Origin: Spirochaetaceae bacterium | GTDB lineage: Bacteria > Spirochaetota > Spirochaetia > Treponematales > Treponemataceae | Assembly (NCBI GenBank): GCA_017614995.1 | Contig: JAGAAX010000029.1 | Coordinates: 62,001 to 126,000 of the forward strand | Direction: 5' to 3' | DNA length: 64,000 nucleotides | Shown here: positions 1-64,000 of the stretch, one piece after another | How the letters are laid out: every line of letters begins with the position of its first letter | Numbering within the stretch: the first letter of the stretch is position 1 | The notes under the pieces: model-generated | Told to the model about the DNA's origin: nothing | The model's database searches: none | The model's input: the letters and a program-made list of their open reading frames with translations, nothing else | Translations under genes and position numbers: made by a program

Positions 1-271
1 CAGCCTGGTCTTGAATAGTCTGCGAACCATAAATGAATGAGATTCCGCCTTCTTTTGCAAGTGCAATTGCAAGCTTGTCGTCTGAAACCGACTGCATTAC
101 AGCCGAAACAAGCGGAATGTTCATTGTAAGAGAAGGCTCTTCGCCTTTTTTGAATTTGACTACTGGTGTTTTAAGACTGACATTCTGCGGAATGCAGTCT
201 GCTGAAGTGTAACCTGGAACGAGCAGGTATTCGCCGAAAGTGTGTGAGGGTTCTTCAAAATAATACGCCAT
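1..271 (-). CDS. guaB: IMP dehydrogenase, N-terminal part (runs off window)
   Basis: The 90 N-terminal residues of IMP dehydrogenase, the NAD-dependent step from IMP to XMP in guanine nucleotide synthesis. The reading frame shows the family's opening segment, including [15 protein letters not shown], then [24 protein letters not shown], which is the first strand and helix of the barrel, followed by GGISFIYG. The ATG at 271 has a good AAGGAG ribosome site just upstream. The CBS domains and the catalytic cysteine loop lie outside the window. The gene is on the same strand as murE-ddl-murD but about 330 bases away from it, behind several hairpins, so it is probably a separate unit. Confidence 0.9.
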
Positions 272-306
272 AAAATCTCCTTGCAAGCGCGCGTCTATAT
301 GAAATA

Positions 307-491
307 GAGCAACTTCGAAGATTTTAGGTCTGAAATCGTCGAAGATTGCTCTTCATTCGTGCCGAGGGTTTGACACCCCGATGCTCTGCGTCGGAACAAA
401 GGGTGTCAAACCCGAGTGTAATTACTTATTAAGAACAACATACCTCGTCGCCGCTTGAAGCTTCGCTGCGAGTCTGCGGCGAGGTATGTTG
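307..491. repeat. Three successive hairpins between murD and guaB
   Basis: The 328-base gap between murD and guaB holds no gene. It contains three unrelated inverted repeats in a row: arms 307-318/339-351 (GAGCAA..TTCGA type), arms 366-378/401-413 (GGGTTTGACACCC and its complement), and arms 436-447/479-491 (CAACATACCTCG and its complement). They may end murEDdl transcripts, although no strong T-tract follows them. They may also belong to the class of multi-hairpin intergenic elements seen again near 28.0 and 63.6 kb. Confidence 0.75.
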
Positions 492-599
492 ATTTACAGC
501 TTAGATTTCAGTTCAATGTATAATTGAGCGATTATAGCAAATTCTAAATTTTTAAGTCAATATGTCTTCTTGAGAAAAGTGAAAAATAATGTGCTTATT

Positions 600-2192
600 T
601 CAGCCGAAAATCTGCTGCACGAGCTTTTTGAAGGTGTTGCCGCGGTCAAATTCGTTTTTGAACATGCCGAAAGAGGTTGCACCCGGCGAAAAGACAATGA
701 CAGGTGTGCGCTCTTCTTTTGCGGAATTGTCAAGCTCTGTTTTGAGTGTGCGCAAAAGCGTCTCAAGACTGTCAAAAGGTTCGTGCTTCAGCACAGATGA
801 AAAAGCTTCTGTCTCTGCGGCGTTTCCGCTCTTTGTTGCTTCAACAAGCTTTTCGGTAGCACTGCCTTCAAGCAGATAAAGCGACTTAAGCCTGTTTCCT
901 GCTATGCTCTTGTTGAGTGCGCTGACAAGCGGCTCAAACGGGCATTTTTTGTCTGTTCCGCCTGAAATAAGGATTACCGGCTCTTCAAAAGAGCATAAGG
1001 CTGCGGCTGCTGCTTCGGGTACTGTTGCAGCAGAATCGTTATAGAATGTGTAATTCTGTCCGTTTTGTGCTTTATATTCAAAAAAGCACTCAAGTCTGTG
1101 TTCAATGCCGCTGTATCTGCTCAAAATTTCAGCGGTTTCTGGCGCACTTACGCCCATAAGCCTTAATACGGCAGCCGCCTTGAGCATATTCTCTTTCATG
1201 TGCAAACCGGGCACTTTCAGCTTTGAGCAGAGCACCTGATTTTCTTTAAGTTCATGCAAACCTGCATTGTGCTTTTCAGTTCTTGTGCATTTGAAAAGCG
1301 GCACCTTTATTTCAGGCTCATAGAAAAAGCCCGAACCGCCTTTTCCAAGCCATGCACCTTTTCTGCTTTCCGGCTTAGAATTTGCGGTGCTGTCCGGGGC
1401 GGCGTCGTAGAAAACAACTTTAGCCTTTGTTTCAGAAGCAAAAACCGCGCCCCATTTGTCATTTGCCTTGCAGATAGTAACATCGTCCGGCGACTGGTCT
1501 TTGTAGATGAGCTTTTTGTCTGCAACGTAAGGTTCCATTGCGCCGTACCAGTTCTGGTGGTCGGGCACGATTGTGGTCAAAACTGAAATTTTCGGTTTAA
1601 GCACGCCGCGTCCGCGCAAGTCTGAAAGCTGCCAGCTTGAAAGCTCAAGCACAACAGGCGTGTTTTCGTTGGTTTCTTCAAAAAATGTAAGCGGACTTAC
1701 GGTAATGTTGCCGCCCAAAAAAGCGTTGAAGCCCGCCTCGCAAAGCCCGAAATGAATTGCGCTGACTGTCGAAGATTTGCCCTTGCTGCCTGTTACGGCA
1801 ATAACCGGCGCGGGGCTGAACCGAAGAAAAATCGACAAGTCTGTTTCAATGTGCTTTGCGGCGGCAAGAAATTTGTTTCCCTCAAATTTTACACCCGGAT
1901 TTTTGATAACGCAGTCGGCGCTCTCAAAGTCTTCAAGCTCGTGTTTGCCGAGCACAAAGCGGATGCGGCTCATGTCAACGCCTGATGCTTTTATTGTTTC
2001 GACAGATGGCGCAAGTTCTTCGGCTGTTTTCATGTCGGTTATGGTTACAAACGCGCCATGTCGGGCAAAAAACAGGGCAGACGCAATGCCGCCGCCGTTT
2101 AAGCCCAAGCCCATAACAGTTACATGCTTTCCGGCAATGTCTTCAATTGATTTAAACGCACATTCCGCGTCGTAAAAATGCTCAAAGTTCAT
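600..2192 (-). CDS. murD: UDP-N-acetylmuramoylalanine--D-glutamate ligase
   Basis: Cytoplasmic Mur ligase that adds D-Glu to UDP-MurNAc-L-Ala in peptidoglycan synthesis. An N-terminal Rossmann-like start (VTVMGLGLNGGGIA, about residues 29-42) is followed by the ATP-binding loop GSKGKSST near 135-142, ELSSWQL in the central domain and a C-terminal ligase domain with SGGTDKKCPF. At 530 residues it is clearly longer than the usual roughly 450; extra sequence lies around residues 270-310 and near the C-terminus. The start overlaps the ddl stop by four bases (ATGA), which suggests translational coupling. It is the last gene of murE-ddl-murD. Confidence 0.93.
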   Translation of the reverse strand: MNFEHFYDAECAFKSIEDIAGKHVTVMGLGLNGGGIASALFFARHGAFVTITDMKTAEELAPSVETIKASGVDMSRIRFVLGKHELEDFESADCVIKNPGVKFEGNKFLAAAKHIETDLSIFLRFSPAPVIAVTGSKGKSSTVSAIHFGLCEAGFNAFLGGNITVSPLTFFEETNENTPVVLELSSWQLSDLRGRGVLKPKISVLTTIVPDHQNWYGAMEPYVADKKLIYKDQSPDDVTICKANDKWGAVFASETKAKVVFYDAAPDSTANSKPESRKGAWLGKGGSGFFYEPEIKVPLFKCTRTEKHNAGLHELKENQVLCSKLKVPGLHMKENMLKAAAVLRLMGVSAPETAEILSRYSGIEHRLECFFEYKAQNGQNYTFYNDSAATVPEAAAAALCSFEEPVILISGGTDKKCPFEPLVSALNKSIAGNRLKSLYLLEGSATEKLVEATKSGNAAETEAFSSVLKHEPFDSLETLLRTLKTELDNSAKEERTPVIVFSPGATSFGMFKNEFDRGNTFKKLVQQIFG

Positions 2193-3310
2193 GTTCTGCT
2201 CGTTCTAAGTGAAGCGCGGCTCTTTGACCGCTCAATTGCAAGTGCCAGAAGCTTTTCGATAAGGTCAGGGTAGTGCAGACCAGAAGCTTCACACATTTTG
2301 GCGAACATGCTTATCGAGGTAAAGCCCGGAATTGTGTTGACTTCGTTCAAGTAGAGCTTGTCTGTCTTTTTATCAAGGAAAAAATCAACACGCGAAAGAC
2401 CAGACAGGTCGAGCGCACAATAAGCTTTTTTGGCAAGGTCGCGCACTGTTCTCAAAAGTGCGTCGTCCAAATCCGCCGGAATAAGAAGCTGCGCGCCGTT
2501 CGGGTCGTTATATTTTGCGTCATAATCGTAAAAACCATGGCTTGAAACAATTTCGCCCGGCGTGTATGCGGTAAGTTCAGTGTTGCCTGTTACAGAACAT
2601 TCAATTTCGCGCGCGCTTATAAACGGCTCAATCAAAATTTTGTCATCCCAGAGGAAAGCGTCTTTGGCGTTTTTGATAAGCTCGTCTCTGTTCTCTGCCT
2701 TTGCCGCGCCGACAGAACTGCCTGCACAGCATGGCTTTACAAAAACAGGGTAGGTAAAGTCGCGCTCAACGTTTTTTATAATAGCCTGAAAAGCTTCCTC
2801 GTTTTCGTACTCATAGCGGCGCACGCATACAAAAGGCACAACCGGCAGACCTGCGTGAAGCCAAATCTGCTTTGTCTTTTCTTTATCCATTGAAACTGCG
2901 CTTGCCATAACGCCGCCGCCGACATACGGAATATCAGCTACTTCAAAAAGTCCCTGAATTGTGCCGTCCTCGCCAAAAGTACCATGCAAAACTGGAAAAA
3001 CTACATCAATCGGCAGATTCTTTGCGCCAAAGCTTGAGCCGACTGTTATAAGTCCGCCTTCTGTGCCTCCGCCTGGAATAACAGAAACAACCATGTTTGT
3101 GTTCTGCTGAATTGTGAGAACCGCTTTTTTGTCGGCCTTTATTCTGTCCAACTCATTTGAAGACTGCAAAAACCATCTGCCGTCTTTCGCAATTCCTATA
3201 AGATAAACATTATGCTTGTCAGTGTTTATATTCTGAACAACGGCTGTTGCCGAGCGTAAAGAAACTTCATGTTCACTAGATTTTCCGCCATAAAGAACCG
3301 CAATGTTCAT
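2189..3310 (-). CDS. ddl: D-alanine--D-alanine ligase
   Basis: ATP-grasp ligase that joins two D-Ala for the peptidoglycan precursor. It has the typical opening NIAVLYGGKSSEHEVSLRSA, the N-domain HGTFGEDGTIQGL, the grasp segment PVFVKPCCAGSSVGAAKA, and the C-terminal metal and substrate region GLSRVDFFLD followed by LNEVNTIPGFTSIS. Length 373 residues, normal for the family. The ATG overlaps the murE stop by four bases, and its own stop overlaps the murD start, so all three are probably translated as one coupled message. Confidence 0.95.
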   Translation of the reverse strand: MNIAVLYGGKSSEHEVSLRSATAVVQNINTDKHNVYLIGIAKDGRWFLQSSNELDRIKADKKAVLTIQQNTNMVVSVIPGGGTEGGLITVGSSFGAKNLPIDVVFPVLHGTFGEDGTIQGLFEVADIPYVGGGVMASAVSMDKEKTKQIWLHAGLPVVPFVCVRRYEYENEEAFQAIIKNVERDFTYPVFVKPCCAGSSVGAAKAENRDELIKNAKDAFLWDDKILIEPFISAREIECSVTGNTELTAYTPGEIVSSHGFYDYDAKYNDPNGAQLLIPADLDDALLRTVRDLAKKAYCALDLSGLSRVDFFLDKKTDKLYLNEVNTIPGFTSISMFAKMCEASGLHYPDLIEKLLALAIERSKSRASLRTSRT

Positions 3311-4908
3311 AAAATATCCTCCAAAGCAGCTTTTGCCTCAGCAATTTCGTTGTAAGGCGTAGCAGTTTCATTATATATAATAGAATTTTCGTGACCTTTG
3401 CCAAGCAGCAGCACGAGGTCGCCTTTTTTTGCAAGGCTGAATGCTTTTCTGATTGCCTCTGGTCTGTTGTTGATTAAAAGCAGGTCTTTGCCTTCTGTTT
3501 TGTTTACGCAGCCTGCCGCAATTTCCTTTAAAATTGAAACTGCGTCCTCTTTGCGCGGGTCTTCGTCTGTAAGAATGATTATGTCCGCATATTTTGAGGC
3601 GATGCGTCCCTGTTCTGGTCTTTTCTTGGTGTCGCGCTCACCAGCCGAACCGAAAAGCGCAATAATGCGGTTCTCCCGCCCATGAATGCGCTCTGACAGC
3701 GGCTTGAAGATTGTCTCAAACGAAGACGGCGTGTGTGCATAGTCGATAAGCACTTCAAAAGGCTGTCCCTGGTCAATTACGGTCATTCTGCCTGTTACCG
3801 GCTTGAGTGTGTTCCACCATTCAATGATTTTGCGCTCATCAATGCTGCAAGAAGCAGAAATCAAGATTGTCGCTGCAAGCGCATTATACACGTTAAACGT
3901 GCCGTAAACTGAAAGCTCCGCCTGCTGCTCATAGAGCGTTGCGGTGTTTGCGCCGTCTTTGTGCATACACTTTATAACGCATGTCACGCCTGTGGCAGTT
4001 TCTTTAATGTCTTTTGCAACAAAATATTCTGTAATTGAAGGCGGCACTGTAGGATTTTCTTCTATAGAAAAACCGAAAACTTTGTGTTTTGTTGCTTCCG
4101 CAAAATAGCCTGCTGCCTTGTCGTCAAGGTTTACAGCTCCAACCGGGGTTATCTGTTCCGGCTCTTTATTGCCGCAAAGAAGCTTTTTGTGGTCGTGCTT
4201 GTCAAGCGCCCTAAAAAGATTTGCCTTGTCAAATTTGTACTGTTCAAGTGTGCCATGAAACTCAAGGTGCTCGTGCGTAACATTCATAAAAGCGGCTTCG
4301 TCAAAAAGCACAGAGCCGAGCCGGTTCGTTCTTACAGAAAGCCCGTGCGAAGAAGACTCAACAACCGCGTGTGTGCAGCCGTTCTGGATCATCTCGTAAA
4401 GCTTTTCGCAGATTATCGGTGCTTCCGGTGTTGTCTGGTGTTCGGGGTTTGGCAGAGCTTCGCCGCCGAGCGAATACTCTACAGTTGAGATAAAGCCGCA
4501 CTTTTTGCCGGCTTTGCGCAAAAGCTGCCAGATAAACGAAACAGTTGAGCTTTTGCCTTCTGTGCCGGTAACGCCGTAAATGACAAGCTTTTTAGACGGA
4601 AAATCATAAAAAGCGTCGGCAACGGCTGCCATTACAAAGCGGCTGTCTTTGACATGCAGAAAAGCGGCTTCTGCGGTTTCAAGCTCTGCCGGTAATTCGT
4701 CCTGATAGATTACGGCTTTTGCTCCGTTTTTCAGAGCGGAAGCGATAAAGCGGTTGCCGTTTGTGTGTACGCCGGGCAGTGCAAAAAACAAAAAGCCTGG
4801 TTTTACCGCCCTTGAGTCAAAGGCAAGCCCCGTAATCTGAATATTTCTATAATGTTCCGGGCATTCAATTTTTGCCGGTTTAAGTATCTGATACAATGAT
4901 TTTTGCAT
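3307..4908 (-). CDS. murE: UDP-N-acetylmuramoyl-dipeptide--amino acid ligase (MurE type)
   Basis: Adds the third residue of the peptidoglycan stem peptide. Features seen: an N-terminal uridine-nucleotide domain (DSRAVKPGFLFFALPG), the ATP loop GVTGTEGKSSTV, TTPEAP, VESSSHGL, and FMNVTHEHLEFHG in the central domain. The position of the DNPR motif that marks diaminopimelate-adding MurE reads EDPR here (about residues 449-452). Treponemes are known to carry L-ornithine at position three, so ornithine is a reasonable but unproven substrate. The gene diverges from the efflux operon; the 97-base gap at 4909-5005 must hold both promoters, but I could not assign them firmly. Confidence 0.92.
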   Translation of the reverse strand: MQKSLYQILKPAKIECPEHYRNIQITGLAFDSRAVKPGFLFFALPGVHTNGNRFIASALKNGAKAVIYQDELPAELETAEAAFLHVKDSRFVMAAVADAFYDFPSKKLVIYGVTGTEGKSSTVSFIWQLLRKAGKKCGFISTVEYSLGGEALPNPEHQTTPEAPIICEKLYEMIQNGCTHAVVESSSHGLSVRTNRLGSVLFDEAAFMNVTHEHLEFHGTLEQYKFDKANLFRALDKHDHKKLLCGNKEPEQITPVGAVNLDDKAAGYFAEATKHKVFGFSIEENPTVPPSITEYFVAKDIKETATGVTCVIKCMHKDGANTATLYEQQAELSVYGTFNVYNALAATILISASCSIDERKIIEWWNTLKPVTGRMTVIDQGQPFEVLIDYAHTPSSFETIFKPLSERIHGRENRIIALFGSAGERDTKKRPEQGRIASKYADIIILTDEDPRKEDAVSILKEIAAGCVNKTEGKDLLLINNRPEAIRKAFSLAKKGDLVLLLGKGHENSIIYNETATPYNEIAEAKAALEDIL

Positions 4909-5005
4909 AAAAAGATATTAACGCAACTATGTTGGTTTTGCTAGTAGTATTCATAACAAAATATTAGCGCACTTATTATTTCAGAATTTTTGCGTATATG
5001 TTACT

Positions 5006-6445
5006 ATGTTAGACATGAAGTTGAGAACAAAAGCTTTAGCCGTTGTGTTCTGCTGTTTAACATGGCTTGGCTTTGCTGAAGAAAACTCAAATTATTCTCT
5101 TGCAAGTCTTTTGAGCGGCTATCTTTCAAATGACGCGGAACTTAAAAAGCTTGGGCTTGATATTCAAAAGGCGGCTCTCTCTTCAAAAATAACCGGAATA
5201 AACAACGGCTTTTCGATAACGCTTGCCACCGGCACAATGACCTTTTCTTCTGTAAACGACAAATTAAGCTATAGCGTAAACCCCAGCGTCAAGGCAACTC
5301 TGCCGCAGGCAAACAACCTTTCGTTTTCAGCAAGTTCAGATATAAGCATTAGCGCTCTTGAAAAGACCATGCACAATACGGCGCTTAGTCTTTCTGCCGA
5401 CATTGTTTCGCCTGAAAAGGTAAAGCGCGAAGTTACGCTGCTACAGTCTGACCACGAGCTTTTAGCTGCAAAACGAAAGTTTCAGCAGAGAACGCTTACG
5501 GTTGAAAAAGCCTTTTACAGCGAGCTTAAGCTTTTGTACGAAAACGCGCAGTCAATTTTCAGCGCGAAAAACACGCTTTATGACGACACAATAAAATTTG
5601 AGCAGATTAAGTCGCAGGGCTATCTTTCTTCGTCTTCGACTTATAAACTGACTGAAATGAAGGTGCAGAGCGATGAGCGAAATGTTGCGAGTGCGACGCG
5701 CGTTTTTATCCACAATAAAGCTGTGTTCTACAAAAAATGCGGTGTCGCCAATCTTGAAGACACGACCACGCCGCTAAACTGCATTCCTGCTGTTGAAAGC
5801 GCATCAAGTTTTGTAAAGATAAAGGATTTTCCTGTTGAAGCGTATAAAACTATTGCTGACGCAGTCTGGACGCATGAAATAAACAGCCGCTCAAGAAGTG
5901 CCGCCGAATTCGGGCTTTCTGCAAGCAGCGGCTACACTTTTAAGAATACGCGCACTGATTCAGACTCTGTTGATGCAGGGCTTTCGGCTGATTTAAGCGG
6001 CTTAAAGCTTTCTACCGGCGTAAATGTGCCTGTAAACAGCAAAAAGTCCAAGCCGTCCGTTACGCTTTCTGCTACGGCAAGCCCTAATACAAGGCGCGTC
6101 TCTAAGCTTGAAAAACAGCAGAAGTCAATCGCCAACGAGCAGGAAATTATTGCTATTCAAAGTGCTTATGAAGCCTACGAAGAAAGCTGCGTTGAGTGTG
6201 ACTCAAATCTTGACGATTTGCTCTGGCAGCGCAGCACAAATAAAGAAAACTACGATATGTACGATGCGCTCGAAAAAGATTTGCTCAAATGGTACAAAGA
6301 AGGCTACATCAAAAGAAGCGAGTATCTTTCAGCCAAAAATAACAGAGACCTTTATAAGGTCAAATGTACGATAAGCGAGATTGAGCTTATTATGTATAAC
6401 GATACTGTAAAATTATTGTTCTATCACGATGATGAACTGAAATAG
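5006..6445 (+). CDS. TolC-like outer-membrane efflux protein
   Basis: Probably the outer-membrane channel of the tripartite efflux system encoded downstream. A signal peptide (hydrophobic ALAVVFCCLTWLGFAEE) is followed by about 450 residues rich in long amphipathic helices alternating with Ser/Thr-rich strand-like segments (for example KLSTGVNVPVNSK), as in TolC-family proteins. No ribosome site is clear; ATG 5006 or ATG 5015 could both start it, and both give a sensible signal peptide. It precedes the membrane-fusion gene by 11 bases. Sequence similarity to named TolC proteins is weak, so the call rests on operon position and overall architecture. Confidence 0.7.
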   Translation: MLDMKLRTKALAVVFCCLTWLGFAEENSNYSLASLLSGYLSNDAELKKLGLDIQKAALSSKITGINNGFSITLATGTMTFSSVNDKLSYSVNPSVKATLPQANNLSFSASSDISISALEKTMHNTALSLSADIVSPEKVKREVTLLQSDHELLAAKRKFQQRTLTVEKAFYSELKLLYENAQSIFSAKNTLYDDTIKFEQIKSQGYLSSSSTYKLTEMKVQSDERNVASATRVFIHNKAVFYKKCGVANLEDTTTPLNCIPAVESASSFVKIKDFPVEAYKTIADAVWTHEINSRSRSAAEFGLSASSGYTFKNTRTDSDSVDAGLSADLSGLKLSTGVNVPVNSKKSKPSVTLSATASPNTRRVSKLEKQQKSIANEQEIIAIQSAYEAYEESCVECDSNLDDLLWQRSTNKENYDMYDALEKDLLKWYKEGYIKRSEYLSAKNNRDLYKVKCTISEIELIMYNDTVKLLFYHDDELK

Positions 6446-6456
6446 GACTGCATAAT

Positions 6457-7575
6457 ATGGAAAAAAAACGGAAAAAACGGAGCTTTTTCAAAGCTTTTTT
6501 TATAATCATTTTTATTTTAGCTTTAATCGGCGGCGGTCTTTTTGCTGCACGTAAATTCTTTGCTGAAAAGAAAACCGAAAAAACAATTTATGTTGTTTCC
6601 AAAGAAGTCTACGAAAACGTAATAGAAGTTTCCGGCACTGTTGCCGCCGCAAAAGAGCAGAAGCTTCAGGCTTTAAGTTCCGGCACTGTAACGGCTGTGT
6701 ATGTTAAGGCCGGCGACAAGGTAAAAACCGGCGATGTTATTCTTCAGCTTGACGACACAGACCAGGTCTATAATCTTGCAAAGCACGACTTTTCTATGGC
6801 AACAACGCGTATTTCCGGGGCGGCGCGCGAGCTTAAATTAATGGAAACCGAGCGGCTCGCTCTTTTAAGAAAGGTAAGTGACCGCAAAGTTACCGCAACT
6901 TTTGACGGCGTAATTGCCGCGCTCGATGTAGCTGTAGGCGATTCGCTTGAAGCTAAGGACAATGTAGGTACACTCGTCAATACAGATTATCTTACGGCAG
7001 AAGTTGAGGTTGCCGAAACAGACGTGCCTAAGCTTGTTGTCGGTCAGCCTGTAGATTTTACATTTTCAGTTTATAAAGACAAGACGGTTAAAGGCTATGT
7101 GGTAAGCTGGCCCGCAATCGGCGAGGTAACTTCGCGTGGCGCAACTGTGGTAAAGGCAAAAATCCGCATTGACGAATATCCGCCGGAAATTCTGCCGAAC
7201 TTTTCGTTTACCGGCAAAATTCAGATTAGTCCGCCGGAAGAGAACATAATTGTTTCGCGCTATGCTGTTGGCTATGACAACGGCGCCGCCTTTGTTGTGC
7301 TTGCAAAGACAAACGAAAAACGCGCGGTTACAGTCAAAAACTATGGCAAAGACTATGTAAAAATTTTAAGCGGACTTGAAGGTGGCGAGGCTTTAATTGC
7401 ACAGAGCGAGCCTCTCGTTTCAGGCTGGAACAGAAACCGCGGCGGAATGCCGGGGGGTGCTATGCCGGGTATGGGCGGCATGTCAGGCGGCAAAATGCCG
7501 GGCAGCGGTTCTGGCGGTTCTTCAAAAGGTTCTGGCGGCGCACCGGGCGGAATGCCTGGTATGGGCGGAAGATAA
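6457..7575 (+). CDS. Periplasmic membrane-fusion (adaptor) subunit, HlyD/MacA type
   Basis: Adaptor that would link the inner-membrane ABC transporter to the outer-membrane channel. A basic N-terminus and one membrane anchor (residues about 11-32) precede a lipoyl-like half (SSGTVTAVYVKAGDKVKTGDVILQLDD split around a short helical hairpin) and a beta-barrel region with EVAETDVPKLVVGQPV. The helical hairpin is short, as in MacA-like adaptors that serve MacB-type pumps. The last ~45 residues are an unusual Gly/Met/Ser-rich tail (repeated GGMPG, GMGG). A GGA site precedes the ATG, and the stop overlaps the ATPase start (TAATG). Confidence 0.88.
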   Translation: MEKKRKKRSFFKAFFIIIFILALIGGGLFAARKFFAEKKTEKTIYVVSKEVYENVIEVSGTVAAAKEQKLQALSSGTVTAVYVKAGDKVKTGDVILQLDDTDQVYNLAKHDFSMATTRISGAARELKLMETERLALLRKVSDRKVTATFDGVIAALDVAVGDSLEAKDNVGTLVNTDYLTAEVEVAETDVPKLVVGQPVDFTFSVYKDKTVKGYVVSWPAIGEVTSRGATVVKAKIRIDEYPPEILPNFSFTGKIQISPPEENIIVSRYAVGYDNGAAFVVLAKTNEKRAVTVKNYGKDYVKILSGLEGGEALIAQSEPLVSGWNRNRGGMPGGAMPGMGGMSGGKMPGSGSGGSSKGSGGAPGGMPGMGGR

Positions 7576-8486
7576 TGGGCAAAACCGTAATTTCAATGAC
7601 TGATGTAACGCGTGTCTATAAGATGGGCGATACAGAAGAGCACGCGCTCCGAGGCATAAGCTTTACTGTTTCTCAAGGCGAATTCGTCGCGATAATGGGG
7701 CCGTCCGGCTCGGGCAAGTCTACATGCATGAACATGATTGGCTGCCTTGACCGCCCGACAAGCGGAATTGTCGCAATTGACGGCAGAGAGACTGACAAAA
7801 TGAACGAACGCGAGCTTGCAGAGCTTAGAAACAAGACTGTCGGCTTTGTCTTTCAGCAGTATCATTTGATTCCGTCTCTTACGGTGGTTGAAAACGTAAT
7901 GCTTCCGCTGCGCTATCAGAAAATCGAGAAAAGCGAGCGTCTGCCGCTTGCAGAAGAAGCGCTTAAAAAGGTTTCGCTTGTCGGCAAAATGGACTACCGG
8001 CCGCACGAGCTTTCTGGCGGACAGAAGCAGCGTGTTGCAATAGCGCGCGCACTTGTTACAAGACCCAAAATTATTCTTGCAGATGAACCTACCGGTGCGC
8101 TTGACAGCGAAACTGGCAGACAGATAATGGCGCTTTTCAACGAGATTAACAGCGGCGGCACAACAATCGTGATTGTTACGCACGATCCGCGCGTCGGTGC
8201 TGCAATAAGGCGGTGTATTCACATTTTTGACGGACAGATAAAGGCTGATGTTATGCAGACACCTGTGCCGTTTTCAGGTGATTCATTTGATTCGGAAATT
8301 CAGCCTGAAAAACCGAAAGCAGTGCCGTCCGGGCTTTTGGCGCGCACCCAAATACAGCCGCGCGTACAGCCGGCTAAACCCCGCGCAGCACCAGTAAAAG
8401 AGCAGGCATCTGAGCAGAACATGCCTGATTTAGGTTCGCTTCCGCCCGCCGCGCGCAATGCGTATTTAAACGGAACAATCTTATGA
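7575..8486 (+). CDS. MacB/LolD-type ABC transporter ATPase
   Basis: Cytoplasmic ATPase of the efflux complex. It shows Walker A GPSGSGKS (about residue 38), a Q-loop in FQQYHLIPSLTVVENV, signature LSGGQKQRVAIARAL, Walker B IILADEPTGALD and the H-loop IVTHD. The ATPase core ends near residue 225; about 75 further residues form a Pro/Ala-rich tail (QPRVQPAKPRAAPVK) not typical of the family. One-base overlap with the adaptor gene and four-base overlap with the permease gene mean a tightly coupled operon. MacB usually fuses ATPase and permease; here they are separate genes. Confidence 0.92.
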   Translation: MGKTVISMTDVTRVYKMGDTEEHALRGISFTVSQGEFVAIMGPSGSGKSTCMNMIGCLDRPTSGIVAIDGRETDKMNERELAELRNKTVGFVFQQYHLIPSLTVVENVMLPLRYQKIEKSERLPLAEEALKKVSLVGKMDYRPHELSGGQKQRVAIARALVTRPKIILADEPTGALDSETGRQIMALFNEINSGGTTIVIVTHDPRVGAAIRRCIHIFDGQIKADVMQTPVPFSGDSFDSEIQPEKPKAVPSGLLARTQIQPRVQPAKPRAAPVKEQASEQNMPDLGSLPPAARNAYLNGTIL

Positions 8487-9670
8487 TAGAAGATTTTATT
8501 TCAGCCTTGCAGAATTTTGCGCGCAACAAGACAAGAACGCTTCTCTCGCTTCTGGGCGTAATTATCGGCGTTGCGTCTGTCATCGTAATTACAAGCATGG
8601 GCGCAAGCTCTACGCAAGAAATTCAAGACACATTCGGTACGTCGGGGCTTGATATGGTAAGCGTAGGTTCCGGCTTTATGCGGCGCGGCAGTTCAAGCTC
8701 TACTTTAGTCTTTGATGAAGCTTTTAGAGAAGACCTTTTCGGTTCTGTTTCAAATATAAAGCACGTCTGGTACAAAAACAGCTTTAACGCGACAATCGCA
8801 ATTGACGACACAAGTTCAAGCATAAACTGCGCGGCAATTGAGACCGGCTATCTTGAAGCCTACAACTTTTACCTTGAATCAGGCTCTTTCTTCAATGTAA
8901 CAGACAACGAAGAAGGAATGCAGAAAATCATTTTGAATCATGCTACGGCAGAGTCGCTTTTTCCAAAAGGCGATGCGGTTGGCAGCCATGTGATTGTAGT
9001 CTGCAACAACATTTCGTTTGGCTTTGTGGTGTGCGGCGTGCTTGCAGAGCAGACTACTGGCATGGAAAACGGCGCGGCATTTGTTCCGCGCGGATTTTAC
9101 TCAAAAAAGATTTCGCCGAATCCGCCGGCAGCGTCTGTTATTGTTCAGGCTGTTGCCGCAGATAAGACGCCGGCTCTTGTCACAGACATAACAGAATACT
9201 GCACAAACAAAACAGGCTCGTCTTATTCGGTCAATGTGTCGTCTATGCAGACCATGATTGACCAGATGAGCGAGATTACAAATTCACTTAGCGTAATGCT
9301 TGCTGGCATTGCGGCAATTTCGCTTTTGGTTGGCGGCATTGGCATTATGAACATAATGATTGTTACTGTAACCGAGCGCAAGCAGGAAATCGGTATACGC
9401 AAAGCTTTGGGGGCTTCGCCTTTCGACATAAGGCGGCAGTTTTTGGTTGAGTCTGCAAGCATAACGCTCATAGGCGGTGCAATCGGCATTATAATCGGTG
9501 TGCTTATAAGCTTTGCGGTGGAATATGTAAAAGGCTCTTCGTTTATAGTGAACATAAATGCCTGTGTTATAGCCTTTGTGTTCTCTATGTTCGTCGGCAT
9601 ATTTTTCGGGCTGTGGCCTGCAATACGCGCGTCAAAGCTTGACCCTGTTATCGCTCTGTCCGGCGAATAA
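8483..9670 (+). CDS. MacB/FtsX-type ABC transporter permease
   Basis: Membrane subunit of the efflux system. An N-terminal cytoplasmic helix plus first membrane span (TLLSLLGVIIGVASVIVITSMG) is followed by a large periplasmic MacB-core domain (about residues 45-265) and the FtsX domain with three more spans, including LLVGGIGIMNIMIVTVTERKQEIGIRKALGAS, the hallmark cytoplasmic loop. The length of 395 residues is normal. The ATG lies inside the ATPase stop (ATGA). The substrate cannot be read from the sequence; MacB-type pumps export macrolides, peptides, lipoproteins or siderophores in other bacteria. Confidence 0.92.
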   Translation: MIEDFISALQNFARNKTRTLLSLLGVIIGVASVIVITSMGASSTQEIQDTFGTSGLDMVSVGSGFMRRGSSSSTLVFDEAFREDLFGSVSNIKHVWYKNSFNATIAIDDTSSSINCAAIETGYLEAYNFYLESGSFFNVTDNEEGMQKIILNHATAESLFPKGDAVGSHVIVVCNNISFGFVVCGVLAEQTTGMENGAAFVPRGFYSKKISPNPPAASVIVQAVAADKTPALVTDITEYCTNKTGSSYSVNVSSMQTMIDQMSEITNSLSVMLAGIAAISLLVGGIGIMNIMIVTVTERKQEIGIRKALGASPFDIRRQFLVESASITLIGGAIGIIIGVLISFAVEYVKGSSFIVNINACVIAFVFSMFVGIFFGLWPAIRASKLDPVIALSGE

Positions 9671-9741
9671 AGGCAAAATTGTATGAAATTTTACTTTAAA
9701 TATGTATCAATAAAAATTATTAGGATTTAATATATACCTAT

Positions 9742-11967
9742 ATGAAAAATGTGTTGAAAGATGAATTTTTTTCAAAAATAATACTTTCTATCTCAGTTTT
9801 TATTTGTGCTTCCTGTATTCTTATCTTTTTGTTATGTGAAATTTTCGGTCCTAATGATGAAACTTATGAAAAGCACCTTTATGTGCAGCCTCTTAACGAC
9901 AACTGGAAGATTACAATAGGCGGGCAAGAACCGTTTACCGTAAATCTTCCGCAGAGACTTAAGCTTGCACCAAACGAAAGGGTTGTGCTTGAAAAGAAGC
10001 TGCCCATGCACATTGCCGAGCACGAATGTCTTTTAACACGCAGCTCGCGCCAGAATATGAATATCTATATAGGCGGAATACTACGTCAGATGTATACCGC
10101 AGAAAAGCTTCATTATTTTGCCATTGACCCGCCGAGCACAAACATTTTTGTCGAGCTTTCTCCCGAAGATTCTGGAAAACTCATAGTAATTGAAACAGTC
10201 TGCTCGTCGCAGTATTCGGGCTTTTTGAATGAAGTAAAAATCGGAACTTCTGCCGCCTTATGGTTTACCGAAATAGACAGCAACAGCTTTTCTTTTGTTA
10301 TAAACGCCATAATTTTTTCTATGGGCTTGTTTCTGCTTATTTCGTGCATAGCGCTGCGGACCAAGATGCATTATTATTCAAACTTGATTTATCTGTCTTA
10401 TGGCATGATTTGCGTTGCGGCATGGGGAATCTGCGAAAGCCGTCTTAGACCTCTGCTTTTTAAGATGCCGTCTGTGCCGGGTGTTCTTGTGCTTGTGTTC
10501 CTCTGCCTTATGAGTATACCTGTTTTTACTTACTGGAACTGCATACAGAAAAAACGCTATACAATGCTGTACAATATCGTAAATACGTATCTTGTTGCGG
10601 TCTGTCTTACGCTGCTCGGTTTGTTCGCATTTAAAAAAGCGGATATGTTTTCGGGCTTGAATTTTATCATCGTTGGAATTAGCGCCGGTACTTTGACTTT
10701 GTTTGTAACAACTATAATCGAAGCATTCCGGGGCAGTGTAAAGAAGTACAGCTTTTCTGCAATAGGGCTTCTTGTGGTAACAGTGGCAGCTCTTGTAGAA
10801 ATAGCTTCTGAGATGGTTTCTAAGCGTCCGTTTCCGCCGGGAACATGCTTAAGCGTTTCGTTTCTGTTTTTCCTGCTCATGTCAATAATTCAGGGGCTTC
10901 ACGATTTTGTAAAGAACTTTGAGGATCAGTTCAGACAGAAAGATGTGATAACGCTCAAGACAATACAGACTATTGCCGGTGTTATTGATGCAAAAGACAA
11001 ATACACAGGCGGCCACAGTTACAGAGTTGCAGTTTATGCGTCTACGCTTGCAAAAGCTTTAGGCAAAAATCAGGAATATGTGGACAATATCTATTTTATG
11101 GGCTTAATGCATGATATCGGTAAAATCGGTATTCCAGACCTTATTTTGAATAAAAGCGGCAAGCTCTCTGATGATGAATATCTGCTTATGCGTCAGCACA
11201 CTGTAATCGGTGCACAGCTTTTGAATTATGTAGGAAACCTTGAAGGTCTTGGCGACGCAGTGCGCTATCACCATGAACGCTATGACGGCGAAGGCTATCC
11301 TGACGGGCTGCGTGCTACCGAAATTCCGGAAGTTGCAAGAATCCTCTGCATAGCAGACACTTACGATGTAATGACAAGTAACAGGGTTTACAGAACCAGA
11401 CTTTCTGATGAAAGAGTCCGCGATGAGCTTTTGAGAAATTCCGGCACACAGTTTGACCCTATTATGCTTGAAGCCTTTGTCGAGCTCATCGATTCCGGCA
11501 AATTAGTTCCTCTTACAGAAGACGGCTTTGAGGTTGACAACGATTTTGACTGTTCTGTTGTTATTGAGCTTCAAAAATATATGCAGCTTAATCCGCCTTC
11601 GCGCCCAGAATTTTTGCGCATGATTATTTATCTTATGAAGATGAATCTATGCAACAATATGCAGCAGTGCGTTGTTATTTTCTCTGCTGCTGCTAAGAAT
11701 AAGACAGTGGCTGCGTTTGATGAATCTTTGTTTGCTTCTGAATTGCTGAGCAAGGCAGTTTCGCCGTATTTGGGTAATTCAGATATAAGTACAGTATATG
11801 CACCTCTAAAAAGGCTCGTTCTCTTTGCCGGAACATCCGCTGAAAAAAGAGACAATCTGATTGAGTCTATAAAGGCAAAGTTCATGTCGCTTGTAGATAA
11901 CGAAGAATTTACCCTCTCATACTCCATCGTCTGCGAAAGCTCTGCTGACACAGACACAGAAAAATAA
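9742..11967 (+). CDS. Membrane-bound HD-GYP domain protein (probable c-di-GMP phosphodiesterase)
   Basis: Probable c-di-GMP phosphodiesterase tied to an extracytoplasmic sensor. One N-terminal span, a periplasmic domain of about 150 residues and then seven-odd membrane spans (about residues 185-385) resemble 7TMR-DISM receptors. The HD-GYP domain follows: KDKYTGGHSYRV, HDIGKIGIPD near 457 and HHERYDGEGYPDG near 509, so metal and GYP-motif residues are present. About 150 C-terminal residues beyond the domain are not recognised. It starts 71 bases after the efflux operon. Signal sensed: unknown. Confidence 0.88.
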   Translation: MKNVLKDEFFSKIILSISVFICASCILIFLLCEIFGPNDETYEKHLYVQPLNDNWKITIGGQEPFTVNLPQRLKLAPNERVVLEKKLPMHIAEHECLLTRSSRQNMNIYIGGILRQMYTAEKLHYFAIDPPSTNIFVELSPEDSGKLIVIETVCSSQYSGFLNEVKIGTSAALWFTEIDSNSFSFVINAIIFSMGLFLLISCIALRTKMHYYSNLIYLSYGMICVAAWGICESRLRPLLFKMPSVPGVLVLVFLCLMSIPVFTYWNCIQKKRYTMLYNIVNTYLVAVCLTLLGLFAFKKADMFSGLNFIIVGISAGTLTLFVTTIIEAFRGSVKKYSFSAIGLLVVTVAALVEIASEMVSKRPFPPGTCLSVSFLFFLLMSIIQGLHDFVKNFEDQFRQKDVITLKTIQTIAGVIDAKDKYTGGHSYRVAVYASTLAKALGKNQEYVDNIYFMGLMHDIGKIGIPDLILNKSGKLSDDEYLLMRQHTVIGAQLLNYVGNLEGLGDAVRYHHERYDGEGYPDGLRATEIPEVARILCIADTYDVMTSNRVYRTRLSDERVRDELLRNSGTQFDPIMLEAFVELIDSGKLVPLTEDGFEVDNDFDCSVVIELQKYMQLNPPSRPEFLRMIIYLMKMNLCNNMQQCVVIFSAAAKNKTVAAFDESLFASELLSKAVSPYLGNSDISTVYAPLKRLVLFAGTSAEKRDNLIESIKAKFMSLVDNEEFTLSYSIVCESSADTDTEK

Positions 11968-12026
11968 GCACCAAAACATGGACACAGCCAGCCTTGTGTC
12001 TTGCCATATATATGTAGAGTATTTGT

Positions 12027-12055
12027 TTGACAATGCTCTTCCCTTATGTTATCCT
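12027..12055 (+). promoter_or_regulatory. Sigma-70-type promoter of rny
   Basis: TTGACA at 12027-12032, a 17-base spacer and TATCCT at 12050-12055, ahead of the GGAGG ribosome site at 12076. It is the best consensus promoter seen in the window. Confidence 0.75.
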
Positions 12056-12088
12056 ATATGCTGATTAGTTAGTTTGGAGGTATGGTTT

Positions 12089-13618
12089 ATGAAAGCCATT
12101 ATGTATTTAGTCCTCCTGCTGGCTGGTGTTATTCTTGGATGGATTATTCGCTGGCTGTATGCCAGATTTCAACTATCTGCGTCTGAACAAAGGGCAGAAC
12201 GTGTAAAGCAAGATGCTATAAAGGAAGCAGAAGCTCAAAAAAAAGAAATTTTATTAGAAGCGAAAGATCAACTAATTCGGGAACGCAATCAGCAGGAGCG
12301 GGAAAACCGGGAGCGCCGCGGTGAATTGCAGCGCCAGGAACGCAGAATTCTTCAAAAAGAAGAAGCCTTAGAAAAGCGTGTGCTTGCATTAGATAAGCAG
12401 GAAAGTGAGTTTATAGAGCGTGAAAAAGCAATTTTTACACGTGAAGAGACTCTCGCTAATGAAGAAGAAAAGTACCGGCAGGAACTTGAGCGGATTTCAG
12501 GCTTGACGGCAGAAGAAGCAAAGTCTTTGATTATCAAAGACCTTGAAACTGATGCCAGAAGAGATGCACAGGTTCTTTTGAATAAAGTAGAGCAGGAAGC
12601 TCAGCTTTCGGCTGAGAAAAAGGCCCGGGACATTTTGGTTGCTACCATTCAGCGTATAGCAACAGAAGTTACCGGCGATATTACAGTTGCAACAGTTTCT
12701 CTTCCAAGTGATGAGATGAAAGGCCGCATAATTGGCCGCGAGGGCCGCAATATACGCACCCTTGAAACTTTGACAGGCGTTGACATCATTATTGATGATA
12801 CACCTGAAGCTGTTGTACTTTCATGCTTTGACCCAGTAAGAAAAGAAATTGCAAAAGCTTCTCTTGAACGCCTCATTACAGACGGCCGTATTCATCCGGC
12901 ACGCATTGAGGAAGTTGTTCAGAAAGTTACACGCGAAATTCAGCAGAAGATTTACGAAGAGGGCGAGCGCGTTCTCTTTGAACTTGGAATCAACAACATA
13001 AACCAAGACGGTGTACGCGCGCTCGGACGCCTTTACTTTAGAACAAGCTACGGTCAGAATGTGCTTGTACACTCTAAAGAAGTTGCCGCTATTGCAGGAA
13101 TTCTCGCCGCGGAAATCGGTGCAGACAGAAACCTTGCAAAACGTGCCGCAGTGCTTCATGACATCGGCAAAGGTGCGGAGACTGATTCAGACCAGAACCA
13201 CGCAGAAGTCGGTATGGACTTAGTGCGCCGCATGGGCGAAGACCCGCGCGTTATAAACGCTGTCGGTGCGCACCACAACGATATAGAGCCGACAAGCATA
13301 GAAGCTGTAATTGTTCAGATTGCAGACGCTATTTCGGCAGCACGCCCTGGCGCAAGACGCGAGACAATGGACAACTACGTTAAGCGCCTTGAAAATCTTG
13401 AACAGATTGCGGAAGGCTTTAACGGTGTTGAAAAGGCTTATGCAATTCAGGCTGGTCGCGAATTGCGCGTGCTTGTCAACAACGAGAAGATTCCCGATGT
13501 TGAAGTCAAAGATTTGGCGCGCTCAATCGCAAAGCAGATTGAAACTGATTTGCGCTATCCAGGCCGCATAAAGATAACAATGATTCGCGAAACACGAATT
13601 ATCGAATACGCTAGATAA
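12089..13618 (+). CDS. rny: Ribonuclease Y
   Basis: Membrane-anchored endoribonuclease that starts mRNA decay. It shows an N-terminal anchor (MYLVLLLAGVILGWIIRWLY), a long charged coiled coil (about residues 25-190), a KH RNA-binding domain (GRIIGREGRNIRTLETLTGV) and an HD nuclease domain (AAVLHDIGKGAE). At 509 residues it is normal for the family. The ATG at 12089 is chosen because GGAGG sits eight bases upstream; a TTG at 12074 is also open but would overlap that site. It is monocistronic, with its own promoter and terminator. Confidence 0.96.
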   Translation: MKAIMYLVLLLAGVILGWIIRWLYARFQLSASEQRAERVKQDAIKEAEAQKKEILLEAKDQLIRERNQQERENRERRGELQRQERRILQKEEALEKRVLALDKQESEFIEREKAIFTREETLANEEEKYRQELERISGLTAEEAKSLIIKDLETDARRDAQVLLNKVEQEAQLSAEKKARDILVATIQRIATEVTGDITVATVSLPSDEMKGRIIGREGRNIRTLETLTGVDIIIDDTPEAVVLSCFDPVRKEIAKASLERLITDGRIHPARIEEVVQKVTREIQQKIYEEGERVLFELGINNINQDGVRALGRLYFRTSYGQNVLVHSKEVAAIAGILAAEIGADRNLAKRAAVLHDIGKGAETDSDQNHAEVGMDLVRRMGEDPRVINAVGAHHNDIEPTSIEAVIVQIADAISAARPGARRETMDNYVKRLENLEQIAEGFNGVEKAYAIQAGRELRVLVNNEKIPDVEVKDLARSIAKQIETDLRYPGRIKITMIRETRIIEYAR

Positions 13619-13624
13619 GCGAAT

Positions 13625-13660
13625 AAAAAAAGCCGGTTTTGACCGGCTTTTTTATTTTTT
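13625..13660 (+). terminator. Rho-independent terminator after rny
   Basis: Hairpin AAGCCGGT-TTTG-ACCGGCTT followed by a run of T, directly after the rny stop. Confidence 0.9.
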
Positions 13661-13668
13661 AAAGGTTC

Positions 13669-13740
13669 TGTCATGCTGAATTTATTTCAGCATCTGCACC
13701 AGATATAGTATATAGATTCCGAAACAAGTTCGGAATGACA
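13669..13740. repeat. 72-bp dispersed element, copy 1
   Basis: Starts TGTCATGCTGAA and ends CGGAATGACA, so its ends are inverted repeats; inner hairpins are CTGAAtttatTTCAG and TTCCGAAacaaGTTCGGAA. A second copy of the same length and ends lies at 40086-40157. The size, palindromic ends and intergenic position fit a non-autonomous, MITE- or REP-like repeat. Confidence 0.85.
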
Positions 13741-13775
13741 TTAGGCGCAGCTTCTAGACAGCTCTATATTATTCC

Positions 13776-14708
13776 TTAAAAGAAAAAGAACTTCTTTTTG
13801 CGCTGCGTGTTGAGCTTTTTGGCAATTTTCTCAATTACCTTATCAGCGTCTTTGTATTCAATCTGACAGGTGCCAACCTGATGGTGACCGCCGCCGCCGT
13901 AAGACGCGCACAAAGCACCAATGTCGGTTTTGCAGGTTCTGTTCAAGATGCTGTAGCCGATAGCAATAGAAACATTCTGCTTGTTTCTGCCGTCAACAAT
14001 CCACATTGAGACATTCTGCTCCGGGTAAAGACTGTAAATGTAGAAGCGGTTTCCGGCGTTTATTGTGCTTACATTGCGCAGATCTGTAATAATTACATTG
14101 CCTTCTGTGCGTGTGTGCTCTTTAAGCATTTTGTCAAAAAGCGCGGTCTGCTCGTTATAGCACTCAATGCGCTCTTTTACGTCCGGCAGTTCAAGAATTT
14201 GTTCCGGCGTTTTAACGGCGCACTCACTCAAAAGTTTTTCCATTAATGCAAGGTTAGAAACCTTAAAGTCTCTGAAACGGCCGAGACCTGTGCGCGGGTC
14301 CATTATAAAGCCGAGCAGAATGCCGCCTTTCGGGTTGTGAATTTCGTCAGCCGTAAGCTGGCCTGAATCAACCTTGTCGCAGGCTGCAACAAGTTCTTTG
14401 TAGTTCGGCAGCTTTTCGTCACCGCCATAATATTCGTAGATAACGCGTGCGCAAGACGGTGCAAGTTCGCAGCGTCCGGGAATTTCAACTTTATGAGCCT
14501 GACTGAATTCTGATGAATGATGGTCAAACCACATTCCGCAGCCCTGCATATAAGGAACATTTGCCAGAACGTCGTTTTGTGCTATCGGAAATTTTCCGTC
14601 CTGTATGTCTTTTGGATGTACAAAAGTCCATGTATCGATGATGCCCAATGTTTTAAGAAGTGCACCGCAGACTAAGCCGTCAAAATCAGAGCGTGTAACT
14701 AATCTCAT
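13776..14708 (-). CDS. DHH-family phosphoesterase
   Basis: A member of the DHH/DHHA1 phosphoesterases (RecJ, NrnA, exopolyphosphatase relatives), which cleave phosphodiester or phosphoanhydride bonds using two metal ions. It opens with the motif RSDFDGL, has the diagnostic DHHSSE near residue 63, a later AACDKVDSGQ, and the C-terminal DHHA1 substrate loop SYGGGGHHQVGTCQ. The substrate cannot be told apart by eye between nano-RNA, cyclic dinucleotide product and polyphosphate. The chain ends in a peculiar KKKFFFF tail. AGGAG precedes the ATG. It is the last gene of the minus-strand group. Confidence 0.85.
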   Translation of the reverse strand: MRLVTRSDFDGLVCGALLKTLGIIDTWTFVHPKDIQDGKFPIAQNDVLANVPYMQGCGMWFDHHSSEFSQAHKVEIPGRCELAPSCARVIYEYYGGDEKLPNYKELVAACDKVDSGQLTADEIHNPKGGILLGFIMDPRTGLGRFRDFKVSNLALMEKLLSECAVKTPEQILELPDVKERIECYNEQTALFDKMLKEHTRTEGNVIITDLRNVSTINAGNRFYIYSLYPEQNVSMWIVDGRNKQNVSIAIGYSILNRTCKTDIGALCASYGGGGHHQVGTCQIEYKDADKVIEKIAKKLNTQRKKKFFFF

Positions 14709-14760
14709 TCAATTCTCCTGTATAAAATAAGTTTATATCAGCTTTTAAAAAAACACAAAT

Positions 14761-16605
14761 TTAAAGAACTATAAAAGATGTGTTTTCTTTGGTCGTGTAA
14801 TTCTGGTTCTGCCGCTGCTCTTTTCCGGCATAAAGAAAAAGAATCTTTGTATTTTGTTTTGCTGAAATGTCAAAAGGGTTTATCAAGAATTCTTCATATT
14901 CTGAATTGGCATAGCTCAAGCGCGTGCTGACGACATTTGTATGCTTGTGCAAAGCTTCGGCGTGCGCGTTTTTGTCGTAGCGGCGTTCATACCAGGGCGC
15001 AAACGTGCTTGTTTTTGCCCTGCGGATAAAGTCGAACCGCAGAAGCTCATGCGCAGCTAGTGCTGCATCTTGCAATTCAGTTTCTGTGCATTGTTCAGCG
15101 TCAAATTCTTTAGAAACAGGCAGGGGCTCTCGTGCACTGCTGAAATAAACCGGAATAAATTCCGCAAGAAGTGCAAACCAGTCAGTTGTTTTGCGCAGAA
15201 GCGGTACGCCGCCTCTGTCTTTGTTGATATAATGCGCAAACTCAAAGAAAAAGCAGAACAGCGAAGTCTTGTCTGTAATGTACCTTATTGTGTAGCTGAA
15301 ATCACTAGAGTTGTAGAAAATGTCGGTGAGCGTTTCCACGTCCTTAAGCTTCAGAATATCTCTGTAAGGCAGAACCGGCGTTTTTAAAACCTCGTAAGGC
15401 GGAATGTGCATAAATTCCCAGCCGGTCTGTTTTGTTGTATCTGCAATCGGCGCGCCCGAAAGCACTTTTAGAAAGCCTAACTGAAGCTGTTCGCCTTTTA
15501 GCGCGGCAACATAATCGTAAGAATGACCGAAAGAAATCAGATTTTCTTCCGGCAGCCCTGCGATAAGGTCAAGATGAACGTGAATGTTCTTTGGAATCTG
15601 TCTTATGTTCTTGGCGATTGATTCCACATCAGGCGAGCGGTTTACGGCGGCAAGCGTTTTCGGATTTGTACTTTGAATTCCGACTTCAAATTGAATTGCA
15701 CCGGCAGGAGCTTTTTTTAAAAGCTCAAAAGACTCTTTGCACAAGTTTCTTGCTTCAATTTCAAAATGAAAGGCGGTTTTGCCGTTGTGGTTTTCGATGA
15801 TGTACTGCCAGATTTTAAGATAATGTACCGGGTTCAGATTGAAGGTTCTGTCAACAAATTTGATAAGCCTGTAACCTTCCGACATAAAAAAGGCAATTTC
15901 GTCAAGCACACGTTCAATCGGCAGAGTGCGCACTTTTTTATCAATTGAAGAAAGGCAGTAGGCGCAGTTGAAAGGGCAGCCGCGCGCAGATTCGTAGTAA
16001 ACGATGCAGTCTTTTATGTCGGCGCGCTCTGTAAAGGCGCTGTTGTTTCCATAAACAAACGGAATCTCGTCAAGCTGAACAGGCAGAAAATCGCCTGAAA
16101 AAGAGCCGTCTCTAAAAAACAGTCCTTTTACCGGTTTCAGCGCTTTGACGAAATCACATCCACTTGCGGTCTCGCCTGCTTCTGCAAATTTTTCAAGAAT
16201 TTCTGAGACAGGGCGTTCACCCTCTCCGCTGATGATAAAAGACGGCGCAGCACATTTTTCAAAGACGGCGCTGCTCTGGTAGGCAACTTCTGGCCCGCCA
16301 AAGCCGATTATCATTGACGGGAAAATCTGCTTTATTGCATCAGCGACAATGTAAGTCAGGCTGCAATTCCATATATAGACAGAAAAAAGCAGCAAATCAG
16401 GCTCTGCGCCGTCAAAAGATTCCGCAATGTTTCGGATAATCTCTTCTGTCGGCTGGTTTATGCTCCACTCTTTTACGCAAAGCTGAATCTTGCCGTCAAG
16501 CTGCTTTTCTTTCAGCTTTTTTGCGGCGTAAGTGCAGAGAGTTCTTATTGCAAGATTTGTGTGGTTATATCTGGCGTTTAATGCGCAAAACAGAACTTTC
16601 TTCAT
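14761..16605 (-). CDS. B12-binding radical SAM protein (DUF4080 type)
   Basis: An N-terminal cobalamin-binding-like Rossmann domain (LLLFSVYIWNC, IIGFGGPEVAYQ) is followed by a radical SAM core with ESARGCPFNCAYCLSS (CxxxCxxC, near residues 205-212) and a C-terminal region that matches my memory of DUF4080. Such enzymes do radical methylations or rearrangements; the substrate here is unknown. The gene follows the U32 gene by 17 bases and has a GGAG site, so the two are probably co-transcribed. Confidence 0.85.
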   Translation of the reverse strand: MKKVLFCALNARYNHTNLAIRTLCTYAAKKLKEKQLDGKIQLCVKEWSINQPTEEIIRNIAESFDGAEPDLLLFSVYIWNCSLTYIVADAIKQIFPSMIIGFGGPEVAYQSSAVFEKCAAPSFIISGEGERPVSEILEKFAEAGETASGCDFVKALKPVKGLFFRDGSFSGDFLPVQLDEIPFVYGNNSAFTERADIKDCIVYYESARGCPFNCAYCLSSIDKKVRTLPIERVLDEIAFFMSEGYRLIKFVDRTFNLNPVHYLKIWQYIIENHNGKTAFHFEIEARNLCKESFELLKKAPAGAIQFEVGIQSTNPKTLAAVNRSPDVESIAKNIRQIPKNIHVHLDLIAGLPEENLISFGHSYDYVAALKGEQLQLGFLKVLSGAPIADTTKQTGWEFMHIPPYEVLKTPVLPYRDILKLKDVETLTDIFYNSSDFSYTIRYITDKTSLFCFFFEFAHYINKDRGGVPLLRKTTDWFALLAEFIPVYFSSAREPLPVSKEFDAEQCTETELQDAALAAHELLRFDFIRRAKTSTFAPWYERRYDKNAHAEALHKHTNVVSTRLSYANSEYEEFLINPFDISAKQNTKILFLYAGKEQRQNQNYTTKENTSFIVL

Positions 16606-16622
16606 TTTTCAGTCTCCGTCAC

Positions 16623-19067
16623 TTAGCAGAACCAGAATTTCTTTTCGATTGTGTCTTTGAACGGCTCTGAAAAAGCCTTATCTGCGCCCTTTGTAGCAAA
16701 ATCTTCAGCGGCTTTTATCCGCGCATTTATTTCTGCATCTGAATCTAAAAAGCGCAAGTCCACAAGCCATGTGTCAATCTTGTTTTTTAAAAGGCTGAAA
16801 GCTTTTGTATATGATACAGGCTTTGCGCTGAAAAGCCCCGAATAAAAGCCCTGCCGTTTTATAGCCCGGAAGGCTTCACCTGCTGTGCCGTTTGCTGTAA
16901 CCTGCTTTGCGCACTGCTTGATGCAGGTTCTGTCGCAGGCGTGTTTTGTACAGCCGGTGAGATTGTGGAGCAGGCATTGTCTGCTCTGCATCAAAAGTTC
17001 ATCTAAAACAAGAGGGTAGAAAAGCCTTACGTTTTGCGGAACTTGCAGCCTGCTTATGTCGTTATATGAAATTTCTAAAGACGGAACAATTGCAGTTGCG
17101 CCCAAAAGCTTGGAATAAGCCTGAATGCTTTTGCTGTTAGAGGCGTTGCAGAAGCTTCCAAGAATTATGTCAAAGCTTGCTTTTCGGGCAAAATCTGCAA
17201 GACCTGTGTTTTCGCACCAGATAAGGCGCTTTGCACCGCTGCCGGTTGTGCTTTTGCCTTTGTCCGCGAGCTTTTTAAGGCAGGCGGCGGCGGTTTTAAA
17301 GTCTTCTTCAAAGAGAATGCTTTGAAAATGCGGAATAACAGCCGCGTTTTCGGCTAAAAACTTTTGGGTTTCTTCTGTTATAAAAAGCGGAATCTCAAGA
17401 ACGGCTGTCTTTTCAGCTTGAACCAAAGCTGCTGCCTGACTTATGCTGCTGCAAAAAAATACAAGTTTTGGCTTAGAAATTTTGCCACCGCCCGAAATTG
17501 CGGTGCTTTCTTGAGCCGCGCTTTCTGTAATTTCAGCCTTAAAAACTTTGTGCGGCTCTAATTTGTCTTTGAGCTTTTGAACAGCGGTTCGCCTAAGCTC
17601 GTTCAATTCCTGCGGCGCGATAAAAAGCCCGGCTTCAAGATTTGACGCGTCAATTTTGGCGAGTGCAAAACCTGTGCCGCCAAGCCTTCCGAGCTTTTGC
17701 CGCAAAGTTTCTTCGTCAAGCCCATGCTTTGAAGCTTTTTCAAGAACCGCCGCGGTCTTTTCTGTTACAGAAGCATTGTCTGCGCTAAAAGTGCAGATAA
17801 GCGGTTCGCCAAGCCTGCCCGATATTTCAACAGACAGCGGAATGTCTATAGCTTTCAGCGAATCAATCTGCTGTTTGAGATTCTGCGTTTCAAAAATTGG
17901 ACTTGTTTTGTAGACCTGCTGGCCTTTTTCGATTTTGCCGTTCAATCTGCCTGTAATTTCAATTTGGGCGCTGCAAACCGCGGCTTCTGCGGTTTTGGCT
18001 TCATCAACAATCTTGCAAACTTCTGCATTACAGATAAATTTGTCATTCCGGCTTTTGATTAAAAGCTTATCGCCTTTTTCGAGTATGCCGCTTATTTTTA
18101 GCAGCTTCTTATCTGCGCTGAAAAATTGCACCGTTCCGGCCTGCTGCCATGTTGCGTCTTTTTCCCCAAAATTGAAGAAATCTGCTGTCGGGCAGCCTTC
18201 AAGATAGTCTGTGGCAAAACCGCGGTTAAACGCCTTGTTGAGCAGTTCTGATTCTTTTGAAGCTTCTCTGCCTGCCTCGATAAGTGCAAGCTGCTCGCGC
18301 CACGCTTTTGTGACAGTCCAGACGTATTCGGCACTTTTTATGCGCCCTTCGATTTTCAGGCTGACCGGCGCACAGCCGCATAATTCCTTTGCGTATTGAA
18401 AGGCGCAGTTGTCTTTTAGCGAGAACGGCGCTGTAAAACCGCCGCTTTTTGCTGAGAACTGCCGTCTGCAAGGCTGAACGCACGCGCCGCGGTTGCCTGC
18501 CTGTCCGTAAAGCGCGCCGCTCAAGTAGCACTGCCCCGAATAAGAGATGCAGTACGCGCCATGCACAAAAACTTCGGGAATAATTCCGTATTGTTTCAGT
18601 TTTTCAGAAAAAAGCAGAATCTGCTCAATAGAGAGTTCGCGCGAGAGATTAACCTGCGAGACACCGAGCCTTGCAAGAAATTCAAGCTGCGCAAGATTGT
18701 GCGTTGTCATCTGCGTTGAAGCGTGAAGCTCTGCTTCTGGAAATTGCGCGCGGATTGCAGCCATAAACCCTGCGTCCTGCACGATTATTGCGTCAACGCC
18801 TCTTTCGAGTGCTGCTGCCGTAAGATTGAGCGCGTCGCTTATCTCGCAGTCGCGGAGCAGGGTGTTCAGCGTAAGATAAAGTCTTATTCCGCGGCTTTTG
18901 GCGATAGGCGCGAGCGTTTCAAGCTGGTCAAGCGAAAGATTTACCGCCCTTGTTCTCGCGCTGAACCGCTCAAGCCCAAAATATATTGCGTCTGCTCCTG
19001 CAAGAACTGCCGCCTTAAATGAGTCGGCATCTCCTGCTGGTGCCAGTAATTCAATGTTTTTGTTCAT
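16623..19067 (-). CDS. U32 peptidase-family protein (RlhA-like, with DUF3656-type region)
   Basis: Opens with ELLAPAGDADSFKAAVLAGADAIYFG, the standard start of the U32 fold, then LHASTQMTTHN, VFVHGAYCISYSGQCYLS and CRRQF, including the cysteines conserved in this family. About 815 residues, so it carries the long C-terminal extension seen in RlhA-like proteins, which hydroxylate 23S rRNA cytidine in E. coli; other members act in ubiquinone synthesis or as collagenase-like proteases. The ATG at 19067 is preferred because AAGGTG precedes it; a GTG two codons earlier is also possible. A second U32 gene lies at 43469-45697. Confidence 0.85.
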   Translation of the reverse strand: MNKNIELLAPAGDADSFKAAVLAGADAIYFGLERFSARTRAVNLSLDQLETLAPIAKSRGIRLYLTLNTLLRDCEISDALNLTAAALERGVDAIIVQDAGFMAAIRAQFPEAELHASTQMTTHNLAQLEFLARLGVSQVNLSRELSIEQILLFSEKLKQYGIIPEVFVHGAYCISYSGQCYLSGALYGQAGNRGACVQPCRRQFSAKSGGFTAPFSLKDNCAFQYAKELCGCAPVSLKIEGRIKSAEYVWTVTKAWREQLALIEAGREASKESELLNKAFNRGFATDYLEGCPTADFFNFGEKDATWQQAGTVQFFSADKKLLKISGILEKGDKLLIKSRNDKFICNAEVCKIVDEAKTAEAAVCSAQIEITGRLNGKIEKGQQVYKTSPIFETQNLKQQIDSLKAIDIPLSVEISGRLGEPLICTFSADNASVTEKTAAVLEKASKHGLDEETLRQKLGRLGGTGFALAKIDASNLEAGLFIAPQELNELRRTAVQKLKDKLEPHKVFKAEITESAAQESTAISGGGKISKPKLVFFCSSISQAAALVQAEKTAVLEIPLFITEETQKFLAENAAVIPHFQSILFEEDFKTAAACLKKLADKGKSTTGSGAKRLIWCENTGLADFARKASFDIILGSFCNASNSKSIQAYSKLLGATAIVPSLEISYNDISRLQVPQNVRLFYPLVLDELLMQSRQCLLHNLTGCTKHACDRTCIKQCAKQVTANGTAGEAFRAIKRQGFYSGLFSAKPVSYTKAFSLLKNKIDTWLVDLRFLDSDAEINARIKAAEDFATKGADKAFSEPFKDTIEKKFWFC

Positions 19068-19074
19068 ATTCACC

Positions 19075-19740
19075 TTAAAAAGAAAAACTGCCGCGCGCTT
19101 TCATGAATGCGCCGGAACGGCTTGTCAAAGCTTTTGTTGTGTTTGAGACCGTTGCGCGCATAACTATGCCTGTTCCCTGTTTTCCGTAAAATTCAAGCAT
19201 CATCTGGCTGTAGCCTGACGCAAATCTTGAATGAGGGTTTGCAACATAGCAGATATAGCCCACGTCGGCTTTGCAGGTTTTTGTCAGTTCAGCTTTTGAA
19301 ATTGAAGAAAAATCTGCAACCGTAAGTTCTCTGCCCGAAACAAGACTGGCGCAGTTCAGCATAAAAACAATAAATTCGCGGTTAAAGCTTTGCGTGGTTG
19401 TGCCTGTGTCTAAAAAAAGGCAGTGCCGCACTTCTGTGTGTTCATCAGACAAAGATTTTGTGCTTTTAAACGAGCGTGTTGTGCTCATAGAAGAAGGTTT
19501 CGGTTTCGGGCGCAGCGCAAATTTTATGTAGAGTTCTGTTCCTTTTTGCGGAACGGCGATGCACTCAAAATTGTCCGGCACAAAAAACTTGACCTTCATT
19601 GTTTCAAATGTATTTTGAAGATGCCTGAAATTTGTGCCGAAACTGATAATTTCAGAAAAGCCCTTTGCCGGAATAATGCACAGCAAAAGGCAGAGAATAA
19701 TCTTGTATCTGAAATTACCAGAAAAGTGTGTCTTCATCAT
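19075..19740 (-). CDS. Secreted protein of unknown function, paralogue of the next gene upstream
   Basis: A signal peptide (YKIILCLLLCIIPAKGFSE) and about 200 mature residues of no recognised family. It shares a C-terminal block with the neighbouring 19715-20350 product: CYVANPHSRFASGY here against CFVVDPSSSYAKGY there, then EFYGKQGTGIVMRA against EFFCKESQGIVMRT. The two are therefore tandem duplicates. The start ATG at 19740 overlaps the 3' end of the upstream copy by 26 bases, suggesting coupled translation; no strong ribosome site is visible. Confidence 0.72.
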   Translation of the reverse strand: MMKTHFSGNFRYKIILCLLLCIIPAKGFSEIISFGTNFRHLQNTFETMKVKFFVPDNFECIAVPQKGTELYIKFALRPKPKPSSMSTTRSFKSTKSLSDEHTEVRHCLFLDTGTTTQSFNREFIVFMLNCASLVSGRELTVADFSSISKAELTKTCKADVGYICYVANPHSRFASGYSQMMLEFYGKQGTGIVMRATVSNTTKALTSRSGAFMKARGSFSF

Positions 19741-20350
19741 CGTTGTTAGAGCTGCTTGAAAGCCGCGGTCTTGTGGCATTAAAGCGGAACGAATGATAAG
19801 TGTAGATAAAGTTTTCAGCCGGTTCTGTAAATACAGTCTCGTCGTCTGTAAGAATTGTGCGCATTACAATGCCCTGGCTCTCTTTGCAGAAAAACTCGAT
19901 GAGCATGTATTTATAGCCTTTTGCGTAAGACGATGACGGATCTACGACAAAGCATGTGTGACCGAAATCTCCGCCGAATTCTTCTTCAACGTCTGCGTCT
20001 TTAAACGGAACAAAGTCTGAAGCTGTCAGTGTTCTGCCTGCTGCTTTTGAAGCATATTCCAAGCCGACTTTTGTGTATTCCATTTTGCGGCTTTTGTCTT
20101 TTGAGCCGGTGTCTTTAAAAAGCGTAAAACGCTCTTCGTAAAGTCCGTTGTCAACTGTAAAAGCCTGTGTTACAGGAATTCCACCTGCGCGGCGGAGCTT
20201 TGAAATTTTCATTGATTCATGCTGAAAATATGTTACGTCAAATTCTTCGGCTGAAGTAACCGGCTCGTAATGAGAAGAGAATGTTTCAATTTCTGCAAAT
20301 ACACAGAAAGAAAGAACTGCAATCAAAAGACAAGACAAGATTTTCTTCAT
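19715..20350 (-). CDS. Secreted protein of unknown function, tandem paralogue
   Basis: 211 residues with a clean signal peptide (ILSCLLIAVLSFCVFAE), preceded by AAGGA. No family recognised. The C-terminal half aligns by eye with the product of 19075-19740 (see there). The C-terminus is a Ser/Asn/Asp-rich tail ending DTLFW, which the other copy lacks. Probably periplasmic; its position between apt and the U32 gene gives no clue to function. Confidence 0.75.
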   Translation of the reverse strand: MKKILSCLLIAVLSFCVFAEIETFSSHYEPVTSAEEFDVTYFQHESMKISKLRRAGGIPVTQAFTVDNGLYEERFTLFKDTGSKDKSRKMEYTKVGLEYASKAAGRTLTASDFVPFKDADVEEEFGGDFGHTCFVVDPSSSYAKGYKYMLIEFFCKESQGIVMRTILTDDETVFTEPAENFIYTYHSFRFNATRPRLSSSSNNDDEDTLFW

Positions 20351-20384
20351 ATTTATTCCTTTTGTTTAACTTTAAAAGAAAAAC

Positions 20385-20918
20385 TTACTCAGCGTTATAG
20401 TCTATAAGTGTCTTAACCGGAACAGGGTCAAGCACTTTCTGATAATTCAAGAAAGGAAGCCCTACAATTCCGAAGAAGCCGAGAACATTTGCGCCGCCCT
20501 GTTCAAGCACATTCTGCGCTGCTTTCAGTGTTCCGCCTGTTGCAATCAAATCGTCAATAATGAGAATTTTCTGACCGCGCTGAACGTCAGCTTTGTGCAC
20601 TTCAATTTCTGCAAAACCGTATTCGAGCGCATACTTGCATGAATATGTGTCGCCCGGCAGCTTACCCTTTTTGCGTATAAGTATCAGCGGAATACCGAGA
20701 CGCTCTGCAAGCGGTGCTGCAAAAACAAATCCGCGCGATTCAATTGCGGCAAGCGCGTCAAGCTCAAGCCCTTTGTAAAGCTTTACCATCATGTCGATGC
20801 AGTATTTAAAAGCTTTTGGATTTACCAGAATTCCGGTAATGTCATAGAAAAGAATTCCCGGCTTTGGAAAGTCAGGAACTTTGCGTATTACTTCGTCAAG
20901 TGAAAAATCGTTACTCAT
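20385..20918 (-). CDS. apt: Adenine phosphoribosyltransferase
   Basis: Purine salvage enzyme making AMP from adenine and PRPP. It shows the N-terminal VPDFPKPGILFYDITGIL, AIESRGFVFAAPLA, and the PRPP-binding loop KILIIDDLIATGGT. 177 residues from the ATG at 20918, normal for Apt; an upstream in-frame extension would overlap tsaD and is not part of the family. It follows tsaD by 37 bases. Confidence 0.93.
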   Translation of the reverse strand: MSNDFSLDEVIRKVPDFPKPGILFYDITGILVNPKAFKYCIDMMVKLYKGLELDALAAIESRGFVFAAPLAERLGIPLILIRKKGKLPGDTYSCKYALEYGFAEIEVHKADVQRGQKILIIDDLIATGGTLKAAQNVLEQGGANVLGFFGIVGLPFLNYQKVLDPVPVKTLIDYNAE

Positions 20919-20955
20919 AAATCTATTGTATTCCTTAGACCAGAAATTTTCAACC

Positions 20956-21981
20956 TTAATGTGAAACACGCTGTAATCCGCGCTTGAAAGCCGGAATACG
21001 CGGGCTTGCGGTGGTTGTCCAGGGGCTTGTTTCGCCGCGCTGCAAATAATGGTATGCAACGCCTGCAATCATTGCGCCGTTGTCTGTGCATAGCTTTAAA
21101 GGCGGAAAAACGCAGTTGATTTCGGTATGTTCGGCAAGCATAGAGCGCAGCCTTGAATTTGCGGCAACACCGCCGCCGGCAACAACCGTTTTAAGCCCTG
21201 TGTCTTCAACTGCCTTAAAAAGCCTTGAAAGCAGAATTTTTACCGCTGTTTCTTGGAAAGCGGCTGCAATATTTTCGTTTGTCTTGGCGTAGCCTTCAAC
21301 CCAGAACTGGTCAAGCTGGTTTATAACGGCGGTTTTCAACCCCGAATAAGAAACATCGTAGCGGTGGTCTTCGCCTTTAAGCAGCGGCATCGGAAAATTT
21401 GCTGCCTTGCAGTCGCCGTTTTGTGCAAGCTTGTCGATTATAACGCCGCCCGGATAGCCGAGCCCGTAAAATTTTGCAACTTTGTCGAAAGCTTCGCCTA
21501 CAGCATCGTCGATTGTCGTTCCGAGAACTTCAATATCGTCAAAGTCGTTTACGCGGCAGATTATGCTGTGCCCGCCAGAAACCAGAAGCCCAAGATACGG
21601 GTAGCTTATGTCATTTGCAAGATGCGCGGCGTACATGTGGCCGAGCATGTGGTTGACGGCTATAAACGGCTTGTGTGTTGCCCAAGCGAGTGTCTTGCCG
21701 AATGTCAGCCCGACAAGAAGCGCGCCCATAAGCCCCGGCCGGTTTGTTGCGGCAATTGCGTCTATGTCGTCAAGTGAAAGCTCCGCTTCTTTTAATGCTT
21801 CAGCGACTACCGGCTTAATCCATTCCGCGTGCTTGCGGCTTGCAATTTCAGGCACAACGCCGTTGTATATCTGATGAAATGGAATTTGTGTGGCAATGAC
21901 ATTGCTTATTATTTTTTTGCCGTCCTCAACGATGGCGCAGGCTGTTTCGTCACAAGAAGATTCGATTCCTAAGATTTTCAA
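20956..21981 (-). CDS. tsaD: tRNA N6-adenosine threonylcarbamoyltransferase TsaD
   Basis: Transfers the threonylcarbamoyl group to A37 of ANN-decoding tRNAs. It shows ILGIESSCDETACAIV, the metal-binding NHMLGHMYAAHL, LLVSGGHS, GEAFDKVAK and VAGGGVAANSRLR. The start is taken as TTG at 21981 (LKILGIESS) because AGGACGG lies just upstream; a second TTG at 22011 has no such site. 341 residues, normal length. Confidence 0.93.
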   Translation of the reverse strand: MKILGIESSCDETACAIVEDGKKIISNVIATQIPFHQIYNGVVPEIASRKHAEWIKPVVAEALKEAELSLDDIDAIAATNRPGLMGALLVGLTFGKTLAWATHKPFIAVNHMLGHMYAAHLANDISYPYLGLLVSGGHSIICRVNDFDDIEVLGTTIDDAVGEAFDKVAKFYGLGYPGGVIIDKLAQNGDCKAANFPMPLLKGEDHRYDVSYSGLKTAVINQLDQFWVEGYAKTNENIAAAFQETAVKILLSRLFKAVEDTGLKTVVAGGGVAANSRLRSMLAEHTEINCVFPPLKLCTDNGAMIAGVAYHYLQRGETSPWTTTASPRIPAFKRGLQRVSH

Positions 21982-22082
21982 ATTACACCGTCCTGTGTCT
22001 TTGTTATACAATGTTTTGGAGTTTATGGAAAGACTGTACAGGCGGGCTTTTTTTCGTCTTTATTTGGCTATAATACAAAATC

Positions 22083-22190
22083 ATAAGTATGCAAAAGCCT
22101 GCTCCCGCCAGATTCTGTTCCGCGAATTAGATTCGCACCTGCGGTGCTCATGTAATTCACGTCACAAAATCTGTCTACGCAGGCTTTTTC
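22083..22190 (+). ncRNA. Candidate structured small RNA
   Basis: Between two minus-strand genes lies a nested fold: outer helix AAAAGCCTGC (22093-22102) with GCAGGCTTTT (22179-22188), inner helix CAGATT/AATCTG (22109/22168), and a perfect hairpin GCGAAT-TAG-ATTCGC (22122-22136). A consensus TATAAT at 22071-22076 precedes it and the outer helix ends in five T on the plus strand. No -35 is clear, and I do not recognise a known RNA family. Confidence 0.4.
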
Positions 22191-22230
22191 GTACACACAA
22201 TGTTTGTGATTGTATTGCAAAAGTTATTTT

Positions 22231-22935
22231 TCAAAACTTCTCATAGTCATATTTCAAATTATCATAACCGAATTCTTTTACTGCTCTTTCTATACTGGTT
22301 TTGTAGAATTTATAACCACTTTCATAAGTTCCATCTTTTTTCTTTTCTAGTATAGAAAAAGGAATGTCATTTTTTAGTTCTTCAGGAATTTGATTTTCCA
22401 ATGGTTCTCTATACTTATAATCGAATTTTTTAATATAAAAGGATTCTCCGTCTGGTAATTCTGGCAATTCGGAAATAAAACTATAAACTGTATCAAGATT
22501 GCTGATAATATCAAACACATTATCAACTTTAAGCTGAGGTGCAATTCTTTTTAAAAGTTTGTTTTCTAATAAATGATTTTCTACACGAAAAAATTCATTG
22601 CCAAAATCATAATGCTTAACCATAAAGCACTGTTCAATTGGGTGCAAATCATTTATTTGAAAAATAGTCATATCGCTTACAAAATGATATAACTGACCTG
22701 AAAATTGAATGTATCGATAATTTGATAGATAAACATGTATTCTGTAAATATCATCGTCTTGATACAAAGCCCGTCGTTCCACTTCAACCTTTTTCACATC
22801 TTTGCATTTTAGAATCTCTTGTCTTACATATTCTTCATCGCCTATAAAAAGGCTTTTGAAAAATGGAATATCACCGGCAATAAGGGTGGAACTGAAAACT
22901 GCGGTAAACAGCATTAACAGAATTGTCTTTTTCAT
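22231..22935 (-). CDS. Secreted protein of unknown function
   Basis: 234 residues with a signal peptide (TILLMLFTAVFSSTLIAGD) and a strong AAGGAGAG ribosome site. The mature part is charged and rich in Tyr, Phe and Asp, with no motif I recognise and no cysteine lipobox. Its codon use is more AT-rich than its neighbours, so it may be a recent arrival. It lies between tsaD and the deacetylase on the same strand but is separated from tsaD by a 250-base gap with the candidate RNA. Confidence 0.7.
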   Translation of the reverse strand: MKKTILLMLFTAVFSSTLIAGDIPFFKSLFIGDEEYVRQEILKCKDVKKVEVERRALYQDDDIYRIHVYLSNYRYIQFSGQLYHFVSDMTIFQINDLHPIEQCFMVKHYDFGNEFFRVENHLLENKLLKRIAPQLKVDNVFDIISNLDTVYSFISELPELPDGESFYIKKFDYKYREPLENQIPEELKNDIPFSILEKKKDGTYESGYKFYKTSIERAVKEFGYDNLKYDYEKF

Positions 22936-22995
22936 TTTTGTCTCTCTCCTTATGGTGTGAGCTGACAGGAAATTTTCTGCTCTAATTAACAGCGG

Positions 22996-24282
22996 TCAGT
23001 TTCCGGTGATTTTGCTTCGGGATTTTGAGATGGTGGAAATGGTAAAGCCCTGCATTATCATTTCGGGGTAGAGGTCAATCAAAATTGAAGGCAGCGAGCT
23101 TGTCCAGACGTGGCCTATCATTATTGCAGAACCGTTTTTTGCAGCCAGTTCCATGCCGAGCTTAACGGCAGTTTCAATGTCTTTTTTGTTCTGCGTATTG
23201 TCAAGAAATACGGTGCGTTCCCAGATTGGCAGGCTGCGCTGGGCGGCAACTTTTTTTGCCACACTTGCAGAAGTCGTTCTTGAATCTAAGAAATAAAGCT
23301 GTTCGGCGCGGCACACGTCCATAACTGCGCCCAAAAGGTTTTCATTTTCAGTTATAAGTGAACCTTCGTGGTTGTTTATGCCAGACACCGGCCCTAAAGA
23401 CGCAATATTCTGTCTTACAAGGTCATAAACTTCGTCGGCGGTCATGTCAGGCTTTATTGCGCATGGACCCGGGTCTACAGAGCGGTTCTTCGCCTGCATC
23501 GGCTGGTGCAGAATCACCTCTTTGCCGCTGTTTCTGGCTTTTTGTGCCGCCTGTGCAGAATAATCTAAGCCAGGCAGTACGGCAACAGTTATTGGAAACG
23601 GCAGCTCTAAAAACGGCTGAAGCTGTGTCATGTTGTGCCCGGCGTCGTCAAAGACAAAAATCAGCGTGCCGGTTGACTGTATGGCAGGTGCAGCGGGTGT
23701 AAGTCCGTTTTTGCCTGTTATTGACGTAGACTGTGTTTCCTGCTGTGCCTTGGCAACAAGGCTGCCTGATTCTGCGTCCAAAAGATTGTCCTGTACTGTG
23801 TTTTGGGCGCTCAAGCCCTGCGAAGCCCCGCTGTCGCCGGTGTCTTGCGTCTGAATCTGCTCGTTCTGAATTATCGGTGCCGGAATTGCTGTAAGCGGCA
23901 CAGCTTTCATTAAGCCTGAAACTTCGGCTGTTACAGCATCAATAGACGGATTGCCAGAATTCTGCGCATCAGATGCTGGCTGGTTTGTTTTTGCAGAAAC
24001 CGCGTTTGACTGATTCGTTATTTCCATCTTGCCGTTTTCTGAACGCAGAATGCGCGTCTGGTTTTTTTTCGATTTCTTTTCCTTTTTTTGTTCCGCATCT
24101 GCGTCTTTTTTTGCCGTTCTGGCATTTTGAACAGACGGTTCTATGTCGGCAATTGTCGGTTCAGAATATCTTGACTGAATTAAAATACATGCAGATAAAA
24201 GCCCGATAAAAACAACAAGAATAACTGAAAGCAGAATAAGAATCTTGTTTTTAGGTAAATTTATTTTTTTTGTCTTTTTCAA
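22996..24282 (-). CDS. Divergent polysaccharide deacetylase family protein
   Basis: An N-terminal membrane anchor (ILILLSVILVVFIGLLSACIL), then about 170 residues of low-complexity linker (KKEKKSKKNQT, many Ser/Gln/Thr), then a divergent polysaccharide deacetylase domain from about residue 205: LIFVFDDAGHN, VAVLPGLDYS, VILHQPMQAK, SGINNHEGSLIT, YFLDSRTTS and IMIGHVW. This family keeps an NodB-like fold; some members are thought to act on cell envelope glycans in the periplasm. The long linker is unusual and suggests the catalytic domain must reach away from the inner membrane. Confidence 0.85.
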   Translation of the reverse strand: MKKTKKINLPKNKILILLSVILVVFIGLLSACILIQSRYSEPTIADIEPSVQNARTAKKDADAEQKKEKKSKKNQTRILRSENGKMEITNQSNAVSAKTNQPASDAQNSGNPSIDAVTAEVSGLMKAVPLTAIPAPIIQNEQIQTQDTGDSGASQGLSAQNTVQDNLLDAESGSLVAKAQQETQSTSITGKNGLTPAAPAIQSTGTLIFVFDDAGHNMTQLQPFLELPFPITVAVLPGLDYSAQAAQKARNSGKEVILHQPMQAKNRSVDPGPCAIKPDMTADEVYDLVRQNIASLGPVSGINNHEGSLITENENLLGAVMDVCRAEQLYFLDSRTTSASVAKKVAAQRSLPIWERTVFLDNTQNKKDIETAVKLGMELAAKNGSAIMIGHVWTSSLPSILIDLYPEMIMQGFTISTISKSRSKITGN

Positions 24283-24369
24283 TTGAATACCGCCATGAAG
24301 AGCAATTTTTGCACTCTATAATTTCGGCATAAATGGAAACTGAATTTAGCAAAAGGTTTACAGACCGTT

Positions 24370-24404
24370 TAAAATACAAAAGGCTGCGGTATGTGCGCAG
24401 CCTT
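24370..24404 (-). terminator. Rho-independent terminator of the CBM48-like gene
   Basis: Hairpin AAGGCTGCG (24380-24388) with CGCAGCCTT (24396-24404); on the minus strand it is followed by TTTTGTATTTT. It lies just downstream of the stop at 24421. Confidence 0.8.
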
Positions 24405-24420
24405 GCTTCAGACTAAAAAA

Positions 24421-25152
24421 TTATTCAACGTAAAGTATCGATGCGGTTCTGCCGTCTACGGTATATGCCCGCTCGGAATTCTGCAAATCAATCATGGCAT
24501 TTATACCGTTGTAGAAGTTGTAGTAATAAACTCCCGGCGGAAGCGGCAGCTCAATCTGGTAAACACCCGGAGAAACTTCTGTAAGCTCGTACATGTAAGA
24601 ATCCCAGTTGTTGAAAGTGCCGCCCAAGCGTATTGTCTGACCGCTTGTTCCATAATATACAAAGCGGACTTTGCCGTTCTTTTCTTTTTCTGTTACCGGA
24701 GCAGGTTTTTCAACCGCTATAATAGAAAGCATTGAATTTGTCGTCTTGTCAAATGAACGGCGCGCATTAAGCGGGTCTGTTGTCCATAAGCCGTCAATTA
24801 CAAGCTTGTAAGAAACTTCGTCGAGGTCTTTCGGGTATTGGGTTATGTAAAAAAGAACAGAATCAACCGGCTTTCCGTCAGTCTCGTAGTGAGAAAGTCT
24901 CTGAAACGGGTGAATAATGCGGAAATTTTCAAAGCCAAAAGCAATGCCTACAAATCTTGCCGATTTGTCTGCCGTAAAAATAAGGTAGCCGTCCTGAACG
25001 TAAGGCGGGCAGGGCTGCTCAATCTGGTCAATAATTTTTGAGCGTGCATAGTCAGCAATGTCTTTAGATGTTGTAGGCTCTATTTTTTTATCTGCAGCAA
25101 AAATGCTGAATGAGATTATCAGAAATAGAAATAAACATAAATATTTTTTCAT
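24421..25152 (-). CDS. Secreted protein with two CBM48/E-set-like modules
   Basis: A signal peptide (YLCLFLFLIISFSIFAAD) and about 220 mature residues. The C-terminal module (VRFVYYGTSGQTIRLGGTFN through LPPGVYYYNFYNG) has the glycogen-binding layout of AMPK/CBM48 domains, including the GTFNNWD core. The middle module (VSYKLVIDGLWTTDPLNA) resembles the end of a second such fold. No catalytic domain is present. The ATG at 25152 with GGAGTG before it is preferred over an upstream in-frame ATG. Its function may be glycan binding or protein-protein docking in the periplasm. Confidence 0.75.
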   Translation of the reverse strand: MKKYLCLFLFLIISFSIFAADKKIEPTTSKDIADYARSKIIDQIEQPCPPYVQDGYLIFTADKSARFVGIAFGFENFRIIHPFQRLSHYETDGKPVDSVLFYITQYPKDLDEVSYKLVIDGLWTTDPLNARRSFDKTTNSMLSIIAVEKPAPVTEKEKNGKVRFVYYGTSGQTIRLGGTFNNWDSYMYELTEVSPGVYQIELPLPPGVYYYNFYNGINAMIDLQNSERAYTVDGRTASILYVE

Positions 25153-25294
25153 GCACTCCGGCCTTTTAAAAAACTTGATTAGAAAACACCTTATTAATCG
25201 GCAATTAAAAGATAAAACATAAACTAAAAAAGATAAAGCTTTTTTTCTGTTATGAGGCAAATTGAGTGTGCATTCATAGTATGAAAAATATATG

Positions 25295-25351
25295 TTGTAA
25301 TAATAACCTAAAGGTAATATAATTAATAGAAAATAATTACTTATAGGTTAT
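25295..25351 (+). promoter_or_regulatory. Promoter and operator-like repeat of the mobile mystery pair
   Basis: TTGTAA (25295), 17-base spacer, TATAAT (25318). An inverted repeat ATAACCTA (25303-25310, inside the spacer) and TAGGTTAT (25344-25351, over the ribosome site) flanks the -10. This is what an autoregulating HTH antitoxin would need. Confidence 0.6.
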
Positions 25352-25354
25352 ATT

Positions 25355-25795
25355 ATGGATGCAAGAATTTTACATATAAAGGCTTTGGATAAAAAAACTT
25401 CAGACTTGAAGAGTGCAAATAACATAATTCCAAAAGATTCCGGCTGGATAAGCTCTGTTCGCGAAGCTATCGGTATGACGGCTTCTCAACTTGCAAAGCG
25501 TCTTGGTGTTACGCAACCAAGAATAACTAAGATGGAATCAAATGAAGAAAATCTAAAGCTCTCAACTATGAAAAAAGTTGCAGAGGCTTTGAATTGTGAG
25601 TTTGTTTATTACTTTAAGCCAAAAACAAGTTTTCAGGATATTGTTGAAGAACAGGCTGTTAAAAAGTCTTATGAGATTTTAAAGAATGTAAATATAAATA
25701 TGGCTCTTGAAAATCAGGGAATTTCTATCGAAGAGGCTATAAAAGATTTTGCTTCTGATTTTATAAACAATAAAACAAAGCAAATCTGGGATTAA
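25355..25795 (+). CDS. Mobile mystery protein A (XRE-family HTH)
   Basis: 146 residues; a central HTH (MTASQLAKRLGVTQPRITKMESNEENLKLSTMKKVAEAL split over residues 44-82) with an N-terminal arm and a C-terminal helical tail, as in the family named mobile mystery protein A. It probably binds the repeat at 25303/25344 and represses its own operon. It lies six bases ahead of the Fic gene, its usual partner, forming a toxin-antitoxin-like module found sporadically among unrelated bacteria. Low GC compared with the flanking genes. Confidence 0.85.
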   Translation: MDARILHIKALDKKTSDLKSANNIIPKDSGWISSVREAIGMTASQLAKRLGVTQPRITKMESNEENLKLSTMKKVAEALNCEFVYYFKPKTSFQDIVEEQAVKKSYEILKNVNINMALENQGISIEEAIKDFASDFINNKTKQIWD

Positions 25796-25801
25796 TGCAG
25801 T

Positions 25802-26407
25802 ATGGATATTTTTGAAGCTGATGACAATTCAACTCCGCTGACAACAGAGGAAAAATCTGGCTTGAAGCTAAAGTGGATAACTCTTCGGTCTGAACTAAAC
25901 GAAGCTGAAGCACGGAATATTGCGCAGGCTCAATTATGGCTTATGACCGCTAAAAAGAAAGATATTTGTTCTGCTGCTTTTCTTTGTAATCTTCATAAAA
26001 AGATGTTCGGTGATGTTTGGATTTGGGCTGGTGAATACAGAACTACAGAGAGAAATATTGGAGTTGCACCATATCAGATTCCAACAAAGCTTATTCAGCT
26101 TTTTGATGATGTGAAATTCTGGATAGAGAATAAAACTTATTCAAATCAAGAAATAGCGGTTCGTCTTCATCATAAGCTTGTTCAAATTCATCCGTTTCCA
26201 AATGGCAACGGACGTGTTTCACGCTTTATGGCAGATTTAGTTCTTCAAAGACTTGATGGCAGAAGTTTATATTGGGGAAATGTTGATCTTGTTAATGTTT
26301 CTGATATTCGAAGCAAATATATTGATGCTTTGAGAAAAGCTGATACCGGTGATTATTCTGATTTATTGGCTTTTACAACGGGGCTTGATGAAATGTCTTT
26401 TTCATAA
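25802..26407 (+). CDS. Mobile mystery protein B (Fic/Doc family)
   Basis: 201 residues with a Fic fold: FGDVWIWAGEYRTTERNIG in the flap region and the active-site loop HPFPNGNGR at about residues 130-138. Canonical Fic AMP-transferases have HPFx(D/E)GNGR; Asn replaces the metal-binding acidic residue here, a variant I associate with this family. Whether it transfers AMP is therefore open. No inhibitory (S/T)xxxE(G/N) helix was spotted within it, so control may fall to the upstream HTH protein. Confidence 0.85.
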   Translation: MDIFEADDNSTPLTTEEKSGLKLKWITLRSELNEAEARNIAQAQLWLMTAKKKDICSAAFLCNLHKKMFGDVWIWAGEYRTTERNIGVAPYQIPTKLIQLFDDVKFWIENKTYSNQEIAVRLHHKLVQIHPFPNGNGRVSRFMADLVLQRLDGRSLYWGNVDLVNVSDIRSKYIDALRKADTGDYSDLLAFTTGLDEMSFS

Positions 26408-26458
26408 AAATAGATTTAGAGATTCCATTAATGAAAAAAATGAGTTATCATCTACAGT

Positions 26459-27337
26459 ATGAAACATTTAAGATTATTCACAGCATTGCTGGTTTTCAGC
26501 TTTGCGGGCGTTGCTGTGTTTGCAACAGGCGCGCAGGACACGTCTCTTAACGAGGCCAGACGGGTATTAGGAACAGAATCTTCTGAAAGTTCTGCTTCAA
26601 AAACTAAAAAAACAACAACTACGACAACTACAAAAAATACTGAATCTGCACAGGTCAACAGCAGATACGGCTTTTCTAATGATGATGCTGTTCAGGCATT
26701 AAAAGCTGCTCTTAATGAGGGCGCAAAAGTTGCGTCTTCGCAGCTTTCAAAAGAAGACGCTTATTATAAGAATCCGCTTTATTACATTGACTTGCCTCCA
26801 GAAACCGAAAAGCTTGTTGCTACAGTTTCAAAGCTTCCGAACGGAAAGAAAAACATTGAAAATGTAATTCTCCGCCTGAACCGGACGGCAGAAGCCTGCG
26901 CGGCTGATATTATTCCGGTTTTTGCAGAAGCCATTACAGGCATGACTGTCGGCGACGGTGTTGCTATTGTTACAGGTAAAGACAATGCGGCAACAGAATA
27001 TCTTAAGAAAAAGACTTACGAGCAGCTTGTCTCTCTTTATAAACCGAAGATTTCTGCCGCGCTTGACCAGAAGCTTGTCGGCGGCATGTCTGCAAACGAA
27101 GCTTGGGAAAAGCTTACGGCTACATACAACAAGGCTGGCGGTACGGCAAATAAGGTTTCATCAATTTTTGGAAAAGAAGCTGTAAAAGAAGTTGACATTG
27201 ACTTGGCGCAATATGCCACAGAAAAAGCACTCGACGCTGTTTTCTTAAAGATTGCAGACGAAGAAGCTGAAATCCGCGACAAGCCGCTTGAGTATTCTTC
27301 TGACATAATCCGCAAAGTTTTCGGCTCAAGAAAGTAA
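26459..27337 (+). CDS. DUF4197 domain secreted protein
   Basis: A signal peptide (LFTALLVFSFAGVAVFATGA), a Ser/Thr/Lys-rich linker containing seven consecutive Thr, then a DUF4197-like domain from about residue 75: ALKAALNEGAKVAS, ITGMTVGDGVAIVTGKDNAA, TEYLKKKTYEQL and TEKALDAVFLKIADEEAEIR. Function of the family is unknown; members are periplasmic. No clear ribosome site. A terminator follows at 27378. Confidence 0.85.
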   Translation: MKHLRLFTALLVFSFAGVAVFATGAQDTSLNEARRVLGTESSESSASKTKKTTTTTTTKNTESAQVNSRYGFSNDDAVQALKAALNEGAKVASSQLSKEDAYYKNPLYYIDLPPETEKLVATVSKLPNGKKNIENVILRLNRTAEACAADIIPVFAEAITGMTVGDGVAIVTGKDNAATEYLKKKTYEQLVSLYKPKISAALDQKLVGGMSANEAWEKLTATYNKAGGTANKVSSIFGKEAVKEVDIDLAQYATEKALDAVFLKIADEEAEIRDKPLEYSSDIIRKVFGSRK

Positions 27338-27377
27338 GCGCTTTTTTAAGCTGACTGGGCTTTTACTGCCCTGTTTT

Positions 27378-27414
27378 AAAGCCGTTTGACAAGTTCAGAC
27401 GGCTTTAGTTTTTT
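27378..27414 (+). terminator. Terminator after the DUF4197 gene
   Basis: AAAGCCGT (27378-27385) pairs with ACGGCTTT (27399-27406), followed by AGTTTTTT. It overlaps the stop codon of the convergent gene. Confidence 0.75.
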
Positions 27415-27890
27415 ACGCGGAATTCGACCCACCTTATTTTTTTCTTTTCTACTGCTTCTTTAAGTGAACGTTCTCTTGGCGAGAGCTGCGAGCTATTTGT
27501 CTTAACTTCAATAAAGAGAATCTCATCTACATTGTCGTGTTCTTCTAAGCCTGCAAAAGCTATAAAATCCAGAGGCTTGCCGATAAAGCGGCAGTCAGCC
27601 GGGTTGCATGGAAAATTCGGCAGAAACGGCGCAACCTGCTCAACAAGTTGACCGTTCAGCACTGAACGCGAGCGCCTGACAGCATCGATTCTTGCTTCTT
27701 CAAGAAGTTTTTCCTGATTTTTTTCTGCCTCAATTGCCCCTATTTTTTTGCCAAAACGGAAGCAGAGCACGAAAAGCATTAAAATAATCAGCAAAACAGC
27801 AAAACTTATGAAAAAAATCCCGATTTTTGTTGTAGCCAAAAGCGTATTGAAATTGTTTAATGCAGTGTTCATAGCAGATTCGACGTTCAT
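27405..27890 (-). CDS. Holliday-junction-resolvase-like endonuclease domain protein (Endonuc_Holl)
   Basis: 161 residues. An N-terminal membrane span (IGIFFISFAVLLIILMLFVLCF) is followed by a charged helix and a restriction-endonuclease-like domain: SRSVLNGQLVEQVAPFLPNF, DCRFIGKPLDFIAFAGLEE, and ILFIEVKTNSSQLSPRERSL. The D..EVK arrangement is the PD-(D/E)xK nuclease signature. It matches the archaeal/bacterial Holliday-junction-related family in layout; whether a membrane-tethered copy cuts DNA is unclear. It converges with the DUF4197 gene. Confidence 0.8.
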   Translation of the reverse strand: MNVESAMNTALNNFNTLLATTKIGIFFISFAVLLIILMLFVLCFRFGKKIGAIEAEKNQEKLLEEARIDAVRRSRSVLNGQLVEQVAPFLPNFPCNPADCRFIGKPLDFIAFAGLEEHDNVDEILFIEVKTNSSQLSPRERSLKEAVEKKKIRWVEFRVKN

Positions 27891-27928
27891 AAGCCAACAT
27901 TAACGGTTTTGAGCGTTACATACAAGCA

Positions 27929-28067
27929 TTAAGGGAATCTCTAAAAACTTCAGTTTTTAGAGATAACTTTGAAAATGCGATGTTGGAAATCGCGCCATTA
28001 TAGCGATTTCCAACTCGGCGGCAATCTCTAAAAAGTCACGACAGTGAATTTTTAGAGATGCCCTTAA
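27929..28067. repeat. 139-bp composite hairpin element
   Basis: Outer arms TTAAGGG (27929) and CCCTTAA (28061) enclose three hairpins: ATCTCTAAAAAC..TTTTTAGAGAT, GTTGGAAATCG..CGATTTCCAAC, and ATCTCTAAAAA..TTTTTAGAGAT. The first and third hairpins share the same arm sequence, so alternative folds are possible. It is the main content of the 224-base gap before the OmpA-like gene. No open reading frame. Confidence 0.8.
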
Positions 28068-28114
28068 AAATGGTTATATTTTTAACCGATAGCTGAATAA
28101 GCAGAGGAGATTTT

Positions 28115-29350
28115 ATGCAGAATAGAATCAATTGTATTTCTAAATTGAGAAAATGCCTTTTTCTGTTTTTGTTTGCATCCGCTTTTATGTATTTAAACGC
28201 GGAGCGTTTCACGTTTAAATATGATGAAAGTGATAAATACAGGGTGCTTTCATCGGTGCACGAAGATATTTATTATAACGGACTTTTCGACCACCATGCG
28301 GAAATTGTAAACCGTATTTCTGTTAATGTTCCGTCTGTTGACGGCGAGTGGGCTGAACACGATGCAGTCTTTATGACTTCAGAAGCATCGTCAGACCGTT
28401 CGGGCAGACCGGTTTTTACTTGGGGCGAAGAATACCACAGCATTTTTAAGCGGGACAAGTTTGGTAAATATGACATCGGCGACGAATATTTCATGCCTGT
28501 CGTAAGAAATGTGCCGGTTTTTCCAGACAAAGACTTGCAGCCCGGCGACACTTGGACTGCTGACGGCGAAGAAGCCCATGATTTGCGGCGTGGCTTTAAC
28601 TTGAACACTCCGTTCAAAGTTCCTGTTAAAGTTCAGTACACTTATGTCGGCCCTGAAACCGTAAACGGCAAAGTGCTGCACAAGATTCTTGCAAAATACA
28701 ACATGAATTTTGTAAACAGACAGAGACCGGTTGACAGAACTATAGATTATCCTTTTGAAACAATGGGCTTTTCAAGCCAGACGATTTATTGGAATGCGGA
28801 AAACGGTGCAATCGAATTTTATGACGAAGAATTCCGCATTGTCTTAGAAACAATAAGTGGAACAACCATTGTTTTTGAAGGCACAGCACACGCAGAAATT
28901 GCTGACCTTGTGCGCATTAAGCCTGAAGTTGTTGTAAATGAAGTGCAGAATCAGATTAAAGATTTGGGCATTGACAACACACAGGTTACTGCAACTGAAA
29001 AAGGTATTACAATCAGTATCGAGAATATTCAGTTTAAGCCAGATTCTGCTGTTCTTCAGGACAGTGAGAAGCGCAAGCTTGAGAAAATTGCAAAGATTCT
29101 TGAGCTTTATCCTGACAACGACCTGCTTGTTACAGGACATACCGCTCTCGCAGGCAACGCTAAATCAAGGCAGGAACTTTCTGAGGAGCGCGCACAGGCT
29201 GTTGCAAATTATCTGATTGAATTGGGCGTAAAAGACGCGTACCACATCTTCTCAAAAGGTTTCGGCGCAGAGCAGCCAATTGCCGAGAACCGCACAGAAG
29301 CCGGCAGAGCCAGAAACCGCCGCGTAGAAATTACGATTTTGAACCAGTAA
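28115..29350 (+). CDS. OmpA-family outer membrane/periplasmic protein
   Basis: A signal peptide (CLFLFLFASAFMYLNAE), a roughly 240-residue N-terminal beta-rich region of no recognised family, and a C-terminal OmpA peptidoglycan-binding domain: IQFKPDSAVLQDSEKRKLEK, LLVTGHTALAG, RQELSEERAQAVANYLIELG and GRARNRRVEITIL. The Asp and Arg that grip the peptidoglycan stem peptide in OmpA domains (NRTEAGRARNRR region) are present. A strong GAGGAG site precedes the ATG. It probably links the outer envelope to peptidoglycan. A terminator follows at once. Confidence 0.9.
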   Translation: MQNRINCISKLRKCLFLFLFASAFMYLNAERFTFKYDESDKYRVLSSVHEDIYYNGLFDHHAEIVNRISVNVPSVDGEWAEHDAVFMTSEASSDRSGRPVFTWGEEYHSIFKRDKFGKYDIGDEYFMPVVRNVPVFPDKDLQPGDTWTADGEEAHDLRRGFNLNTPFKVPVKVQYTYVGPETVNGKVLHKILAKYNMNFVNRQRPVDRTIDYPFETMGFSSQTIYWNAENGAIEFYDEEFRIVLETISGTTIVFEGTAHAEIADLVRIKPEVVVNEVQNQIKDLGIDNTQVTATEKGITISIENIQFKPDSAVLQDSEKRKLEKIAKILELYPDNDLLVTGHTALAGNAKSRQELSEERAQAVANYLIELGVKDAYHIFSKGFGAEQPIAENRTEAGRARNRRVEITILNQ

Positions 29351-29368
29351 GGCTTTTTGCCAAGCCTG

Positions 29369-29415
29369 ATAAAACAAACAAACCCCGGTCATTTTGCGCC
29401 GGGGTTGTTTTTTGT
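29369..29415 (+). terminator. Terminator and left 47-bp direct repeat of the glycan cassette
   Basis: Hairpin AACCCCGG..CCGGGGTT then GTTTTTT. The whole 47 bases recur at 31600-31646 with one mismatch. It ends transcription of the OmpA-like gene; see the copy on the other side of the cassette. Confidence 0.9.
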
Positions 29416-29469
29416 AGATACAGAAAGTATAATCGAATTACTTAAAAACAATAGCTTGACTTTTAGATT

Positions 29470-30624
29470 ATGAAAATACTTTATGACAGTCAGATTTTTG
29501 ATATGCAAAAAACGGGCGGCGTTTCCCGGTATTTTGTCGAAATAATCTCAAGACTAAACAACTTTAATGTTGAATATGAATTGCCATTGACTTATTCAAA
29601 GAATGTTTATCTGCAAGAGAATCCTTTAACTGCTTTGAATTCATCTTACTTAAATTGTTTATACGAAAATTTTCTGCCATCTATGCAGTTTCGCGGGAAA
29701 AGAAGACTTTGGAATTTACGGAACAAATTTTTTTATAAAGATTTTCTTACAAACCGGCAGCGTGATATACAGTCTCTAAAACAGCAGGATTTTGATATAT
29801 TTCATACAACTTATTACGATCCTTATTTCTTAGATTATATTGGGAAAAAGCCATTCGTTCTGACAATCTATGATATGATTCATGAAAAATTTCCAGAAAT
29901 GCTTTCAGATGATATTGGTATCATAAAAAAGAAAAAGCTTGTTGCAGAAAAAGCAGCAAGAATTATAGCTATTTCAGAAAACACAAAACAAGATATTATA
30001 GACATACTGAAAATTCCAGAAAATAAAATTGATGTTGTATATCTTGGAGATTCTGTTTTAGAAAGTAATCAGCAGCAGTCAGATAATCAATTTGGAAAAT
30101 ATTTTCTTTTTACTGGAAACAGACATGCCTATAAGAATTTTTATTTTATGCTAATAGCTTTATCGGATTTTTTAAAAGAAAATCCTGATGTAAAAATTGT
30201 TTGTACTGGTTCAAAATTTTCAGATTGGGAATTAAAACTTATAAGTGATTTAGGACTGTCTTCTCAAATAATTCATCATTTTTTTGCTGATAACAATGAA
30301 ATGTATTGGCTATATCACAATGCGATTGCTTTTATTTTTCCTTCTTATTATGAAGGTTTTGGTATTCCTATTCTGGAGGCATTTTCGGCGGGCTGTCCTG
30401 CTATTTTGGCAGATGCTTCTTGTTTTAGAGAAGTAGCGGGTAATGGAGCTTTGTATTTTGATTTTAAGAATAAGCAGCAATTAGTGTCATGTTGTGATAA
30501 ATTATTAAAAGATGTTTCATTCAGAAAAGAAGTTATAGCAAATGGAAAGGCTATATTGAAACAATTTTCATGGAAAAAGACATCAGAAGAAACTGTGAAA
30601 ATTTATAAGTCCATTTTGGAGTAA
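29470..30624 (+). CDS. Glycosyltransferase family 4 protein
   Basis: GT-B fold sugar transferase, cytoplasmic, probably acting in surface glycan synthesis. N-terminal half starts ILYDSQIFDMQKTGGVSRYF, the family's acceptor-side glycine loop; the C-terminal half has FTGNRHAYKNF and the donor-binding EGFGIPILEAFSAGCP, including the two Glu of the EX7E motif. 384 residues. AT-rich codons, unlike the flanking genes. It lies six bases ahead of a GDP-mannose-dehydratase-like gene; both sit between identical terminator repeats, so they look inserted as a pair. Confidence 0.9.
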   Translation: MKILYDSQIFDMQKTGGVSRYFVEIISRLNNFNVEYELPLTYSKNVYLQENPLTALNSSYLNCLYENFLPSMQFRGKRRLWNLRNKFFYKDFLTNRQRDIQSLKQQDFDIFHTTYYDPYFLDYIGKKPFVLTIYDMIHEKFPEMLSDDIGIIKKKKLVAEKAARIIAISENTKQDIIDILKIPENKIDVVYLGDSVLESNQQQSDNQFGKYFLFTGNRHAYKNFYFMLIALSDFLKENPDVKIVCTGSKFSDWELKLISDLGLSSQIIHHFFADNNEMYWLYHNAIAFIFPSYYEGFGIPILEAFSAGCPAILADASCFREVAGNGALYFDFKNKQQLVSCCDKLLKDVSFRKEVIANGKAILKQFSWKKTSEETVKIYKSILE

Positions 30625-30629
30625 AAATC

Positions 30630-31586
30630 GTGAAAAAAGCCTTAATTACAGGAATAAATGGCCAGGATGGTTCATATTTGGCAGAATTATTGTTGTCAAA
30701 AGGTTATGAAATCTATGGCGTTGTAAGAAGAGAAAGTATTGAGAATTCTAAAAAGATGGAAAATATAGCACATCTTCTGAATCAAATAAAAATTGTAACG
30801 TGTCAGCTTGAAAACAGTCTTGCCGTTTATAAATTATTCAATGAAATAAAACCAGATGAATGCTATCATTTGGCAGCTTCTAGTTTTGTAAGTTTTGCAG
30901 TTGAAGATGATTTGTCAATAATGATGAATAATTTTACAACTACGCATAATATTCTTTTAAGTGTTTTGGAATTATGTCCGGCTTGTCATATCTATTTTGC
31001 AGGGTCGAGTGAAATATTCGGTAATGCAACAGAATATCCTCAATCTGAAAAAACTCCATACAATCCCCGCTCTGTATATGGAATATCAAAATTATCAAGC
31101 CATTCTCTTATTAAAAACTATAGAGAGCGCTTTAATCTTTTTGCATGTACTGGCTTTACATACAATCATGAATCACCGAGACGGGGCAGAACTTTTGTAA
31201 CAAGAAAAGTTACATCTTCTGTTGCAGATATTGTTCATGGAAAACAGGATTTTATTGAATTGGGTAATATTCAGGCAAAACGCGACTGGGGTTATGCACC
31301 TGAATATGTACAGGCTATGTATCTTATGTTGCAGAATAAAACTCCAAAAGATTATGTTATATCAACTGGAATTCTACATACTGTAGAAGATTTATTAAAA
31401 ATAGCTTTTGATACTGTAGATTTGGATTATCATAAATATTTAAGGATTAATGAGTCCTTTATCCGTCCTGGTGAAAAGATTCCATTAGTTGGAGACTCTT
31501 CGTTGATTTATAAGGATCTTGGATGGAAAGCTAAAAAACCTTTTAATGAAATAATTGAAGAAATGGTTCGCAGTGATTTAAAATAG
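30630..31586 (+). CDS. GDP-mannose 4,6-dehydratase-like SDR epimerase
   Basis: Extended short-chain dehydrogenase. It has the NAD(P) loop ALITGINGQDGSYLAELLL, CYHLAASSFV, FAGSSEIFG and the catalytic YGISK, followed by NHESPRRGRTFVTRKVT, a segment I know from GDP-mannose 4,6-dehydratases, and NIQAKRDWGYAPEYV. These give GDP-4-keto-6-deoxymannose for rhamnose, fucose or perosamine-type sugars. 318 residues, slightly shorter than typical Gmd (about 340). The start is GTG. AT-rich, like its partner. Confidence 0.85.
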   Translation: MKKALITGINGQDGSYLAELLLSKGYEIYGVVRRESIENSKKMENIAHLLNQIKIVTCQLENSLAVYKLFNEIKPDECYHLAASSFVSFAVEDDLSIMMNNFTTTHNILLSVLELCPACHIYFAGSSEIFGNATEYPQSEKTPYNPRSVYGISKLSSHSLIKNYRERFNLFACTGFTYNHESPRRGRTFVTRKVTSSVADIVHGKQDFIELGNIQAKRDWGYAPEYVQAMYLMLQNKTPKDYVISTGILHTVEDLLKIAFDTVDLDYHKYLRINESFIRPGEKIPLVGDSSLIYKDLGWKAKKPFNEIIEEMVRSDLK

Positions 31587-31599
31587 AGTGATAAATAGC

Positions 31600-31646
31600 A
31601 TAAAACAAATAAACCCCGGTCATTTTGCGCCGGGGTTGTTTTTTGT
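31600..31646 (+). terminator. Terminator and right 47-bp direct repeat of the glycan cassette
   Basis: Same hairpin and T-tract as 29369-29415 (one difference in 47 bases, C to T). It ends transcription of the cassette and, facing the other way, may protect the minus-strand gene that follows. Confidence 0.9.
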
Positions 31647-31671
31647 TCAAAGCTTTTGTTGCGTTTGAGGA

Positions 31672-31932
31672 TTATTCTGTAGTTTCGGCTGATGCTTCTG
31701 CCTGTGCTTCGGTTGAAGCAGCTTCCTGTTCTTCTTTCTTGACAGATGCTTGAATTGCTTTCAGTTTCTTCTTGCTGAAGTGCTTCGGCTTCTTACGATA
31801 ATTGACTATATAAGCAATCAGCTCGAGATATGCAATTACGCAAATTGTACATAAAATAACGCGGAAATCTGTGAAAACACCCTGTATAACGTCTTGAACT
31901 TCGGAAAAATTCATATCATAATTATCGGACAA
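31672..31932 (-). CDS. Small membrane protein of unknown function
   Basis: 86 residues: a short acidic N-terminus, one membrane span (VILCTICVIAYLELIAYIVNY), a Lys-rich stretch (KKPKHFSKKKLKAI) and an Ala/Glu-rich C-terminal tail. The positive-inside pattern puts the tail in the cytoplasm. No family recognised. It is divergent from hisH across 26 bases. Confidence 0.6.
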   Translation of the reverse strand: MSDNYDMNFSEVQDVIQGVFTDFRVILCTICVIAYLELIAYIVNYRKKPKHFSKKKLKAIQASVKKEEQEAASTEAQAEASAETTE

Positions 31933-31958
31933 ATTACTAATTTCTTTATGGACTCACA

Positions 31959-32600
31959 ATGATTGGTATAATCGATTACAATGCAGGCAACATTAAGAGT
32001 GTGGAAATGGCACTCGATTCAATGAATATTCCGTATATTCTTGGAAAAAAGCCGGAAGACTTGAAAAATGCCGACAGATTGATTTTCCCGGGGGTAGGCG
32101 ATGCGGCTTATGCCATGGGACAGCTTAGGCAGACAGGCTTTGACGTGTTTTTAAAAGACCGGGCACAGGCATCTGCTCCAATTATGGGAATTTGTCTTGG
32201 CTCGCAGATTATTTTTGAACATTCTGAAGAAGGCGACACCGACTGTCTCGGCTTAGTTCCCGGCAAAATTACTCACTTTAAGAATATCTTTGAAAGAGAA
32301 GGAATTCCGACCGACGGCTTGAAAATTCCGCACATGGGTTGGAACGACGTGCACTGCAAGGAAGATTTGATTTTTAAGAACATAAACGAGGGCACTGCCT
32401 TTTATTTTGTTCATTCTTATGTAATTGAACCTGCTCATTGGAATGATGTCCGCGCTTTCTGCGAATACGGAATAAAAGTTCCTGCCGTAATAAGGCATGG
32501 CTCAATTATTGCCTGTCAGTTCCACCCGGAAAAGTCCGGTGAACCAGGCTTAAGGCTTTTGAAAAATTTCTGCCTCCCGGAAGGAGACCTTTCATGCTAA
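31959..32600 (+). CDS. hisH: Imidazole glycerol phosphate synthase, glutaminase subunit
   Basis: Class I glutamine amidotransferase that feeds ammonia to HisF. It has the start IGIIDYNAGNIKSVEMAL, the nucleophile loop GICLGSQIIFEHSEEG, PHMGWNDV, FYFVHSYV and the His/Glu pair in CQFHPEKSG. 213 residues, normal length. The stop overlaps the hisF start by seven bases with AGGAG just before it. No hisA, hisI or other histidine genes adjoin. Confidence 0.94.
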   Translation: MIGIIDYNAGNIKSVEMALDSMNIPYILGKKPEDLKNADRLIFPGVGDAAYAMGQLRQTGFDVFLKDRAQASAPIMGICLGSQIIFEHSEEGDTDCLGLVPGKITHFKNIFEREGIPTDGLKIPHMGWNDVHCKEDLIFKNINEGTAFYFVHSYVIEPAHWNDVRAFCEYGIKVPAVIRHGSIIACQFHPEKSGEPGLRLLKNFCLPEGDLSC

Positions 32601-33379
32601 AAAAGAGAATCATTGTCTGCCTTGACGTAAAAGACGGACGTACTACAAAAGGCGTAAAATTTTTGAATAATGTTGATGTCGGCGACCCTGTTGAAATGGC
32701 TGCTGAATATTACCGTCAGGGAGTTGACGAACTTGTTTTTTATGACATTATCGCTTCTGCCCGCGGAAGAGGCCCGATTCTCGACTTGATTCACCGCGTA
32801 GCTTCGCAGGTTTTTATTCCGTTTTGTGTAGGCGGCGGTATTGGCACACTTGATGACATACGCTCTACAATTCTTGCCGGCGCTGAAAAAATCAGTCTGA
32901 ATTCTCAGGCTGTGAAAAACCCTTCACTTATAACAGAAGGTGCGCGCGTATTCGGCAATCAGTGCATTGTTCTCGGCATGGACGCTAAAAAAGACCCAAC
33001 CTGTCCGAGCGGTTACCGTGTCTACATTAACGGCGGCCGCATAAAAACAGACCTTGATGCAAGGGAATGGGCTGTGCGCGCTGTAGAACTTGGCGCAGGC
33101 GAAATTGTGCTTAATTCAATGGACGCAGACGGAACCAGGGCAGGCTACGAGCTTGATCTTACGCGCATGATTGTTGAGGCTGTAAGTGTTCCTGTTGTTG
33201 CTTCTGGCGGCGGCGGTACACCGGCTCACCTTGCTGATGTTCTTACTAAAGGAAAAGCTGACGCTGCCCTTATTGCTTCAATGGTACACTCTGGCGAATA
33301 TACTATTGAGGGCATTAAAAAAGACTTGGACAAGCAGAATATTCCAGTGCGCTGCCTTTCTTGCGGCTGCGACAACTAG
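32594..33379 (+). CDS. hisF: Imidazole glycerol phosphate synthase, cyclase subunit
   Basis: TIM-barrel cyclase that makes imidazole glycerol phosphate and AICAR, in complex with HisH. It shows [16 protein letters not shown] (catalytic Asp), [40 protein letters not shown] (second catalytic Asp) and [12 protein letters not shown]. 261 residues, complete. A Cys-rich C-terminus (CLSCGCDN) is an oddity. AICAR links it to the purine genes further along, but nothing shows joint regulation. Confidence 0.94.
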
Positions 33380-33382
33380 AGC

Positions 33383-33760
33383 TTAGTCTGCAATATAGCG
33401 CGCGCGGCTTGTTGCTGTTTCAAAAACGTCAACAGCATAAAGCGGCGCGTCTGGCAGCATCTCTTTGATCTTGTCAAAAATATAGCGAGCAATGCGTTCT
33501 GCGCTTGGGTTCTGGTCAAACACAAAGCTATTGTTTTCTACAAGGTCGTTTAAGTTTGTGTGGTCAAGTGTGGCACAGACTTTGCGCAGCGCACCTTTCA
33601 GCTCGCCAAAATCAATAAGCATTCCGCCCTCGTTCAGCGAAGAACCTTTTGCGTGTGCGTAAACTTTGTAGTTGTGCCCGTGCAGATTCTCGCACTTTCC
33701 GTGGTAGTCGCGGAGAAAATGCGCCGCGGCAAATTCTGTTTCAACTCTTACTTCAAACAT
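33383..33760 (-). CDS. queD: 6-carboxy-5,6,7,8-tetrahydropterin synthase
   Basis: Second step of queuosine (7-deazaguanine) synthesis, zinc-dependent. It has the zinc His in EFAAAHFL, CENLHGHNY (CxxxHGH, catalytic Cys and two zinc His), LIDFGELK, and LDHTNLND. 125 residues, typical. It starts 12 bases after rfbB with an AAAGG site, so the two are co-transcribed; the other que genes are not in the window. The 3' end almost touches hisF. Confidence 0.92.
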   Translation of the reverse strand: MFEVRVETEFAAAHFLRDYHGKCENLHGHNYKVYAHAKGSSLNEGGMLIDFGELKGALRKVCATLDHTNLNDLVENNSFVFDQNPSAERIARYIFDKIKEMLPDAPLYAVDVFETATSRARYIAD

Positions 33761-33772
33761 AGCGCAGCCTTT

Positions 33773-34882
33773 CTATCTGTCTGTGTAATTGCTCTTTATC
33801 CAGTTGGCGTATTCGCCACTTTTTACGTGTGCAATCCAATCAGCATTTGAAAGATACCATTTGACTGTTGCGCGCAAGCCTTCTTCAAAAGTATGTGCCT
33901 GCTTCCAGCCAAGTTCAGTCTTTAATTTATTGCAGTTGATTGCGTAGCGTCTGTCGTGTCCGGGGCGGTCTTTGACCCATTTAATTGTCTTTCTTATTTC
34001 ATTTGAGTCTTTGCCGGTTTCTTCTGCGACAATGTCGATGAGCTTTTCAATCAGCTTTATGTTCTGCCATTCGTTTTCGCCGCCGATGTTGTATTTTTCG
34101 CCTGTTCTGCCTTTGTTCATTATAGTCCAGACCGCGCTGTTGTGGTCTTCAACATACAGCCAGTCGCGTATGTTTTTGCCGTCGCCATAAACAGGCAGAT
34201 CTTTTCCGTCTACCATGTTTATAATCATTAACGGAAGAAGCTTTTCTGGAAACTGGAACGGACCATAGTTGTTTGAACAGTTCGACAATGTTGTAGGCAG
34301 CCCGAATGTATGCGAATATGAACTTACAAGATGGTCGCTTGAAGCTTTACTTGCAGAATATGGGCTTCTCGGGTCATAAGGTGTTGTTTCTTCAAAATAG
34401 CCTGTTTCGCCGAGCGAGCCGTAAACTTCATCTGTGCTTATGTGGTGAAAGAGCACGTCACTGCGCATTGTTCCATCTTGGTTCTTCCAGCTGTTACGCG
34501 CTGTGTCAAGCAGATTGAATGTTCCCAAAACATTTGTTCTTACAAAAGCTTCAGGTCCTAAAATACAGCGGTCAACGTGAGTTTCTGCGGCAAAATGTAC
34601 AACAGTATCAATTGCATATTCTTTAAAAATGCGGTTTACGGCTTCTTTGTCTGTAATGTCGGCGTGTTCAAAAATATATCTTGCCTTATCTTTTCCAAGT
34701 GCCTCTACACCAAATTTTGAATCAATGTCTTTAAGGCTTTCAAGATTTCCTGCATAGGTCAGTGCATCCATATTGATAATGCGGCCTGAAAAATCTGTCT
34801 TATTGAAAATATAGTGAATGAAATTTGAGCCGATAAAACCGGCTCCGCCAGTAACAAGTAAATTTTTAAGTAATCTTTTCAT
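33773..34882 (-). CDS. rfbB: dTDP-glucose 4,6-dehydratase
   Basis: Makes dTDP-4-keto-6-deoxyglucose, precursor of rhamnose and other surface sugars. It has NLLVTGGAGFIGSNFIHY (NAD loop), HFAAETHVDRCI, HHISTDEVYGSLGE (catalytic Asp/Glu), YSASKASSDHLV (catalytic Tyr/Lys), NCSNNYGPFQFPEKL and RDWLYVEDH. 369 residues, slightly longer than usual at the C-terminus. The rest of the rhamnose pathway is absent here. An AAGG site precedes the ATG. Confidence 0.94.
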   Translation of the reverse strand: MKRLLKNLLVTGGAGFIGSNFIHYIFNKTDFSGRIINMDALTYAGNLESLKDIDSKFGVEALGKDKARYIFEHADITDKEAVNRIFKEYAIDTVVHFAAETHVDRCILGPEAFVRTNVLGTFNLLDTARNSWKNQDGTMRSDVLFHHISTDEVYGSLGETGYFEETTPYDPRSPYSASKASSDHLVSSYSHTFGLPTTLSNCSNNYGPFQFPEKLLPLMIINMVDGKDLPVYGDGKNIRDWLYVEDHNSAVWTIMNKGRTGEKYNIGGENEWQNIKLIEKLIDIVAEETGKDSNEIRKTIKWVKDRPGHDRRYAINCNKLKTELGWKQAHTFEEGLRATVKWYLSNADWIAHVKSGEYANWIKSNYTDR

Positions 34883-34960
34883 ATTATAACCTTATCATAT
34901 AATTTGAAATCAGTCATTAGACCCATTCGGAAACTCGGTTAGTTTTCGAACACGTCTGTT

Positions 34961-35007
34961 TAAAATAAAAAACCGCAACTGGGTAAAGGAGTTGAAACCA
35001 GTTGCGG
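34961..35007 (-). terminator. Rho-independent terminator downstream of the RqcH gene
   Basis: Perfect 10-bp helix CCGCAACTGG (34973-34982) with CCAGTTGCGG (34998-35007), followed on the minus strand by TTTTTTATTTTA. Between it and the RqcH gene lie about 115 bases with a possible broken mini-gene. Confidence 0.85.
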
Positions 35008-35122
35008 GCTTAATCAAAAATAACATTTGTACCTTTCTTGCTTGCAATTACACCATGATAAACACCAGCGGATAAAAAGGTTACAAAAAAATTTTAATTT
35101 TTTTCATTTTTTTGGAGATTTT

Positions 35123-36595
35123 TTAAATCAATAATGTTCCTTCTTTTTGCTGCATTTCAATGCGCTTAAGACGCTCTTTATCAAGGGTTATAGAAAGATT
35201 CTTTTCGTTAGACGGAAGCACTGTGCCCTTCGGCGCGTTTTTTGCCCGGCGCAAATGCTTGACCTGCGTATAATACAAATCGCCTTTGCCGTCTTTTCTT
35301 CCCTTTGAGTAGAAAAGGGCAAGATTGCCTGCGTCTAAAAGCGTGTCTAAAGGCACAGATTTGCCGTTCTGGTTTTTGATGAATACATAGCCGCCCGGCC
35401 AGTCTCTTGCATGAAGCCACCAGTCCTGGCCTTTTACATGACGCCGTAAAAGCTCGTCGTTTTCTGATGCCGTTCTGCCAACCAGAATGTGCCAGCCGTT
35501 TATGGTAAAATCTAAACCCGGGTGCTTTTTCTCGATTTTTTGGCGCGGCGTGTTCTGCTTGTGCATTTTCTGCTGAATTACGAGCGGGTCTTTTTCAGCA
35601 AGCAACTGCTCATAGTCTGCCTGCAATTTTGCAAGCTCAGACTTTGAGACTTTTATGTCGTATTCAAGCTCTTCCAAACCTGAAACTGCTTTTTTATAGC
35701 GCTCGTAGAAAAGCTGGGCATTTTCCTGAGCCTTTTTCTTTGGGTCTATAAAAATTTTGACTGTGCTGCCTGTGTCGTAGTCTTCGCACTCAATAAAGTT
35801 TTTGCCTTCTCCGGCGGCTTTTTCTATAAGATAGCCGTATGTCAAAAGCAAATCGCCCTGATGTTTCCACTGCTCTGCATTGAGAAAGCTTTTGCGCTTT
35901 GCTTCAAGCTTGTCAATTGCCGCCTGTAACCGCGTTGAGCGTGCATTGAACTGCTTTTCTGCCTGCTGAAGAAGAGAAGCTCTTGAAAGCGTGTCTGCGT
36001 GTTCGGTGTACCAAAGCTCGATTTTTTGGTTGAACGAAAGGTTTTCGCTGTTTTCAAGCTCTTCAAAGCCGCGCACTTCAAATATCTTTTTGTTTTGCTG
36101 TGCGCCAGCGGCTTTAATTTCAGGCTTATAAAAGCCGTCTGTAATTTCGTTCTTTTTTGGGCGGCGGAAAAATACGTCGAGGATGCGCTCTTCGCCTTTT
36201 TCATTTGTTTCAAGCGGGTTTGTTACGATGATGTTTGCGGCATTGCTCCACAGGCGGATGTACATGTTGAACAAGTCTTCGCCATGTGAAAGCTCGAATT
36301 TTATTATGCGCTCCTGCTCAATTTGAGCGGCTTTGTTTATTCTTGAGCCTTTAATTTTTGAGCGCAAGAATTCCATAAAGCGCAGTGGTTTGTCATTTCT
36401 CGGGATTTTTTTCCGTGTTGTGTGCAGACGGCACGCGCCTGGTGCAAGGCAGACAAGCAGCGTCTGCGATTCACCCTGGCCGTAAAGGTAAAAGGCGATG
36501 CTGTCAAATGTCGGCTGCACAATCTGCTGAATAAAAGTGCCTTCAAGTGTGAGTTCGTTTAGAATAGCGTCAATTTCTTTGCAATTTAAGGACAT
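35123..36595 (-). CDS. rqcH: NFACT-family ribosome quality control protein (RqcH/FbpA-like)
   Basis: Likely binds obstructed 50S subunits and adds C-terminal alanine tails to stalled peptides. An NFACT-N domain (residues 1-200), a long coiled coil (about 210-350) and an NFACT-R/DUF814 domain (HPGLDFTINGWHILVGRTAS to YYTQVKHLRRAKN). 490 residues; family members are commonly about 570, so the middle is short. The Asp-Arg pair that B. subtilis RqcH needs (D97/R98) appears as Glu-Arg at 95-96 (IEQERIIKF). Earlier literature calls relatives fibronectin-binding proteins. Confidence 0.88.
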   Translation of the reverse strand: MSLNCKEIDAILNELTLEGTFIQQIVQPTFDSIAFYLYGQGESQTLLVCLAPGACRLHTTRKKIPRNDKPLRFMEFLRSKIKGSRINKAAQIEQERIIKFELSHGEDLFNMYIRLWSNAANIIVTNPLETNEKGEERILDVFFRRPKKNEITDGFYKPEIKAAGAQQNKKIFEVRGFEELENSENLSFNQKIELWYTEHADTLSRASLLQQAEKQFNARSTRLQAAIDKLEAKRKSFLNAEQWKHQGDLLLTYGYLIEKAAGEGKNFIECEDYDTGSTVKIFIDPKKKAQENAQLFYERYKKAVSGLEELEYDIKVSKSELAKLQADYEQLLAEKDPLVIQQKMHKQNTPRQKIEKKHPGLDFTINGWHILVGRTASENDELLRRHVKGQDWWLHARDWPGGYVFIKNQNGKSVPLDTLLDAGNLALFYSKGRKDGKGDLYYTQVKHLRRAKNAPKGTVLPSNEKNLSITLDKERLKRIEMQQKEGTLLI

Positions 36596-36738
36596 GACCT
36601 AATAATAGTTGATTTTATTCTTTTAGAAAAGCTTCGATAAAGCTTAAGACATACTAATTTTTCACCGATGATAAAACGAAGAAGTACTAATCTAAAAAGT
36701 ACTTTTGGCAAGAGTGTGACAAAAAGACGCATTTCGCC

Positions 36739-36767
36739 TTGTTATTTCGTTTTTTAAGGGATAGAAT
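36739..36767 (+). promoter_or_regulatory. Putative promoter of the FlcA-like gene
   Basis: TTGTTA (36739), 17-base spacer, TAGAAT (36762). The predicted transcript start falls within a few bases of the ATG at 36776, so the mRNA may be nearly leaderless; no ribosome site sits at normal spacing. Confidence 0.45.
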
Positions 36768-36775
36768 CAGATAAT

Positions 36776-39700
36776 ATGCCCGGATTAAATCAGCTTAAGA
36801 ATTTTGTTAATAATCTACAATCGTTAGGTAACGAAGCCTCTGTTCGCGCTGCACGCGGAGAAACTCTCCGTACGTTGCCTTTCCCTGAAAATGCTTCAGA
36901 AGCAGACGACTCAGAAGATTTTCTCTATGGCTTGCCTGTAAAAGAAGAGGAAACAGAAGCCGCTTCTACAGACACTCCTGCCGATGCTTCATCTGATGCT
37001 CCGGCTGAGTCTGCATCTGTTCCGACAACATCTGACGGCGAAATAGACATTGACGCGCTTTTAAATACAAATATAGACGGTTCTGTTGATACACAAAATG
37101 CACCGGCCGCTTCTGAGCCTGCGCCGCAAGAAACTGCACCAGAGCAGAGCGCACCGGCAGAAACTTCGGCTGAAGCTTCTGCACCAGATTTGCCGGATTT
37201 CGGCGATTTGCCTGACGTAAACGAAGAGCCTGTTGTAGAATCTTTTGATGCGTCTGCTTCAAGTGACGCACCTGCTTCAAGCACAAATGACGATTTTGAA
37301 ATGCCTTCATTTGACGGCATTGACGGTATAGATGACACCGCCGGAATTGCTGCCGGTTCAACCGACGACGCAGCAGCTTCAACTGATTTTGAGCTGCCTG
37401 ACTTTGACGGCATAGAAACTGATTCTTCTACAGCCGCAGATACCGGCTCTTCTGACAGCGATTTTGACCTGCCTGATTTTGGTGATTTGCCGTCTCAAGA
37501 CATAACTTCAGATAACGGAGTTTCTGCACAGGCAGACGCTTCTTCTGTTGCTGATGATTTTGAGATGCCTGATTTCGGCTCAGATTTTTCTGTTGACGAT
37601 ACACCGGCACCGGCTGAAACAGAAGCCGCAAAGCCTGCTGATACAGGCTCTTCATCACTTCCAGATTTTTCTCTTGATTCAGATTCGCTTGACTTGCCGG
37701 ACTTTGACCTTGACGACCAGAACAATTCAGCTAAAGGTACTGATGAAACTCCGGGCGTAAACATGAATCTTGACAGCGCAGCACCTTCTGCTGATTTTGA
37801 CATGCCTGACTTTGGCGGAAGCGATGCAGCCGGTTCATCTGCTGATGCCGCTTCTGAAACTTCAGCAGATGAAACTGCAAAAGACGATTTTGCAATAGAC
37901 GGCTTAGGCGCAGACGAGGCAGAAGAAGCTGACGATGAATTCAGTATTCCTGGCTTCTCTGATGTAACTGAAATTGTCGAGCCTAAAAAGAAGAAGTCTC
38001 TTTCAGCTATTCCAGAAGAAAAGGTTGAAAGCAATCAGTTTACTAATGCTGAATATCAGAAATTTATAGAGAACTTAAACTACTATCCGTTAAACCTCCG
38101 TGTTGAAATTGAAAACATTATTGTAGAAGACCAGTTTAACGAAGAAGAGAACCTTAAGCTTATCCGCATGGTTATTAAAAAGGTGCCTGTACGTCAGCTT
38201 GCAAACCATGTCGGAAAAATGGTTGACAAGGTTATCGAAGTTCCGCGCAACTACGAAAAACGCACTGCCGCCCAGTACGAAGCTTACAAGCAGTCTACAG
38301 AATATCAGCTCAAAAACAGGATTATTCCGTTTATTGCAGCCTGTCTTGCTATTGCTATTCTGGCAGCTTCTACATTCTTCCTCGGCAAGACATTTGTCTA
38401 TGAACCGGTTCGTGCTGAAATACTCTATAAAGAAGGCTATACACTTCTTGAAGGTGAATATTATCCGCTGTCTGAAGAAAAATTCATTGCGGCGGCAAAC
38501 TACAAGAAAAAGAAAGCATGGTTCTTTAAATATGCACGCGGCTACCGCGAGAAACGCCAGTATGAGCGCGCAAGCCAGATGTATAAATGGATATTGTTCT
38601 ACTTCCCGAAAGACAAGCAGGGCGGCCTTGAATATGCAGAAATGAAGCTTTATGACGAGCTTAAATATGCTGAGGCAGAAGAGATTGTCCGCAGAGACGT
38701 GCTCGACAAATTCATTAATGACCCTGATGCAATGCTTCTGCTTGGTGATATTTATCTTGAATGGGCTTGCAACGAAGACCCAAGCAAGTTTGAGCTTGCG
38801 CGCGCTCAATATGAGACGGTTCTCGACATATACGGTCAGTCTGACAAGTATCTTGCAAAGATGCTGCGCTACTATATCCGCACAGACAATTTGCGCGAGG
38901 TTCTTCCGTTAAAGAACTATTTCTACCCGGATAAGAAGACAGGACCTAAGAAGATAAAGGCTTTGAGTGCGCCTGATATTCTTGAATTGAGCCGTTATCT
39001 GCTTGATAAGCTCTATGGCGAGCTGACACCGGCAGAAGAATACCTCCGCTCTTATATTGAAGATGTACGTGCTTTGCTTGAGCGCGCAATTGTTGCTGAC
39101 CCGACAGTGCCTGAAGCTTATTACAATTATGCGCGCTACTTTATTTATACGGCTGACATCTCGAAAGCACAGGCTCAGCTTGAACATGCACTTGACGTAT
39201 TTGCAAAGGCAAAAGTCAGAACAAAAGAACGCATTCTCAAATATATTGATACATACCGTCTTCTTGGTGAGTTGTATACAGATCAGCAGGAATACTTGAA
39301 GGCTGAAGAAGTTTATGTAGCCGGTATTTCGCTTTTTGAATCAGAAAAAGATGCAAGCAGTCTTAATGCTGGAAAAGAAATCGGTCTTTTGTATGCTGAT
39401 ATGGCTGACCTTGATTACTTTATTTCAGGCGATAATGACAATGCTTTGAGAAATTATCTTCATGCTGTTGAATATGACAATGATACTTCGTCAATCCGCT
39501 ATAGAATTGGTTATATTCAGTACGGCAAGAAGCAGTATCTTGATGCACTTGGCGCATTTATTGCTTCATCTGAAGAAAACGGCAACGATCTGCACCTTCT
39601 GCTTTCGCTTGCAAACACATTGTCTTTGCGCGACGACAACTTTGCCGCACAGGGCTATTACCAGCGTTTTGTTGATGAATTTGCAAAAGTTAAAGCGCAG

Positions 39701-40054
39701 AAAGGTCTGATGTTCCCACAGGTTCAGGCTGAAGATGCTGACCTTGTTGATACTTACATGAAAGCTACCAACAACTTTGGTGTAACGCTCGGCAAGCTTG
39801 CCTTCCGTACAGGCGACAGTAACCAAAACGCACTTGCAATGGTTTATATGGCAGAATCAATGCGTGCATGGGATGCGCTAACACGAAACCAGGAGACTTT
39901 GGTTCGTCTTGACGGCAGCAACCTTGCAGCACAGAATATGCAGTATCTGCGTTATCCTATAAGTCCTTTTGAACCTGCTTTGTACTTTGACATTCCAAGA
40001 ACATTGCAGAATGAAAAAGTACTGACTCAGCCGGCACTGAAAACTCCAAGATAA
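36776..40054 (+). CDS. flcA: Large TPR membrane protein, probable periplasmic flagellar collar protein
   Basis: 1092 residues. An N-terminal helix (LNQLKNFVNNLQSLGNEA), an acidic Ala/Ser/Asp/Thr-rich region (about 40-400) with at least five copies of a DF(E/D)xPDF(D/G) motif, a conserved helical part, one membrane span at about 515-538, then some 550 periplasmic residues of TPR-like helices (YNYARYFIYTADISKAQAQL, and others). The layout resembles BB0236/FlcA, which builds the Borrelia flagellar motor collar, but with a far longer acidic head. The symbol is by resemblance and uncertain. No flagellar neighbours in the window. Confidence 0.65.
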   Translation: MPGLNQLKNFVNNLQSLGNEASVRAARGETLRTLPFPENASEADDSEDFLYGLPVKEEETEAASTDTPADASSDAPAESASVPTTSDGEIDIDALLNTNIDGSVDTQNAPAASEPAPQETAPEQSAPAETSAEASAPDLPDFGDLPDVNEEPVVESFDASASSDAPASSTNDDFEMPSFDGIDGIDDTAGIAAGSTDDAAASTDFELPDFDGIETDSSTAADTGSSDSDFDLPDFGDLPSQDITSDNGVSAQADASSVADDFEMPDFGSDFSVDDTPAPAETEAAKPADTGSSSLPDFSLDSDSLDLPDFDLDDQNNSAKGTDETPGVNMNLDSAAPSADFDMPDFGGSDAAGSSADAASETSADETAKDDFAIDGLGADEAEEADDEFSIPGFSDVTEIVEPKKKKSLSAIPEEKVESNQFTNAEYQKFIENLNYYPLNLRVEIENIIVEDQFNEEENLKLIRMVIKKVPVRQLANHVGKMVDKVIEVPRNYEKRTAAQYEAYKQSTEYQLKNRIIPFIAACLAIAILAASTFFLGKTFVYEPVRAEILYKEGYTLLEGEYYPLSEEKFIAAANYKKKKAWFFKYARGYREKRQYERASQMYKWILFYFPKDKQGGLEYAEMKLYDELKYAEAEEIVRRDVLDKFINDPDAMLLLGDIYLEWACNEDPSKFELARAQYETVLDIYGQSDKYLAKMLRYYIRTDNLREVLPLKNYFYPDKKTGPKKIKALSAPDILELSRYLLDKLYGELTPAEEYLRSYIEDVRALLERAIVADPTVPEAYYNYARYFIYTADISKAQAQLEHALDVFAKAKVRTKERILKYIDTYRLLGELYTDQQEYLKAEEVYVAGISLFESEKDASSLNAGKEIGLLYADMADLDYFISGDNDNALRNYLHAVEYDNDTSSIRYRIGYIQYGKKQYLDALGAFIASSEENGNDLHLLLSLANTLSLRDDNFAAQGYYQRFVDEFAKVKAQKGLMFPQVQAEDADLVDTYMKATNNFGVTLGKLAFRTGDSNQNALAMVYMAESMRAWDALTRNQETLVRLDGSNLAAQNMQYLRYPISPFEPALYFDIPRTLQNEKVLTQPALKTPR

Positions 40055-40085
40055 TGCAGAAAAACTTGTGGTTGTCTAGAAAAAT

Positions 40086-40157
40086 TGTCATGCTGAACTT
40101 GTTTCAGCATCTACACTGTAGTTAATGCAGAGATTCCGAATCAAGTTCGGAATGACA
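40086..40157. repeat. 72-bp dispersed element, copy 2
   Basis: Same length and ends (TGTCATGCTGAA..CGGAATGACA) as 13669-13740, with inner hairpins CTGAActtgtTTCAG and TTCCGAAtcaAGTTCGGAA. It lies downstream of the FlcA-like gene, again right after a long plus-strand gene. Confidence 0.85.
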
Positions 40158-40220
40158 ATACGATTTATTCTTTTTTGGACAGCCCCAATTCATTTTGTTT
40201 TGCTTATACAGGAGATTTGA

Positions 40221-40922
40221 ATGGTACGAACGACTACCGACATGAACAATGCTGTTGGCGCAGCTTCTTTGTCCGGTGTTCCTGCTGTTGAAACAGGTCT
40301 CTGTAAAGAGCACATGATGCACAGACGCGGCATTTTGATGAGAAGCCGCGTCATTTCTCTCCGCAAAGAAATATTCAGAAAATCAATTCATTTGTGCACA
40401 GCTTTTGTGCCGCTTATGCTTCATTATTTGTATGGTCTTACGATTGCAGGCTTGTTTTCGGTGCTTGCCGTTTACATAATCTCTGAAATTTTAAGGCTTA
40501 ACGGCAGAAATGTTCCTGTTTTTTCGGCAATAACTGAAGCTGCTGCAAGAAAGCGCGACGAAAACCGCTTTGTTCTCGGTCCTGTAACTTTGTGCTGCGG
40601 CGTTTTGGTTTCAGCCTTGTTCTTTAACGAAACAGCAGCCGCTGTCGGCATAATCGGGCTTGCGGCAGGCGACGGCTTGGCAAGTCTTTTCGGCAAAATG
40701 TTCGGCGAGGTGAAAATTCCGTTTACCGGCGGAAAATCTGTCGTCGGCAGTCTTTCGTGCTTTGGCGTAATATTTCTGCTCTCAAGTCTTATTACAAACA
40801 ACACTGCGGCTGGTCTTGTCTGCGGTTTTGCCGGCATGTTCGCCGAAATGCTTCCTCTAAAAGATTTTGACAATCTCCTCATTCCAGTCGTTTTGTCAGC
40901 AATAGTACAATTCTGCTTCTAG
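40221..40922 (+). CDS. Dolichol/phytol-kinase-like membrane protein (CTP-dependent lipid kinase family)
   Basis: A soluble N-terminus of about 45 residues followed by six or so membrane spans. The family motifs are GLAAGDGLASLFGKMFGE and TGGKSVVGSLSCF, as in the cytidylyltransferase/phytol-kinase/Dgk1 group that phosphorylates lipid alcohols or diacylglycerol with CTP. The lipid substrate cannot be read. The ATG at 40221 follows a GGAG site. It stands alone ahead of the pur operon, which has its own promoter. Confidence 0.82.
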   Translation: MVRTTTDMNNAVGAASLSGVPAVETGLCKEHMMHRRGILMRSRVISLRKEIFRKSIHLCTAFVPLMLHYLYGLTIAGLFSVLAVYIISEILRLNGRNVPVFSAITEAAARKRDENRFVLGPVTLCCGVLVSALFFNETAAAVGIIGLAAGDGLASLFGKMFGEVKIPFTGGKSVVGSLSCFGVIFLLSSLITNNTAAGLVCGFAGMFAEMLPLKDFDNLLIPVVLSAIVQFCF

Positions 40923-40951
40923 TTCAAGCAGAGCTTGCGGAATAGACCCAC

Positions 40952-40980
40952 TTGAGTATTATGCTTGTTTGTGATATATT
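40952..40980 (+). promoter_or_regulatory. Promoter of the pur operon
   Basis: TTGAGT (40952), 17-base spacer, TATATT (40975). It puts the transcript start at about 40987, exactly at the 5' edge of the purine riboswitch. Confidence 0.7.
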
Positions 40981-40987
40981 CCGTTAT

Positions 40988-41091
40988 CGACGGCTCATAT
41001 AATCTTATTAAAGGTAGGTTTTCTTCTCTCCTCATTCCTGCCTGGGAATAAGAGTTTCTACCTGGCTTCCCTAAAGCCGGACTATGAGTCG
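40988..41091 (+). promoter_or_regulatory. Purine (guanine-class) riboswitch with enlarged L2
   Basis: P1: CTCATA..TATGAG, with outer CGAC/TCG pairs. Junction strings TATAAT, AGTTTCTACC and GGACTATG match the purine aptamer. P2 is TCTTATT/AATAAGA; P3 is TGGCTT..AAGCCG. The nucleotide equal to position 74 is C (GACTATG), which specifies guanine/hypoxanthine rather than adenine. The L2 loop is about 36 nt, with an extra helix GGTAGG/CCTGCC before the conserved GG. It would switch off purE-purM-purN when guanine is plentiful. The expression platform is not clear; a T7 run follows at 41094-41101. Confidence 0.88.
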
Positions 41092-41157
41092 CACCTTTTT
41101 TTGCGCTCGTGCAAAAGCCGCCGATTAAATTCGAATTTATGGTTTATGGGGTGTTGC

Positions 41158-41670
41158 ATGAAAGTTGCTGTCTTTTTTGGCTCAAAATCAGATACAGAAA
41201 CTATGAAAAAAGCTTCGGCTGTACTCAAAGAATTCGGAGTAGAGTATGAAGCTTTTATTTTGTCGGCTCACCGTTCTGGTGAATTGCTTGCACAGACTGT
41301 AAAAACAGTTGAAGAGCATGGCGCGGAAGTTATTATTGCCGGTGCTGGGCTTGCGGCTCATCTGCCGGGCGTAATTGCGTCCATGACGGTTCTGCCTGTT
41401 ATCGGAATTCCGCTTGAGTGCATGAGTGCCGACGCAAAAGGCCGCTCTTCTAACGGTCTTGGCGGAATGGACGCTCTGCTTTCGATTGTGCAGATGCCGC
41501 GCCAGATACCTGTTGCGACAGTGGGCATAAACAATGCCGCAAACGCAGCTTATCTTGCACTTGAAATTCTTGCTGTAAAAAACCCTGAACTTAAGAAAAA
41601 GCTTGTAGAGTTCCGCAAAAAGCTTGCTGAAGAATCTGCTGAAAACGGTGGCAGAGGCGTTGAGCTCTAA
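41158..41670 (+). CDS. purE: N5-carboxyaminoimidazole ribonucleotide mutase (class I PurE)
   Basis: Purine synthesis enzyme producing CAIR. It opens VAVFFGSKSDTETMKKA (phosphate loop), ILSAHRSGELL, AGAGLAAHLPGVIASMTV and GIPLECMSADAKG. These fit class I PurE, which works with PurK; no purK is seen nearby. From memory, T. denticola instead has a class II AIR carboxylase, so the two treponemes would differ. 170 residues. The ATG at 41158 with GGGGTG before it is used. First gene after the riboswitch. Confidence 0.92.
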   Translation: MKVAVFFGSKSDTETMKKASAVLKEFGVEYEAFILSAHRSGELLAQTVKTVEEHGAEVIIAGAGLAAHLPGVIASMTVLPVIGIPLECMSADAKGRSSNGLGGMDALLSIVQMPRQIPVATVGINNAANAAYLALEILAVKNPELKKKLVEFRKKLAEESAENGGRGVEL

Positions 41671-41714
41671 CAGTTTCAATTAAACATATAATTAAACATA
41701 TATTAGGAGAACTT

Positions 41715-42788
41715 ATGATTGATTACAGACAGTCTGGTGTAGACATTGAAGAAGGCTACCGCGCTGTAGATAAATATAAAGCCCATGCAAAGCGCACACA
41801 GATTCCGGGCGTGCTTAACGGCTTGGGCAGCTTTGCCGGTATGTTTGCCGTTCCTGGCGGCATGAAAGAACCTGTTATGGTAAGCGGCACAGACGGCGTA
41901 GGCACAAAGCTTGATATCGCCTTTGCAATGAAAAAATACGATACAGTTGGAATTGACTGCGTTGCAATGAGCGTAAACGACATTCTCTGCACTGGCGCAA
42001 AGCCGCTCTACTTTTTAGACTATATCGCCTGCGGAAGCCTTGATTCTTCCATTGCGGCAGATCTTGTAAAAGGTGTTGCAGACGGCTGTGTTGATTCAGA
42101 CTGTGCGCTGCTTGGCGGTGAAACAGCAGAAATGCCTGGCTTCTACGACAAAGGCAAGTACGACATCGCAGGTTTCGGCGTAGGCATTGTAGACAAACAG
42201 AACATCATTACAGGTGAGGCTATAAAAGAAGGTGACGTTCTTATCGGGCTTTCTTCAACCGGCGTACACTCAAACGGCTTTTCTCTGGTTAGAAAGCTAG
42301 TAACAGATTTTGACACGCCTTTTAACGGCAGAAAAATCGGCGAAGTGCTTCTTGAGCCGACCCGCATTTATGTGCGCCCTGTGCTTTCAGTTCTTGAAAA
42401 ATTCAGAGAACATGGCGGTGCAAATGCTGTTCATGGCATGGCTCATATTACAGGCGGCGGCTTCTACGAGAATATTCCGCGTATGTATGCCGACAAGACG
42501 CTCGTTTCAGTAATCAAGAAGGGCAGCTGGGAAATTCCGCCGATTTTTGCTGAGCTTGAGCGCCGCGGTGCAGACCCGTCACGCATGTTCAACACATTCA
42601 ATATGGGAATCGGTCTTGTTCTTGCAGTTGAAGCAGACAAGGCTGACAATATCATAAAGTCATTTGAAGAATTTACTGTTTCATCTAATGCCGGTTTGAA
42701 CTCAACAATGAAGGCTTATAAAATCGGGCGCGTTGCACGTTCAGGCCAGAAAGTTGAGACACAGGAAGACGCAGTTATTTTTGAATAG
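41715..42788 (+). CDS. purM: Phosphoribosylformylglycinamidine cyclo-ligase
   Basis: Forms AIR from FGAM with ATP. It has YRQSGVDIEEGYRAVDKYK, GTDGVGTKLDIAF, DCVAMSVNDILCTGAKPLYF, LLGGETAEMPGFY, GLSSTGVHSNGFSL and AHITGGGFYENIPR. 357 residues, normal. AGGAG ahead of the ATG. It follows purE by 44 bases and runs into purN. Confidence 0.95.
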   Translation: MIDYRQSGVDIEEGYRAVDKYKAHAKRTQIPGVLNGLGSFAGMFAVPGGMKEPVMVSGTDGVGTKLDIAFAMKKYDTVGIDCVAMSVNDILCTGAKPLYFLDYIACGSLDSSIAADLVKGVADGCVDSDCALLGGETAEMPGFYDKGKYDIAGFGVGIVDKQNIITGEAIKEGDVLIGLSSTGVHSNGFSLVRKLVTDFDTPFNGRKIGEVLLEPTRIYVRPVLSVLEKFREHGGANAVHGMAHITGGGFYENIPRMYADKTLVSVIKKGSWEIPPIFAELERRGADPSRMFNTFNMGIGLVLAVEADKADNIIKSFEEFTVSSNAGLNSTMKAYKIGRVARSGQKVETQEDAVIFE

Positions 42789-42797
42789 GTGAAAATT

Positions 42798-43448
42798 GTG
42801 AGCAAGCCCTTAAAAACAGCAGTTTTAGTTTCCGGCGGTGGCACAAATTTGCAGGCTCTTATTGACGAAGAGCTTGCAATGAAAAGCCGCGGCGAAGAAT
42901 GTCCGTATAATATCGCGCTTGTAGTTTCAAGCTCTGCAAAAGCGTTTGCGCTTGAGCGTGCAAAAAAGGCAGATATTCCGGCTTTTATTGCATCGCCGTC
43001 TCTGCTTTTGGGTGAAAAGGCTAAAGACGCAACGCGCGATGAAAAGCGTTTTGCTGTCTCTGCAAAAGTTCTTGAGCTTTGCAAGTCTTATGAAATTGAA
43101 GCAATTGTGCTCGCCGGTTTTCTGACTGTTCTCGGCGGCGAGATTCTTGACATCTATTCAGGCAAAATCATAAACCTGCATCCTGCTCTTCTGCCAAAAT
43201 ACGGCGGTGTAGGCATGTTCGGGCATCATGTGCACGAGGCAGTGCTTGCCGCCGGAGAGAAAGAATCCGGCATTACGATTCATCTTGTAGATGCAGGCTG
43301 CGACACCGGCACGATAATCTTGCAGAAAAAAGTGCCTGTTATGCCCGGCGACACGCCCGAAACGCTTTACGCAAGAATTGCACCGCATGAGCATCAGGCA
43401 ATGGTTGAAGGCTTAAAGCTTTTGGCGGCAAGGCTCGCTGATAAATAA
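42798..43448 (+). CDS. purN: Phosphoribosylglycinamide formyltransferase
   Basis: Transfers a formyl group from 10-formyl-THF to GAR. It shows TAVLVSGGGTNLQALID, the catalytic HPALLPKYGGVGMFGHHVHE and GITIHLVDAGCDTG with the catalytic Asp. About 216 residues. GTG at 42798 is preferred because TAGGTGA lies at normal spacing; GTG at 42789 is also open. It overlaps the end of purM's spacer and precedes the second U32 gene by 20 bases. Confidence 0.93.
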   Translation: MSKPLKTAVLVSGGGTNLQALIDEELAMKSRGEECPYNIALVVSSSAKAFALERAKKADIPAFIASPSLLLGEKAKDATRDEKRFAVSAKVLELCKSYEIEAIVLAGFLTVLGGEILDIYSGKIINLHPALLPKYGGVGMFGHHVHEAVLAAGEKESGITIHLVDAGCDTGTIILQKKVPVMPGDTPETLYARIAPHEHQAMVEGLKLLAARLADK

Positions 43449-43468
43449 CCGACGTACAAGGAAACATT

Positions 43469-45697
43469 ATGGCAGAATTATTAGCTCCTGCTGGAAATAT
43501 TGAGGCTCTTGATGCTGCAATCGGCGAAGGCGCAGATGCAGTATATTTGGGCTTAAAAAGTTTTAACGCACGTTTACGCACAACAAATTTCGCGTGGAAT
43601 CAATTTGAGGCGACGGTCAATTCTGTACACAAGCTCGGCAAAAAAATCTTTGTCACTGTAAACACCGTTCTTGAAGAATATGAGACCGAGCGCATGTACC
43701 GCTTCCTTTCGTATCTCGATAAAATCGGGCCGGACGGCTTAATCGTTCAGGATTTTGGTGTAGTCAGAATGGTGCAGCAGTTTTTTCCGAATCTGCGTCT
43801 GCATGCTTCTACCCAGATGAATATTGCAAGTGCCAAAGCTGCCAACACTATGAGCAAAAGCGGTTTTAAGCGCGTTGTTCTGGCACGCGAGCTTGGGCTT
43901 GACGAAATAAAGCAGATTAAAGAACGAACAAATGTTGAAATCGAAGTTTTTGTGCATGGCGCGCTTTGTGTAAGCGAGTCTGGCTTGTGTCTTTTTTCAA
44001 GTTATCTCGGCGGAAAGTCTGCAAACCGCGGAATGTGTACTCAGGCGTGCCGCCGCTTGTACGAAGCTGAAATTGAAGGCGGCGTAGAGCAGGGCTTTTA
44101 TTTCTCTCCTTATGATTTGCAGCTGATTGAGCGTGTGCCCGACTTGGTTAGCGCCGGTGTAGATTCGTTCAAAATTGAAGGCAGAATGAAAAGTGCTGAA
44201 TATGTTGGCAGTGTTGTTTCCGCTTACAGATATATGCTTGACCACTGGCAGGAGGACAAAAAAGGTTCGCTTGCAACTGCAAAACGTATGCTTTCTACGG
44301 ATTTTGCCCGCTCAAAGACAATGTACTGGTACACTTCGCCAAAAGCAGAGAATATACTGAATCCAAAACAGGCTTCGGGCACAGGCATTTATCTTGGAAA
44401 AATTACACAGGTTAAGAAGATATTGCCTGATAAGTCAGGAAACGAAGCCGGTGCAGCTTATTATGCCGTAATCAAGGGCGGCACATACGACCCGGACATA
44501 GGCGATTCAATCCGTCTGCACAAAAAGGACGATTCTGTGCGCGAAAGCCACAAGATTAAGTCAATTTATGAAGACGGCGAAAAAAACTGGGTAGATATTC
44601 CGCAAGGCTTTGGTACAGGCGATTCGGTTTATCTGTTACAGACAAAGTCAATGTCAAAGCGTTACCCGCGCGTGCTGCCGAATGACATAAGCCGTTACAG
44701 AATGCAGCCCGGCGCTCAGGTTCTGCCGGTTCTTGATTTGACACCGCTTGAGAAAGACAGCCTGGACTTAATGCCGGAAGGGCTTTATGTTCAGGTTTCT
44801 ACTGTAAAAGATTTGTTCGTGGTTCAGTGCGAACAGCCTGTCCGCGCGATTCTTGAGCTGAACAGTGTTACGCGCGAATCTCTGCTTGAAAAAAAGGAAA
44901 AGCTTCCGTTCTCAAAGCGCCAGATTTTTATTTCGCTTGACCCGTATCTTCCGCAGAACAAAGAGGACAGCCTTGCTGAAACTATTGCTCAGCTTGTCGC
45001 GGAAGGCTTTACAAATTGGGTTGTAAATAATCCGGCACATATTGCAATGCTTAAGCCGCTCAAGGTCTTTATGATTGCAGGGCCTTATCTCTATACTTTT
45101 AACAGATGGGCTGTTTCATGGCTTGAAAATCAGGGTATTACCGGCTTGATAACTCCGCTTGAGAATTCTAAGCGCAATATTGAGGCAACTTTTGAGCCAG
45201 ACCAGCGCAAAAGGGTTATGATTACGCTTTTTGCTTATCCTGCTTTGTTCAGAATGCGCTTTGAGCTGCCTGAATCTTATGATTTCCTCTATTTCAAAGA
45301 CAAGGAAGAATCTGTTTTCAAGGCATTGTCTACAAAAGACGGCTCTTTTGTTATGCCGGAACAGCCGTTTTCTATTCTTGACAAGGTGAAAACAATAAAG
45401 GACATGGGCTTTACCCATTTTCTTATAGACCTTTCAAAAACCGCCGTAAGAAAAAGCGACTTTAAGCAGATTATGACGTCTTATCACACATTAAAGCCGT
45501 TGCCAGAAATTTCGCGTTTCAACTGGAAAGAAGGTTTCTTTTCGCCTGAAAAAATGGAAGAACGCCGTCAGATGAACGAACGTGCGCAGGCATTGCGGGC
45601 TGAGGGTGGTGCACAGCAGGGTGGCCGCTATAATCAGCCTAAATCAAAGAAAGGCGGAAATAACCGCAAGAATTACGGCAAGAACCGCCGCGGCTGA
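43469..45697 (+). CDS. U32 peptidase-family protein (second copy)
   Basis: 742 residues. It has LLAPAGNIEALDAAIGEGAD, LHASTQMNIAS, VFVHGALCVSESGLCLFSSY and GMCTQACRRLY, so the same conserved core and cysteines as the product at 16623-19067, but a different C-terminal half and a highly basic tail (KSKKGGNNRKNYGKNRRG) that would suit RNA or ribosome binding. It is 20 bases after purN and so probably shares the purine riboswitch. RNA hydroxylation or protease activity are both possible from family knowledge. Confidence 0.87.
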   Translation: MAELLAPAGNIEALDAAIGEGADAVYLGLKSFNARLRTTNFAWNQFEATVNSVHKLGKKIFVTVNTVLEEYETERMYRFLSYLDKIGPDGLIVQDFGVVRMVQQFFPNLRLHASTQMNIASAKAANTMSKSGFKRVVLARELGLDEIKQIKERTNVEIEVFVHGALCVSESGLCLFSSYLGGKSANRGMCTQACRRLYEAEIEGGVEQGFYFSPYDLQLIERVPDLVSAGVDSFKIEGRMKSAEYVGSVVSAYRYMLDHWQEDKKGSLATAKRMLSTDFARSKTMYWYTSPKAENILNPKQASGTGIYLGKITQVKKILPDKSGNEAGAAYYAVIKGGTYDPDIGDSIRLHKKDDSVRESHKIKSIYEDGEKNWVDIPQGFGTGDSVYLLQTKSMSKRYPRVLPNDISRYRMQPGAQVLPVLDLTPLEKDSLDLMPEGLYVQVSTVKDLFVVQCEQPVRAILELNSVTRESLLEKKEKLPFSKRQIFISLDPYLPQNKEDSLAETIAQLVAEGFTNWVVNNPAHIAMLKPLKVFMIAGPYLYTFNRWAVSWLENQGITGLITPLENSKRNIEATFEPDQRKRVMITLFAYPALFRMRFELPESYDFLYFKDKEESVFKALSTKDGSFVMPEQPFSILDKVKTIKDMGFTHFLIDLSKTAVRKSDFKQIMTSYHTLKPLPEISRFNWKEGFFSPEKMEERRQMNERAQALRAEGGAQQGGRYNQPKSKKGGNNRKNYGKNRRG

Positions 45698-45714
45698 CAC
45701 TGTACATAGTTAGC

Positions 45715-45760
45715 CCCGGACAGCCATGCTCTGTAAGAGAAGGGCAGGGCGGCTGCCGGG
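45715..45760. repeat. GC-rich inverted repeat
   Basis: CCCGGACAGCC and GGCTGCCGGG flank a 24-base loop in the gap between the convergent U32 and ssb genes. No T-run follows, so a terminator role is doubtful. Confidence 0.5.
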
Positions 45761-45788
45761 TGTGCGTCTGCTTTAATCTGAGACCAGA

Positions 45789-46199
45789 CTAAAAAACTGA
45801 AATTTCTTCCTGCTTTGCCGGTGCAGAGCCTGGCAAAGGTGCAGCTGATGTCGCAGCCGCTTCAAGCGGTTTCGGTTCTGGCTTAAACTCAACGTGTTCA
45901 GCTACAATGCGTACTTTTGAGTTTTGCTTGCCGTCAGAGCCTTCCCAGCGGTTTTGCTTTAAACGCCCCACAACACGTACACCGCGGCCTTTTTTGCATT
46001 GATGTGAAACACGTTCCGCGAGCTTTCCCCATGTTTCAATATCAAAAAACGAAACTTCCTGTTCAAATGTCTCGCCGATTTTGTAAGTTCTGTGGCTTGC
46101 AATTGAAAAAGTACATATTGCAGTTCCTTTTCCTGTAATAGTTACATTCGGTTCTCTTACGCAGTTGCCTTCGAGAATAATGCTGTTTAAATTTTTCAT
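45789..46199 (-). CDS. ssb: Single-stranded DNA-binding protein
   Basis: OB-fold ssDNA binder for replication and repair. It shows NLNSIILEGNCVREPNVTIT, CTFSIASHRTYK, FFDIETWGKLAE and GRGVRVVGRLKQNRWEG. The C-terminal tail ends EEISVF, a loose version of the acidic DDDIPF tip that recruits partner proteins. 136 residues. Monocistronic, converging on the U32 gene. Confidence 0.93.
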   Translation of the reverse strand: MKNLNSIILEGNCVREPNVTITGKGTAICTFSIASHRTYKIGETFEQEVSFFDIETWGKLAERVSHQCKKGRGVRVVGRLKQNRWEGSDGKQNSKVRIVAEHVEFKPEPKPLEAAATSAAPLPGSAPAKQEEISVF

Positions 46200-46345
46200 A
46201 GATTCGCTCCTTTTGCTATGTGTGTTTTTTGATACGTTTACCGACGCACACTTATTAATTGAGCGGAAATTTAAAATCCTGTACCAAAACGGGAAAAATG
46301 GCTGTTGTTTTACTTAAAATTTACATAAAAGGTGAAAATGCAGGC

Positions 46346-46379
46346 AAAAAAAGCCGGCAAACATTTTGTCTGCCGGTCT
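46346..46379 (-). terminator. Terminator of the 651-residue protein gene
   Basis: Hairpin with arms AGCCGGCA (46352) and TGCCGGT (46371), followed on the minus strand by seven T. Confidence 0.85.
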
Positions 46380-46397
46380 TTTATAAATAAGAATAAT

Positions 46398-48353
46398 CTA
46401 TGCTTTTTTAATCAGTCTCAGCATATAAAGCTGAACATACATGTGCAGGTTCGCATGGTCGTTAATCTTCTGCAAAGCAGGAGTTTTAACGAGTGTTTCT
46501 GCAAGCTCATTTATGCGTTCAGGCGTAATGCTGCTTGGCGAAGCGGTGCGCAAAATCTTTCTAAGATAATCTCTGATAAGAGAGTTTACATCTTCTGTAA
46601 GATTTTTCTTTGCTTCCTTATCAAGAATGTGGTTCCATTCGTTGAGATAAGAAGTCAATTCAGAATCAAGAGAAGAATCCGGCGGAACAAGAATTTTTTC
46701 GATTGAAGCTGCCGCCATCTTGAATTCTTCTTTTTTGTTGTTGGCAATATTCTGCGACTTCGGGCTTTCTGTAGACACAGACATTGTAGAAGAAGACTGT
46801 ATTTTTTGAGCCGTTGACTTTGAGGCTGATTCCTTCTTTTTCTTCTTTGCCTTTGCCTTCTTTGACATGCTTCCGCGTCCAAAAATAAGCGCAAGAATGA
46901 AAGAAAGACCCGGAAGTGTGTACCATACCGGCAGCAGAATTTTCGCATCTGACATAACAGAATGCGGCGTAAGCATCAAAAGCTCACTGTATGGCAGCAG
47001 CTCGCCGTCATTGAAAAAGTTGAACTTATCGAGGTTGTTTGCATTTTTGCTGTCCACTGCATCGTAGTAGATTGTCTTTAAGAAAGGTGCATTAAGCAGT
47101 GAATACAGAATAGGTTCTTCTGTCTCAACAATTTCTTCAAGACGCTGGTCAAAGTCTTTTATGTTTTTCATTGCAGGAACACTTTGGAATTTCTGCAAAA
47201 GACCGAACCATTCTTTTGTAATGGAATCGTGAACGGTTTTTCTGGCTTCTGTACACAATTTCATTAACAGAGGCAGTGTTTTTTCGTTCAAAACAAAATA
47301 GCGGTTGCCGTCAGGTGTCTTGAATGTAAGCAGCGGCGGCATGTGATTGTCTACTGTCGGTGTCGTAGATTTTGTAAGATAGTCGTTGAGATCTTCTTCA
47401 GAATACTGACCGAGAAGCGGAACGCCGCGCGAGTCTACAAATTTTGAGATTGCGGCTGCATCAAAGTAATAAGGCTGCTTGCCCAAAGAAAGCTCAAGGT
47501 TCTTTAAAGCTGTGTCTTTCTGAAGATTAAGCTGTACCTTGTTCTTGTAGAATGATGCGCACAATTCAGCGATGTATACTGCCTGAAGCAAATCGACGTC
47601 TTCAGGTGTCTTGTCCTTGATTTTCTCAAAGTCCTGGCGGATGAAAAGAAAGAGCTGGTTCAAGAAGTAGTAGCAGTCTCCGGCTTCTTTAAATTTTATG
47701 ATTGTCTCTTCCTCATTTGAGATAAACTGATTGAAGAAGTTTTTGACTGCAAGGCTTCTGCCGCCGTTTGATGTCATGAGCTTCTGCAAAAAGTAGTCGT
47801 GCTGTTCGCCGTGGTTCATCAAATCTCTGAGTTTGGCAATTGAAGACTGCATCAGAAATTCTGCTGTAACGCCCTGCGGCAAAAGCACAGGTGCAATTTC
47901 GCGGCGGAACACAAGCGAATAAATGACGTTCTCACCATGTTCTTTGCCGTCAAGCAAATCGTATATTATAGTGCCTGCGTCCTGCTGGCTTATAAGTTCC
48001 TGCGGAAAGTCTTTAGGCAGGTCTGTCGGAATCGGATAAGGAATAGAAGGGTTTGTTGCCATCTGCTTGTAGCGTGAATTTACAGTTTCCCTAAAATAAG
48101 CGGAAATAACAATAATCTGGTTGCCTTCTTCTTCTTTGAGAATGACTTTGTTAGTCGCAGCCAAATTGTCAAGTTCTGCCAGTAAAGATTCGCGCGGTGC
48201 TTTCGTGTATTTTGCAAGGTCAGGCTGTTCCGTTACGTAGTGCTGAGCGTACTTTAAGAGATAATTGCAGAATTCTTCTACAGAAATCTGCGTCCGGTGC
48301 TGTTTTTTGCCGTAAAGGCGTAAAAGTGTATAAATATCAGATGTTGAACCCAT
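46398..48353 (-). CDS. Unrecognised 651-residue protein with one internal membrane span
   Basis: I recognise no family. The N-terminal 470 residues are mainly helical and without a signal peptide; SDIYTLLRLYGKKQHRTQIS at the start looks like a winged-helix-type fold. One membrane span (about 477-497, WYTLPGLSFILALIFG) is followed by a Lys-rich stretch (KKAKAKKKKKESASK), a Ser-rich linker and a helical C-terminus. The basic stretch right after the span argues for a cytoplasmic C-terminus. The size, sole span and single-gene unit with its own terminator point to a real, perhaps spirochaete-specific, gene. Confidence 0.7.
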   Translation of the reverse strand: MGSTSDIYTLLRLYGKKQHRTQISVEEFCNYLLKYAQHYVTEQPDLAKYTKAPRESLLAELDNLAATNKVILKEEEGNQIIVISAYFRETVNSRYKQMATNPSIPYPIPTDLPKDFPQELISQQDAGTIIYDLLDGKEHGENVIYSLVFRREIAPVLLPQGVTAEFLMQSSIAKLRDLMNHGEQHDYFLQKLMTSNGGRSLAVKNFFNQFISNEEETIIKFKEAGDCYYFLNQLFLFIRQDFEKIKDKTPEDVDLLQAVYIAELCASFYKNKVQLNLQKDTALKNLELSLGKQPYYFDAAAISKFVDSRGVPLLGQYSEEDLNDYLTKSTTPTVDNHMPPLLTFKTPDGNRYFVLNEKTLPLLMKLCTEARKTVHDSITKEWFGLLQKFQSVPAMKNIKDFDQRLEEIVETEEPILYSLLNAPFLKTIYYDAVDSKNANNLDKFNFFNDGELLPYSELLMLTPHSVMSDAKILLPVWYTLPGLSFILALIFGRGSMSKKAKAKKKKKESASKSTAQKIQSSSTMSVSTESPKSQNIANNKKEEFKMAAASIEKILVPPDSSLDSELTSYLNEWNHILDKEAKKNLTEDVNSLIRDYLRKILRTASPSSITPERINELAETLVKTPALQKINDHANLHMYVQLYMLRLIKKA

Positions 48354-48443
48354 AGTTTAATATAATAACAGTATTTTCAGTATTTCTCAATAAAAATTTA
48401 AAAAGTGCTTTTTTTTTATTTCTCACTGCTTTATACTCTGCTT

Positions 48444-49547
48444 ATGTTTGCACAAAGACTGAAAAATTTGAAACCCTATAAACCGGGTGAACAACCTAAA
48501 GACAGAGATTATATAAAGCTTAACGCAAATGAGAACCCTTATTTGCCGTCGCCCAAAATTAAAGACGCTCTCAAAGACATTGAGCTTCAAAAACTTGCGC
48601 TTTACCCTGACCCAGATTCGCATGAACTGAAAAAGGCAATAGCCAGAAGCCTTAATAAAACTGGCGGCGTGCTTGTTCCTGCCGCAGACCAGAAGCCGCT
48701 TGGCTTTGAAATTACAGAGGACATGATTTTCTGCGGAAACGGCTCGGACGAGGTTCTGTCTTTTGTTTTCTACGCTTTTTTTGACAGCGACAAGCCTCTT
48801 GTTTCGCCGGAATTCTCATACAGCTTTTATCCTGTTTATGCAGGCTATTACGGAATTAATCTGCTAAAAGTGCCTTTAAACAAGGATTTCTCGCTGAATA
48901 CAAAAGCCATGCTCGATATTGATTCGACCGGCATGATTTTTGCAAACCCGAATGCACCGACAGGCATGGCGCTTTCTGTTGACGAAATTGAGGCGATGCT
49001 TAAAGCATCCCCCAAAGACAAAGTTTTTGTAGTTGACGAAGCTTATACCGATTTTTCGGGCTATACGGTTCTGCCGCTCTTGAAAAAATACGAGAATCTG
49101 CTTGTAATCAGAACTTTCTCAAAGAGCATGTCTTTTGCCGGAATGAGGCTCGGCTTTGCAGTCGGTGCGCCGGCATTGATTCAGGCTTTGACCACAACCA
49201 AAAATTCTTTCAATCACTTTCCGACTGACGCGTTCTGTCAGGCTTCTGCAATTGCCGCCTGCTCAGACATTGAGTGGTATTCTGAAAATTGCAGAAAAAT
49301 CATTAAGACAAGAGGCGCTTTCAGCAAGGCTCTTGTAGATTCAGGCTGGAACGTACTGCCGTCTAAGACAAACTTTGTGCTTGTCTCAAAAGACGGAATG
49401 CCGGGCAAGGCGGTTTACGAGGCAATAAAAGCAAAGGGCATTCTTGTCCGTTACTTTGATATTGACGTTATAAGAGATTTTGTACGCATCACAATCGGAA
49501 CAGACGAACAGATGAAAAAGCTGCTCGAGATCATACGCGCAATTTAG
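48444..49547 (+). CDS. hisC: Histidinol-phosphate aminotransferase
   Basis: PLP-dependent fold-type I aminotransferase. It shows LNANENPYLPSP, FCGNGSDEVLSF, FANPNAPTGM, VVDEAYTDFSG (Asp and Tyr binding PLP) and RTFSKSMSFAGMRLGFAVG with the PLP lysine. ATG at 48444 is used; 13 upstream in-frame residues are hydrophobic and not family-like. 367 residues. It may serve histidine, tyrosine or phenylalanine synthesis, since HisC-type enzymes overlap in substrates. It lies eight bases ahead of the phosphodiesterase gene. Confidence 0.88.
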   Translation: MFAQRLKNLKPYKPGEQPKDRDYIKLNANENPYLPSPKIKDALKDIELQKLALYPDPDSHELKKAIARSLNKTGGVLVPAADQKPLGFEITEDMIFCGNGSDEVLSFVFYAFFDSDKPLVSPEFSYSFYPVYAGYYGINLLKVPLNKDFSLNTKAMLDIDSTGMIFANPNAPTGMALSVDEIEAMLKASPKDKVFVVDEAYTDFSGYTVLPLLKKYENLLVIRTFSKSMSFAGMRLGFAVGAPALIQALTTTKNSFNHFPTDAFCQASAIAACSDIEWYSENCRKIIKTRGAFSKALVDSGWNVLPSKTNFVLVSKDGMPGKAVYEAIKAKGILVRYFDIDVIRDFVRITIGTDEQMKKLLEIIRAI

Positions 49548-49555
49548 GAGGGACT

Positions 49556-50320
49556 ATGCATTTTTTAGTTTTATCAGACGCACACGCAAATACTGAATAT
49601 TTTGACAAACTTGATGACGAATTTAAAAAGGCTGATGCCGTAATTTTTGCCGGAGACTTTACAAACCAGAACGAAGCTGAAAAAGCCATGCCTGTGCTTG
49701 AACAGCTTGAGAAAAAGTCGCCCGCTCTTTATGCGGTTTTGGGCAACTGCGACGAGCCTGCTTTCTTAGAAGAACTTGAAAAGCGCGACATCTCTGTTCA
49801 GGGCACAATGATTTTCCGCGACGGACTTGCATTTGCAGGCTCTGGCGGTGCTTCTATCTTTACTAGAACAACCCCGAACGAGCGCACCGAAGAAGAGCTG
49901 CAAAGCGATTTTGATATGGTTGCGGAGCATTCCGCCGAGTACGAAGAGCCTGATGCAGACGGTGACGGTGAAGCAGGTGCGGACGCAAAGGCTGAAACCG
50001 GTGCGGCACAGTCAGACGCTTCTCTTGAATGGAACAATCTGATTGTTATTTCGCATAATCCGCCGAAAGACACAAAAGTCGATAAGATTACATGCGGGTT
50101 TCATGTCGGTTCGGCTTTGTACAGGGCATTTCTTGAGACTTACCAGCCGCTTCTTGCTGTGTCAGGCCATGTGCACGAGGCAGCCGCTGTTGACACAATC
50201 GGCAAGACAACCGTAATAAACCCGGGTCCGCTTATGGAAGGCTGCTACGCTGTTGTAGACATTCAGAAAAAAGACGGTGCATGGGCTGTTACCACAGCTT
50301 CTCTAAAAAAGCTCAACTAG
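49556..50320 (+). CDS. YfcE-type metallophosphoesterase
   Basis: Calcineurin-like phosphodiesterase. Metal ligands are visible: FLVLSDAHANT, IFAGDFT, VLGNCDE, VISHNPP and SGHVHEA. Between GNCD and SHNPP sits an inserted acidic Ala/Asp/Gly-rich stretch (EEPDADGDGEAGADAKAE), so the chain is 254 residues instead of about 180. The substrate in YfcE relatives is a model phosphodiester; the true one is unknown. A GGAGG site precedes the ATG. Confidence 0.88.
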   Translation: MHFLVLSDAHANTEYFDKLDDEFKKADAVIFAGDFTNQNEAEKAMPVLEQLEKKSPALYAVLGNCDEPAFLEELEKRDISVQGTMIFRDGLAFAGSGGASIFTRTTPNERTEEELQSDFDMVAEHSAEYEEPDADGDGEAGADAKAETGAAQSDASLEWNNLIVISHNPPKDTKVDKITCGFHVGSALYRAFLETYQPLLAVSGHVHEAAAVDTIGKTTVINPGPLMEGCYAVVDIQKKDGAWAVTTASLKKLN

Positions 50321-50368
50321 CTGCCGCACTTTTATTTCCTCATACTGAATTTACCTTATATGTCAGAC

Positions 50369-50396
50369 TGTACAAATTAAAAAAGTGTGATATACT
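50369..50396 (+). promoter_or_regulatory. Putative promoter of the chemoreceptor gene
   Basis: TGTACA (50369), 16-base spacer, TATACT (50391), ahead of AGGAG and the GTG start at 50434. Confidence 0.5.
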
Positions 50397-50433
50397 GGAG
50401 AAAATAAACATTTTTTAGTCTAGGAGCAATAAA

Positions 50434-52542
50434 GTGGCAGAGAATAAAGGTTTGCGTGTTAAGCTCGCGGCAAAGCTTTTGATTATGTATCTTGCTGTAG
50501 GAGCTACTGTAAGCGTATCTATTGGAACAATTTCTTATAGAACAGCCGAAAAGGCAATGTCAAAGAATGTATACGATAATATGGACGCACTTGCAACTGA
50601 CGTAGCACATCAGATAGATGCAATCAATAAGCGCCATTTTCAGACTATGCATGTTCTAGCAGAGCTGAACATAATTAAAGACGAGAATGTTTCGCTTGCA
50701 GACAAGCAGAAAGAGATTGTAGGTTCAAAATCTTGCTTTGGCGCAAACTGTATAGACATAGCTTTTTATGACGCTAACGGCGACGCCCTTCTTGCAGACG
50801 GAAGAAAAATCAACTTTGCAAACCGTCCTTACTTCCAGGAGGCTTTTGCCGGTAAAGATTATGCTTCTGACCCGAAATTCAGTACCGTTACAAACAGCGT
50901 TCTTCAGCATTACAGCGTTCCTGTTTACAATAAAGACCGCAAGGCAATCGGTGCAATTGTTATGGTAATTGAGGGTAATACAGCTCTCAGCACTATTGAA
51001 AAAATTGACTTGGGCGGCGGAATGCATCCGTCTATTTTGAACTGGGCAACTGCAACAACTATTGCAAATGCAAATGCGGCTGAAACAGAAAAATCAGAAG
51101 AAGAGGGCGGTGCAAAACTTGACGAAAATGAAGGTCTTGGACTTGTTCTTTCAAATATCTTTCAGGGAAAAGAAGGTGTTTCAGACTTTGTAGACCCGAA
51201 TATTCATGTGCATCTTATTGCTGCCTACAAAAAAGTACCTGATTCAACCTGGACAGTCTTTGCCGTTGCTCCGTATGATATACATTTTGCTGCTCTTACA
51301 GGAACACGAAAAAAATCTGCGCTGTTTATCGGCATAGCGGTCGCCATTTCTGCTATTATTATCGGTGTATTGATAACTATGCTTATCAAGCCGCTAAAGA
51401 CAGTAAAAGAGTCTGTTGCCGTAATCTCAAGCGGAAACGCAGACCTTACACAGCGTATTCCGCCTGTTTCAAACGATGAAATCGGTGACGTTGTATCAGG
51501 TTTCAATGCATTCGTTGAAAAGCTTCATGGAATTGTTGCAAACTTGAAGAGTTCAAAGGAAGACTTGATTTCTGTAGACTCTGACCTTCAGTCGAGCACA
51601 CAGGAGGCGTCTGCTTCAATTACAGAGATTATTTCTCATATAGAGAACGTAAACGGTCAGATTGAGACACAGGCAAATTCTGTTCAAGAAACTGCCGGTG
51701 CTGTAAACCAGATTAGCTCTAACATAGAATCTCTTGAAGGAATGATTTCTTCTCAGGCAACTTGTGTTACACAGGCTTCTACGGCTGTCGAAGAAATGAT
51801 TGGAAACATCAATTCTGTAAATGTTTCAGTCAACAAGATGGTTGACTCGTTCAAGCAGCTTGAGCTTCATTCTAATGAAGGTTCTGAAAAGCAGAACAAT
51901 GCCAACGAACAGATTATGCAGATTAACGAGCAGTCAAAAATGCTTCAGGATGCAAATGCCGCCATTGCAGGTATTGCCGAGCAGACAAACCTTCTTGCTA
52001 TGAACGCGGCTATTGAGGCTGCTCATGCAGGTGAAGCCGGTAAGGGTTTTGCTGTTGTTGCGGACGAAATCCGTAAACTTTCAGAGACTTCTACAGACCA
52101 GTCTAAGAGAATCGGTTCTGAGCTTAAAAAGATTCAGGAAACAATTCAGGATGTTGTTAATGTTTCAAAGGAAACAAATATTGCGTTCTCAGACATTGCG
52201 TCTAGTATTAATGAAACAAGCCAGATTATTGAGCAGATTAAGCACGCAATGGAAGAGCAGCAGGCAGGTTCTAAGCAGATTATTGATGCGCTCGGCTCTA
52301 TGAACAACTCAACTTCAGAAGTCCGCATGGCATCTTCTGAAATGATGAACGGAAACAAGCACATTCTTTCAGAAGTTCAGAAGCTTCAGAATGCTACAGA
52401 AGTGATGAAAGAAAGTATTCAGGAAATGCACGCCGGTGCTGACCGGATTAACAGGACTGGTTCTTCGCTTTCTACTATTTCAGGCAAGGTTGCCGACAAC
52501 ATCAAGAAAATCGGTACAGAAATCGACCTTTTCAAGGTTTAA
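50434..52542 (+). CDS. Methyl-accepting chemotaxis protein with dCache sensor
   Basis: 702 residues starting at GTG after TCTAGGAGC. One membrane span at about 15-35, a periplasmic dCache-type sensor (about 40-285: [32 protein letters not shown]), a second span at about 290-312, a HAMP linker, and the MCP signalling hairpin with [20 protein letters not shown] and [14 protein letters not shown] at the tip. The ligand is unknown; dCache sensors often bind amino acids or organic acids. It would control the chemotaxis machinery of the periplasmic flagella. No CheA/CheW here. Confidence 0.93.
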
Positions 52543-52616
52543 GACTGAAGCGCGCCTGCGCACACTTTTGTTGTGCGCCTTTAGGTGTGCAGTTTGAAAA
52601 GCCTGTCAATACGAAC

Positions 52617-52656
52617 AAAAAGCCCTCTCAAGCGCTTATGCTTTGGAGGGCTTTTT
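52617..52656. terminator. Bidirectional terminator between MCP and M48 genes
   Basis: AAAAAGCCCTC (52617) pairs with GAGGGCTTTTT (52646). A-run and T-run on both sides serve both converging genes. Confidence 0.88.
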
Positions 52657-52679
52657 GTTTAGCCGGAGTTATTCCGGGG

Positions 52680-53504
52680 CTATTTAGCCTGTTTTGTTGC
52701 TTCAAGGTACAGCGGATAAACTGTTTCAGCTATTACCTGCAAGTCTTTGATTCGGGTTGCATGAGAAGGGTGGGTGCTCATAATTTCAGGTACGCTTGTA
52801 CCAGAAACTTCTTCCATCTTCTGCCAGATGGTGACTGCTTCATGCGGATCATAGCCTGCGCGCGCCATCAGTTCTGTTCCGATGTGGTCAGCTTCTGTTT
52901 CATGTTTTCTTGAAAATGGAAGCCCGAGCGTAAACTGTGCTGCAAGCCCCAGAAGCTGTGTTCCGGTTTCTTTTACACCGAGAATTGCGGCTGCTGCAGA
53001 AACACCAAGATTCTGCAAAGCTTCCTGGCTTGCTCTTTCGCGGCTGTGCTCTTTGAGTGCGTGCGAAATTTCGTGGCCCATTACAGCAGCAAGCTCACCG
53101 TCAGTAAGCTTAAGTGAATCGATGATGCCTGTGTAAACTACAATCTTGCCGCCCGGCATACACCATGCGTTTATGGTGTCTTCAGTAATTACGTTTACCT
53201 GCCAGTCCCAGTTTACTGCATCTGTACGGAAAACCGTTGTCTGTGCAATCAGCTTTTTCGCAATTTTCTGAACACGCTGAAGAGTAGCCGGGTCTTTGTT
53301 GAGTGTTCCGGCTTTTTTTGCTTCGGCAAGAACCTCTGCATAAGCCTCAACCGCACTCTGGTTCATTTCCTCTTCGGAAACAAGCATAACCTGCTTTCTG
53401 TCAGCTCCAACATTTCCTGCTGCTGTAGTTGTTGTCATACAGCTTGTAAGGAAAAACAATGGGAATAAAATTAATGTAAAGATATAAAAATATTTCTTGC
53501 TCAT
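52680..53504 (-). CDS. M48-family metalloprotease lipoprotein
   Basis: Zinc protease of the M48/BepA-LoiP group, periplasmic. A signal peptide with lipobox LTSC (cysteine at 22), a linker, then the catalytic HEISH at 144-148 with the third ligand Glu near 204 in HETEADHIG. WCMPGGKIVVYTGI and THPSHATRI are family features. 274 residues. BepA-like proteases check outer-membrane protein assembly; that role here is inference. Confidence 0.92.
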   Translation of the reverse strand: MSKKYFYIFTLILFPLFFLTSCMTTTTAAGNVGADRKQVMLVSEEEMNQSAVEAYAEVLAEAKKAGTLNKDPATLQRVQKIAKKLIAQTTVFRTDAVNWDWQVNVITEDTINAWCMPGGKIVVYTGIIDSLKLTDGELAAVMGHEISHALKEHSRERASQEALQNLGVSAAAAILGVKETGTQLLGLAAQFTLGLPFSRKHETEADHIGTELMARAGYDPHEAVTIWQKMEEVSGTSVPEIMSTHPSHATRIKDLQVIAETVYPLYLEATKQAK

Positions 53505-53582
53505 ATCTCAAATTTATCACATTTTTGTGCAGTTTTCCAGTAATTTTTAATAATTGTTTGGCATGGCTCACTATTACCGGTG

Positions 53583-54347
53583 CTAAAGTTGTGCCGCAAT
53601 CCACTTGGCAACGCCGTCATTTTCGTTTGAAAGACAGATTTCGTCTGCAATCTGCCTTACTTCGTCAATGGCGTTTTCCATGGCAATTCCTTTTCCGCAA
53701 AGCTTGAGCATACCGATGTCGTTAAAATCGTCGCCGAATGCGGCAATCTTTGAAGGCGGCATCTTTAAGTGTGCGCACAAAGCTTCAATCGCCTTTTCTT
53801 TTGTAGCGTCTTTTTTGCTGAGCTTATACCAGGGAATGTCTGAAAAGGGCAGAAAGTCTATGTTGTCTATGCCCACGCTTGAGGCAATTTTTGTCACTTT
53901 TTCTTTGTCCAGAGTTTCAATGCACATTTTCATGCAGGTTTCGTTAAAGTCCGAAAAATCGTTGAAAGTCCAGAATTTGTCGCCGAGCTCTTCCTTTGAG
54001 TTTGAATAAAGCCCTTTTTCGTTGTCTACGCTTATTATAGCGTCCGGTCCGCAAATTTCAAAAGTTGCCTTGATAAGCGTGCGTATTTCTTCAACAGAAA
54101 AGACGCAGTTGTAGATTTTTTTGCCTTTAAAAGTGACCATGCCTCCGCCGTTCGTTATAAGCACGTCCGGTTTCAGCCCGCCAAGAAATTTTAAGGCATT
54201 TACTCCAGCCCGCGCTGTTGAAATGCCGAACATAACGCCTTTTTTCTGGGCTTTGGCAATTACTTGTTTTGAAAAATCTGAAATTGATTTGTCGTTGCGG
54301 AAGAGGGTTCCGTCTAAATCTGAAAGAATTAAAGATATGTTTTCCAT
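53583..54347 (-). CDS. Cof-type HAD-superfamily phosphatase
   Basis: Cytoplasmic HAD hydrolase with a C2B cap. It shows ILSDLDGTLF (nucleophile Asp), GISTARAG, TNGGGMV, the ATKEKAIEAL region, and AAFGDDFNDIGML with the metal Asp pair. 255 residues. Members dephosphorylate sugar phosphates, flavin or pyridoxal phosphates; the substrate here is unknown. The ATG at 54347 is preferred over a TTG two codons upstream. Confidence 0.88.
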   Translation of the reverse strand: MENISLILSDLDGTLFRNDKSISDFSKQVIAKAQKKGVMFGISTARAGVNALKFLGGLKPDVLITNGGGMVTFKGKKIYNCVFSVEEIRTLIKATFEICGPDAIISVDNEKGLYSNSKEELGDKFWTFNDFSDFNETCMKMCIETLDKEKVTKIASSVGIDNIDFLPFSDIPWYKLSKKDATKEKAIEALCAHLKMPPSKIAAFGDDFNDIGMLKLCGKGIAMENAIDEVRQIADEICLSNENDGVAKWIAAQL

Positions 54348-54386
54348 ATTCAATTATGAAAAATAATTCAGATTTATGCAATAGCC

Positions 54387-55415
54387 CTATTTTATAATAA
54401 AAAGCTTATCAACAAAATCAAATTGAATTATATGGTCATAAAAAAAGACATTTCCAAGATTATTCAGTTTCATCATGTGAAGCTGGGCACCTTTTCCAAA
54501 ACCAGAACCTTCAATTGTAGAATAAGCACCTTTTATGTTGCTGTAGGTAACGCCGCCAATCTGAATATTATCATAAGTCTGCATTACGCGCGGAGTAACA
54601 GGCACATCGTCATTGTATGTCAATCCATAAGTTGAATAATCATCAATATCATAATCCTGTTTGCCGTCTCCAATATTATGGCGTGGAGTAAAACAATAAT
54701 TGCCGGTGTCAATCATCGCCAGTTCCTGCTGCCCGTTGTAAGTAAAATTAATCAAAATTTCGCTGTTCGCGGTCTGTATAAAAGGAATTTCAGTTCCGTC
54801 GAGTTTTTCATCATTAAGAATCATATAATTGTTGATATAATCAAAAGTAACTCTGTCATAATTCATTAAATAATCAGCTCCAAGAACACCGTCATAGCTT
54901 TGCTTTTGCACTGAATCATATCTAAGAGAAATGCCGTTGATGTAAAGCTTTGCAAGATAATTCAAATTATAGTTTGCCCATTCATTTTTTAAGAAACTGC
55001 TGAATTCTTCGTCTGTCGGGTGCTCGTTTGAAATTTCAGGCTCATTCTTTCTTAAGTCTTGAATAATGATTTTCATAAATTCATCATCTGAAAGGTTTGC
55101 CTTTTCAATAAATGAAGAAAAATACCAGTTTCTTGTACAGCCGGAATCTACCATTACATAAATATGTCTGTCTGAATCAAGCTCAATAACGGGTTTTCCT
55201 AAACATTCTGAATAGTTCATTGTAAAGGGAATTCTGGTCTCTGTTCTTTCGCGGGTCATTTCTTCAACAGCTTTTGAAGTGTCGAATTTTCTTTGAGTTA
55301 ATTGCTCGGTCATTTTCTGCCCGTCATAACTGATTTTTTCCGGGCTGGTTGGGTCTTGTACACATGAGCATAGAATTACAATTAAACATAAAACAATCAG
55401 ACTTTTTATTTTCAT
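54387..55415 (-). CDS. Lipoprotein with two retropepsin-like aspartic protease motifs
   Basis: A signal peptide with a lipobox-like ILCSC, then 320 residues. The first half has VMVDSGC (Asp near 90) and later GVLGADYLMNYDRVTFDY; the second half has LAMIDTGNYCF (Asp near 236) and ends FFYDHIIQFDFVDKLFIIK. Each D(S/T)G followed by an LG/FFYDH and a strand-rich finish fits a retropepsin-like half, so the protein may fold as a pepsin-like pair. Proteolytic activity is inference. AT-rich; no clear operon. Confidence 0.72.
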   Translation of the reverse strand: MKIKSLIVLCLIVILCSCVQDPTSPEKISYDGQKMTEQLTQRKFDTSKAVEEMTRERTETRIPFTMNYSECLGKPVIELDSDRHIYVMVDSGCTRNWYFSSFIEKANLSDDEFMKIIIQDLRKNEPEISNEHPTDEEFSSFLKNEWANYNLNYLAKLYINGISLRYDSVQKQSYDGVLGADYLMNYDRVTFDYINNYMILNDEKLDGTEIPFIQTANSEILINFTYNGQQELAMIDTGNYCFTPRHNIGDGKQDYDIDDYSTYGLTYNDDVPVTPRVMQTYDNIQIGGVTYSNIKGAYSTIEGSGFGKGAQLHMMKLNNLGNVFFYDHIIQFDFVDKLFIIK

Positions 55416-55483
55416 TTTTTTTCCTGAATTCTATTTTGTCTTAATTTCGAGTTTTTTAAAATCGTGCTTTTTAGAGGAAATCA

Positions 55484-55561
55484 GGTCATTGAGCGTAGTC
55501 GAAATGACCTCTTTTACTGGCAGACTTTCCGCTTATCGTGGCTTCGACTACGCTCAGCCAC
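55484..55561. repeat. Pair of palindromic repeats with core TGAGCGTAGTCGA
   Basis: First copy at 55484-55509: GGTCAT-core-AATGACC hairpin (core 55490-55502). Second, opposite orientation, at 55538-55561: GTGGCT..AGCCAC around TCGACTACGCTCA. The arms differ but each is self-complementary. They are the main feature of the 375-base gap before the binding-protein gene; the rest (55562-55757) shows no gene. Confidence 0.85.
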
Positions 55562-55790
55562 CGAAATATTTAAACTCGATATTCGGGCTATTCTGATAGA
55601 ATCCCGGTCTTTAAGTCAACCGCTTTTGGAAATAATCTGAAAAACAGAAAAAATTGCGCCTAAGTCAAGAACCGGCTTAGAGGATTTAGTTTTAATGCTT
55701 AAAGTACCCATTGAAGTTTTAGGGGAAAACTGCCGATAAACTATAGATAAAAGAAAGTTGGACATTTATTCAGTTTTAAGGAGTTATTTC

Positions 55791-56606
55791 ATGAAGTTTA
55801 AATTCAGGACTGCTGTGTTCCTACTTCTTTTGTTTATACCGTTTGCTGCCAGTGGTCAGAATTATTCAGCAGAAACAGGCGATATTGAAGGTATTCTTAA
55901 AAGAGGAGAACTTCGGGTTGCAATTACAGCGGTAGATCAGCCGCCTTTCTATTTTGTTGACAAAAACGGAAAATTAACCGGATACGACATAGATCTTGCC
56001 GCTAAAATGGCAGCAGAACTTGGGGTAAAACTTGTAATAACACGCGATGCTCCGGCTTTCAATGATCTTGTAACATTAGTAGCTTCGGGCAGGGCAGACC
56101 TTGCTGTTTCAAAGTTGAGCCGCACGCTTTCAAGAGCAAAAACCGTTAAGTTTTCTACACCATACATGACATTCAAACAGGGTTTGTTGTTTAACCGGCT
56201 TCAGCTTGCTAAAGTTGCGAGCGAAGGCGAAGTAAACACTTATGTCAGAAACTATAAGGGAACAATCGGCGTTATAGCAAAATCTTCTTATGCAAATTAT
56301 GCCAAAACGAATTTTCCGCACGCACAGATAAAAGAGTACCCCACATGGGAAGCTGCCGTACAGGCGCTTAGAAATGGTGACGTTCTTTCTGTTTACCGTG
56401 ACGAGCTTGAAATAAAGAGGGTTCTTTCTTCAATTCCGCAGGCTTCTCTTACTTTAAAACCGCTTTACTTTACAGATTTAACTGATCCGATAGCAATTGC
56501 TGTGAAAAATGAAAATTCACAGCTTCTTTACTGGGTCAACATTTTCCTTGAGAATCAGCAGAAAATGACGGCTGATGAAATTCTTTCAATCTACGCAAAT
56601 CAATAG
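55791..56606 (+). CDS. Periplasmic amino-acid-binding protein (solute-binding family 3)
   Basis: A signal peptide without a lipid-attachment cysteine (AVFLLLLFIPFAASGQ) and a family-3 fold: GELRVAITAVDQPPFYFVDK, KLTGYDIDLAAKMAAELGVK, LVASGRADLAVSKLSRTL, and YPTWEAAVQALRNGDVLSVY. 271 residues, typical for glutamate/aspartate/glutamine binders. ATG 55791 follows AAGGAG. No ABC permease or ATPase adjoins; the next gene, 13 bases on, is the transporter-cyclase fusion, so it may deliver ligand to that protein. Confidence 0.9.
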   Translation: MKFKFRTAVFLLLLFIPFAASGQNYSAETGDIEGILKRGELRVAITAVDQPPFYFVDKNGKLTGYDIDLAAKMAAELGVKLVITRDAPAFNDLVTLVASGRADLAVSKLSRTLSRAKTVKFSTPYMTFKQGLLFNRLQLAKVASEGEVNTYVRNYKGTIGVIAKSSYANYAKTNFPHAQIKEYPTWEAAVQALRNGDVLSVYRDELEIKRVLSSIPQASLTLKPLYFTDLTDPIAIAVKNENSQLLYWVNIFLENQQKMTADEILSIYANQ

Positions 56607-56619
56607 GAGAGATGTCCGT

Positions 56620-59600
56620 ATGTTCGGTAAAATACTAAAGAATCCAATCACTATTTTCATTTCCGTAGTACTGGGAATTTTATTCGGCTTTTATGAAAAA
56701 GAAATAGCATTGTCGTGGGGCGTAATCGGCGACATGTATCTGAATCTTTTTCAGATGACAGTTATTCCTATTCTTGTAACTTCTATTGTTGCAAGTCTTG
56801 CCCAGCTTATGAAAGACAAGAATGCCCGCAACCATATTCTTAAGATAATTTTAGTATTCTTAATAATGCTTGTCGCAGTTTCTGTTTTTGGCACATTGGC
56901 TGGTATTGTCGGACGCCCGGGCGAAAATTTAGGCGAATCTACGACAGAAGTTCTCGACAACATAATTAAAGACTCAGAAGATACTTCGCAGAACGAAATT
57001 GCGCTTTATGATGCCTCTAAAGATGTTGCCACAAAAAAATCTTCAGTAGTTGATTTCTTTGTAAACATTATTCCTGCCAACATTTTTAAGGCATTCAGCA
57101 ACGGCTCAATTCTTCAGCTTGTATTTTTCAGCATAATCTTTGGAATAGCCATTGGCTTTTTAAGTGAAGATTCTTCGTCGCGGCTTATAAACGCGGTTGT
57201 ATCGCTGAAAGATTCGTTCCAGAAGCTTATAAGCTGGACAATGTACGGTCTTCCTGTTGGTCTGGTTTTCCTTATGGGAAAACAAATTGCGCAGGTTGGT
57301 GTAGAAATTCTTCTGGCAATGGTAAAATTCATTGTTGTTTTTTACCTTGCAGGCTTGGCTGCAATGCTTATTGGCACTTTAATAATCTGGCTGAAGTCTG
57401 GAATCAAAAATCCATTGACTGTTCTAAAAAAAGTTTTAGACCCGATTATTATTTGTTTTGCAACAAGAAACAGCTTTGCTGCTCTTCCTTCTTCGATTTC
57501 TGCATTGAAGGGGCTTAACTACAACGCCAACACTGTAGACCTTGTATTTCCTTTAGGACTTACTGTGCTGCGCTTTGGCAACATAATGTATTTTGCTCTT
57601 GCGTCATGTTTTGTTGCCCAAATATACAATACGGCGCTGGCAGTACCGACTCTTGTGCTTATAGTTGTCGGCTCGCTTCTGGCTGGTACGGCTACAGCGG
57701 GTGCATCTGGTCTTTTGACACTGCCGATGATTTCGCTGATTCTTGACCCGATCGGTCTGCCGGTTGAATCTATTCTCATTGTTTTTATGGCAATTGACTC
57801 TTTGATTGACCCGATGAGAACGCTGCTCATTGTTTATGTAAATATTGCGACAACTGCTCTTGTTTCTGCAAAGGGAAAGAATGAGCCGCAGGAACAGCTT
57901 GAAGATTCTACTACAACAGAGAGCAGCTCTGTACGGCAAAATGTTCTGCCGCTTGTGCAGCCACAGCCGCAGAAAGCATATTCTGTTCCAGAAAAGAAGG
58001 CTGCCGGGCTTGAAAATTATTCTATAGCACAGCCGGCACAGGTGCGTCCTGTATCACACAAAGCAGCTCCGCCCAAGCACTCAGACGGCTTCAAAGTCAA
58101 AATCCGTGATGCTCTGGTTATTATAAACACACTGCTTCTTGTAGCAACTGCCTCAATTATTATGCGCATAAATTCGCGCGGAACACAGGATTCAGTTTAT
58201 TCAGTTTCTACAAATTTGGTTACAGAAATTCTCAAGTCTGTAGACACAAAGCTTGAGGCATATTACACACCGGCATCGCAGGAAATTCACAGCATACTTT
58301 TCCATTATTGGAACGAAGACACATTCCATTTTCAGAATGACAAAGAAGCGGCGCTTGACTACTTTATGGAAATTCTGAACACGCACAAAGAATTTGCGAT
58401 GGTTTACTTTGGAGATACCAAAGGCAACCTGATAATGGGCCGCCGTATGCCGGACGGTTCGCTTACACGCCGCTACATTACAAGAACGGCTGATACTGTA
58501 AGCACAAAATACATTCACGAAAACAAAAGCTATAGCGCAACATACCCGAACACAGTAGAAAGCGCGGCGACAGGCTATGACCCGAGAACGCGCGGCTGGT
58601 ACAAAAAGGCTGTAGCGCAAAAGCGTACGATTTGGACAAACGTCTATATTTTTGCCACAGACAATATGCCGGGCTTCTCATGTGCATCGCCTATATATGA
58701 CGAGAGCGGAAGCCTGATTGGTGTCGCCTGTATCGACATTGGTATCCGCGACCTTTCGCTTTATCTTGGAAACATCTCGACAACAGAACATTCGCGCCTT
58801 TTCATTTATGACAATGACAACCAGATTATTGCCAAGCCGATGAAGGCAGATGACCCGATTGATACGCTATTGAATGTTTATCCGGGCGCAGACGGAAGCA
58901 ACACTTACAGCATGAAGAAGGTTGACGACAGCTCAGACCCGATAATTGCCGAAGCTTTTAAGAACAGCAGCGGCAGAGAAAATGCCGAGGGCATTTATTC
59001 GTTTACTCTGGATAACAAGAACTATTTCTGCAAAGTTGATTCAATGACGCTTGATTCAGACCTTTCAATGAATATCGGCATGGTTATTCCTGATGAGGAC
59101 ATAATGGGCAGCGTCTACAAGAACAACAGAACTGTTCTTATGATTTCAATGATTGTTATTCTTATAGCGATTTTCATTTCTATAGTGATTTCTTCGCTTA
59201 TCTCAAAGCCTATGAAGACTTTGTCTGATGAGATGAACAATATAAGGAATCTTGCTATTGAAGAAGATGACGAGGAGATTGATTCAGGTATTCAGGAAAT
59301 AGACACAATGGTTTATTCGTTCCAGGGAATGAAACAGGGACTTATAAACTTTAAGAAATATGTTCCGGCTGACCTTGTTTCGCTTTTAATTCAGAATAAC
59401 CAGGACGCAGAAATAGGCGGAAAGAGACAGACGCTTACGCTTCTGTTCTCTGACATTGAGAATTTCACCGGCATTACAGAGCAGACAGACCCTGAAGAAA
59501 TGATTAACCGCCTTTATGTTTATTTCTCTCTTCTTGCCCACACAATTACAGACAACAAGGGAACAATCGACAAATACATCGGCGATTCTATCATGGCATT

Positions 59601-60210
59601 CTGGGGTGCGCCTGTTGATATAGACGTGAAAGTACATGCAAAACTTGCCTGTCAGTCGGCTCTCACCTGCCAGATGCAGGGCTTTAATCTGTCAAATTCT
59701 TGGATAAGAGAAGGTAAGCAGAAATTCCGCACAAGATTTGGTATTCATACCGGCGAAGTTGTAGTCGGAAATATGGGTTCTGACGAGCGCATTAACTACA
59801 CCGTTCTCGGTGACAACGTAAATCTTGCAAGCCGTCTTGAAGGGCTCAATAAGTATTACGGCACAGAAATCATAGTCAGCGGCGCAACACACAGCCTTGT
59901 AAAAGATGATTTTGAATTCCGTATTCTTGATAAGATTACGGTAAAAGGCAAAACCCAGCCGATTTTCATCTATGAGCTTCTTGCCGAAAAAGACAAGCTG
60001 GATCACAAAATTCTTAAATATTATAGAATTTACGAGATGGGCTTAAAGTATTACTTAAGCGAAGACTGGGATAATTGTATCAAGTACATGTCAGATGTTA
60101 TAAGGCATTTGGACGATAAGGCAGCACGTGTAATAAAAGAACGGGCTGAAAACTTTAAAGTTAATCCTCCGGTAAATTGGACAGGCGTATATGCATTCGA
60201 CAAAAAATAA
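56620..60210 (+). CDS. Symporter-like domain fused to dCache-HAMP-class III adenylate cyclase
   Basis: 1196 residues. 1-420: dicarboxylate/amino acid:cation symporter (GltP/DAACS) fold, with RNSFAALP at 283-290 (hairpin 1), LRFGNI at 317-322 where NMDGT is expected, and D393, D397, R400, T401 of the last helix kept. 425-490: linker with PQPQK. 498-515: membrane span, then a dCache domain (RGWYKKA near 658). About 838-862: span, then HAMP. 930-1110: cyclase, with metal Asp 945 and 989, adenine-type Lys 985 and Thr 1061, Asn 1068 and Arg 1072, so likely active on ATP. AGGAGA before ATG 56620. Partners: binding protein upstream, racemase overlapping downstream. Confidence 0.9.
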   Translation: MFGKILKNPITIFISVVLGILFGFYEKEIALSWGVIGDMYLNLFQMTVIPILVTSIVASLAQLMKDKNARNHILKIILVFLIMLVAVSVFGTLAGIVGRPGENLGESTTEVLDNIIKDSEDTSQNEIALYDASKDVATKKSSVVDFFVNIIPANIFKAFSNGSILQLVFFSIIFGIAIGFLSEDSSSRLINAVVSLKDSFQKLISWTMYGLPVGLVFLMGKQIAQVGVEILLAMVKFIVVFYLAGLAAMLIGTLIIWLKSGIKNPLTVLKKVLDPIIICFATRNSFAALPSSISALKGLNYNANTVDLVFPLGLTVLRFGNIMYFALASCFVAQIYNTALAVPTLVLIVVGSLLAGTATAGASGLLTLPMISLILDPIGLPVESILIVFMAIDSLIDPMRTLLIVYVNIATTALVSAKGKNEPQEQLEDSTTTESSSVRQNVLPLVQPQPQKAYSVPEKKAAGLENYSIAQPAQVRPVSHKAAPPKHSDGFKVKIRDALVIINTLLLVATASIIMRINSRGTQDSVYSVSTNLVTEILKSVDTKLEAYYTPASQEIHSILFHYWNEDTFHFQNDKEAALDYFMEILNTHKEFAMVYFGDTKGNLIMGRRMPDGSLTRRYITRTADTVSTKYIHENKSYSATYPNTVESAATGYDPRTRGWYKKAVAQKRTIWTNVYIFATDNMPGFSCASPIYDESGSLIGVACIDIGIRDLSLYLGNISTTEHSRLFIYDNDNQIIAKPMKADDPIDTLLNVYPGADGSNTYSMKKVDDSSDPIIAEAFKNSSGRENAEGIYSFTLDNKNYFCKVDSMTLDSDLSMNIGMVIPDEDIMGSVYKNNRTVLMISMIVILIAIFISIVISSLISKPMKTLSDEMNNIRNLAIEEDDEEIDSGIQEIDTMVYSFQGMKQGLINFKKYVPADLVSLLIQNNQDAEIGGKRQTLTLLFSDIENFTGITEQTDPEEMINRLYVYFSLLAHTITDNKGTIDKYIGDSIMAFWGAPVDIDVKVHAKLACQSALTCQMQGFNLSNSWIREGKQKFRTRFGIHTGEVVVGNMGSDERINYTVLGDNVNLASRLEGLNKYYGTEIIVSGATHSLVKDDFEFRILDKITVKGKTQPIFIYELLAEKDKLDHKILKYYRIYEMGLKYYLSEDWDNCIKYMSDVIRHLDDKAARVIKERAENFKVNPPVNWTGVYAFDKK

Positions 60211-60958
60211 ACGCGCCATCGGCATTGTCGGCGGTCTTGGGCCTTATGCCGGTTTGGACTTAGAGCGCAAAGTCTTTGACAGTGTAGAGGCAAACAGCGA
60301 CCAGGATTATCCTGATGTAATAATGATTTCTGTCTCGCGGCTTATTACGGACAGAACTTATTACATCATGCATCCTGAAACAGACAATCCGTGTACGGGA
60401 ATTGAATATGTCATACAAAAGCTTGCAGACGCAGGCGCAACGCATATAGCTATTCCATGCAATACTGCCCATGCTCCAATTATCATGAATCAGGTAAGAA
60501 AATTCATTGAGATAAACGGAATTGATGTTACTCTGCTGAACATTGTTGAAGAAACTCACAAATGGATGAAAGAGAACTGTACAAGCAAAGAAGCAGTGCT
60601 TTATGCAACGCAGGGAACATATTTTTCCGGCGTGTATAACAGCTTTTTTGACAACGATAAAACCTTCAATATTGTTGAGCCGGATGACGACGACAAAAAG
60701 CTTATCTGGGACGCAATTTACAGCCGTCAATTCGGTATAAAAGCCTGGTCAAATCCGATAAAAGAGCAGGCAATTGAAAATTTTAAGATTGTTACAGAAA
60801 AAATGCTTGCTAAAGGCTACGATACATATATTATGGGCTGCACAGAAATTCCGCTTGCTATGGGCCGCCTGCGTATGCCTATAAAACTGATTGATCCAAC
60901 CAAAATTCTTGCCCAGGCACTTATCAAAGCCGTCTGTCCCGAAAAGCTTAGAAAGTAG
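60191..60958 (+). CDS. Aspartate/glutamate racemase family protein
   Basis: Two-cysteine, cofactor-free racemase fold. It has AIGIVGGLGPYAGLD, the first catalytic Cys in AIPCNTAHAP (C90) and the second in IMGCTEIPLAMG (C217), both present. 255 residues, normal for aspartate racemases. It starts inside the last codons of the cyclase gene (20-base overlap), so the three genes form one operon. It suggests that the ligand, or a competitor, is a D/L acidic amino acid; glutamate racemase for peptidoglycan is the alternative, but MurI proteins differ in motif. Confidence 0.88.
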   Translation: MHSTKNKRAIGIVGGLGPYAGLDLERKVFDSVEANSDQDYPDVIMISVSRLITDRTYYIMHPETDNPCTGIEYVIQKLADAGATHIAIPCNTAHAPIIMNQVRKFIEINGIDVTLLNIVEETHKWMKENCTSKEAVLYATQGTYFSGVYNSFFDNDKTFNIVEPDDDDKKLIWDAIYSRQFGIKAWSNPIKEQAIENFKIVTEKMLAKGYDTYIMGCTEIPLAMGRLRMPIKLIDPTKILAQALIKAVCPEKLRK

Positions 60959-61038
60959 TGCAGAAATTCGATAGTTTACTCTCATTGATTAATAAAGCTT
61001 GTGTGTAAGTGAATAAACTACATAATCTATAATTTTCA

Positions 61039-61047
61039 TGTTATACT
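61039..61047 (+). promoter_or_regulatory. Putative extended -10 promoter of hsdR
   Basis: TGTTATACT: an extended TG and TATACT about 33 bases before the hsdR ATG. No clear -35. Confidence 0.4.
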
Positions 61048-61079
61048 AAAAATCAAGATTAGTAACACAAGGTTATAGA

Positions 61080-63563
61080 ATGAGCGATATTCTTGATATT
61101 CATCAGATGTCAGAAGAAGATATTAAACTCCAGTACATTACGCCAGCTTTAACAGCAAAGTGGGATATTAAAAAGATTACAATGGAGACTTCGCCTGTAA
61201 ATAATTTCACTGATGGTAAAGTCCGAATTAAAGGTAATATTCCAAGCCGCGATAAAGGCAAACGCTGTGATTATGTTCTCTGGTACAATAAAGGAACACC
61301 GCTCGCAATTGTAGAAGCAAAAGACAATAACAAAACTTCATCTTATGGAATGCAGCAGGCTATAAGCTATGGAATGATGATGAATGTTCCATTTGTTTAT
61401 ACTTCTAATGGTGACAGCTTTTTTGAACACGATTTTACTACTGGGCTTGAAAAAGAGTTCCCGCTTTCTGAATTTCCGACTGCTGATGAGCTTTTTTCAA
61501 GATGGAAAGGCGTAGATGCAACAAAAATTATTGAAGTTGAAAACCGCGAAAGATACGCTATAGATGGAGAATCAAAAGTCTATGATGTTCCTCTTTGTTT
61601 TGAAGAGAAGCTTATGAACACGCCGTTCTATTCAGGAGCAGGAACATATCCACCGCGTTATTACCAGCGGAATGCAGTAAACAGAACACTTGAAGCAATT
61701 GCCAAAAAACACAACCGCATTCTTATTGCTATGGCAACTGGAACAGGAAAAACTTATACAGCTTTTCAGATTGTATGGCGTCTTATTGAATCCGGCACAA
61801 AGAAGAAGGTTCTTTACCTTGCAGACAGAAACAATCTTGTAGACCAGACAATCAACGGTGATTTTAAGCCGCTTGAAAAAGTAATACATAAGATTAATTT
61901 CCAGAAAGAAGACAAAGCAAAAATTTCTTCTTATCAGGTTTATTTTGCACTTTATCAGCAGTTGGATTCTTCAAAACACAAGGGCGAAGAAGTAGAAGAA
62001 ACAGAAGAAGAAATTGAAGCAGAAGTTTCAAAGTATAAAGATTATTTTGAACCAGACTTCTTTGATCTAATTATTGTAGATGAATGTCACCGCGGTTCAG
62101 CAAAGGCTGATTCACGCTGGCGAAAGATTCTTGATTATTTTAACGGCGCAACTCAAATCGGCATGACCGCAACACCAAAAGAAACCAAATATGTTTCCAA
62201 TATAGACTATTTTGGAGAACCTGTTTATCAATATAGTCTTAAGCAGGGCATAGAAGACGGTTTCCTTGCGCCGTTCAAAGTAGTAAATGTTCATACAAGT
62301 ATTGATGACTGCTGGCGTCCAAAGAAAGGGCAGAAAGATATTCACGGAAACGAAATTGAAGACCGCGAATATAATCTTTCTGATTATGACTACAATATAA
62401 TCATTCAAGACAGAATTGATGAAGTTGCAGCAGAAATAACAAAATATCTTAAAGAAACAGACCGCTTGTCAAAAACAATAGTATTCTGCCCTACAGAGGC
62501 TGCGGCAGACAGAATGCGCATTGCACTGAATAATTTGAACACAGACATGATTCTTCGTGATAATCAGGGCAATGTAAAAGAGCAGTATGTAGTGCGCATA
62601 ACCGGAAGTGATAAATACGGAAAAGATAAACTTGATTACTTTATTTCTGTTTCTCAAGCCTATCCTGTGATTGCTACAACATCAAAGCTTCTTTCTACTG
62701 GCAGTGACTGCAAAATGGTAAAGCTCATTGTCCTTGATGAGCTTATAAATTCAATGACTGAATTTAAGCAGATTATCGGCCGCGGAACACGGCTTAGATA
62801 TGATGAAGGAAAAACTCATTTTACGATTATGGACTTTAGACGGGTAAGCCGTCTTTTTGCAGACCCGGACTGGGATGGCGAAATTGAACAGGACGATGAG
62901 TTTGGTGCTTCGGCAGGCTCAGCCACCGTTGAAGGAAGCAAAAACTCGGACACTGAGCGTAGTCGAAGTGTCGAAAATGACGCTCACCGCACAGTTCAGG
63001 TTGTAGGAAAAGGCGGCGTAAAAGTTAAAGTTCTTCAACGCATGGTAAGCATTTATGATACAGACGGAAAACTCTTAAAGCAGGAATCTATTGAAGATTA
63101 TACAAAAGAAAGCATCATCGGCACATACCAGACTCTTGAAAACTTTATTCAGACTTGGAATGAAGAACAGAAAAAAGAGGTTATCCGCAATATGCTCAAA
63201 GACCTCGGTATAGACCTTGAGCTTATTAAGAAAGAACAGAACATGACTGACGTAGATGACTTTGATTTTATCTGCCATATTGCATTTAACCAAAAGCCAC
63301 TCACAAGACGAGAGCGCGCAGAGAAAGTTAAAAAGCGTGATATTTTTGGAAAATACGGAGAAGCCGCAAAAGAAGTCATCAATGCTCTTTTAGATAAATA
63401 CGCCGAACTTGGCATCTATGATATTGAATCAACAGAAATTCTAAAGCAGAATCCTTTCACAAAGTATGGAAAACCAGCCCGCATTGCAGCCTTGTTTGGC
63501 GGCAATGACAAATACAGAGCTGCCCTTCGCGAACTGGAAAGTGAATTATATAAGACAGCATAA
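61080..63563 (+). CDS. hsdR: Type I restriction enzyme, R (restriction/translocase) subunit
   Basis: 827 residues. Nuclease domain at the N-terminus with D64 and VEAK (E79, K81), a PD-(D/E)xK site. Helicase/translocase: YYQRNAVNRTLEAI, Walker A ATGTGKT at 219-225, DECH at 334-337, GMTATP, IVFCPTEAAADRM, and IIGRGTRLR. Then a C-terminal helical domain for the methylase. Residues about 622-637 come from an in-frame palindromic repeat (62949-62972). Shorter than EcoKI HsdR, within the range of HsdR-like families. hsdM and hsdS would be expected beyond the window. Confidence 0.93.
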   Translation: MSDILDIHQMSEEDIKLQYITPALTAKWDIKKITMETSPVNNFTDGKVRIKGNIPSRDKGKRCDYVLWYNKGTPLAIVEAKDNNKTSSYGMQQAISYGMMMNVPFVYTSNGDSFFEHDFTTGLEKEFPLSEFPTADELFSRWKGVDATKIIEVENRERYAIDGESKVYDVPLCFEEKLMNTPFYSGAGTYPPRYYQRNAVNRTLEAIAKKHNRILIAMATGTGKTYTAFQIVWRLIESGTKKKVLYLADRNNLVDQTINGDFKPLEKVIHKINFQKEDKAKISSYQVYFALYQQLDSSKHKGEEVEETEEEIEAEVSKYKDYFEPDFFDLIIVDECHRGSAKADSRWRKILDYFNGATQIGMTATPKETKYVSNIDYFGEPVYQYSLKQGIEDGFLAPFKVVNVHTSIDDCWRPKKGQKDIHGNEIEDREYNLSDYDYNIIIQDRIDEVAAEITKYLKETDRLSKTIVFCPTEAAADRMRIALNNLNTDMILRDNQGNVKEQYVVRITGSDKYGKDKLDYFISVSQAYPVIATTSKLLSTGSDCKMVKLIVLDELINSMTEFKQIIGRGTRLRYDEGKTHFTIMDFRRVSRLFADPDWDGEIEQDDEFGASAGSATVEGSKNSDTERSRSVENDAHRTVQVVGKGGVKVKVLQRMVSIYDTDGKLLKQESIEDYTKESIIGTYQTLENFIQTWNEEQKKEVIRNMLKDLGIDLELIKKEQNMTDVDDFDFICHIAFNQKPLTRRERAEKVKKRDIFGKYGEAAKEVINALLDKYAELGIYDIESTEILKQNPFTKYGKPARIAALFGGNDKYRAALRELESELYKTA
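62949..62972. repeat. Palindromic repeat, core TGAGCGTAGTCGA, inside hsdR
   Basis: GACACT-gagcgtagtcga-AGTGTC, in frame, encoding DTERSRSV within the linker between helicase and C-terminal domains. Same core as the two intergenic copies at 55484 and 55538. Confidence 0.88.
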
Positions 63564-63570
63564 AATATAT

Positions 63571-63654
63571 ATCACACGGATTTGCTGATTCCTACGGAAT
63601 CAGCGGAGAAAATAAAAAAAGTGATTTACGTAGTAAATCACAAATCCGTGTGAT
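63571..63654. repeat. 84-bp three-way hairpin element
   Basis: Outer 14-bp perfect arms ATCACACGGATTTG (63571) and CAAATCCGTGTGAT (63641). Inside: GCTGATTCC-tac-GGAATCAGC (63584-63604) and GTGATTTAC-gta-GTAAATCAC (63621-63641). It lies between hsdR and the GxxExxY gene and resembles the composite element at 27929 in plan, not in sequence. Confidence 0.85.
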
Positions 63655-63672
63655 GAAAGAGGAGAAAAAACT

Positions 63673-64000
63673 GTGTTGAAATTTGCAGAACAGACTGAAA
63701 AAATTATAAATGCCTGTCTAGAAGTTCATAATGAACTGAAAAATGGATTTCTTGAACCAGTATATCAGGAAGCTCTTGAATGTGAATTCAATATACAGGG
63801 AATACCTTATGAACGGGAAAAGAAACTTAATATCATGTATAAAGGAACGAAATTAAATAAAGAATATTTTGCTGATTTTTATTGCTATGATAATATTATT
63901 GTTGAGCTTAAAGCTGTATCAAAGCTAGGAAATGAGCACAAAGCTCAAGTAATTAATTACTTAAAGGCTGTTAATAAAGAGATTGGATTGTTAATAAATT
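63673..64000 (+). CDS. GxxExxY family protein (runs off window)
   Basis: 109 residues are present. It shows the name motif GFLEPVY (about residues 26-32) after AEQTEKIINACLEVHNEL, then EYFADFYCYDNIIVELKAVS, where D..E.K fits a PD-(D/E)xK-like nuclease core, and HKAQVINYLKAVN. The C-terminal FGxxSLEFKR end is outside. The start is taken as GTG after AGAGGAG. The function of the family is unknown; it often appears between accessory genes. It sits within the restriction locus behind a hairpin element. Confidence 0.85.
   Translation, partial: MLKFAEQTEKIINACLEVHNELKNGFLEPVYQEALECEFNIQGIPYEREKKLNIMYKGTKLNKEYFADFYCYDNIIVELKAVSKLGNEHKAQVINYLKAVNKEIGLLIN

Follow-up and report, generated by a model that had tools for sequence, protein, structure and literature searches.

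Within the window, i.e. the whole 64-kb stretch of DNA analysed here, a riboswitch heads the genes purE-purM-purN, with 67 nt separating the end of its P1 helix from the purE ATG (41158). The region 40975-41104 (+) matches the Rfam Purine family (RF00167, model positions 1-102) with 53.3 bits for a gathering cut-off of 37 (E 3e-06), and this is the sole gathering-level Rfam match within the window. The features of the locus are listed below with the evidence used to place them.

40952-40980, + strand: sigma-70-like promoter (TTGAGT, 17 nt, TATATT, with TG ahead of the second hexamer); motif scan
40986-40995, + strand: inferred transcript 5' end and P0 5' strand AUCGACGGCU, overlapping the P1 5' strand; duplex energy, pair counts
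40992-40999, + strand: P1 5' strand GGCUCAUA; RF00167 alignment, covariation count
41003-41009, + strand: P2 5' strand UCUUAUU; RF00167 alignment, covariation count
41010-41046, + strand: expanded loop L2, 37 nt; RF00167 alignment, leader comparison
41012-41043, + strand: inserted hairpin, stem AGGUAGG/CCUGCCU (41012-41018/41037-41043) with an 18-nt pyrimidine-rich loop; folding
41028-41034, + strand: CUCCUCA motif in the insert loop, anti-Shine-Dalgarno-like; conserved among leaders of genera g1, g18 and g20
41044-41046, + strand: kissing triplet GGG, L2 side, positions 36-38; leader comparison, covariation count
41047-41053, + strand: P2 3' strand AAUAAGA; RF00167 alignment, covariation count
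41054-41061, + strand: J2/3 GUUUCUAC, guanine-type pocket; RF00167 alignment, pocket comparison
41062-41080, + strand: P3 and L3; P3 strands 41062-41067/41075-41080
41069-41071, + strand: kissing triplet CCC, L3 side; faces GGG 41044-41046
41082, + strand: C74, the ligand-pairing cytosine of guanine-class aptamers; RF00167 alignment, pocket comparison
41083-41090, + strand: P1 3' strand UAUGAGUC; RF00167 alignment, covariation count
41117-41125, + strand: downstream element GCCGCCGAU, P0 3' strand and competitor of P1; duplex energy, folding, pair counts
41148-41153, + strand: Shine-Dalgarno (SD) region of purE, GGGGUG; sequence, folding
41158-41670, + strand: purE, AIR carboxylase (PF00731, E 1.7e-56); start ATG 41158
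41715-42788, + strand: purM, AIR synthase; domains PF00586 and PF02769
42789-43448, + strand: purN-like formyltransferase; PF00551

In the bacterial family of the window, RF00167 detected the aptamer in 16 of 274 genomes. A model designated R1, built from 15 of these 16 sequences (the canonical L002 was left out), extended the count to 24 genomes, in 23 of which the element precedes purE, the last one (G014) being a canonical switch upstream of another gene. PurE itself is present in 253 of the 274 genomes, so that most purE genes of the family have no detectable switch; none of 20 other purE leaders that were read exceeded 9.7 bits against R1 with filters off. Among named records, the leader occurs in MAGs of Treponema, Treponemataceae, Spirochaetaceae or Spirochaetales, several of which come from gut sources such as rumen or horse, judging by their titles. 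A pattern scan of viral contigs gave a single match, without the rest of the aptamer. A different regulatory RNA possibly occurs in one purE leader of genus g19 (L069 in G259), where TATCGGACAG with inverted repeats follows a TATAGT box; there, the purine aptamer is absent and no Rfam match was obtained at E up to 1.

The window promoter agrees with the consensus at 9 of 12 positions and was the one site found by a scan for which shuffled sequences gave a mean of 0.6. It ends 5 nt upstream of AUCGACGG, which begins at 40986, so that the transcript probably starts at this A or at an adjacent position. Across the relatives, a -10-like hexamer lies 4-5 nt upstream of ATCGACGG in 21 of the 23 leaders. 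Transcription termination was rejected for the window, as 40850-41250 contains no terminator-like site. Between P1 and the P0 element, the window has a linker hairpin (41094-41116, genus g1) with UUUUUUU and GCAAAAG, and in g18 and g20 relatives a run of U follows shortly after P1.

Pairing in the aptamer was scored on 23 leader cores (21 distinct) assembled by joining segments. In the three-way junction of P1, P2 and P3, 95.9% of cells are paired and 13 pairs show two-sided change, and the whole-aptamer covariation score of 0.545 (0.212 in shuffles) was reached by none of 500 shuffles and fell to 0.102 or less when slid. Pocket positions 20-23, 46, 47, 49-54 and 72-77 are invariant and of guanine type in all 23 leaders, including U22, U47, U51 and C74, a C at this last position specifying guanine. 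The original prediction of a guanine-class aptamer with C at position 74 is thus confirmed by the RF00167 score and by C74 at 41082 and, as far as sequence can tell, the window element is a guanine-class riboswitch by those defining features that were open to testing. Outside these positions, 13 of the 23 leaders (g17 and g20) have U for A24, and their top P2 pair 25-45 is A-C, A-U, G-U or G-C and not U-A; the J1/2 of these leaders recurs in other spirochaete families.

Enlarged L2 and its contact with L3

L2 of the Bacillus subtilis xpt aptamer has 7 nt. In the window this loop consists of AA, a hairpin (7 bp, terminal loop of 18 nt) and GGG running directly into the P2 3' strand, and the RF00167 alignment skips 35 nt there; an alignment free of insertion, which would have spoken against the enlarged loop, was not obtained. 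The loop had been predicted to be enlarged, to about 36 nt, and it is, although its exact length is 37 nt (41010-41046); the added stem was also correctly recognized, with six of its seven pairs named (GGTAGG/CCTGCC). The window hairpin folds at -8.6 kcal/mol, with a z of -3.75 relative to 500 dinucleotide shuffles.

The same enlargement recurs in 22 of the 23 purE leaders, as the suggested comparison with other treponemes revealed, with L2 ranging from 24 to 80 nt in four genera; the exception, L005, has an L2 of 9 nt. Since one architecture with unrelated insert sequences is found in these 22 leaders, the window insert is not a chance occurrence. An evenly drawn set of 384 genomes from the class contained 62 RF00167 matches; 57 of these lie outside the family, with a span of 97-102 nt in 56 and of 116 nt in one (G655). 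At order level, R1 matched seven leaders outside the family (L058-L064), and the six that were read (all but L061) have an ordinary L2. Because aptamers outside the family are of ordinary length, the long L2 appears to be special to the family of the window. One purE leader from another family (L064 in G420, reverse strand, ca. 1478-1640) has a long insertion in L3 and an ordinary L2, a mirror image of the window case.

In the available portions of the sources, the L2-L3 kiss is described as critical to the purine aptamer fold (PMC3764141) and as made of two Watson-Crick G-C pairs with non-canonical minor-groove partners (PMC3764141, PMC5480868). The kissing triplets of the purE leaders were taken as the last three letters of L2 and the CC-plus-one of L3 (a trailing U being dropped in L016, L034 and L035). 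The two guanine-class pairs, G37-C61 and G38-C60, occur in 23 of 23 leaders together with a third pair, all three being Watson-Crick or G-U, so that 100% of the cells of the kissing helix are paired in the 23 core rows (21 distinct). Pairing of all 23 triplets was reached by none of 100,000 shuffles; the rule used to choose them (first CC in L3) partly builds in the two inner pairs, while the third is free of it. That third pair varies (G-C in 17 leaders, U-A in three, and C-G, A-U and G-U in one each). The L2-L3 contact, judged from this covariation, is therefore not only kept in leaders with an enlarged L2 but strengthened and conserved. L3 had been noted as unusual around CCCTA, and the explanation is that CCC is the partner strand of the third kissing pair. 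It had also been argued that the insert must be tolerated; this holds and can be extended, the insert lying just 5' of a triplet that forms three kissing pairs in every leader. As to the minor-groove partners A33-A66 and U34-A65, the 5' linker of L2 in the window is AA and U34 is not evident, position homology across the insert being one that cannot be set.

The 22 predicted insert hairpins differ in sequence between genera, with a mean z of -1.84 (range -3.91 to 0.07). In genus g20 (five sequences) three stem pairs show two-sided changes and the score was reached by 2 of 500 shuffles, so that covariation supports the stem in this genus; in g1, the genus of the window (four sequences), 92.9% of cells are paired with two two-sided pairs, a result equalled by 87 of 500 shuffles. 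In the simplest inserts the hairpin 3' strand ends 0-2 nt upstream of the kissing triplet, a spacing that would allow stacking on the kissing helix. The insert would then most likely act as a peripheral brace stacked on that helix, and the third kissing pair would compensate for the upper part of L2 that has been lost.

Helix P0 and the proposed control of purEMN

The 5' AUCGACGGC of the window leader lies on the 5'-end side of P0, opposite GCCGCCGAU, in a predicted duplex of -12.3 kcal/mol. An equivalent duplex, between the 5'-end AUCGACGGY and the downstream element, can be drawn in all 23 leaders with energies of -10.3 to -16.2 kcal/mol. Five of five leaders tried from another family, all without the L2 insert, also contain a P0-like duplex, at -17.5 to -22.7 kcal/mol. 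Over the 21 distinct rows, P0 pair 9-68 reads C-G in 11, U-A in seven, U-G in one and otherwise in two; position 9 is paired in P1 as well, and its covariation therefore serves both helices. None of 500 shuffles reached the P0 covariation score; its pairs with two-sided change (two) and further pair types (eight) are no better than in shuffles. At pair 5, 16 of the 21 distinct rows have no pair (an A-C mismatch or another non-pairing combination), four have A-U and one has G-C. The A-C mismatch conserved mid-helix in 16 of 21 leader cores, with A-U at this place in g20, perhaps tunes strand exchange.

P0 and P1 share 5'-strand nucleotides and consequently cannot both be complete at once. Folding, with energies that omit the kiss, the ligand and the co-transcriptional order, gives an energy gap between the P0 and P1 states of -3.0 to +6.3 kcal/mol, which could be tipped by ligand binding. 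Opening the stretch from SD to AUG is costlier with P1 forced than with P0 in 13 of 23 leaders, cheaper in three and within 0.5 kcal/mol in seven; the mean difference is +1.2 kcal/mol, with a Wilcoxon p of 0.005 that is optimistic because the 23 leaders are related. In the window the cost is 9.4 kcal/mol in the P1 state and 4.2 in the P0 state, a difference of 5.2 kcal/mol. An earlier calculation restricted to the SD core pointed in the same direction in g1 and g18 and mostly did not in g20. In g20 (L016, L031, L032, L034 and L035), the 3' edge of the P0 element reads GGUAAUCU and can base-pair with the opening codons of purE, AGGUUGCC, an arrangement that would place the SD in a hairpin loop.

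These calculations suggest a translational OFF switch: as the SD-to-AUG stretch is harder to open in the P1 state, repression is predicted when ligand holds P1, which is the sense expected for a biosynthesis gene. With ligand bound, P1 would keep its 5' strand and the released downstream stretch would mask the start codon together with the ribosome-binding site; in the unliganded state, P0 would invade P1 from the 5' side and free both. Taken together, we regard it as probable that the element is a guanine-class riboswitch that switches off translation of purEMN when guanine or hypoxanthine is plentiful, by exchange between P0 and P1 and with the insert as a brace.

Other readings of the insert and relation to known riboswitches

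A bracing role competes with the view, possible but on balance doubtful, that the hairpin is neutral, a variable insertion that does nothing more than leave the kiss undisturbed. Several riboswitch classes tolerate variable insertions, and stem-loops of this kind are described as generally accepted by riboswitches in the part of PMC2258182 available. Neutrality would also account for the high variability of insert sequences and lengths (L2 of 24-80 nt), for L005, which has no insert, and for the inserts of L003, L016 and L034, which fold no better than shuffled sequences (z -0.34 to 0.07). It fits less well with an insert kept in 22 of 23 leaders of four genera at the same site beside the kissing triplet, and with the retention of CUCCUCA in 15 of 15 leaders amid changing surroundings.

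This motif raises the unlikely alternative that the insert is a second regulatory arm, whose CUCCUCA loop would dock as an anti-SD on the purE ribosome-binding site, itself often in a hairpin loop. The analogy is with the cobalamin riboswitch, in which a L5-L13 kissing loop hides the ribosome-binding site according to the accessible text of PMC2258182 and PMC10907184; the likeness resides in a C-rich loop within an arm of the aptamer, which could pair with an SD that is itself presented by a hairpin loop, whereas the aptamer is unrelated and docking is here a possibility with statistical support confined to g20. CUCCUCA occurs in all 15 inserts of g1, g18 and g20, which are otherwise dissimilar, and in none of the eight of g17. 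In the minimum-energy insert fold all its bases are unpaired in nine of the 15, and just the last base is paired in three more. It ranks within the best 2% of all 7-mers against these SDs, and the SD region is its best duplex partner within the leader in 11 of 15 cases, but in the other four it pairs best within L2 or with the P0 element or its edge. Cognate insert-SD pairs outdo permuted ones when all species are considered (p 0.005), yet not within genera (p 0.25). Four of five g20 inserts beat their shuffled versions (dinucleotide p 0.003, 0.033, 0.048 and 0.058), L016 being the exception (p 0.46); one pair reads A-U, G-U and G-C in the close species L032, L031 and L035, respectively, and in L035 the 7-nt loop of the SD hairpin, GGAGCAA, complements UUGCUCC of the insert. 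In contrast, the inserts of g1 (4/4) and g18 (6/6) pair with the SD no better than shuffled ones (p 0.07-0.86), and SD pairing does not account for the UCA with which the motif ends in g18 and g20. For the window, insert-SD complementarity does not go beyond chance (p 0.068 with dinucleotide and 0.245 with mononucleotide shuffles), and an anti-SD role in its genus g1 is not supported by the shuffle control. Pairing of CUCCUCA with the L2 start or the P1 3' strand was also considered and set aside, as it is seen in some species only and inconsistently. In the PurE tree, which has several open forks, g1 and g20 group together and g18 branches low, so that the motif may date back to the common ancestor and have disappeared from g17.

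On sequence comparison, the anti-SD reading of CUCCUCA is best treated as a lead, strongest in g20, where the insert loop may touch the SD in addition to the proposed bracing role of the hairpin. Quite unlikely, in our estimation, is the broader proposal that treponeme purE leaders have turned L2 of the guanine aptamer into a second output arm, with a hairpin stacked on a three-pair kiss and an anti-SD loop kissing the SD hairpin, which would combine 5'-strand exchange and cobalamin-style docking in one RNA. No purine riboswitch whose output relies on docking is known to us, and none turned up in our search of open-licence literature.

Finally, that the L2 change marks a ligand-switched variant (e.g. 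for 2'-deoxyguanosine, xanthine or 8-oxoguanine) is very improbable and was rejected because the pocket is invariant in 23 of 23 leaders: variants on the purine scaffold have indeed changed ligand (PMC9295807, in the portion available), and 13 of the 23 leaders, though not that of the window, depart from A24 and U25, but the switched variants described there alter junction residues or carry insertions in J2-3 and J3-1, U47, U51 and C74 are canonical throughout, and purE is a plausible guanine-class target. The original suggestion that the insert may alter ligand choice is accordingly not supported by the pocket positions read, which make a ligand change unlikely. The same portion of PMC9295807 reports natural junction variation in the guanine class and the occurrence of xanthine-II, guanine-II and 2'-dG variants only in Firmicutes; like these, the window element is a natural variant of the common scaffold, but its junctions are canonical and the change lies in L2.

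The preferred reading, a guanine-class switch with a braced L2, shares with Guanine-I (RF00167) the three-way junction, the guanine-type pocket, C74, the L2-L3 kiss and a purine gene downstream. It differs in its 37-nt, hairpin-bearing L2, in a three-pair kiss whose third pair covaries where two G-C pairs with minor-groove partners are usual (PMC3764141, PMC5480868, as available), and in a P1 whose 5' strand appears to be the site of invasion. Within the accessible text of open-licence papers, we found no L2 insertion or hairpin in purine riboswitches, nor an L2 that combines a hairpin with a covarying kiss of three pairs. The treponeme purE leader is a new structural variant of guanine riboswitches, with a hairpin in L2, and not a new kind of switch. 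As the purine aptamer is a model riboswitch, this family offers a natural experiment on its L2-L3 kiss, in which the splitting of the loop by hairpins (L2 of 24-80 nt) is accompanied by a third covarying kissing pair. It reveals a site at which the aptamer fold survives the grafting of foreign RNA, and its leaders allow strand exchange and a possible loop-to-SD contact to be compared.

Follow-up and report, generated by a model that had tools for sequence, protein, structure and literature searches.

Within the window, a stretch of 64,000 nucleotides from a Spirochaetaceae genome assembly (GCA_017614995.1), three closely packed genes raise the question of why a periplasmic binding protein should be encoded together with a carrier joined to an adenylate cyclase and with an amino acid racemase. 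A sequence-only reading of the locus had proposed a transceptor-like amino acid sensor that sets cAMP. The genes, with all the domains assigned to them below, occupy positions 55791-60958 of the plus strand, and the open reading frames yielded the same coordinates as that reading, with the domains assigned by Pfam. The first gene (55791..56606) encodes a family-3 periplasmic binding protein (SBP) of 271 aa (SBP_bac_3, 3.4e-24) and is followed, after a 13-base gap, by a gene (56620..60210) encoding an SDF-dCache-class III cyclase fusion of 1196 aa, identified by its Pfam domains and by orthologues in 21 further genomes. The third gene (60191..60958), which overlaps the fusion by 20 bases, encodes a predicted cytoplasmic aspartate-type racemase of 255 aa (Asp_Glu_race, 2e-18; TIGR00035 above its cut-off). 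As already noted in the earlier reading, neither an ABC permease nor an ATPase adjoins the operon in the window; the neighbour of the SBP is the SDF carrier instead. Known RNA families gave no match within 52500-62000. The gene at 54387-55415 encodes a protein of 342 aa with an N-terminal signal sequence and aspartic-protease-like motifs (VDSGCT and IDTGNY) that lacks a Pfam match, while downstream of the operon lies a gene for a type I restriction R subunit (61080-63563 and onward), with apparent further restriction-modification genes beyond it.

Conservation of the operon in treponemes

A scan of public genomes yielded 22 loci that encode all or part of the fusion with 65-97% identity, spread over 21 genomes besides that of the window. 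These genomes are titled Treponema or uncultured Spirochaetaceae/Spirochaetales, and many of them derive from rumen samples. The search for the same fusion and its neighbours bore out a triad conserved across treponemes: the SBP gene lies 9-14 bases upstream of the fusion in all 20 loci that extend far enough, and in 17 of the 18 testable loci the racemase gene overlaps the end of the fusion, the overlap usually being 20 bases. The sole exception is L026, with no close racemase elsewhere in its genome (G441, 83% complete, matched by coordinates). The SDF clade to which the window carrier belongs is present in 26 of the 274 genomes of the window's family, nearly always as a fusion. Comparison with the nearest species indicated strong purifying selection on the SDF, dCache and cyclase domains (dN/dS about 0.04-0.06). 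An assembly or frameshift artefact is ruled out by the 21 other genomes, the conserved gap and overlap, and this selection. The same observations, together with the unfused four-gene versions described below, leave a negligible probability that the arrangement reflects faulty annotation or neighbours brought together by chance.

Components of the putative sensor

The SBP possesses an N-terminal hydrophobic signal peptide, and no lipobox was seen on inspection of its sequence. Among its relatives of known structure are many amino-acid binding proteins, and its relatives keep the arginine of SR..R and the aspartate of YRDE. The racemase is closest to the Pyrococcus aspartate racemase PhAspR (1jfl, 1e-30), with residues C90, C217, R55 and K184 corresponding to C82, C194, R48 and K164 of PhAspR and kept in all relatives checked. 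In PhAspR, R48 and K164 contact the side-chain carboxylate of the substrate. The presence of C90 and C217, along with the Asp_Glu_race match, confirms the earlier assignment as a two-cysteine Asp/Glu racemase. The cysteate racemase CuyB was considered and rejected, the score of 140 bits falling below the NCBIfam cut-off of 190. A signal peptide was not found in the racemase sequence, and the enzyme is therefore predicted to act on the ligand after uptake; the earlier suggestion that it could shift the D/L forms of the external ligand is thus abandoned.

Residues 11-416 of the fusion (56650..57867) form a domain of the SDF/SLC1 transporter fold (Pfam SDF, 1.3e-70). Its sequence matches the aspartate transporter 9bgz and GltPh, the best PDB match being an ancestral aspartate transporter, and the fold predicted in an SDF-only model of middling confidence (pLDDT 57) follows GltPh throughout (374 residues, Z 32.2, rmsd 4.1). 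In GltTk, Na1 is bound via the D405 carboxylate and Na3 via T92, S93, N310 and D312 (GltPh numbering), and the NMDGT motif moves when substrate binds (PMC5110648). The GltPh ligands T92, S93, N310, D312 and D405 are replaced in the window SDF by M, L, L, F and N, respectively, and in the alignment to GltPh the motif LRFGN (residues 317-321, 57568..57582) takes the place of NMDGT, with Arg318 at the M311 position. Throughout the main clade, N310 is replaced by L, G, A or C, M311 by Arg, D312 by a hydrophobic or aromatic residue, and D405 by Asn, so numbered after GltPh; the replacement of N310, D312 and D405 extends to all SBP-linked SDFs of this clade. The substrate ligands D394 and R397 (D397 and R400 in the window) are invariant in the main clade, and R276 is also kept. 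Canonical SDFs of spirochaetes, aligned alongside, have NMD and D405 intact. More divergent SDFs were kept out of the main clade, namely those of G402 (L064), G676 and G721 (L152, L153) and the second proteobacterial SDFs.

The label of symporter given in the earlier reading is doubtful, because the carrier is devoid of the side-chain Na+ ligands. Judged from these residues, the main-clade SDF is most likely a Na+-independent transporter, in which Arg318 may, as a hypothesis, play the role of the lost cation. A Na+-independent SLC1 homologue still carries substrate, and the signature of the H+-coupled ExtH comprises a hydrophobic residue at 92, L311 and N405 (PMC12668577). The window SDF shares the D405N replacement and the hydrophobic residue at 92 with such Na+-uncoupled or H+-coupled homologues; however, position 311 is Arg rather than Leu, and with N310, M311 and D312 all replaced it falls outside the published SLC1 signatures (PMC12668577).

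A cytoplasmic linker (421-488, 57880..58083) connects the carrier to the rest of the fusion and is variable in sequence, with a mean identity of 21% compared with 72-85% elsewhere in the protein. Hydropathy peaks mark transmembrane helices preceding (495-518, 58102..58173) and following (835-866, 59122..59217) a periplasmic dCache sensor, placed at about 523-834 (58186..59121) from the Pfam dCache_1 match (639-758, 1e-16) and a structural model. The domain composition read earlier from the sequence was recovered by Pfam for SDF, dCache_1 and Guanylate_cyc (1.6e-25; class III adenylate cyclase domain, 937-1113, 59428..59958). The HAMP domain of that reading reduces to a HAMP-like linker (857-908, 59188..59343) with a sub-threshold match (E 0.11, 13.3 bits against a cut-off of 25).

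Amino-acid receptors of the dCache_1AA type are described by the motif [YFWL]x4[RK]xW[YFW]..[YFW]..D (PMC11237719), which the window dCache presents as Y653, R658, W660, Y661, Y676 and D706 (58576..58737). The motif is complete in 22 of 22 sequences checked and in every further complete relative, and is absent from the chemoreceptor encoded near the operon at 50434-52542. The model of the full-length fusion is poor (mean pLDDT 49), its dCache part alone being usable; this part is nearest to the amino-acid chemoreceptors Mlp24 (Z 17.5) and PctA (Z 15.5), and also to PscC. The complete motif and the fold, both of which it has in common with PctA/Mlp24-type receptors (PMC11237719), make the dCache domain a predicted amino-acid sensor. 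It differs from those receptors in its cyclase output and in being tethered to a carrier.

The closest solved relative of the cyclase domain is CyaB (3r5g, 2e-31). All six catalytic residues (the metal aspartates D945 and D989, K985 and T1061 at the adenine site, N1068 and R1072) are present and invariant in relatives. Lysine and threonine at the base-recognition sites are the pattern of class IIIb adenylate cyclases. The genome encodes several cNMP-binding proteins, which could read cAMP, and gave 12 class III cyclase matches. According to the sequence-only reading, both the carrier and the SBP would present the ligand to the cyclase. The parts are indeed conserved together; however, the dCache domain with its full motif offers a more direct route, and since it adjoins the cyclase the role of the carrier is more plausibly that of a co-sensor or supplier than that of a direct driver. 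A rigid mechanical push through the linker between SDF and dCache is unlikely, given its variability. SDF proteins form trimers, and dCache domains and class III cyclases form dimers. The resulting mismatch of symmetry in the fusion (56620-60210) counts against the perception unit proposed below.

The module in other spirochaetes and on proteobacterial plasmids

Outside the treponemes with the fusion, the SBP, SDF, dCache-cyclase and racemase are encoded as separate genes in G036 and G421, and the same unfused set as in G036 recurs in two genomes of a distant family, G092 and G081. In G081, the set is spread over two contigs that overlap in cyclase sequence, the second of them bearing the cyclase end and the racemase. 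An order-wide search added about 19 genomes of family f5, where the four genes are adjacent and unfused in most loci examined, although sometimes in a different order. Families f18 and f73 contributed one genome each with all four genes, the cyclase of f73 (L151) having diverged motifs, and f19 one genome with SBP, SDF and dCache-cyclase in which no racemase was seen. SBP and SDF stand alone in G020 and G679, and neither an SBP nor a racemase adjoins any of ten SDF loci from outside the clade. Two tandem SBP-like genes followed by a more divergent SDF were observed in G676 and G721 (L152:4982-6611, L153:2-1574).

Fusion of the carrier to the cyclase was also detected within f5, where G879 and G900 encode SDF-dCache-cyclase proteins of 1199 and 1229 residues. 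A tree of 43 SDF domains indicated at least two origins of the SDF-cyclase fusion (parsimony, 2 changes), and constraining all fusions in these 43 domains to a single clade was 268 log-likelihood units worse (AU p 2e-6). The fusion of G287 was omitted from this test because trees give unreliable positions to long rows, among them its degenerate domain and the second proteobacterial SDFs. The gene row of G287 consists of an SDF, an SBP, a protein of 1235 residues that joins a degenerate SDF to the dCache-cyclase, and a racemase (both SDF-bearing genes within L046:3772-7479 and 8295-9635). The degenerate copy matches Pfam SDF with 60 bits and lacks the D394, R397 and R276 residues, which makes transport by it unlikely; the coexistence of an intact and a fused degenerate SDF suggests mixed carrier oligomers. 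That the same partners became fused more than once independently provides good evidence of a joint function, while leaving its mode unspecified.

Other rearrangements were observed in f5. Several SDFs (L142:6422-8290, L143, L144, L147 and L148) carry a C-terminal extension of ~130-190 residues resembling one SBP lobe, a likeness that consists of a sub-threshold SBP_bac_3 match and visual similarity; a fusion of SBP and SDF is suggested by this piece. In G913 (L146:8762-10810), a dCache chemoreceptor matching the amino-acid motif stands beside SBP, SDF and racemase, in the place held by the cyclase in relatives, a possible swap of output.

Outside the spirochaetes, four plasmid records, from Gemmobacter aquarius, Paraburkholderia phymatum, Paraburkholderia sp. 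PGU19 and Cupriavidus sp. P-10, lead both the SDF and the SBP searches. The Gemmobacter and P. phymatum plasmids carry the order SBP-SDF-racemase-SDF without a cyclase, and in P. phymatum the cassette (L103, pBPHY01) is embedded in a type VI secretion cluster, flanked by a ClpV-like AAA gene on one side and TssK/DotU genes on the other. These P. phymatum genes, Bphy_5989-5992 in T6SS-b, have been termed intriguing, and a sensing role has been proposed for the symporters (PMC8356804). The cassette resembles the window operon in its related SBP, its SDF with Arg at 311, its racemase type and its gene order; it differs in the lack of a cyclase, in a second, more degenerate SDF and in its setting within the type VI secretion cluster.

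Proposed mechanism and comparison with known systems

Taken together, we consider it somewhat better than an even chance (about 0.55) that the operon constitutes a perception unit for acidic amino acids. In the periplasm, the SBP would bind an aspartate-like amino acid and pass it to the SLC1-fold carrier, which would no longer use Na+ and in which Arg318 may substitute for the lost cation. Covalently tethered to the dCache receptor, the carrier would sample the ligand as a co-sensor, while the dCache domain would read the amino acid and drive the class III cyclase, such that the cAMP output would be set by ligand binding to both carrier and dCache. Once imported, the amino acid would be processed by the cytoplasmic racemase. 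We infer in this scheme the identity of the ligand, the docking of the SBP on the SDF, the movement of substrate by the SDF and the change of cAMP with ligand. The perception unit is favoured because the four parts remain neighbours in many spirochaete families, whether joined or separate, because the fusion is repeated, and because the f5 SDFs bear a piece resembling an SBP lobe. Further support comes from the replaced Na+ ligands beside retained D394 and R397, the complete motif and chemoreceptor-like fold of the dCache, the invariant catalytic residues and the R48/K164 equivalents of the racemase, and also from the ten SDF loci outside the clade without such neighbours and the cNMP-binding proteins of the genome. 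It is also favoured because DctA/DcuS and DctB/DctA/DctS (PMC6978683) and Ks-Amt5 (PMC5764959) each show one of its principles separately. The transceptor-like sensor proposed earlier is largely upheld by the conserved triad and at least two fusions, except for the external action of the racemase, and its symport is doubtful.

The cyclase-free cassettes of the proteobacterial plasmids and the SBP-SDF pairs of G020 and G679 count against a perception unit. They fit an uptake cassette, in which SBP, SDF and racemase would provide an importer and the first metabolic step, beside an autonomous dCache-cyclase sensing the same amino acid, the fusion fixing stoichiometry and location only. TRAP transporters illustrate that SBPs can supply elevator carriers (PMC9352664), the linker is variable, and the dCache-cyclase is separate in most relatives outside Treponema, so that the carrier may be unneeded for cyclase activity. 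However, the repetition of independent fusions points to a physical role in signalling, as does the fused SDF of G287, for which transport is improbable, and we regard the uptake cassette as an unlikely, if serious, explanation. A further possibility, that the SDF binds ligand without translocating it, as Ks-Amt5 does for ammonium (PMC5764959), and serves purely as a sensor module of the cyclase, draws on the missing NMDGT motif and the missing side chains that bind Na1 and Na3 (PMC5110648), and on the presence in G287 of an intact SDF beside the degenerate fused one. Against this stand the cytoplasmic racemase at nearly every locus, which suggests that the ligand enters the cell, and the transport retained by a Na+-independent SLC1 homologue (PMC12668577); a non-transporting receptor thus appears improbable. 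It can be proposed only tentatively that the main clade represents a new class of SBP-fed, Na+-independent SLC1 transceptors, in which Arg at M311 replaces the coupling ions and carrier occupancy directly gates the tethered cyclase, with other outputs in the proteobacterial cassettes. The literature searched, which included few subscription papers, mentions neither a fusion of SDF and cyclase nor an SDF carrier that depends on an SBP, and it gave no account of an SLC1 clade with Arg at 311, its own SBP and a connection to a cyclase.

The earlier statement that no bacterial system of this arrangement has been described needs qualification in view of DctB/DctA/DctS and DctA/DcuS (PMC6978683) and of the P. 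phymatum set (PMC8356804). In Bacillus subtilis, DctB/DctA/DctS forms a tripartite transporter-sensor complex (Graf 2014, as reported in PMC6978683). Like the window operon, it unites an extracytoplasmic co-receptor, an SDF-family transporter and a membrane sensor; it differs in consisting of separate proteins with a histidine kinase, in responding to C4-dicarboxylates through the transporter DctA, and in having no racemase. DctB is likened here to the SBP in its role as a co-receptor. In the window, the binding protein, SDF carrier and Cache-type sensor are likewise encoded together, with a cyclase where DctS has a histidine kinase. By analogy, the unit most likely works in the manner of DctB/DctA/DctS, in covalent form and with a cyclase as output. 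The E. coli DctA/DcuS complex also pairs an SDF transporter as co-sensor with a membrane receptor, and transport is reportedly dispensable for its sensing, but it is unfused, lacks an SBP, and signals C4-dicarboxylates through a kinase (PMC6978683). The ammonium sensor kinase Ks-Amt5 shares with the window fusion the covalent joining of a transporter fold to a signalling enzyme and the combination of a trimeric carrier with a usually dimeric output module (PMC5764959), whereas its fold is that of Amt, its output is a kinase, and it has neither an SBP nor a separate dCache domain before the output. The window unit provides a case for the question, raised in PMC4821796, of whether and how class III cyclases use their membrane parts as receptors. 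It also bears on the role of the SBP-SDF-racemase genes within a type VI secretion cluster (PMC8356804) and, through an SLC1 clade devoid of Na+ ligands and provided with its own SBP, on the uncoupling of a much-studied fold from sodium. The nearest transporter-receptor units described so far consist of separate proteins and use kinases for signalling, whereas the unit described here is covalent, conserved, accompanied by an SBP and wired to a cyclase.
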